Part shown: piece by piece, positions 1 through 21,884 of the stretch
Position numbering within the stretch: the first letter of the stretch is position 1
Layout of the letters: every line of letters begins with the position of its first letter
IMG/VR virus record: IMGVR_UViG_3300044675_008209
Span: 1 to 21,884 of that record
Reading direction: 5' to 3' (one strand)
Length of the DNA stretch: 21,884 nt
Origin: a virus
Translations under genes and position numbers: made by a program
The notes under the pieces: generated by a model
What the model was told of the DNA's origin: nothing
Databases searched by the model: none
What the model saw: the letters and a program-made list of their open reading frames with translations, nothing else

Positions 1-2989
1 CAGCTCTTCTAGATAAGATATCAAGATTTTTTGCATAAAGATAAGATACTTTACCGCCAGAACCATTTACTGCTGAAATTATAGCTTCTAAATTTTTAGA
101 TATACCACCCCCTTTTGCGCGAGCGGCTCCAGAAAGAATATCAATTTCCGATGCATTAGCTACATCTCCGACACCAGAAAGAAATTTACCCATTTTTCCA
201 GCTAATGTCGATTTGCCCGATCCCGCTGGACCAATAATAAGATTCTTTTTAACTTGAGAAGCAAGAACTGCTTTTAAGGTAGCCCCTTTATCTGGAGCAA
301 TCCTATCGGAATCATAAATGTATTTTGCAAAGTTTGGAATAAAACCCCCACTTGCTCTTGGAAAATTCTTCATCACTTGATCAATGAATTTATCTTTTTG
401 ACCTATACTATTTTTAAAGTCAGCATATTTTACGTTTTGGCCTTCAACACCAAATATTTCCTCTAGCGCAGTTCTATTATTTCCTGCATCAAAGCTGACA
501 TCTAAAGTTCCTTGATTTTTATCTCTTGCTCCCTTTGTAATTAAATTAATTACAGATTCAAATAATGCACCACGAATTGAACCTAAAGCACCTGCCCCAC
601 CAGCTTCTAAATATTTTCCAATACTTTCAGCGGTTAATGTGGCTGGTTGTGTTTTAATATCTGGTTGAACAGATTTTAATATATTATTTGCTGCAGATGC
701 TAAGGCATTATTCATTGCAGAATCAATACCTGATAATTTTATAAATTTAGAATTAGATTTTAATCCACCCGATTTTAGTTCTGGATCTACTCCAGAATAA
801 CCACCTTCAAATGAATTATAAAGTTTATTACCAGACTTTCTTGACCCTTTGAATATAGTTCTTAATCCGCTTGGATTATATGTTGATACAGAAGGTATCA
901 ACATTATTGTTTTAGGATCTAAATTAGCATTATAAACACTTCCTAAAGAAACTAATTTTTGTTGAGCTTGCGCTTCTGAAAATTTATAACCATTAATATT
1001 AAAAGATTTCGTTCCATTTATTCTATATTTTTCAAGATCTTGAATTGATGCAACTCCAACTGACTGCATTGCTTCTGCTGGACCTGTTTTTGCCGCAAAA
1101 TTAGGAATAAATCCTCCCGCAGCGCCAATCTTTTGAGCGCCAGATGGAAGACCCATTGATCTAATCATGTCCCTATTAAAGATAGCTGATCCACCTCTTG
1201 CAAAATTAGGAACAATATACTCACCAGTATGAGCGACCATCGTTCCTTTTTTACCGCCACCAAATGCAAAATTTGGAATTATTACTGGTTTATCTCCAGA
1301 TCTTGCCCCACCAACACCACGATTAATATCACGTGTTTCTTGAGAAACTGCTGGCATATAACCACCTGCAGCATTTTTTCCCTTAGCGCCCTTGGTCGCA
1401 ACCGTTCCAGCGTAAACACTTGGCGCAATTGAAGCAGCTATTCCTTGCATTTTCTGCATTATTCCATACTGCTCATTTAATGCTGTTGTGAAAAATTTAG
1501 CTTGAGCTACTCTATTACCTTCTAATTTTAATATTTGCTCTTGTATATTTTTATTATTCAATAACGTGCTTGCAATTGATCCTTGCAAAGATTTGATATC
1601 TTTTGCAGCATTTCCAATATTAAAAAATGTTTTTAAGCTTTCTGTCCCAAATTTAATTAAATCACTCGTAAGTTTTAATATAATACCACCAAATATAGCC
1701 AAACCAGGACCAGATAAAACGCCACCAATTCCCTTTATGATGCCATTAGCCAAGTCAGATCCAAGACCCTCTCCTTCCAAAATGCTTTGAACTTCTGATA
1801 CAAAATTATTAAAAAATGATAAAATATTATTTAAATTTTGAGTAACACCAATTTCTCCTAAAGTATTTGCTAATTCCTTTAAGTTTAATGATGCAGTATT
1901 AATAGATGCGGCTAAAGTCAAATTTAATGCTGTATTTCTTTGATACGCTTCAGTACCAGCATTTAAAAAAGCTTCAGTTGCTCCACGCGCAACCGAAGCT
2001 TTACTACTATAATCATCGAGGGCGGCTAACAATGGGGCGATTTGAAAACCGCCGCCTATTTTTTCTGTAATATTTGCAGATTCAATATCTCCAAGAGAAT
2101 TTATTTTAGAAGCCAAACCTTCAATTAATTTAGTTGCTGGCAATAACTTACCCTCCAAATCAACAACTTCCACACCAATACTTTGTAATAGATCAATACT
2201 TTCTGGTCTTTGAATTCTTGTGAAAATTGTTTTGAAGGAGTTTCCTATAACGGCTCCACCACGTGCTGTTTTTTGCTGTACTGCAGTAATAATGCCTCCC
2301 AATTCATCAATACTTACTCCAGCTTGTTGTGCAACTGACGCAGAGCGTTTAAAGGCTTCTATTAAATCCCTTTCTGAGACAGCGTACTGAGCAGCAGCAT
2401 TAGATACTTTATTTAAAACCTGTGATGTGGTTAAACCTTCTTTAGAAAATGAATTAACAGCTGCGGTTAAACCTTCTACAGCTTGTGCCGCATCAAGACC
2501 AGAAAGTCTAGCCAACACCATTGAATCTTTAAGTCTGATAATTACCTCGTTAGCTGGTAAACCCTGGCGACTTAACTCTAGAGCGGCCTCCGACACTGCT
2601 TTAAAAGAATTACCAGTTTCTCTTGCTACATCAAAAATATCTTTTTTAAATTTATTTAGTTCTGTGCTTGAATTTTGTAAAACACTATTTATATCTGCTA
2701 GTGATTTTTCAACTTCAATTGTTGTAGTTATTAAAGACTTAAAACCCTGCACAACAGAATTGAGAACCCCTACAGAAGCACCGAATGCTAACACGCGAGC
2801 ATTAGCAGCCTCCATTGATTTAGTAAACTCATCAGCTTGTCCAGTAATTCTACCTAAAGGCTGCGATAAAGCATTTATGCTTTTTGCATTTGTGCCTAAA
2901 TTTATACTTAAATTACTTCCAGCTTTTTTAGCTGCTGCTTGAAGGCTTTGTTCAAAGCCTGTTTGTGTTACTGGTATTTGAATTGGCAT
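1..2989 (-). CDS. Tail tape measure protein (TP901 type), partial, with repeat-bounded C-terminal cargo domains
   Basis: Open frame of 996 codons from ATG at 2989 with no stop to the left edge; I translated it codon by codon. Residues about 40-330 look like the TP901 tape measure core: long alanine-rich helices, and a stretch near residues 240-260 (ARGGAVIGNSFKTIFTRIQR) typical of that family. Residues about 390-440 are glycine-rich and hydrophobic, as in tape measures. From about residue 540 the protein changes: short motifs IIPNFA (570-575), IVPNFA (592-597) and GGFIPNFA (625-632 and 881-888) separate longer segments. Between the last two lies a PD-(D/E)XK-like segment (E811, D830, D857-F-K859). 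After the last lies a Walker A motif GPAGSGKST (920-928). The family sets tail length and passes through the tail during DNA injection. The C terminus is outside the window. Tape measure role is sure; the cargo domains are inference. Confidence 0.9.
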   Translation of the reverse strand, partial: MPIQIPVTQTGFEQSLQAAAKKAGSNLSINLGTNAKSINALSQPLGRITGQADEFTKSMEAANARVLAFGASVGVLNSVVQGFKSLITTTIEVEKSLADINSVLQNSSTELNKFKKDIFDVARETGNSFKAVSEAALELSRQGLPANEVIIRLKDSMVLARLSGLDAAQAVEGLTAAVNSFSKEGLTTSQVLNKVSNAAAQYAVSERDLIEAFKRSASVAQQAGVSIDELGGIITAVQQKTARGGAVIGNSFKTIFTRIQRPESIDLLQSIGVEVVDLEGKLLPATKLIEGLASKINSLGDIESANITEKIGGGFQIAPLLAALDDYSSKASVARGATEAFLNAGTEAYQRNTALNLTLAASINTASLNLKELANTLGEIGVTQNLNNILSFFNNFVSEVQSILEGEGLGSDLANGIIKGIGGVLSGPGLAIFGGIILKLTSDLIKFGTESLKTFFNIGNAAKDIKSLQGSIASTLLNNKNIQEQILKLEGNRVAQAKFFTTALNEQYGIMQKMQGIAASIAPSVYAGTVATKGAKGKNAAGGYMPAVSQETRDINRGVGGARSGDKPVIIPNFAFGGGKKGTMVAHTGEYIVPNFARGGSAIFNRDMIRSMGLPSGAQKIGAAGGFIPNFAAKTGPAEAMQSVGVASIQDLEKYRINGTKSFNINGYKFSEAQAQQKLVSLGSVYNANLDPKTIMLIPSVSTYNPSGLRTIFKGSRKSGNKLYNSFEGGYSGVDPELKSGGLKSNSKFIKLSGIDSAMNNALASAANNILKSVQPDIKTQPATLTAESIGKYLEAGGAGALGSIRGALFESVINLITKGARDKNQGTLDVSFDAGNNRTALEEIFGVEGQNVKYADFKNSIGQKDKFIDQVMKNFPRASGGFIPNFAKYIYDSDRIAPDKGATLKAVLASQVKKNLIIGPAGSGKSTLAGKMGKFLSGVGDVANASEIDILSGAARAKGGGISKNLEAIISAVNGSGGKVSYLYAKNLDILSRRA
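326..1282 (-). repeat. Four [I/F][I/V]PNFA protein repeats within the tape measure gene
   Basis: Copies encode IIPNFA at 1265-1282, IVPNFA at 1199-1216, GGFIPNFA at 1094-1117 and GGFIPNFA at 326-349. A degenerate copy, GGYMPAVS, is encoded at 1343-1366. The first three are close together; the third and fourth are 248 residues apart and enclose a nuclease-like segment. The coding triplets differ between copies, so the repeat is conserved at protein level, not as a recent DNA duplication. They look like linkers or processing/anchoring signals between domains; this role is inferred. Confidence 0.8.
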
Positions 2990-3010
2990 ATCCTTAAACC
3001 TCTGTATTAC

Positions 3011-3018
3011 TTTTACAC
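3011..3018 (-). promoter_or_regulatory. GTGTAAAA element upstream of tape measure
   Basis: GTGTAAAA on the minus strand, 21 nt before the tape measure ATG. It belongs to a recurring set of GTGTAA-type elements found before transcription units in this window and resembles a T4 late -10 box. The leader after it holds AGAGG and AAGGAT, possible ribosome binding sequences. It sits just after the stop of the preceding gene. Confidence 0.3.
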
Positions 3019-3029
3019 AGAAGTCCGCA

Positions 3030-4007
3030 TTAATAACCAGCTAATTTTATCATTTCTTCCATGTTTAATGTACCGCCATTTTTTTTCAATTCTTCTTTTA
3101 GTGATACTGTTTTAGAGCCATTAGTAATTATATTCATATCTTCTTTTGTTGCTCCAAATATGGTTGATGCATCAGCATCATCTTTTATAAATTTTTCTGA
3201 TTTGTTTTTATTTCTCTTACCCTCCGCAAAAGATAATAATTTATTAGGATCATCTTTAATACTCTCTGGTATATCATCTGTATATTGAAATATATTGTAA
3301 AACATTCTTCCAAAAATAGCAGTTTTTAACTGGTATACAGAAAGACTAATTATTGGTTTACCATAAAAATTATTTATATCCTCACAATGAGAAATATACA
3401 TATTAAAAAATGGTCTTAATACTGCTTTTTGTATATTTTCTTCAGATAGTCTTTCTGAAATTTCGGATTGTTTTTTAATAAAAAAAATCAAATCTAAATC
3501 ATCCAACTCAGAAAACTCATCTTCTGTAAACAAATGCTCTTTTAGGTCTATATCTTTAAACAAAAAATATCTTAATATTTCTTCATTAGATCTTGTTGAA
3601 GCGTAATCTTCAGCCGTTTTACCTATCAACTCTTTTCTTTTATTAACAAGTAATAGATATTCGGTGTTTTTATTATCTATATCTTTTTTTATTTGCTCTT
3701 TGTGAGAAGGTATAAATAATGTTTTATGAGTTTGTTTTAAATTTTTTATTTCAAAGTTTAAACTTTCAATTTTTAAATCATCCTCATCTGTCCATATTTC
3801 TTCATTTTTTATTTTCTCTAATCTGGAAGATTCCGTTTCTAAACCTTTATTTATAGCTATATTTTTATATTTTTCGTAATATTTTTGTATATAGCGTTGA
3901 TCTCTAATATTAAAATGTTTGAAGTACACATATTGGTTTTTAAACAAAAACTCTGTATAGCCATCAAAAATTTCTCCAATTACAGATATATATAATTCTT
4001 CATTCAA
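3030..4007 (-). CDS. Tail-module protein, candidate tail assembly chaperone (TTG start)
   Basis: A 325-residue, lysine- and glutamate-rich soluble protein with no recognised catalytic motif. Residues about 60-130 are strongly charged and probably coiled coil. The C terminus (about 280-325) is a separate, more polar segment after an ADASTIFGATKED stretch. The only sensible start is TTG at 4007: no ATG lies near the N terminus, a stop lies two codons upstream, and an AGGTGA ribosome binding sequence (4011-4016) sits 3 nt before it. TTG overlaps the stop of the upstream gene as TTGA, implying translational coupling. Its place directly before the tape measure gene is where tailed phages keep tail assembly chaperones, and it lies in the -1 frame relative to the upstream gene. 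The assignment rests on position only. Confidence 0.55.
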   Translation of the reverse strand: MNEELYISVIGEIFDGYTEFLFKNQYVYFKHFNIRDQRYIQKYYEKYKNIAINKGLETESSRLEKIKNEEIWTDEDDLKIESLNFEIKNLKQTHKTLFIPSHKEQIKKDIDNKNTEYLLLVNKRKELIGKTAEDYASTRSNEEILRYFLFKDIDLKEHLFTEDEFSELDDLDLIFFIKKQSEISERLSEENIQKAVLRPFFNMYISHCEDINNFYGKPIISLSVYQLKTAIFGRMFYNIFQYTDDIPESIKDDPNKLLSFAEGKRNKNKSEKFIKDDADASTIFGATKEDMNIITNGSKTVSLKEELKKNGGTLNMEEMIKLAGY

Positions 4008-4016
4008 AGTTCACCT
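4004..4016 (-). promoter_or_regulatory. Ribosome binding site and TTGA start/stop overlap
   Basis: The minus strand reads AGGTGA, then ACT, then TTGA. AGGTGA matches the anti-Shine-Dalgarno, TTG is the start of the 325-residue protein, and TGA (4006-4004) is the stop of the 251-residue protein. This decides the start codon and suggests coupled translation. Confidence 0.6.
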
Positions 4017-4759
4017 TTTTCAACTTTTTCCATTAATTTATCAAATTCTTTTGAATCTGAGGTTTGGTTAAAGAACCAGAAAGCTATAACAGTTGAAACC
4101 TTTTTAATTACCGAAAAATAAAATTCATCATTAGATTCCTCTTTTGAATAATAATCAGTAATTTTTTCTTCAAAAGAATCGCCATTAAAATATGGTTTTG
4201 GCTTTTCTTCCTCTTCTTTTTGGATATATGTTAAATTAAGCGCATACCACAAAAGAAGTCTATTTTGAGCTTTTACATCAGCAGTATGGTCAAAAAATGA
4301 TTGGAAAGTTGATTCTATTTCTACAATCTGTCTTTTAGTATCTGAAATTTCATTTTTTATTTCGTCGAACCTATTTTTTTGTTGGGTGTCTTTAACGTCA
4401 ACAGTATCTAATCTAATATATTCGTTTTGTAATTCTAAAATCTTTTTATATAACGATGTGTAATTTCTAGCCTCGTCTTCACTAAAAACACCACCAGTAT
4501 CGCTATATTTTTTAGCTAACATGGCTTTAGTTAAAATACCTTTTTTAACACACCTACTCATCTCTACTGAATATTCTAATTCAGCCTCCTCCAACTCTCT
4601 TCTTGAAGGTCGCTTTACTTTAATTTCAATTGGCGCTTTTTCCTTTACAATTTTTTTAGTAATAATTTCTTCACCTGTTTTTTTATCTTTTCTTGAAGAT
4701 TCAACGGTTTTTTCGATTTCTTTATCGACTGTAAATTTATATATTTGTTTGAATTCCAT
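4004..4759 (-). CDS. Tail-module protein, candidate tail assembly chaperone partner
   Basis: A 251-residue soluble protein. Residues 1-50 look like a beta-rich N terminus (MEFKQIYKFTVDKE, then IEIKVKRPSRRELEEAELEY); the middle (about 90-150) is helical and charged with coiled-coil character; the C-terminal third holds aromatic stretches (LLLWYALNLTY, VIAFWFF). ATG at 4759 is preceded by AAGGGA, a good ribosome binding sequence. It overlaps the next gene by TTGA. No catalytic motif is visible. Lying between the tail tube block and the tape measure, it fits the first of a tail chaperone pair, but I cannot prove this. A lambda-type programmed -1 frameshift into the next frame is not supported, because the -1 frame has a stop just before the overlap and no slippery heptamer. 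Confidence 0.5.
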   Translation of the reverse strand: MEFKQIYKFTVDKEIEKTVESSRKDKKTGEEIITKKIVKEKAPIEIKVKRPSRRELEEAELEYSVEMSRCVKKGILTKAMLAKKYSDTGGVFSEDEARNYTSLYKKILELQNEYIRLDTVDVKDTQQKNRFDEIKNEISDTKRQIVEIESTFQSFFDHTADVKAQNRLLLWYALNLTYIQKEEEEKPKPYFNGDSFEEKITDYYSKEESNDEFYFSVIKKVSTVIAFWFFNQTSDSKEFDKLMEKVEKGEL

Positions 4760-4773
4760 ATTTTTCCCTTTTT

Positions 4774-5061
4774 TTATTTAAAAATAAAGCTAACACTATA
4801 ATTATCTATTTCAGATTGTAAATTTCTAATAGAATTATTACCAAAATCTAAAATTCTTTTTCTTATCCATGTTTTTTTATCCTCTGTAAAATGATTTGCA
4901 GCATTTATGACTGGATGATATTGATCTGGGATATTATCATATAGTTTTTGATAATGAAAATCATGATCTATTTTCATATCCTCAATCATCATTAACATCA
5001 TTTTGTAAAATGACGATAACTCACTATTAGATTTATCTGATAAACTTTTTTTAGCGTTCAT
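4774..5061 (-). CDS. Small protein of unknown function, first gene of the tape measure operon
   Basis: A 95-residue protein rich in Asn, Ser, Met and Lys, mostly helical (residues about 5-35 and 60-85), with a polar middle (DFHYQKLYDNIPDQYHPVI). There is no signal peptide or membrane segment, and I do not recognise the family. ATG at 5061 is preceded by AAGGAA and AAGGT, so it has a ribosome binding sequence, unlike most genes here. It is the first gene of the leftward run that leads to the tape measure, 14 nt before the next gene, and it faces the rightward block across a 46-bp divergent intergenic region. A tail assembly role is likely from context only. Confidence 0.6.
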   Translation of the reverse strand: MNAKKSLSDKSNSELSSFYKMMLMMIEDMKIDHDFHYQKLYDNIPDQYHPVINAANHFTEDKKTWIRKRILDFGNNSIRNLQSEIDNYSVSFIFK

Positions 5062-5107
5062 ACCTTGTTCCTTATCTTATTATAATAATAAAAGTGTAAA
5101 AATCAAT
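5062..5107. promoter_or_regulatory. Divergent promoter region between the leftward tape measure operon and the rightward cassette
   Basis: The only divergent gene pair inside the structural block shares these 46 bp. They contain a perfect 12-bp palindrome TTATTATAATAA centred near 5083, which gives TATAAT on the plus strand at 5081-5086 and matching AT boxes on the minus strand. Plus-strand GTGTAAA follows at 5094-5100, 7 nt before ATG 5108. The minus-strand side carries AAGGAA near the ATG at 5061. No clear -35 box is seen for either direction. Confidence 0.5.
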
Positions 5108-5560
5108 ATGCCTGGATTTTTAAATTCACTTCAAGAAAAAAATATAGCAGATTTATTTGGCGTATTGCACAATACTTTTGCAAGAGAAGTCACTATTTAC
5201 AAAAATGCCAAAAAAATAATGATGTCTTCTTCTTCTCAGTATAATTCTATATATGGAAAGAATAACACTGGCTTAACGCCGCAAATAAAAAACGAATCAA
5301 TTAGTAAAAAATTCAATGCTAGAATATATTATATCAATTCTGAAGAGGAGATATTAAGTAGTGATGGAAGTCAAAATAAGATTATTTTACCAAAGGGATC
5401 TGTAAAAATAATTATTGAATCTACTGCATTTGAGTTTGTGAAGGAGTCTAGAAGAGTTGAATTTGATGGAAAAAGATTTGCAATCAAAAGTGACGGTAAT
5501 CCATCTGGGTTTACATACAATCAATTTTACACATTTTATTTAACACCAATAGATGAATAA
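5108..5560 (+). CDS. Probable head closure / head-tail connector protein
   Basis: A 150-residue protein. Residues 1-35 form a helical start (LFGVLHNTFAREVTIYKNAK) and residues about 70-150 look beta-rich, with alternating hydrophobic residues (KIILPKGSVKIIIEST, FTYNQFYTFYLTPI). The size and the helix-then-beta layout are compatible with head closure proteins of the SPP1 gp16 type, which seal the connector after packaging, but I see no diagnostic motif. It is the first gene of the rightward cassette and overlaps the next gene by 8 nt (ATGAATAA), so the two are translationally linked. No Shine-Dalgarno precedes ATG 5108; the leader is A-rich. In the usual order this gene would follow the adaptor gene at 8199-8666, which supports a connector role. 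Confidence 0.5.
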   Translation: MPGFLNSLQEKNIADLFGVLHNTFAREVTIYKNAKKIMMSSSSQYNSIYGKNNTGLTPQIKNESISKKFNARIYYINSEEEILSSDGSQNKIILPKGSVKIIIESTAFEFVKESRRVEFDGKRFAIKSDGNPSGFTYNQFYTFYLTPIDE

Positions 5561-6131
5561 ATTACCACAAGATGTTCAAAGAATATTGAATAATCAAGCC
5601 CCTAAAATACTTAGGAAGGATTTTGAGGGTATTGCAACTAATAAATTTAAAAATATAAAAAATCAATTATTGTTGGAATTTAATAATCACATTATTACAA
5701 AAGAAATAAGACTTGGCCCAAATGGTTCAAATATAAGTGGAACTCTTGGCGGGAACTCTAATTTGTTTGCATTTATAGGTTTTGAGGAAAATGATGACCC
5801 AATACAACCAATTTTAAATATATTAGAAAATATTGAAATAAGATTTACTAAAGATATTTCAATAGGCTCTTTATTTACTATAACAATTCCTGAACCATCC
5901 GATATCTTCGCAGTAACACCAATGCCTTGGGCAAGTGGAAGAAGTTGGGCAAAAGGAATAGAATCTGGAATTTCTGGGCTTGGCTTTTTAATTAAAAATA
6001 ATTCCTCTTTAAGTAGATCTGGCGCAGCCTTACAATCTAGTGTAAAGATTAGGGGTGGTTCTTATAAAAACACTCAATATATATCTGCTTTGCTGAAAAA
6101 ATATAAAAAACAATTCATGTTACTAGAATGA
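5553..6131 (+). CDS. Probable tail completion / connector protein
   Basis: A 192-residue protein. The N-terminal third is helical (about residues 5-45); a glycine-rich segment follows (LGPNGSNISGTLGGNSNLF, about 53-72), then alternating beta-like stretches, a tryptophan-rich loop (PMPWASGRSWAKG, about 123-135) and a basic C terminus (KKYKKQ). It overlaps the gene before by 8 nt and the gene after by 4 nt (ATGA), so it is tightly coupled with both. From the cassette order, closure then this gene then tail tube, it may be the tail completion or HK97 gp10-like connector. That function is inferred from position, not from a motif. No Shine-Dalgarno is visible. Confidence 0.45.
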   Translation: MNKLPQDVQRILNNQAPKILRKDFEGIATNKFKNIKNQLLLEFNNHIITKEIRLGPNGSNISGTLGGNSNLFAFIGFEENDDPIQPILNILENIEIRFTKDISIGSLFTITIPEPSDIFAVTPMPWASGRSWAKGIESGISGLGFLIKNNSSLSRSGAALQSSVKIRGGSYKNTQYISALLKKYKKQFMLLE

Positions 6132-6976
6132 TTGAACAGTTTCAACATAAATTAACAACATCTTTTTTTCTATGGTTTGATAATTACTTATTAACCAAGG
6201 GTCAAGCTTATACAAATATAGATAGTAAATTTTATTACTATGATGACGATAGATTAGATGGAAGATACAAAGCATTTGGTAGCCCATATAAACAATGGGT
6301 AACTGATAGTTCTATAATTGGAGCTAATATCCCAAGCGGGGTATTTATAAATAATTCTTTTGTTAACCGAGGCAATAACCTAGTATTAGATTTTGAAAAC
6401 GGAAGGGTTTTGACGAGTGGCATCGCTAATAATGCAAATATAAGTGGTTCTTTTGCTGTTAAAGATTTCAACATATATTTTTGTAACGAAACAGAAGAAG
6501 ACATTATTGTGGAAAATAAATATCAAGTAAATTCTAGAATATCTTCTGTTCCTGAAAATTATATAAACCCATATGATCAGAGTGTTCCAGCCATTTTCTT
6601 ATCTACGGAAGGTATACAAAATCGTGGATTTGCTCTTGGAGGAATGGAAGAAACAACAATCAAAAGCAAAGCAGTAATTTTGGCTGAAAACAGCTTTCAA
6701 CTAGACGGAGTTCTATCTATTTTTGCCGATTCTAGAAATGAAGTTTTCGCGCCAATCCCCATGTCAGCCCACCCAATCAATGAATATGGTGATTTAAAAA
6801 ATCAAAGCTATTCTTATTCTGATTTAAAAAATCAATACATAGGCGGACAAAATTTTTATATAAATAATGCAATTACATCAAAACTAACCGATAAAGCAAG
6901 AAAATCATTATCCAATGATCTTTATATAGGCTTCATTGATTTTGAGATACAGCAACATAGATATAGACATCAATAA
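6128..6976 (+). CDS. Virion structural protein of unknown role, between connector and tail tube genes
   Basis: A 282-residue protein with many aromatic and Asn residues and no signal peptide or catalytic motif. Residues 25-130 look beta-rich (FYYYDDDRLDG, VFINNSFVNRGNNLVLDF). A short tandem near the C terminus (GDLKNQ, then SDLKNQ, about residues 222-236) is a small internal repeat. It starts by ATGA overlap with the connector gene and ends 50 bp before the tail tube gene. In this position many phages carry a tail terminator or, in myoviruses, neck or sheath-related proteins; I see nothing that picks one. The gene is certain, the function open. Confidence 0.55.
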   Translation: MIEQFQHKLTTSFFLWFDNYLLTKGQAYTNIDSKFYYYDDDRLDGRYKAFGSPYKQWVTDSSIIGANIPSGVFINNSFVNRGNNLVLDFENGRVLTSGIANNANISGSFAVKDFNIYFCNETEEDIIVENKYQVNSRISSVPENYINPYDQSVPAIFLSTEGIQNRGFALGGMEETTIKSKAVILAENSFQLDGVLSIFADSRNEVFAPIPMSAHPINEYGDLKNQSYSYSDLKNQYIGGQNFYINNAITSKLTDKARKSLSNDLYIGFIDFEIQQHRYRHQ

Positions 6977-7000
6977 TTTTTCACAAATCACAAAAAAAAC

Positions 7001-7026
7001 TGTAAAAAAATAAAACAACTACCATT
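7001..7026 (+). promoter_or_regulatory. Tail tube leader with TGTAAAAAAATAA element
   Basis: In the 50-bp gap before the tail tube gene, TGTAAAAAAATAA (7001-7013) is followed by a short A/C-rich leader ending CCATT before ATG 7027. Nearly the same arrangement (TGTAAAAAATA ... TCATTATGG) lies before the internal scaffold start at 11696. Both belong to the GTGTAA-type element set. No Shine-Dalgarno is present. Confidence 0.4.
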
Positions 7027-8139
7027 ATGGCTAAAAACAGAGTAATTTATCAATCAGAAGCGCTTTATATAAGCAGTGGCGTAGGTTCCACAAGCATGAC
7101 AGAACACGCTCAATTAAGAAGGGTTCAAAGTGCCAATTATAGTTATACAATTAACCGTCAGGACGTTAATCAATACGGACAATTAGCAAGAATTGATGCT
7201 ATTGTAACAGAACCACCAACAGTTAATTTAGATTTTTCTTATTATCTTGGTGACGGTTTCAACGAAAAAGCACTAGGATTTAGAGTTGCACAAAACTTTA
7301 ATAATCAATTTGCTTCAGGACACTTAATAGCATCTTCTGGTAGGAATTTATATATTCTTACAGCTAAAGAAGGTGATGACGCTGTTGGATCAACAGAATC
7401 AGCATCAAGCGAATTGATTGGTTTAGGTAACGCTTTCTTAAGTGACTATAGCGTAGATCTTTCTGTTGGAAATATCCCAACAGTTTCTGTAACAATGGAA
7501 GCGTCTAATATTAATGCCGTTACAAATCTTTCAACAGGAGCGGTTGGATTAAATACTGGATATGTTAATTTTGCTACTCCAGCAATTGATCCAGAAGTTG
7601 GAACCTCATTGGGTCTTAATGGAAATATAAGATATGCTACTAGTGGAATTACTGGAGCTGGAACTGCAGCAACACCAACGGCACTTCGTCCAGGAGATGT
7701 TACCGTGACACTCTTCAATAGTGGTATTGCCGATGCAACTAACGCTGGTGATAGCTTCCATATTCAAACAGCATCAATATCGGTTCCTCTTTCAAGATCT
7801 CCAATCAATCGTTTAGGAAGTAAATTCCCATTTGCTCGTGTTGTAGACTTCCCAGTTAATGCAACTATTTCTATTAATGCTATTGTAAATGAAGTTGTCG
7901 CAAGAAATCTTGCTAACATACTCGAAAGCAGCGCTAAAAACGAGATCACTATTAACGTTGCTAATAAAATGGCTTATAGATTCAAAAACTGCCAACTTGA
8001 TAGCGAATCATTCTCTTCAAGCATTGGATCAAACAAATCAGTTGACTTGACCTTCAGTACTCAAATTGGTGGTGTAAATGATATAACCAATGGAGTATTT
8101 GTTAGCGGAGCAGATGCTTCTGCTAATGTATTTATTTAA
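7027..8139 (+). CDS. Major tail tube protein
   Basis: A 370-residue, Ser/Asn/Thr/Ala-rich protein with low lysine and many alternating beta-like stretches, typical of abundant virion proteins. The N terminus (RVQSANYSYTINRQDVNQYGQLARIDAIVTEPPTV, residues about 28-62) and the C-terminal segment (FKNCQLDSESFSSSIGSNKSV, about 318-338) fit tail tube proteins, in which a core beta fold makes stacked rings. The middle (about 170-255) is glycine/alanine/threonine-rich and may be an added surface domain. It has its own upstream element and a strong terminator just after, consistent with high expression. The codon use is richer in C and G than in its cassette neighbours. A tail tube is favoured over a second capsid protein because the capsid gene is clearly at 9220-10341. 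Confidence 0.75.
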   Translation: MAKNRVIYQSEALYISSGVGSTSMTEHAQLRRVQSANYSYTINRQDVNQYGQLARIDAIVTEPPTVNLDFSYYLGDGFNEKALGFRVAQNFNNQFASGHLIASSGRNLYILTAKEGDDAVGSTESASSELIGLGNAFLSDYSVDLSVGNIPTVSVTMEASNINAVTNLSTGAVGLNTGYVNFATPAIDPEVGTSLGLNGNIRYATSGITGAGTAATPTALRPGDVTVTLFNSGIADATNAGDSFHIQTASISVPLSRSPINRLGSKFPFARVVDFPVNATISINAIVNEVVARNLANILESSAKNEITINVANKMAYRFKNCQLDSESFSSSIGSNKSVDLTFSTQIGGVNDITNGVFVSGADASANVFI

Positions 8140-8164
8140 TATTTAAAACATTAATATATAAATT

Positions 8165-8192
8165 AAAGGGGCATCGAAAGATGCCCCTTTTT
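8165..8192. terminator. Bidirectional intrinsic terminator between convergent genes
   Basis: A perfect 11-bp stem, AAAGGGGCATC (8165-8175) with GATGCCCCTTT (8180-8190), around a GAAA tetraloop, followed by T-rich sequence on the plus strand and A/T-rich sequence on the other side. It lies between the end of the tail tube gene (plus) and the end of the adaptor gene (minus), so it can serve both. Confidence 0.9.
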
Positions 8193-8198
8193 GTTTTA

Positions 8199-8666
8199 TT
8201 AATTATATAAACCAGTGAAAAAATGCCCCTCTATACCTCCTACCTGCAGTGGGGTAGATTGATATATATTATACTGAGAAACCAATTTATCTAATCTCGA
8301 TTGAGAGTCATCAGCCATACTCTTATATACCTTTGCCACTTCATTTTTATTTGTAAATGTTACAGCGCTATCCCCATCTTTTAAACTCAAAATATCGCCC
8401 CTACCCTCCGAAGTGCCAACTATTCCTCTTAATGCGTTTCTAGATTGTTTTCTATAATAATGCGATAAATACAATTCTTTATATATCGCTTGCGCTTCTA
8501 GATCAATAGATGGATTAGACCCACTATAAGAAGTATTTAATAACGTATTTAAATAACCTAAATTTTCAGATAACCATCCAGATATATGAGAGCGAGGCAT
8601 AATGCCAGTATCGCTGTCGAACTCTGTTTGGAAAATGCTTAATGATAAATCTCCAATTACACTCAT
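8199..8666 (-). CDS. Probable head-tail adaptor (connector) protein
   Basis: A 155-residue helical protein. It has a WLSENLGYLNTLLN helix (about residues 31-44), a central helix AIYKELYLSHYYRKQSRNAL (about 60-79), a polar loop, and a long C-terminal helix (about 108-138). An all-helical protein of this size that follows the capsid gene fits the gp6/gp15 type head-tail adaptor, which binds the portal ring. No sequence motif proves it. ATG at 8666 has no Shine-Dalgarno and lies only 4 nt after a GTGTAAAATA element. Read leftward, it would normally be followed by closure and completion genes; here it meets the end of the inverted cassette across a terminator. Confidence 0.55.
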   Translation of the reverse strand: MSVIGDLSLSIFQTEFDSDTGIMPRSHISGWLSENLGYLNTLLNTSYSGSNPSIDLEAQAIYKELYLSHYYRKQSRNALRGIVGTSEGRGDILSLKDGDSAVTFTNKNEVAKVYKSMADDSQSRLDKLVSQYNIYQSTPLQVGGIEGHFFTGLYN

Positions 8667-8670
8667 GCTT

Positions 8671-8680
8671 TATTTTACAC
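8671..8680 (-). promoter_or_regulatory. GTGTAAAATA element before adaptor gene
   Basis: GTGTAAAATA ends 4 nt before ATG 8666. If it works like a T4 late -10 box the transcript would start at or next to the start codon, giving an almost leaderless mRNA. It could instead be an A-rich translation signal. Confidence 0.35.
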
Positions 8681-8686
8681 TAAAAA

Positions 8687-9136
8687 TTAAATATCTCCTA
8701 AGATTTTAAGAGCTTCAGCATGAACTGGATTCGATGGATCTAAAATAACGCTATTAATATTATTAGGCATTATATTTCTGCGATTATTTCGATTTGAAGC
8801 TTTAAATTCATTAATTAATATAGTTTTTAATGTTGGTCTATCTTGCATGGAATTTACTCCAACTTTTTCAGCCAATTTGCGCATATCTGCTAAAGTCATA
8901 GACTTTAATTGATCTTCAAAAATATCTAATTCATTAGTCCCAAATGGATTAATGGTGTCGATACCGAGCAGAATTTCCAACTCTTTAGTTTTATCTTTAA
9001 ATTGCTTTGTATTAGTTGCTCCAATAGATTTTAATTGTTCTATCTCATTTAATAAACCTTTATCTTTTTCAGATTTTTCAACACCATAAGAAACATTCAT
9101 TGTTTTAGAAGCTCTTTTTGTAGTTTTCTTTTTCAT
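8687..9136 (-). CDS. SAP/HeH-like helical protein of the head module
   Basis: A 149-residue protein with a basic N terminus (MKKKTTKRASK), a charged helix (about 22-57), and a segment around residues 72-112 (LKSMTLADMRKLAEKVGV, then DRPTLKTILINEFK). That segment matches the two-helix pattern of SAP/HeH or Rho N-terminal-like domains, which usually bind nucleic acid. A basic NRNNRR stretch follows. It lies between the capsid terminator and the adaptor gene, so it is probably made with the head proteins. It may bind packaged DNA or act in head completion; this is inference. No Shine-Dalgarno; a TATAAT box lies 5 nt before ATG 9136, compatible with its own promoter after the terminator. Confidence 0.55.
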   Translation of the reverse strand: MKKKTTKRASKTMNVSYGVEKSEKDKGLLNEIEQLKSIGATNTKQFKDKTKELEILLGIDTINPFGTNELDIFEDQLKSMTLADMRKLAEKVGVNSMQDRPTLKTILINEFKASNRNNRRNIMPNNINSVILDPSNPVHAEALKILGDI

Positions 9137-9160
9137 AATATATTATATTCAATATACTGA
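9137..9160 (-). promoter_or_regulatory. AT-rich promoter candidate for the SAP-like gene
   Basis: The minus strand has CAGTATATTGAATATAAT followed by ATATT and the ATG. The gene comes after a strong terminator, so it needs its own promoter unless there is read-through. TATAAT is a plausible -10 box; a -35 box is not clear. Confidence 0.3.
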
Positions 9161-9170
9161 ATAATTAAAC

Positions 9171-9203
9171 AAAAAAGGGTCGCCCCATATAGGAGCGACC
9201 CTT
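9171..9203 (-). terminator. Intrinsic terminator after the major capsid gene
   Basis: Stem arms AAGGGTCGC (9175-9183) and GCGACCCTT (9195-9203); after one mismatch a further CC/GG pair closes an ATATA loop. On the minus strand the hairpin is followed by a run of T (complement of 9171-9176). It lies 17 nt after the capsid stop codon. Confidence 0.88.
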
Positions 9204-9219
9204 AATTGAATGGTTTTTA

Positions 9220-10341
9220 TTAAGCAAGTCCAGTGGCGATAACACCAACAAGAGCGCGGTTATCGAGAACCATGCGTCCTTCTTCAAGACTACCGAAATA
9301 GCCAATTTTGTTTTGGCGTATGCTGTATTGATCATCAGCGGTAAGAGAGAACTCTGAACCACTATCTGAATCAACTGCAACTGCACGAACAAGTGACTCA
9401 CGGCTACGATCAAGACCAATGATGATTTCTTTGTTGGTATTGAAGGTTTGTGCTGTGGTTGAACCTGCACTAGCAACAGCACCAAAGATTGTGTTGAATT
9501 TTTGACCAACACCAAGTTCATTAGCTTCCATGATAGAAACACCATAAAACTCAGGGATACCAGCGCTATTATAAATAGCTGTTCTCATATCTTCTGGAGC
9601 AGCAATACCATCAGTAGGTGTTCCACCAGCAGGTGAACCCTTAGTATTGATTGGGTTGTAAGCCATTGCACGAAGCTCTTGAACAACTTCAGGAGAAACG
9701 ATAAGGTCTGTTAATCCACGGCTTGAACGGCTAACTGGAGTACCCTTGTTGAATGATGTGTTAATTCTCTTTGCAAGAGTAAAGAGTCTATTGAGATCAT
9801 TAAGAAGGAATCTGCCAGATGTTCCAGCATTAATAATGTGATCCTTGCCATTTGTTGTAGCATTAGCGAGAGCTGTTAAAATGAGATTAGCAGATGTTTT
9901 CTCTTGCTTAAGAAGGATTTCTTGAGCCATGCGAGTAAATGTTTTGCTAACAACATCCATACGGCTTTTCGCTGCATAACGTCTGTCAAAGCTAAGAGCT
10001 GAATCGAGAGTATATGTAGCGATTTTCATTTCAGAAGCAGTTGGAAGAACTTGATTCTGTGGAAGACCACCTGCTACAGCTTGGCTGTAAACGTGGATAT
10101 AATCTTCATCAGTAATGTCATAATAAAGATCAAGTGGGATACTTGGATTATCATCAGCATTAAACTGAAGAGTTGTAAATAAATTGCTAAGTGTTGGAGC
10201 GTTATTGATAACTTCCGCCAATACTGGGCCGATAAATTCAGCTAATGCAACTTGTGCTTCATAAGCAACCGAACGGTTCTTGGAAGCCATGGCTTTGATT
10301 AACTCAACTTGTTCTGGAGTTCTTTTTAAAGTAATTTTCAT
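9220..10341 (-). CDS. Major capsid protein (HK97 fold)
   Basis: A 373-residue protein. After a short helical N terminus (residues 1-45) come a beta-rich arm (about 55-90, including SIPLDLYYDITDEDYIHVYS), the long spine helix region (about 120-160, VSKTFTRMAQEILLKQEKTSANLILTAL) and a C-terminal half with capsid-like signatures (LIVSPEVVQELRAMAYNP near 213-230; EIIIGLDRSR near 309; IGYFGSLEEGRMVLDNRALV near 344-363). This fits HK97-fold capsid proteins, and the place between protease/scaffold and connector genes agrees. The gene is clearly richer in G and C than most of the window, as expected for the most abundant virion protein. No Shine-Dalgarno before ATG 10341; it follows the decoration gene by 27 nt and ends at a strong terminator. 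Confidence 0.9.
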   Translation of the reverse strand: MKITLKRTPEQVELIKAMASKNRSVAYEAQVALAEFIGPVLAEVINNAPTLSNLFTTLQFNADDNPSIPLDLYYDITDEDYIHVYSQAVAGGLPQNQVLPTASEMKIATYTLDSALSFDRRYAAKSRMDVVSKTFTRMAQEILLKQEKTSANLILTALANATTNGKDHIINAGTSGRFLLNDLNRLFTLAKRINTSFNKGTPVSRSSRGLTDLIVSPEVVQELRAMAYNPINTKGSPAGGTPTDGIAAPEDMRTAIYNSAGIPEFYGVSIMEANELGVGQKFNTIFGAVASAGSTTAQTFNTNKEIIIGLDRSRESLVRAVAVDSDSGSEFSLTADDQYSIRQNKIGYFGSLEEGRMVLDNRALVGVIATGLA

Positions 10342-10368
10342 ATTAAATAATTTTTCTTTCTTTTGAAA

Positions 10369-10980
10369 TTATAAACCAAGTGCAATAACTGCATAGTTTC
10401 CTGCGAATTGATCAGTAACAGTTCCACTGCTACGTGAACCCGTTCCGATAACAAGACCAACACGAGCTGCATCGCTAACTGTACAACCTGTAAGAGTTCC
10501 ACTAGCTGTCGCAAGCTTTACTCCACCACCGATAGTAACAGCGCCGTTATAAGCGCTTTGTGAAATGGTGAAAACGCCGCGAGTAGCAACTGGTACTGCT
10601 TGACCTGGAAGAACACACATAAGTTCTTCAGCTTTTTGTGGATAATAGAGAAGTTTTTCTCCATTTTCGTCGGTTTTTGCTGTTTGGCGAAGAGTGATGC
10701 CCAAAAGAGCATCGCCGCTAACTGCTGGTTTAACTTTTAATGAAACGCTTGGGTATTGATTTGCTCCAACAAATGGATAATCTGTTTTTCCAAGGTAGGA
10801 ATCAGTTGCATAGGTAACTGGATCAGCGTTAAAGTTTGCTGAATCAACAGCAACAAAAACTCCTGCGTCACCAAATGAACTTGTTGTAGTAGACTCATTA
10901 ATATATGCGCCGTTAAGAGCGAACATATTAATTACGTCATTTTCGTCATATTGTCTGAATGGTAAGGTACGAAGTGCCAT
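10369..10980 (-). CDS. Probable capsid decoration (head stabilisation) protein
   Basis: A 203-residue protein rich in Gly, Ala, Ser, Thr and Val with few charged residues. The second half (about 125-203) has repeated short beta-like runs (GVFTISQSAYNGAVTIGGG, then GLVIGTGSRSSGTV, then YAVIALGL), typical of surface beta domains of decoration proteins. It lies directly between the scaffold and the major capsid gene, the classic place for such proteins (as in lambda gpD), and shares their higher GC content. It could also be a head fibre base. No Shine-Dalgarno before ATG 10980; the leader holds CTAAATAAAATA (10986-10997). Confidence 0.6.
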   Translation of the reverse strand: MALRTLPFRQYDENDVINMFALNGAYINESTTTSSFGDAGVFVAVDSANFNADPVTYATDSYLGKTDYPFVGANQYPSVSLKVKPAVSGDALLGITLRQTAKTDENGEKLLYYPQKAEELMCVLPGQAVPVATRGVFTISQSAYNGAVTIGGGVKLATASGTLTGCTVSDAARVGLVIGTGSRSSGTVTDQFAGNYAVIALGL

Positions 10981-10985
10981 AATTT

Positions 10986-10997
10986 TATTTTATTTAG
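10986..10997 (-). promoter_or_regulatory. CTAAATAAAATA element before decoration gene
   Basis: It lies 5 nt before ATG 10980 in the 23-bp gap after the scaffold stop. It resembles the TATAAATA class seen before other genes but is one of the weaker matches. Confidence 0.2.
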
Positions 10998-11003
10998 TTG
11001 TTT

Positions 11004-11696
11004 TTAAGATATTGTTATATTTTCACGATTGAAAGCTGCAGCGAATTTATCACGAAGAGAAACTTCTTCACGAGATGTAGTTTCATTTGAATTGGTTAAA
11101 CCAGCTTCAGATGTTTCTACTTTATCGAGAATTTCCTCAGTTGATACTTCCTCTGGATCTGTTGATGAAGCTAATGATACTTTTGAAAGACGTTTTTCTA
11201 CTTCAGACTCAATGCGAGCTTGGATTTGTGCTTCAAAAGCTGCTTTAGCTTCTTTGTTTTTGTTTTTCCAAACAATGGAAAGTTTTTCTTTAAAAGATGC
11301 AAATGCCTCTTCTGTTGTATCAAGACTCTTTAACTCATTAGCAAGAAACTCACGATCTTCATCTTCAAGAGCGTATTCTTGATCTATTAAATCCATACGC
11401 TCATTAAATCTTGCGATAGCTTGTTCAGCTTTTTGAGTAGCTTCAAAAGAATTAATTCTTTCTTGAGCTTCTACAAGTTGATTGTTGAGAGCCTCTACAG
11501 ACTCTTTGAGTTCAGTGTGTTCCTTAGCGATTGTCTCTTTTTCTAACTTAACTGATTCAATATCGTGACGATATTGTTCGTCTTTTTGTCTTATTGCATC
11601 AGCAAAAGTACTAGTCATAGAAGCGACAGCCTCTTCAGAAAACTTCTTCTCTACGAGAAGATCTTTTAATTCTGAGATCATTGTTTCAATATCCAT
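11004..11696 (-). CDS. Nested in-frame scaffold protein (internal start of the protease-scaffold gene)
   Basis: ATG at 11696 is in frame with the long gene (codon 277) and falls exactly where the linker ends and the coiled-coil scaffold begins. It would give a 230-residue protein (MDIETMISELKDLL...). Just before it, the minus strand carries TGTAAAAAATA (11711-11721) and an A-rich leader ending TCATT, almost the same as the leader of the tail tube gene at 7001-7026. The DNA becomes visibly less AT-rich from this start onward. In lambda the Nu3 scaffold is made in the same way from inside the C protease gene. The internal start is inference from sequence and analogy; the coding frame itself is certain. 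Confidence 0.6.
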   Translation of the reverse strand: MDIETMISELKDLLVEKKFSEEAVASMTSTFADAIRQKDEQYRHDIESVKLEKETIAKEHTELKESVEALNNQLVEAQERINSFEATQKAEQAIARFNERMDLIDQEYALEDEDREFLANELKSLDTTEEAFASFKEKLSIVWKNKNKEAKAAFEAQIQARIESEVEKRLSKVSLASSTDPEEVSTEEILDKVETSEAGLTNSNETTSREEVSLRDKFAAAFNRENITIS

Positions 11697-12524
11697 AATG
11701 ATTTTGTTTTTATTTTTTACATTAATATTTTCACTTTGTGAAATTTTATTACTATTTTTATCTTTTTTATCAATAGTTGTTACTAAAGAATTATCTTCTG
11801 AAGGTTTGAAAACGCCTTTTACATCAGCGGCTGGATTGGTAGTAAATCCTATACCCAAAGGATAGATTTTGCCAGTTATCAGACGATACACATCTTTACC
11901 ATCTTTTGTTTTTCCACTTCCTCCATAAATTTTTAAACAGCCTTTTAATTCTTCAATTGTTTTTTGATCTGTTATAATTTCAGCATCTTTTAAATCAGAA
12001 CTTCCTACGGCTAAAACATAATCAGTAAATCCAACTTCCCAACTAGTTGATATTTTTTGATAATATGGATCTTCTGGATCTGTTGATCTTTCTAATAAAT
12101 CTGCAAACGCTTTATTTGCTGAACGATAAACTACAGCACCAAGTGCTATATTAAACATTTCATTTTTGCCTTTAACTTCATTTGGGCTTAAGATCTTGCT
12201 TGAACCATATTCGCTAAAACCAGCGCTTGCTATATGACCAACTATTTTTTCTCTATTGTGTTCAATATTGGTTGGTTTATGTAAGAAATTTTTTGTAAAT
12301 GCTATGGCTGTATCTGTGTCCATACCATCTCCATTTTTATTAAATTTATTTACAACAGCGGCATTAAAAGCAACACCAATTAAATCTATGTTTTCTTCAA
12401 AATTAATATTTTGAGGAACGAGTGAGTGCAGATTATCTAAAGACGCTTTAGAAATAAAAGAATCATCGGATATTTTACAGGCATGAACAGGAGCCTCAAA
12501 TACTGTAGTGTATTTATATTTCAT
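11004..12524 (-). CDS. Prohead maturation protease fused to scaffold
   Basis: A 506-residue two-part protein. Residues 1-240 look like a phage prohead serine protease: NKNGDG loop near 62-67, KPTNIEHNREKIVGHI with candidate catalytic H89 (or H97) near 83-98, KISTSWEVGF with candidate catalytic S159 or S161, and TNPAADV near 229 closing the domain. Residues 241-276 are a Ser/Asn/Lys-rich linker. Residues 277-506 are a long charged coiled coil (about 300-420) with an acidic Glu/Ser tail, typical of scaffold. The protease cuts scaffold and other head proteins during maturation. ATG 277 probably also starts a separate scaffold protein. The gene lies between the acidic protein and the decoration protein. 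No Shine-Dalgarno before ATG 12524. The fusion resembles lambda C/Nu3. Confidence 0.85.
   Translation of the reverse strand: MKYKYTTVFEAPVHACKISDDSFISKASLDNLHSLVPQNINFEENIDLIGVAFNAAVVNKFNKNGDGMDTDTAIAFTKNFLHKPTNIEHNREKIVGHIASAGFSEYGSSKILSPNEVKGKNEMFNIALGAVVYRSANKAFADLLERSTDPEDPYYQKISTSWEVGFTDYVLAVGSSDLKDAEIITDQKTIEELKGCLKIYGGSGKTKDGKDVYRLITGKIYPLGIGFTTNPAADVKGVFKPSEDNSLVTTIDKKDKNSNKISQSENINVKNKNKIIMDIETMISELKDLLVEKKFSEEAVASMTSTFADAIRQKDEQYRHDIESVKLEKETIAKEHTELKESVEALNNQLVEAQERINSFEATQKAEQAIARFNERMDLIDQEYALEDEDREFLANELKSLDTTEEAFASFKEKLSIVWKNKNKEAKAAFEAQIQARIESEVEKRLSKVSLASSTDPEEVSTEEILDKVETSEAGLTNSNETTSREEVSLRDKFAAAFNRENITIS
11711..11721 (-). promoter_or_regulatory. Internal TGTAAAAAATA element before nested scaffold start
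   Basis: It lies inside the protease-linker coding region, 14 nt before ATG 11696. Element and leader match those of the tail tube gene, with small differences in A-run lengths. Confidence 0.4.
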
Positions 12525-12538
12525 TAAATAGTGAATTA

Positions 12539-13012
12539 TTATTTAACTTTTAAAGTCTCACCATCAAACTTTTCTTTAGATTCATCATTTCTTGATAGTG
12601 TTTTAGTTTTTTGTCCAGAAGCTTCTCCTTCTTCCATATCCTCTTCTTCCTCTGTTTCCTCTTCCTCATGCTCCGAAGAATCATCAGGCTTATCCATTTT
12701 TTGGAGAATAGCTTTTTGTATAGCTGGTGGTAATTTTTTTTGAGCTGGTGTTAATTCTCCAGATTCACTTTTTTCCATTAACATGGATTTCATTTTATCA
12801 AATTGAACAGCACAAGCTTTCATAGTTGATTCTTCATCCATTTCAGAAGTATCAACAAATTCTTTATCGCTTGAAGCACAAGTATTCATAAAAGACTTAT
12901 ATATATTTTCATCTTTTTTATCCATAGAAGATAAAGATACTTCTATTTCTCCATTTTTTATGGAAACATTTTTTTGTAATGGAGCCTTTATGTTTTGTAA
13001 ATTAATTTTCAT
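12539..13012 (-). CDS. Acidic protein between portal and protease, candidate prohead core component
   Basis: A 157-residue protein. Residues 1-35 look beta-like (KINLQNIKAPLQKNVSIKNGEIEVSL); the middle (about 50-110) is helical and Met/Lys-rich; residues about 112-130 form a strongly acidic tract (EHEEEETEEEEDMEEGE), followed by a polar tail. I do not recognise the family. In T4-like phages small acidic core proteins (gp67) lie between portal and protease genes and act in prohead assembly; position and charge agree, but sequence identity is not shown. Two cysteines (about C45 and C67) lie in the middle. It overlaps the portal gene end by 11 nt, so it is translated together with it. No Shine-Dalgarno. 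Confidence 0.5.
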   Translation of the reverse strand: MKINLQNIKAPLQKNVSIKNGEIEVSLSSMDKKDENIYKSFMNTCASSDKEFVDTSEMDEESTMKACAVQFDKMKSMLMEKSESGELTPAQKKLPPAIQKAILQKMDKPDDSSEHEEEETEEEEDMEEGEASGQKTKTLSRNDESKEKFDGETLKVK

Positions 13013-14963
13013 TTTGAATGCTATGATATAAAATTGCTGCTGGATAAGTATCTAATTGATGTATATTTGCAATTTCTAATATATTGCTATTTACACCTAA
13101 TGATTCTATTTTATCAAAGTTTTTTATACAGGAAACTATTTCATCTTCCCACTTATCCATTGAAGTAGAACATACTATCGATTCGCAAAGACTATCTAAA
13201 ATATTCTCCTGTTGTTTATTGAATTTTTTAATATTGAGATTTTTCTTGAGTTCTTGTTTGCCCAAATCTCTTATGTTTTCTATCCTTCCGACAACTTCTT
13301 GTATATTTTTTCTAGAAAATTGGGCCTTTACTAAAGGTATACCCGTTGTTCCTTCTGGTCTTCCAGCAGTCTTATTGGTTGTGTTTTTTTCTGTATTATT
13401 GGATTCCGCTGGTGATATCATTGGTATACCACCAACAATTGGATTATAAAAACCATCCTTTCTTTCTTGAACGAAATTTGATTGTGCTGGTGATATTTCT
13501 TCAGCCTTTGGAAACTTGCCATTATGAAACATCTCCATTCCTTGTTGAGGTGTTAATATTCCAAGCTCCATCAGTCTTGTTGATATCCTCATGAGTTGTG
13601 TTTCATCTCTCATGTCTATATCTTTAAATACTGCGGTAGGATACGATCTAAAACCTAAATCATTTGAAATTCTTTTTATTTCTTTTTGTAAGAAATCATT
13701 TAAAAACGCTTGGCGAGCTTCTTTTAATCTATCTACAAATATTTGAGCCTTTACTTCTGTTGCGCTATATTTCTCTTCTCCAATAACAATGTTTTGTAGA
13801 CCTTGCTTAATGTCTTCATTTAAAACTTTATATTTCTCTGGACCTAAAACTTTATTTAAATCTGGTATAATAAAGTCAGCTTTTGTTGTATAGTCGGATA
13901 CTAGAACCCTGCCAACGCTTTCATTCTTAAATAAAGTTTGCATAGCATTTAAATTCTGAGGGTTAATACCACCTTTGTCAGGATCTGTACCCATGGTGAT
14001 GAGAAGAATAACATTCTCAACAGTTCTGGTAATTGCTTGATCCATTTTTTTAAGTTCAAGTTTTGCATTAATATCTTCAAGCACTGGATATCCAAATGGT
14101 ATTGCGAACGGTTCATAATCTTGTTTTTTATAAAATGAATAAGCTAACTTTTTAGGATCTAACTCTATTTTTAAACCATCTGTATAGTAAGCCCCCTTTT
14201 TGATATTTTCTTTTACATCTTTTGGTAAACTATCAAATATTGCCTGATCTTCTTCTGTTGATGGACTCTGTAATCGAGACATCTCATACTCAGATAATAT
14301 TTTTTCATAAGCACCAACAGCAAATGTTGAACTTCTTTTCGCTATGATGTCAAATGGGTTTAATATGATATATCTTAATGGTATTTTATTAATAGAACTA
14401 TTGATTGGGGAGATACTATTAATTAATTTTACAAAATCTTCTGTTTGAAATTTGCCGTCTATCCTATAAATAAAAATATTTCCACTGCGATAATATTCTC
14501 TAAAATATTGATCTTTTAAGTTCCATAAATTTATTTTTTTAAACCACTCGTAAAAGAAATCTCTACTCTTTTTGTTGCCACCTTCTAAAAATATTTCTGT
14601 ATTAGCAAATTCCGACATTATATCAACCGCATTTCTAAATATCGCAACATTTGCATAAGCCTTTTGACATAATTCTATGGCCTCTCTTACATTTACTCCA
14701 TCCATGGCGTAATTATAAGGCAAAAGTCCACCTCTAATACTGCTATATCTATCTATCGTGGGAGAAACTGCAGATCTATTAATTCTAGATGTATTTGATG
14801 TGTTTGTATTTACGCTACGAGAATAAGAGGCTGTTGAGGTATAAAATGGATCACCAGATAAACTTGGGTTAAAGCTGGCTTGAGCCTCCTGATACGTTGG
14901 GATACTAGTTTTTTGAAATTTTTCCCAATATTGAGATTTCTTATTATAAGATCTTTTTGACAT
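13002..14963 (-). CDS. Portal protein
   Basis: A 653-residue protein. After a polar, disordered Ser/Thr/Asn-rich N terminus (about 1-75) come portal-like segments: NVREAIELCQKAYANVAIFRNAVDIMSEFA as a helix (about 91-120), FFYEWFKKINLWNLKDQYFREYYRSGNIFIY (about 136-166), and a basic/aromatic core up to about 490 with the IVIGEEKYSATEVKAQ and FLQKEIKRISNDLGF stretches typical of the stem/wing helices of portals. The order terminase, portal, protease, capsid is the standard one. The last 150 residues (from about 500) are an extra polar domain with a Lys-rich helical end. The portal forms the 12-fold ring through which DNA passes. Start ATG 14963 has no Shine-Dalgarno but a TATAAATA element 3 nt before it. 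Confidence 0.88.
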   Translation of the reverse strand: MSKRSYNKKSQYWEKFQKTSIPTYQEAQASFNPSLSGDPFYTSTASYSRSVNTNTSNTSRINRSAVSPTIDRYSSIRGGLLPYNYAMDGVNVREAIELCQKAYANVAIFRNAVDIMSEFANTEIFLEGGNKKSRDFFYEWFKKINLWNLKDQYFREYYRSGNIFIYRIDGKFQTEDFVKLINSISPINSSINKIPLRYIILNPFDIIAKRSSTFAVGAYEKILSEYEMSRLQSPSTEEDQAIFDSLPKDVKENIKKGAYYTDGLKIELDPKKLAYSFYKKQDYEPFAIPFGYPVLEDINAKLELKKMDQAITRTVENVILLITMGTDPDKGGINPQNLNAMQTLFKNESVGRVLVSDYTTKADFIIPDLNKVLGPEKYKVLNEDIKQGLQNIVIGEEKYSATEVKAQIFVDRLKEARQAFLNDFLQKEIKRISNDLGFRSYPTAVFKDIDMRDETQLMRISTRLMELGILTPQQGMEMFHNGKFPKAEEISPAQSNFVQERKDGFYNPIVGGIPMISPAESNNTEKNTTNKTAGRPEGTTGIPLVKAQFSRKNIQEVVGRIENIRDLGKQELKKNLNIKKFNKQQENILDSLCESIVCSTSMDKWEDEIVSCIKNFDKIESLGVNSNILEIANIHQLDTYPAAILYHSIQNEN

Positions 14964-14966
14964 GCT

Positions 14967-14980
14967 TATTTATATTACAC
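14967..14980 (-). promoter_or_regulatory. GTGTAATATAAATA element before portal gene
   Basis: It contains an exact TATAAATA, the T4 late promoter core, overlapping the GTGTAA motif of this phage. It ends 3 nt before ATG 14963, so a transcript from it would be nearly leaderless. Confidence 0.45.
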
Positions 14981-14990
14981 ATTAAAGTTT

Positions 14991-15018
14991 AAAAGTTAAC
15001 TTCAACTTTTGAAAAGTT
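14991..15018 (-). terminator. Weak hairpin after the large terminase gene
   Basis: AAAAGTT (14991-14997), AACTTTT (15004-15010) and AAAAGTT (15012-15018) can form alternative 7-bp stems at the terminase stop codon. There is only one G-C pair per stem and no clean T-run, so this may be a weak terminator or a chance dyad. Confidence 0.25.
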
Positions 15019-16879
15019 AGTTTATAAACATTGGAGTAAATGTTGTTTGAATATTTTCGGCCTTTTGGTTCATTATGTCGAAATATATTTGCACCATCCA
15101 ATTACCTAATACTAATGCGGAGTATGAGTCTTTTCTAGCTTTATCTGCGCCTCTTTGTTTTTTTAAGTTATGAGGTAAATCAAAACTTTGCGTTCCTTGT
15201 GCAGTGGTTGTGACTTGGATTAAGGCACATTCTACTTTAATAAGATCCATCATATCTTTTTGGTGTTCAACAAAATCAATCATTTTGGCTGAAACGCCCT
15301 GCTCTTCCTCACCGTTTCTTAAAAACTTCAACTCTTTGATTGGGATATTTGATTTACGCTGTATATTGTAATCATCATCCATTGCAGCCCCAGCAAATAA
15401 GATTCTTTTATGATCAAAAGCCGATTGCAAAGATTCGTTGGCATATCTTATCCATTGTGAGCTTGGCTTTCTTAAATAAACAATTTTTTTACTTTGTAAA
15501 TTATATTGATTTCTTGCATCCCTAAGATTTTTGTCATATTCCTGTATGTTATCAAAATCTGCATCAAAAGCATCCAACTTTAAATTATTTTGTTTAAATA
15601 TATCGCTTTCATTACAAGAATTCATGAATTGAACGCCACCGTTATAGTCAGCTACAATAGATACTATATTAAAATATGTTAATAAATAATGTAAATAAAT
15701 AATATGACTTTTTAAATTTGTTCCAGACATTGCATAACTATGAACTATCGTGCCTCTTGGTTTATCTGGATCTAATTTGATTAAAATCATTGCAAAATCA
15801 TCAGAACTTTCGCTTTCTGACCAAGATGGGTCAATTGCTAGTATATATCTACTCTTAGGATCTCCTACAACCTCAACGCATTGACCTTCTCCATCAGGTA
15901 TGGTACAAGCCGCCATTTTGCTTACTTTAAAATAACCAGAACTATCATCAGTAAATACAGCTCCAAACTCTCTATCGAATTGAGATTGACTCATGGTCGC
16001 TTTTGACTGGTTGATTAAATTTTGATCATATAATTGTTCTGGAGCGCAGTCATAGCTAAAATGCATAATAACCCTATGAGCGCCATCCTGTTCATTTGGA
16101 TTTAATATTAATGATTCATATTGCGAATATAATTTATATAAATATTCAAATTTATAAGAAGCTGAAGACAAACCTATAATTTTATTATTTGGCCATTGTT
16201 TTCTCTCCTCTTCTGTCATTTTACCCTGCGCTATCATTTTTGTTTCAAGATCATGTATCTCTTGTCTTTCTGTTGGGTTTTCTACAACAGATAAGAATGG
16301 CATGATAACCTCATTTAGTACTTTTTCTGGCATCAAAAGCAACTCATCAATAATCATTCTTTGAAAACGAAATCCACGAAGTTTTTCTCCATCACCTAGT
16401 GGTAATGCTGTAATTCTACTCTGTCCTATTTCCATTACCCATTCATCATTATTTTTAGATACCCTTGTGATGGCTTGAGATAGAAAAACTGCTTTAGGGC
16501 TACGAGATATTTCTTCTATTTTTCTAAATATCATTTTAGCCTGTCTGAATGATTTACTGATAATTCCTATATGAACACCTTGGTGTAATATAGCATCCAA
16601 TACTGCAAAAATTGCAGTAGAGAAACTTTTACTCATACCACGACTCCATATACCCAAGAAATAATCAGTCTCCATCATGGCTTTGATAGACATATGTTGA
16701 AACGGAAAAAGCCTAACACCTGTAATTAATTCAGATGCAAATGATGGATTCTCCCTCAAAAATTTATAAAACAAAACCTTAGCTTCTGTTTCTTCCAGAA
16801 AGCCTTCTTTTTCCATTAATTCTTGATTAATATTAGGAAATTTCTTTCTCCTTTTTTGTACTCCTGTTGTCCAAGCCAT
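15017..16879 (-). CDS. terL: Terminase large subunit (packaging ATPase and nuclease)
   Basis: A 620-residue protein with the two-domain layout of TerL. ATPase: adenine-binding FPFQ (58-61), a divergent Walker A SRGMSKS (79-85), Walker B RMIIDE (174-179) and the coupling motif IIGLSSA (234-240). Nuclease (RNase H-like): D350 in YILAIDPSWSES, D411 in IVADYNGG, and a late Asp near 590 (DSYSALVLGNW). Length and motifs match gp17-like terminases. It drives DNA into the prohead and cuts the concatemer. The residue before the Walker A lysine is Ser (S83) instead of the usual Gly. The first 47 nt overlap the end of the ERCC4 nuclease gene. A later ATG (codon 22) is a possible alternative start, but codons 1-21 look coding. 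Confidence 0.95.
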   Translation of the reverse strand: MAWTTGVQKRRKKFPNINQELMEKEGFLEETEAKVLFYKFLRENPSFASELITGVRLFPFQHMSIKAMMETDYFLGIWSRGMSKSFSTAIFAVLDAILHQGVHIGIISKSFRQAKMIFRKIEEISRSPKAVFLSQAITRVSKNNDEWVMEIGQSRITALPLGDGEKLRGFRFQRMIIDELLLMPEKVLNEVIMPFLSVVENPTERQEIHDLETKMIAQGKMTEEERKQWPNNKIIGLSSASYKFEYLYKLYSQYESLILNPNEQDGAHRVIMHFSYDCAPEQLYDQNLINQSKATMSQSQFDREFGAVFTDDSSGYFKVSKMAACTIPDGEGQCVEVVGDPKSRYILAIDPSWSESESSDDFAMILIKLDPDKPRGTIVHSYAMSGTNLKSHIIYLHYLLTYFNIVSIVADYNGGVQFMNSCNESDIFKQNNLKLDAFDADFDNIQEYDKNLRDARNQYNLQSKKIVYLRKPSSQWIRYANESLQSAFDHKRILFAGAAMDDDYNIQRKSNIPIKELKFLRNGEEEQGVSAKMIDFVEHQKDMMDLIKVECALIQVTTTAQGTQSFDLPHNLKKQRGADKARKDSYSALVLGNWMVQIYFDIMNQKAENIQTTFTPMFIN

Positions 16880-17798
16880 ATTTTTCTATTCTTTTGAACC
16901 AAAAATATTGCATATCAGTTCTCCATAAAGATTTACCTAATACTAATAATTTTGGAATTAATTCTGCACTTAATCCTCTTGATCCGCTAAAAACAAATTG
17001 ACAACAATCATTATAGTCTCTTTGTATTTGCCTCATATTATGAAAAACATAATTCAAGTTGAATTTTTTATAACTATTTTTATTGTATTCATCCATTCTA
17101 TGAAGAGGCGCTTCTATAACAATAAACAAATAACAGCCAAGGCTTCTGCATCTATCTAACTCTTTGACAAATCTATTGTACCAAGAAGTGACTGTTCCAC
17201 AGAAATCATTAAAAGATTTACGATCAACATGAGTATAATTATATTTTTCTCCAGAAATAGCGTAATCGCCTATATCAAGTTTTAATATTTCAGAATTTTT
17301 AAACCATAAAGGTTTTTGTTCCCTTGTATCAATTAATATTTTTATATCTGAATAATCATTCCAAAACTCTTTTGGTAATTTACCATTCAACATTGGTTCG
17401 ATTAAACATTTTTTACATGCATCCGTATAATTCCCAAAGTATTTTTTATATGTATCAATATCAGGCAAACCAGTAGTCCAAAGCTCAAGACTACTTAGAC
17501 CAGAATTAAGATTTTTTGCCTTTATTCTTCTATCCATCAATTCGATAATATATTCTTTAACTTCAATGAATGAAGCTTTATCGCACCATTCCTGCAATTG
17601 GTATGGTTGCGAGAAATCCTTCTCAAAATAATCATCATAATTTTTAAATGGAAGAAGTTCTCCAGTTAATTTATTTTTTCTTTGGAAATGTTTAACATAA
17701 TAGTCTCCTAACAACATATCATGTTTTTTGATATGTGTATGTAGATTTTTTAAAGCAGGAAATTCCTGATCACATTCTTTGCATTTAAATGACATCAT
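16833..17798 (-). CDS. Zinc-finger / ERCC4-type nuclease
   Basis: A 321-residue protein with three parts. N terminus: C2H2 zinc finger C6-x2-C9-x12-H22-x3-H26. Middle: GLPDIDTYKKYFGNYTDACKK (about 110-130) fits the short DNA-binding repeat associated with homing nucleases. C-terminal half: ERCC4/XPF-type nuclease with DTRE (157-160), GDY (177-179) and DRK (192-194; family consensus ERK), then a helix with RFVKELDRC and the FIVIEAP strand. Such enzymes cut branched DNA. It overlaps the next gene (TerL) by 47 nt and the gene before by 14 nt, so it is co-translated with packaging genes. It may trim recombination branches before packaging, or be a homing-type nuclease beside terL. ATG 17798 is followed by a second ATG. 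The nuclease fold is well supported, the role inferred. Confidence 0.8.
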   Translation of the reverse strand: MMSFKCKECDQEFPALKNLHTHIKKHDMLLGDYYVKHFQRKNKLTGELLPFKNYDDYFEKDFSQPYQLQEWCDKASFIEVKEYIIELMDRRIKAKNLNSGLSSLELWTTGLPDIDTYKKYFGNYTDACKKCLIEPMLNGKLPKEFWNDYSDIKILIDTREQKPLWFKNSEILKLDIGDYAISGEKYNYTHVDRKSFNDFCGTVTSWYNRFVKELDRCRSLGCYLFIVIEAPLHRMDEYNKNSYKKFNLNYVFHNMRQIQRDYNDCCQFVFSGSRGLSAELIPKLLVLGKSLWRTDMQYFWFKRIEKYGLDNRSTKKEKEIS

Positions 17799-18831
17799 CT
17801 TGATATATTCCTAATACTCTAGCCTTCCATTCCGACATGCCTTCAAGTCTATTAGCCTCTTCTTTTACTAATTCTTTTTGCATTTCAGCTATACGAACCA
17901 TATTTTGGCGCTCTTCTTGTTCTTGGAATAATTGAACTATGGATAAAATAGAAGCATTTTCTTTTTGTCTGCTTTTCATTCTTTCCGCTCTATCTCCTTG
18001 AAGTTTTTTTGTCAAATTCTCTATACGATTTTCGCATTGATGATATTCACTACTTTTTGCTTTAATAATTTCTGATAAACGAACGCTCATTTCATTCTGA
18101 TCGTCTGCTATATCAAACATTTCATTTAATTTATTTAAGTGACAACTGATAACTTCCAGATTAATGATTTCCTTACAGACATTTAAATATAAATTTATTT
18201 CATCGGCTGTTAAATCAGGCTTATCCCATGTTAAGCGAATAAATTCTTGTTCGAACAGCTCTCTATCACCTTTTGAAAGATAATTATTAACAATTTTAAG
18301 AAAGCGCGAATTATTTAAATTAATACCTAATCTTTCGACACAAATTTTCATTGGTCTATTTAATTTTGTTTCATCTAAATCCATCCCAGTAGCATCATTA
18401 ATCTTTTTAACTATTCTTGGAGGTGATTTTGGCGCTATATAATCATTCAATGCCCCAGAATCTTGAGAAGGTAAGAAGTCTGGGTTTATTTCTTTTATTG
18501 TTTCTAAAACAGTTCTTTGTTCAGCGCTCAAGGGCTTCACTTCTCTATCTGGGAAAATTATTTCTGCTATTTTAAGTGATGATAGACCCGATTCAGCTTG
18601 TTGTATGATAAATTCTTTTTGCTCTTTAGAGAACTCAATGGTTTCTTTTTTTTCTCGACGCGCAGTTTTAAATTGCAACTGATTTTCAATCATAAACTGC
18701 CTAACTAAACGACCCTCTTTACTTCTTCCGTCGATTTTATCGTTTTCAAAAACACGACGAGTGATTTCATTTAAATCGGAAGTAGATTTAAATATGTCGA
18801 TAATTTTTTGTTTTTGTTCTTCGGTTAACAT
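17785..18831 (-). CDS. Helix-turn-helix and coiled-coil protein, candidate terminase small subunit
   Basis: A 348-residue helical protein. Two N-terminal segments have helix-turn-helix character: residues about 8-55 (KIIDIFKSTSDLNEITRRVF) and about 70-112 (KEFIIQQAESGLSSLKIAEI, then LSAEQRTVLETI). A middle helical domain (about 150-250) is followed by a long charged coiled coil (about 255-335). DNA-binding helices plus an oligomerising coil just upstream of the large terminase fit a small terminase, which recognises phage DNA and recruits TerL; it is longer than most small subunits, which argues for caution. The start overlaps the sigma gene stop as TAATG, and its end overlaps the ERCC4 gene by 14 nt. 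No Shine-Dalgarno. Confidence 0.5.
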   Translation of the reverse strand: MLTEEQKQKIIDIFKSTSDLNEITRRVFENDKIDGRSKEGRLVRQFMIENQLQFKTARREKKETIEFSKEQKEFIIQQAESGLSSLKIAEIIFPDREVKPLSAEQRTVLETIKEINPDFLPSQDSGALNDYIAPKSPPRIVKKINDATGMDLDETKLNRPMKICVERLGINLNNSRFLKIVNNYLSKGDRELFEQEFIRLTWDKPDLTADEINLYLNVCKEIINLEVISCHLNKLNEMFDIADDQNEMSVRLSEIIKAKSSEYHQCENRIENLTKKLQGDRAERMKSRQKENASILSIVQLFQEQEERQNMVRIAEMQKELVKEEANRLEGMSEWKARVLGIYQDDVI

Positions 18832-19538
18832 TATTTTTCTATGATAATATCGTGATTATTAATTATCTCTTCAGCTTTTTTTTGAAAGATCTTTTTAAGA
18901 TTTTTTACTTGTCTGTATCCAGCTTTTCTTTTTTTCTCATTTGTTTTATACCCCATGAATTTGGCAACTTCTTCTTCTGTTTTTTCTTCAAAGAACAACA
19001 TTATATATGCTTTGTAGTGATTTTCGCTTAATTCAATTTTCATATGGTGATTCAATTTGTCAATAGATGACTCATAACAAAAATGATCATCTTGTCGTGA
19101 AGATATTTCACTCATATGACTTTCTGTGGAAACAGTAGTCTTTAACTCTAATCCAGCTTTTTTTTGGCTTTCCCATTTTTCATATAATTTACATTGAGAA
19201 TCCTGTATACCGCTTGATGTTGCCGAGCATTGGTTATCGCCAAGGCTAAATTGACATCCATTACATGGTTTTACATAGTTGCCATAGTGGTTTCTTATTA
19301 GATTTCTAATTTGATTAGAGATGATTCTACCTATCCATGGCTCTAATGGACGCTCTTGATCCCACATGTGCCATTTTTTATGAATATGAATTTTTATTAT
19401 CTGTTCTACATCATCAAAATCAAACCAGTTAATAGCATTCAACTGCCATTTTGCTCTTTGTCTTTTAATCGAAGAATCTATGATTTCAGAAAAATCCTCA
19501 AATTTATATTTAGGCTTTCTTTTCATCAATAAATTCAT
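18831..19538 (-). CDS. Phage-encoded RNA polymerase sigma factor (late type) with zinc-binding insert
   Basis: A 235-residue protein. Residues about 26-90 match sigma region 2: KRQRAKWQLNAINWFDFDDV, then WIGRIISNQIRNLIRNHYGNY, the helix that melts and reads the -10 box. C92, C95, C104 and C116 form a likely zinc site directly after it. Residues about 170-220 (ENHYKAYIMLFFEEKTEEEV, then a lysine-rich recognition-like helix) resemble region 4, although T4 gp55 has only a degenerate form. It likely directs host RNA polymerase to phage late promoters such as the TATAAATA-like boxes here. It overlaps the zinc-ribbon gene upstream by 29 nt and the next gene by TAATG. A second ATG at 19526 (codon 5) is an alternative start. 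Confidence 0.82.
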   Translation of the reverse strand: MNLLMKRKPKYKFEDFSEIIDSSIKRQRAKWQLNAINWFDFDDVEQIIKIHIHKKWHMWDQERPLEPWIGRIISNQIRNLIRNHYGNYVKPCNGCQFSLGDNQCSATSSGIQDSQCKLYEKWESQKKAGLELKTTVSTESHMSEISSRQDDHFCYESSIDKLNHHMKIELSENHYKAYIMLFFEEKTEEEVAKFMGYKTNEKKRKAGYRQVKNLKKIFQKKAEEIINNHDIIIEK

Positions 19539-19845
19539 CTACAGAACGGTTTTTACGTCCTTTGAATGCTTGGGTTGGAGTACCAAATAAATTTCCTAAT
19601 GTGAACGATGAATTTTCAGAAAAATTTTCAATTTCAACTGCAATTTTCCTTAAGTTTGGTATATCGTCGATATCGGTTTCGTCTTCTTCAAGATCAATAT
19701 CTAATTTTGGCGCAACTTTTTTTTCAACCGCTTGACTTGAAGCAGTTAGAGACGACAGTGAATTACCACACTTTGTGCAAAAGTTTGGTTTTGCTAAATT
19801 ATATTGTATCTTGTTCCCGCAGTTAGAGCAAAATATGTGATTCAT
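19510..19845 (-). CDS. Zinc-ribbon protein paired with the sigma factor
   Basis: A 111-residue protein. The N terminus holds a compact zinc ribbon: C6-S-N-C9 and C23-T-K-C26 (FCSNCGNKIQ, FCTKCGNSL). A linker follows, then an acidic stretch (LDIDLEEDETDIDDIP, about 48-63) and a basic C terminus (FKGRKNRSVDEFIDEKK). Small zinc-ribbon plus acidic proteins often contact RNA polymerase, and the gene overlaps the sigma gene by 29 nt, so it may help late transcription in the way T4 gp33 does; this is inference, with no sequence likeness to gp33 seen. It is the first gene of the operon that ends with the large terminase. A TATAAATA element lies 6 nt before ATG 19845. Confidence 0.65.
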   Translation of the reverse strand: MNHIFCSNCGNKIQYNLAKPNFCTKCGNSLSSLTASSQAVEKKVAPKLDIDLEEDETDIDDIPNLRKIAVEIENFSENSSFTLGNLFGTPTQAFKGRKNRSVDEFIDEKKA

Positions 19846-19851
19846 ACTTAT

Positions 19852-19859
19852 TATTTATA
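19852..19859 (-). promoter_or_regulatory. TATAAATA late-promoter-like element before the sigma/terminase operon
   Basis: Exact TATAAATA, the T4 late core, 6 nt before ATG 19845. It would drive the operon that encodes the sigma factor itself, suggesting autoregulation. Confidence 0.45.
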
Positions 19860-19895
19860 AGTATTTTTATATTTTTTTCTAATTTTTTAAAAATA

Positions 19896-19959
19896 AAAAC
19901 AGTTTATCTTGATTGTGTTTTATTAGCTTTTCGCAGTTGGGCGTAAGACAATCTGTTTT
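19896..19959 (-). terminator. Structured element after PhoH: nested inverted repeats followed by a T-rich tract
   Basis: Nested arms AAAACAG (19896-19902) with CTGTTTT (19953-19959), and GATTGT (19911-19916) with ACAATC (19948-19953), with a short hairpin possible in the loop (CGC/GCG around 19932-19943). One side has an 8-nt bulge. On the minus strand the outer arm runs into a T-rich stretch, so it can end the PhoH transcript. It could also be a small structured RNA. Confidence 0.4.
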
Positions 19960-19965
19960 ATTTAA

Positions 19966-20691
19966 TTACACTTTTTCTTGCGTATTTAGGCGAGCTACAA
20001 TGAATTTTAATATTTCACTTCTAACAATATCGCTTTCATTAAATTTAAATGAACGGATGCCATTACTAGTCGATTCGTCGTCATTAAATAGTTCAAACAT
20101 TTGACGGAATCCACTCTTAATAATATCACTTTGCATGAAATCGCCGCATATAATGATTTTTGTATTTTCTCCTATACGAGTAATCAATGTTGTGAGTTCT
20201 TTTAATGTGAAATTCTGCGCTTCATCCGCAACAATTAATTTATTTTGCCAACTTGCCCCGCGCAAAAAGTTAATTGGAGCTGCTCCAATTCTTCCATTTG
20301 CTTTCAAGAAAGCCGCATCACCTTCGTGTATTATCTCTTCAAGTTTATCATAAAGCGGCATTAAAAATGGATCAAATTTTTCAGCTATATCGCCAGGAAG
20401 CGCTCCCAATCCTTTATCGGCGCTTTCCGCAATACTTCTTATGTATAACAAATCTTTTTCGGGGTCTGCTTGCATTAACTGCAAACAGCCATAAAGAGAC
20501 ATATATGTCTTACTAGATCCCGCTGGTCCAGAGCAAAATATTATTTTAGTTTCTTCGTCGAGTAGAATATCTAAAAATGTTTTTTGTTTGGGGGTGAATT
20601 TGAATTTTCTTGATTTGAATTTTATTGTTCGTTCAAAGGCTGGTTGAATTTCCAATGAACCCGTCTCCCTCTCATTTTTCTTACGAGCCAT
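19966..20691 (-). CDS. phoH: PhoH-like P-loop ATPase
   Basis: A 241-residue protein with a single PhoH domain: Walker A GPAGSSKT (55-62), LLYIRSIAESADKGLGALPG (81-100), the family's hallmark, Walker B LIVADEAQNFT (152-162) and the ICGDFMQSD sensor motif (181-189). Length fits compact phage PhoH proteins. These ATPases are common in marine and other lytic phages and are linked to RNA or nucleotide metabolism, but the phage role is not settled. The Walker A has Ser in place of the Gly before Lys. A basic N terminus (MARKKNERE) precedes the domain. ATG 20691 is preceded by GTGTAAATA, 8 nt away, and no Shine-Dalgarno. The gene is transcribed alone, between its own element and a structured region. 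Confidence 0.95.
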   Translation of the reverse strand: MARKKNERETGSLEIQPAFERTIKFKSRKFKFTPKQKTFLDILLDEETKIIFCSGPAGSSKTYMSLYGCLQLMQADPEKDLLYIRSIAESADKGLGALPGDIAEKFDPFLMPLYDKLEEIIHEGDAAFLKANGRIGAAPINFLRGASWQNKLIVADEAQNFTLKELTTLITRIGENTKIIICGDFMQSDIIKSGFRQMFELFNDDESTSNGIRSFKFNESDIVRSEILKFIVARLNTQEKV

Positions 20692-20699
20692 GTTGTGTT

Positions 20700-20708
20700 T
20701 ATTTACAC
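20700..20708 (-). promoter_or_regulatory. GTGTAAATA element before PhoH
   Basis: GTGTAAATA ends 8 nt before ATG 20691 and overlaps the end of the preceding gene. It differs from T4 TATAAATA by one base in the last eight positions. Confidence 0.4.
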
Positions 20709-21569
20709 TAAAACCTCCCTCATTGATATATCTGCCTTTAAAGAATCTCCTCCTGCCACAGAAATATTTTGGGACAATATTCTTGATCCTTCTTTCATTT
20801 TAATTGTTAGTATAGTATTTTCATGTCTATCTTTTACATCAATCAATAAATTATTATTTAATATATTACCAGAAAAATTCATTAAACCATTAACATCGTC
20901 GCAGGATAAATCTAATGTTTTTTCTGCTTCATCTATTAACGTATATTGGGGGTTGATTGAATTTAATCCGTAGACTGGAGTTCTTTTGAGATTTAAACCA
21001 TGTTTAAACGAATATTTATGAACATTTGCCAATTGCTTGGCTTGTGAAGTTGTGTTTGGATCACTCATTGGCGAAATTATTCCATAAGCAAAAAAATCTT
21101 CTGCTTCAGAAACAACCGCAGAATCAGAATTATTCACTACCAACAAACCTGTTGGCGAATCAAAACAAGAAAAAGAAACTGAAGAACTGATTGGTTTAAA
21201 TAAGTTATCACAATTTACTACAATTTCATCCAAAAAACACCCACTAAATCTAGTACCTCCTACTCGAATAACATGAGATCCAGTATATTGGCTACTATTA
21301 GAATTATCAATATCAAAATAAGGCTTTAAACAGTCAAAAGAACCAGTCTGAAGCTCATTCAAATAAAAAGAAAAAGCAAGCTTAACCTCCAAAGGCCCAG
21401 TTGACTTTATCGTATCATAAGATGATATACTTGGTCGAAAATATCTTCTTGGTGATGCCTGAGCGTTATAATTGATAGATAAATCATATGCAATAAAATT
21501 ATCAGAAGATACTGTTGTTGATCCAGTTTTTGATATAGAGATTGGATACTGGTTATAAAACGTAGGCAT
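20703..21569 (-). CDS. Probable virion (tail or head accessory) protein, function unknown
   Basis: I place the start at ATG 21569 (MPTFYNQYPISISKTGS), giving 288 residues. A longer frame runs up to 21839, but its extra 90 codons are basic, low in quality and lie in DNA that looks non-coding. The protein is Ser/Asn/Thr-rich with many beta-like runs (AFSFYLNELQTGSFDCLKPYF near 66-86; HVIRVGGTRFSGCFLDEIVV near 99-118; NNNLLIDVKDRHENTILTIKM near 237-257) and no signal peptide or catalytic motif, in the manner of tail accessory proteins. The C terminus (SLKADISMREVLV) ends 11 nt before the PhoH start, overlapping its promoter-like element. A GTGTAATAATTTA element stands 1 nt before the chosen start. 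No clear Shine-Dalgarno. Confidence 0.6.
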   Translation of the reverse strand: MPTFYNQYPISISKTGSTTVSSDNFIAYDLSINYNAQASPRRYFRPSISSYDTIKSTGPLEVKLAFSFYLNELQTGSFDCLKPYFDIDNSNSSQYTGSHVIRVGGTRFSGCFLDEIVVNCDNLFKPISSSVSFSCFDSPTGLLVVNNSDSAVVSEAEDFFAYGIISPMSDPNTTSQAKQLANVHKYSFKHGLNLKRTPVYGLNSINPQYTLIDEAEKTLDLSCDDVNGLMNFSGNILNNNLLIDVKDRHENTILTIKMKEGSRILSQNISVAGGDSLKADISMREVLV

Positions 21570-21832
21570 ATAAATTATTACACCAAATATTTTGTGGGGT
21601 TTTATGAAATTATGCGGCGGATTTTTTTTGATGCCAACGAAAATACTAATATTGTAATTTTGAGGGGAGATTGAGGAAATGGTCCCCCCCCCGCTCTCTC
21701 GCGCTTTACCTCGCATTTTTTTCGAGAAATGGGGGAGGGTGTCAAGGCTTTTCTTGAAATCTCGCAAAATTCTTTTCGAAAAAAAACGATTTTTTTTGTT
21801 GCGTTTGTGGGGGAATCTGGTAATGTTCTTAC
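21570..21832. other. 263-bp non-coding region between divergent genes
   Basis: It separates the leftward structural block from a rightward gene. It holds a C9 run (21684-21692), G5 runs, a 5-bp hairpin TCAAG/CTTGA (21742-21757), and A8-CGA-T8 (21779-21797). Composition differs sharply from the rest of the window, with more G/C clusters and homopolymers. Frames that run through it look like chance. It may be a control region or origin-like segment; no known element was recognised. Confidence 0.5.
21571..21583 (-). promoter_or_regulatory. GTGTAATAATTTA element before the last leftward gene
   Basis: It starts the leftward transcription unit and ends 1 nt before ATG 21569. It supports that ATG as the real start and is another member of the GTGTAA-type set. 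Confidence 0.3.
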
Positions 21833-21884
21833 ATGTCAAACGAACTCCAACTCCTCCGCATCGGTGATGTAATCGAATCCAAGC
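21833..21884 (+). CDS. Start of a rightward gene, partial at the right edge
   Basis: ATG 21833 opens a frame of 17 codons (MSNELQLLRIGDVIESK) that continues past the window. Codon use is richer in C and G than the structural genes. An earlier ATG at 21823 in another frame stops after 14 codons. Too short to assign a function; the divergent layout supports a new operon here. Confidence 0.45.
   Translation, partial: MSNELQLLRIGDVIESK

What the first reader, a model, noticed from the sequence alone, without database searches (positions are those of the whole stretch)
2..349. Tape measure protein with a P-loop ATPase/kinase-like segment
After the last GGFIPNFA motif the tape measure frame contains GPAGSGKST (206-232, residues 920-928), a perfect Walker A, preceded by a hydrophobic strand (KKNLIIG) and followed by a helix, then EIDIL and VSYLYAKN strands, as in kinase or AAA folds. 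Tape measures usually carry peptidase or muramidase domains; a nucleotide-binding enzyme is unusual. Because the tape measure enters the cell with the DNA, this could be an injected effector, for example a zeta-toxin-like kinase.
Basis: partly seen in the sequence, partly recalled or inferred. Interest (0 to 1): 0.75.

Follow-up and report, generated by a model that had tools for sequence, protein, structure and literature searches.

The report
Kinase-like module in phage tail ruler
In an uncultured family of tailed phages, the protein that sets tail length carries a chain of swappable enzyme-like modules joined at a conserved 'GGFIPNFA' peptide, one of them a kinase-fold ATP-binding module of no catalogued family, which suggests that the tail protein doubles as a multi-enzyme payload sent in with the DNA.

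Summary
The tape measure frame (minus strand, 2..2989) contains a perfect Walker A, GPAGSGKST (206-232, residues 920-928), just after the last GGFIPNFA motif. The window cuts the domain at residue 996. Relatives give the whole domain, about 160 aa between two PNFA motifs. The P-loop is conserved in every relative found that carries this domain, down to 32% identity, and the domain is under purifying selection. AlphaFold2 (27 sequences, pLDDT 83, pTM 0.81) gives a P-loop fold whose best structural neighbours are P-loop kinases: bacterial polynucleotide kinase, adenylate/guanylate kinases, and zeta toxin tied with them. So it is kinase-like, not AAA-like, and 'zeta toxin' is not established. No profile library recognises more than the P-loop, and the usual Walker B acid is absent.

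The larger finding is modularity. Relatives carry variable, reordered cassettes (almost always a PD-(D/E)XK nuclease-like one, sometimes HAD-like or APH-kinase-like) between PNFA motifs. DNA identity jumps from background to about 97% at the motif, so cassettes are exchanged there. None of this occurs in the isolate-phage collection. The best explanation is an injected multi-effector tape measure. Injection and enzyme activity are inferred.

The parts
2..2989 (-). tape measure protein, N-terminal 996 aa (3' end cut off by the window edge); full relatives are about 1.7-3.7 thousand aa
2051..2632 (-). PhageMin_Tail (PF10145) region, residues 120-313
   Evidence: E 1.2e-29
1676..1732 (-). hydrophobic segment, residues 420-438, present at the same place in the relatives examined
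1268..1279 (-). first PNFA motif (VIIPNFA), IPNF from residue 571
1202..1213 (-). second PNFA motif (GEYIVPNFA), VPNF from residue 593
1094..1117 (-). third motif GGFIPNFA, residues 625-632
350..1093 (-). PD-(D/E)XK nuclease-like cassette between the third and fourth motif: GALFE (807-811), D830, D857-F-K859
   Evidence: GxxFE 95-96%, D 97%, K 97% over 76 relatives; signature level only, no fold run
326..349 (-). fourth GGFIPNFA motif (881-888), the cassette junction: DNA identity to relatives jumps from background to about 97% here
2..325 (-). P-loop kinase-like cassette, first 108 residues (889-996); in relatives it continues about 55 residues to the next PNFA motif
305..316 (-). invariant YDxD motif (YDSD, residues 892-895), upstream of the Walker A
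206..232 (-). Walker A GPAGSGKST, residues 920-928
98..148 (-). strand EIDILS plus the invariant S953, K959, G962, S964 (EIDILSGAARAKGGGIS, residues 948-964)
5..10 (-). Arg pair R994-R995 at the start of the presumed LID; the partner invariant Arg (R118 of alignment A5) lies beyond the window edge

Best explanation
The segment is a small, complete P-loop kinase-like domain carried as one exchangeable cassette in a modular tape measure protein. Shown: tape measure context, invariant P-loop, kinase-like predicted fold, purifying selection, cassette exchange exactly at the GGFIPNFA motif, and near-constant company of a nuclease-like cassette. Inferred: the tape measure leaves the virion with the DNA, the domain folds or refolds on the host side, binds ATP through the Walker A, and transfers a phosphate (YDxD as substrate/base acid, paired LID arginines) to a host nucleotide, nucleic-acid end or small molecule, as an early takeover or counter-defence activity alongside the nuclease module. 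The substrate is unknown; a polynucleotide- or nucleotide-kinase-type substrate is my first guess because of the structural neighbours and the nuclease company.
For: Walker A, YDxD, LS, K..G.S and R..R are invariant across 27 domains down to 32% identity. dN/dS is low. AF2 with the deeper alignment gives pLDDT 82.7, pTM 0.81. The top VIA-align rows are polynucleotide kinase (Z 8.2, 116 aligned, 3.6 A), adenylate kinases (Z 7.6), zeta toxin (Z 7.2, 134-136 aligned) and guanylate kinase (Z 6.9), with only one GTPase (Z 6.0) in the top 50. Cassette census: 78 distinct tape measures, P-loop before or after the nuclease cassette; 19 of 80 loci fetched without P-loop selection carry it. P-loop 97% identical while the flanking cassette is 27% and the N-terminus 58% (window against L012); 92% against 45% (L002 against L004). 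DNA break at the motif. Published precedent for a tape-measure-related enzyme effector: the Streptomyces endonuclease Tme (PMC11126660).
Against: No profile library recognises a kinase family. Foldseek E-values stay above 0.001 and TM-scores at 0.43 or less; Z 8.2 is near the level the tool warns may be only a common arrangement. There is no conserved Walker B acid, and no conserved acid between the P-loop and the LID arginines, where classical kinases keep the catalytic Asp. Injection, release and activity are untested. No isolated phage with this system was found.
Confidence: 0.55

Rival explanations
1. It is a true zeta toxin: a UDP-sugar kinase that, once injected, stalls cell-wall synthesis.
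For: Zeta-1 structures align over the longest stretch (134-136 residues, Z 7.0-7.2). Iyer et al. describe zeta-like kinases in polyvalent proteins and MuF fusions (PMC5512222). A BFVD match to an uncultured phage 'Zeta toxin domain containing protein' (E 0.044, from the weaker first model).
Against: No PF06414 hit in the window domain or full-length relatives. The acid motif lies before the P-loop instead of after it. Z is tied with polynucleotide and adenylate kinases.
Confidence: 0.12
2. It is a non-catalytic or regulatory nucleotide-binding module, for example sensing host ATP to trigger refolding or release, or simply a stable filler domain.
For: No Walker B acid; unknown substrate; no family assignment.
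Against: Invariant LID-type Arg pair, K..G.S and YDxD look like an active site. It is optional and exchanged like an effector.
Confidence: 0.17
3. It is an ATPase motor or AAA/helicase-type module that helps pull DNA into the cell.
For: Weak Pfam matches to AAA models (E 0.0007-0.1).
Against: Those matches cover mainly the P-loop and all fall below the cut-offs. The improved model matches kinases. At about 160 aa there is no room for AAA lid or sensor elements. Most related tape measures lack it.
Confidence: 0.06
4. The cassettes are mainly selfish or mosaic DNA: recombination or a nuclease-driven homing process swaps them at the repeated motif with little benefit to the phage.
For: The sharp DNA break at the motif, the near-universal PD-(D/E)XK-like cassette, and a paper on nucleases at boundaries of phage genetic exchange (PMC10448857, title and abstract start seen).
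Against: Purifying selection on the P-loop cassette, long-term invariance of active-site-like residues, in-frame single ORFs throughout.
Confidence: 0.1

Closest known systems
Polyvalent proteins of phages and conjugative elements (Iyer et al. 2017, PMC5512222)
   Same: One long polypeptide with several disparate enzyme-like domains, proposed to be injected with the DNA; kinase and nuclease activities; reshuffled architectures.
   Different: Here the chassis is the tail tape measure and the cassettes are bounded by a fixed GGFIPNFA peptide that is also the recombination junction; a word search of that paper found no mention of 'tape'.
Tme, tape-measure-related endonuclease effector of Streptomyces contractile injection systems (PMC11126660)
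   Same: A tape-measure-like protein with an enzymatic effector domain; nuclease activity shown there.
   Different: Tme belongs to a contractile injection system and has one C-terminal EndA-type nuclease; here it is a phage with many internal, exchangeable cassettes including a kinase-like one.
Bacterial polynucleotide kinase (Clostridium thermocellum Pnkp kinase domain, PDB 4gp7)
   Same: Best fold match (Z 8.2, 116 residues, 16% identity); P-loop and LID arginine pair (the latter known to me for Pnkp from general knowledge).
   Different: No sequence-family match; the acid motif YDxD precedes rather than follows the P-loop; located in a virion protein.
Zeta toxins (Neisseria zeta-1, PDB 6eph/6epg/6epi)
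   Same: P-loop kinase fold, Z 7.0-7.2 over 134-136 residues.
   Different: No PF06414 match; no conserved acid after the P-loop.
Tape measure proteins with peptidoglycan-hydrolase domains (general knowledge)
   Same: Enzymatic domain inside a tape measure; L002 also appears by eye to carry lysozyme-like and carboxypeptidase-like segments in its C-terminal half.
   Different: Those act on the cell wall; kinase-, nuclease- and phosphatase-like cassettes imply cytoplasmic targets.

Membership tests
Tape measure protein | PhageMin_Tail / tape measure profile match above the curated cut-off | tested here: met
   PF10145 104 bits against cut-off 33.2; PHROG tape measures to 1.1e-48
Tape measure protein | Long ORF in the structural block, with hydrophobic segment | tested here: met
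P-loop NTPase | Walker A GxxxxGK[ST] on strand-loop-helix | tested here: met
   invariant in 27 domains; E34-40, loop, H46-51 in the model
P-loop NTPase | Walker B hhhh[DE] | tested here: not met
   the next strand ends in an invariant LS; the D of EIDIL is not conserved
P-loop kinase (PNK/AMK/zeta group) | Fold match | tested here: inconclusive
   top rows are kinases, Z 6-8.2, but Foldseek E > 0.001 and TM 0.43 or less
P-loop kinase (PNK/AMK/zeta group) | LID arginines after the fourth strand | tested here: met
   R115 and R118 invariant
P-loop kinase (PNK/AMK/zeta group) | Catalytic/substrate Asp after the P-loop (D or DxD) | tested here: not met
   no invariant acid between K46 and R118; the invariant YDxD lies before the P-loop
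Zeta toxin (PF06414) | Profile match | tested here: not met
   not listed for window domain or full domains at E up to 1; no match in the record
Zeta toxin (PF06414) | UDP-sugar phosphorylation; epsilon antitoxin partner | not testable with these tools
   needs biochemistry
Polynucleotide kinase / AAA_33 (PF13671) | Profile match above cut-off | tested here: not met
   E 0.068-0.19, 12-14 bits against 27, P-loop only
AAA ATPase | Profile match beyond the P-loop, Walker B, sensor/arginine finger | tested here: not met
   AAA hits sub-threshold, mostly limited to the P-loop; no Walker B
Polyvalent protein (Iyer 2017) | Several disparate enzyme domains in one polypeptide | tested here: met
   cassette census and motifs; nuclease, HAD and APH assignments are motif level
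Polyvalent protein (Iyer 2017) | Injected with the DNA | not testable with these tools
   no isolate; inferred from the tape measure role
PD-(D/E)XK nuclease (neighbouring cassette) | E ... D ... (D/E)xK signature | tested here: met
   95-97% conserved in 76 sequences
PD-(D/E)XK nuclease (neighbouring cassette) | Profile match or fold | tested here: inconclusive

The most novel reading that the evidence does not exclude
The tape measure is a modular multi-effector chassis: enzyme cassettes are bounded by a short peptide/DNA motif that serves as the recombination joint (and perhaps as a processing or docking site), letting these phages swap injected activities as bacteria swap polymorphic toxin tips. 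The P-loop cassette would be a new kinase family, possibly with the substrate-acid strand moved in front of the P-loop (a circularly permuted kinase).
Probability: 0.4. Interest if true: 0.85.

Novelty: new variant of a known kind. Interest (0 to 1): 0.65.

Why it matters
Tape measures are usually seen as rulers and pore formers, at most with wall hydrolases. A family in which the ruler carries exchangeable kinase-, nuclease- and phosphatase-like modules would make it a delivery vehicle for early takeover or counter-defence enzymes, would give a natural peptide joint for modular cargo, and poses a testable puzzle: if tape length sets tail length, why do relatives differ by up to two thousand residues, in good part through cassette number?

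Tried and rejected
AAA/helicase reading: rejected because profile hits cover mainly the P-loop and the better model matches kinases. First AF2 model (21 close sequences, pLDDT 69.5) gave GTPase-like top rows; this changed to kinases once divergent relatives were added, so the first ranking was discarded. Search for the domain in bacterial/archaeal genomes: none. Isolate phages: no relative of the cassette region, of the divergent P-loop cassette or of the near-universal RDEP cassette; sub-significant NadR/ribosylnicotinamide kinase and Dda helicase matches are P-loop only. PADLOC: only weak P-loop matches. Pfam on ten other cassette types: nothing significant, so HAD-, APH- and nuclease-like labels rest on motifs. 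Literature: no open paper found that mentions the PNFA motif.

Full report
OBSERVATION. The minus-strand ORF 2..2989 is open at the left window edge after 996 residues. It contains GPAGSGKST at 206-232, residues 920-928, right after GGFIPNFA (881-888). The frame is a tape measure (PF10145 at 1.2e-29; PHROG tape measures). The window is the whole record held, a 21,884-base virus fragment. A loose Walker A alone would be weak evidence (12% of shuffles of this protein), so conservation was needed.

FULL DOMAIN. Two scans of viral contigs returned 9 and 29 loci, overlapping, with the same domain inside long tape measures. The complete module is about 160-165 residues between two G[FY][IV]PNF motifs: YIYDSDR, helix, NLIIGPAGSGKST, EIDILSGAARTKDGGIS, KVSYLYTKN, RRxGR, GDLRS, GT.YAPLNQFDF. 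Searching with a divergent member (L065) found still more distant ones (L119, L120, L121), and L090 is another. Across 27 sequences the invariant residues are Y12 D13 D15 L25, Walker A P41 G43 G45 K46, G54, L72 S73, K79 G82 S84, G99, R115 and R118, besides motif residues.

FOLD. A first AF2 model from 21 close sequences was mediocre (pLDDT 69.5) and ranked GTPases first. Adding the divergent relatives raised it to pLDDT 82.7, pTM 0.81, with all five models at 79-83. VIA-align then put kinases at the top: polynucleotide kinase 4gp7 Z 8.2 (116 residues, 3.6 A), adenylate kinases 7.6, zeta toxin 7.2 (134-136 residues), guanylate kinase 6.9; a single GTPase (EngB, 6.0) is left in the top 50. Foldseek E-values remain above 0.001 and TM-scores at 0.43 or below. 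Rows within Z 1 are tied, so the fold class is supported and the family is not. Pfam, NCBIfam, PHROGs, PADLOC and PDB-sequence searches see essentially only the P-loop.

ACTIVE SITE (inference). The paired arginines after the fourth strand resemble a kinase LID. Classical kinases of this group keep a substrate/base acid after the P-loop; here no acid there is conserved, but YDxD in front of the P-loop is invariant. One reading is that this strand has moved ahead of the P-loop (circular permutation). I could not test it: the tools give no model coordinates.

MODULARITY. A scan with the conserved tape-measure linker found 176 relatives, 80 kept. Among 78 distinct tape measures the region between PNFA motifs holds a variable series of cassettes in about 20 families (some of the 25 clusters are C-terminal body, not cassettes). 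The P-loop cassette occurs in 19 of 80 loci of this scan, which was not selected for it, before the nuclease cassette in some and after it in others. The nuclease-like cassette has GxxFE, D and [DE]xK at 95-97%. Motif-level labels for others: HAD phosphatase-like (YDWDGT ... VDDEE, six tape measures, all with the P-loop but closely related), APH/ABC1-kinase-like (GDLHGSN), possibly acetyltransferase-like; none has a significant Pfam hit.

EXCHANGE. Window and L012 share 97% of the P-loop segment but 58% of the N-terminus and 27% of the preceding cassette; L002 and L004 share 92% against 45%. At DNA level, 30-base identity goes from about 0.3-0.5 to 0.97-1.0 within the PNFA codons. The motif is thus the junction at which cassettes are exchanged.

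PHAGE AND HOST. No record of the isolate-phage collection has the cassette region, the divergent P-loop cassette or the near-universal RDEP cassette. N-terminal tape-measure and terminase similarity is remote, best to Bacillus, Lactococcus and related phages at 22-29%. The capsid candidate has no match. Host unknown.

MECHANISM AND VERDICT. Best explanation (0.55): an injected kinase-like effector cassette. Shown: tape measure, conserved P-loop, kinase-like model, selection, exchange at the motif. Inferred: ejection with DNA (general knowledge of tape measures), folding in the host, phosphotransfer, substrate. Polyvalent proteins (PMC5512222) are the nearest concept, and the Streptomyces tape-measure-related endonuclease effector Tme (PMC11126660) the nearest experimental precedent. 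The zeta-toxin label fails the profile test and is structurally unresolved. I rate it a new variant of a known kind.

Noticed in passing
window 350..1093 (-): PD-(D/E)XK nuclease-like cassette directly before the P-loop cassette; nearly universal in related tape measures but with very divergent sequence.
   Followed up: partly
L033, L034, L035, L037, L038, L039 tape measures: HAD phosphatase-like cassette (YDWDGTIIP ... VDDEE) found only in tape measures that also hold the P-loop cassette; reminiscent of kinase-phosphatase pairs, but these loci are closely related.
   Followed up: partly
L005, L048, L056, L058, L061, L067 tape measures: APH/ABC1-kinase-like cassette (glycine loop, VKKF, GDxHGSN or similar, DPG) between PNFA motifs.
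   Followed up: no
L002 tape measure, C-terminal half: By eye, a lysozyme-like stretch (KREGFEARAYSD...GYGTK) and a carboxypeptidase-like stretch (STRHNKEVGSADIKL) in the same polypeptide.
   Followed up: no
related tape measures: Tape measure length ranges from about 1,700 to 3,700 aa, in good part with cassette number, which conflicts with a simple length-ruler role unless cassettes are looped out or folded.
   Followed up: no
related tape measures, about residue 1060-1140 in L002: Near-universal short cassette 'LKNxxNPxGLxVxNxRDEP' of unknown function.
   Followed up: no
window 19966..20691 (-): By eye, PhoH-like P-loop protein (FCSGPAGSSKT) in the same strand block.
   Followed up: no
window 16833..17798 (-): By eye, an ERCC4-type nuclease-like motif (ILIDTREQKPLWF) next to the terminase gene.
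   Followed up: no
window 18831..19538 (-): By eye, sigma-factor-like ORF in the structural gene block.
   Followed up: no
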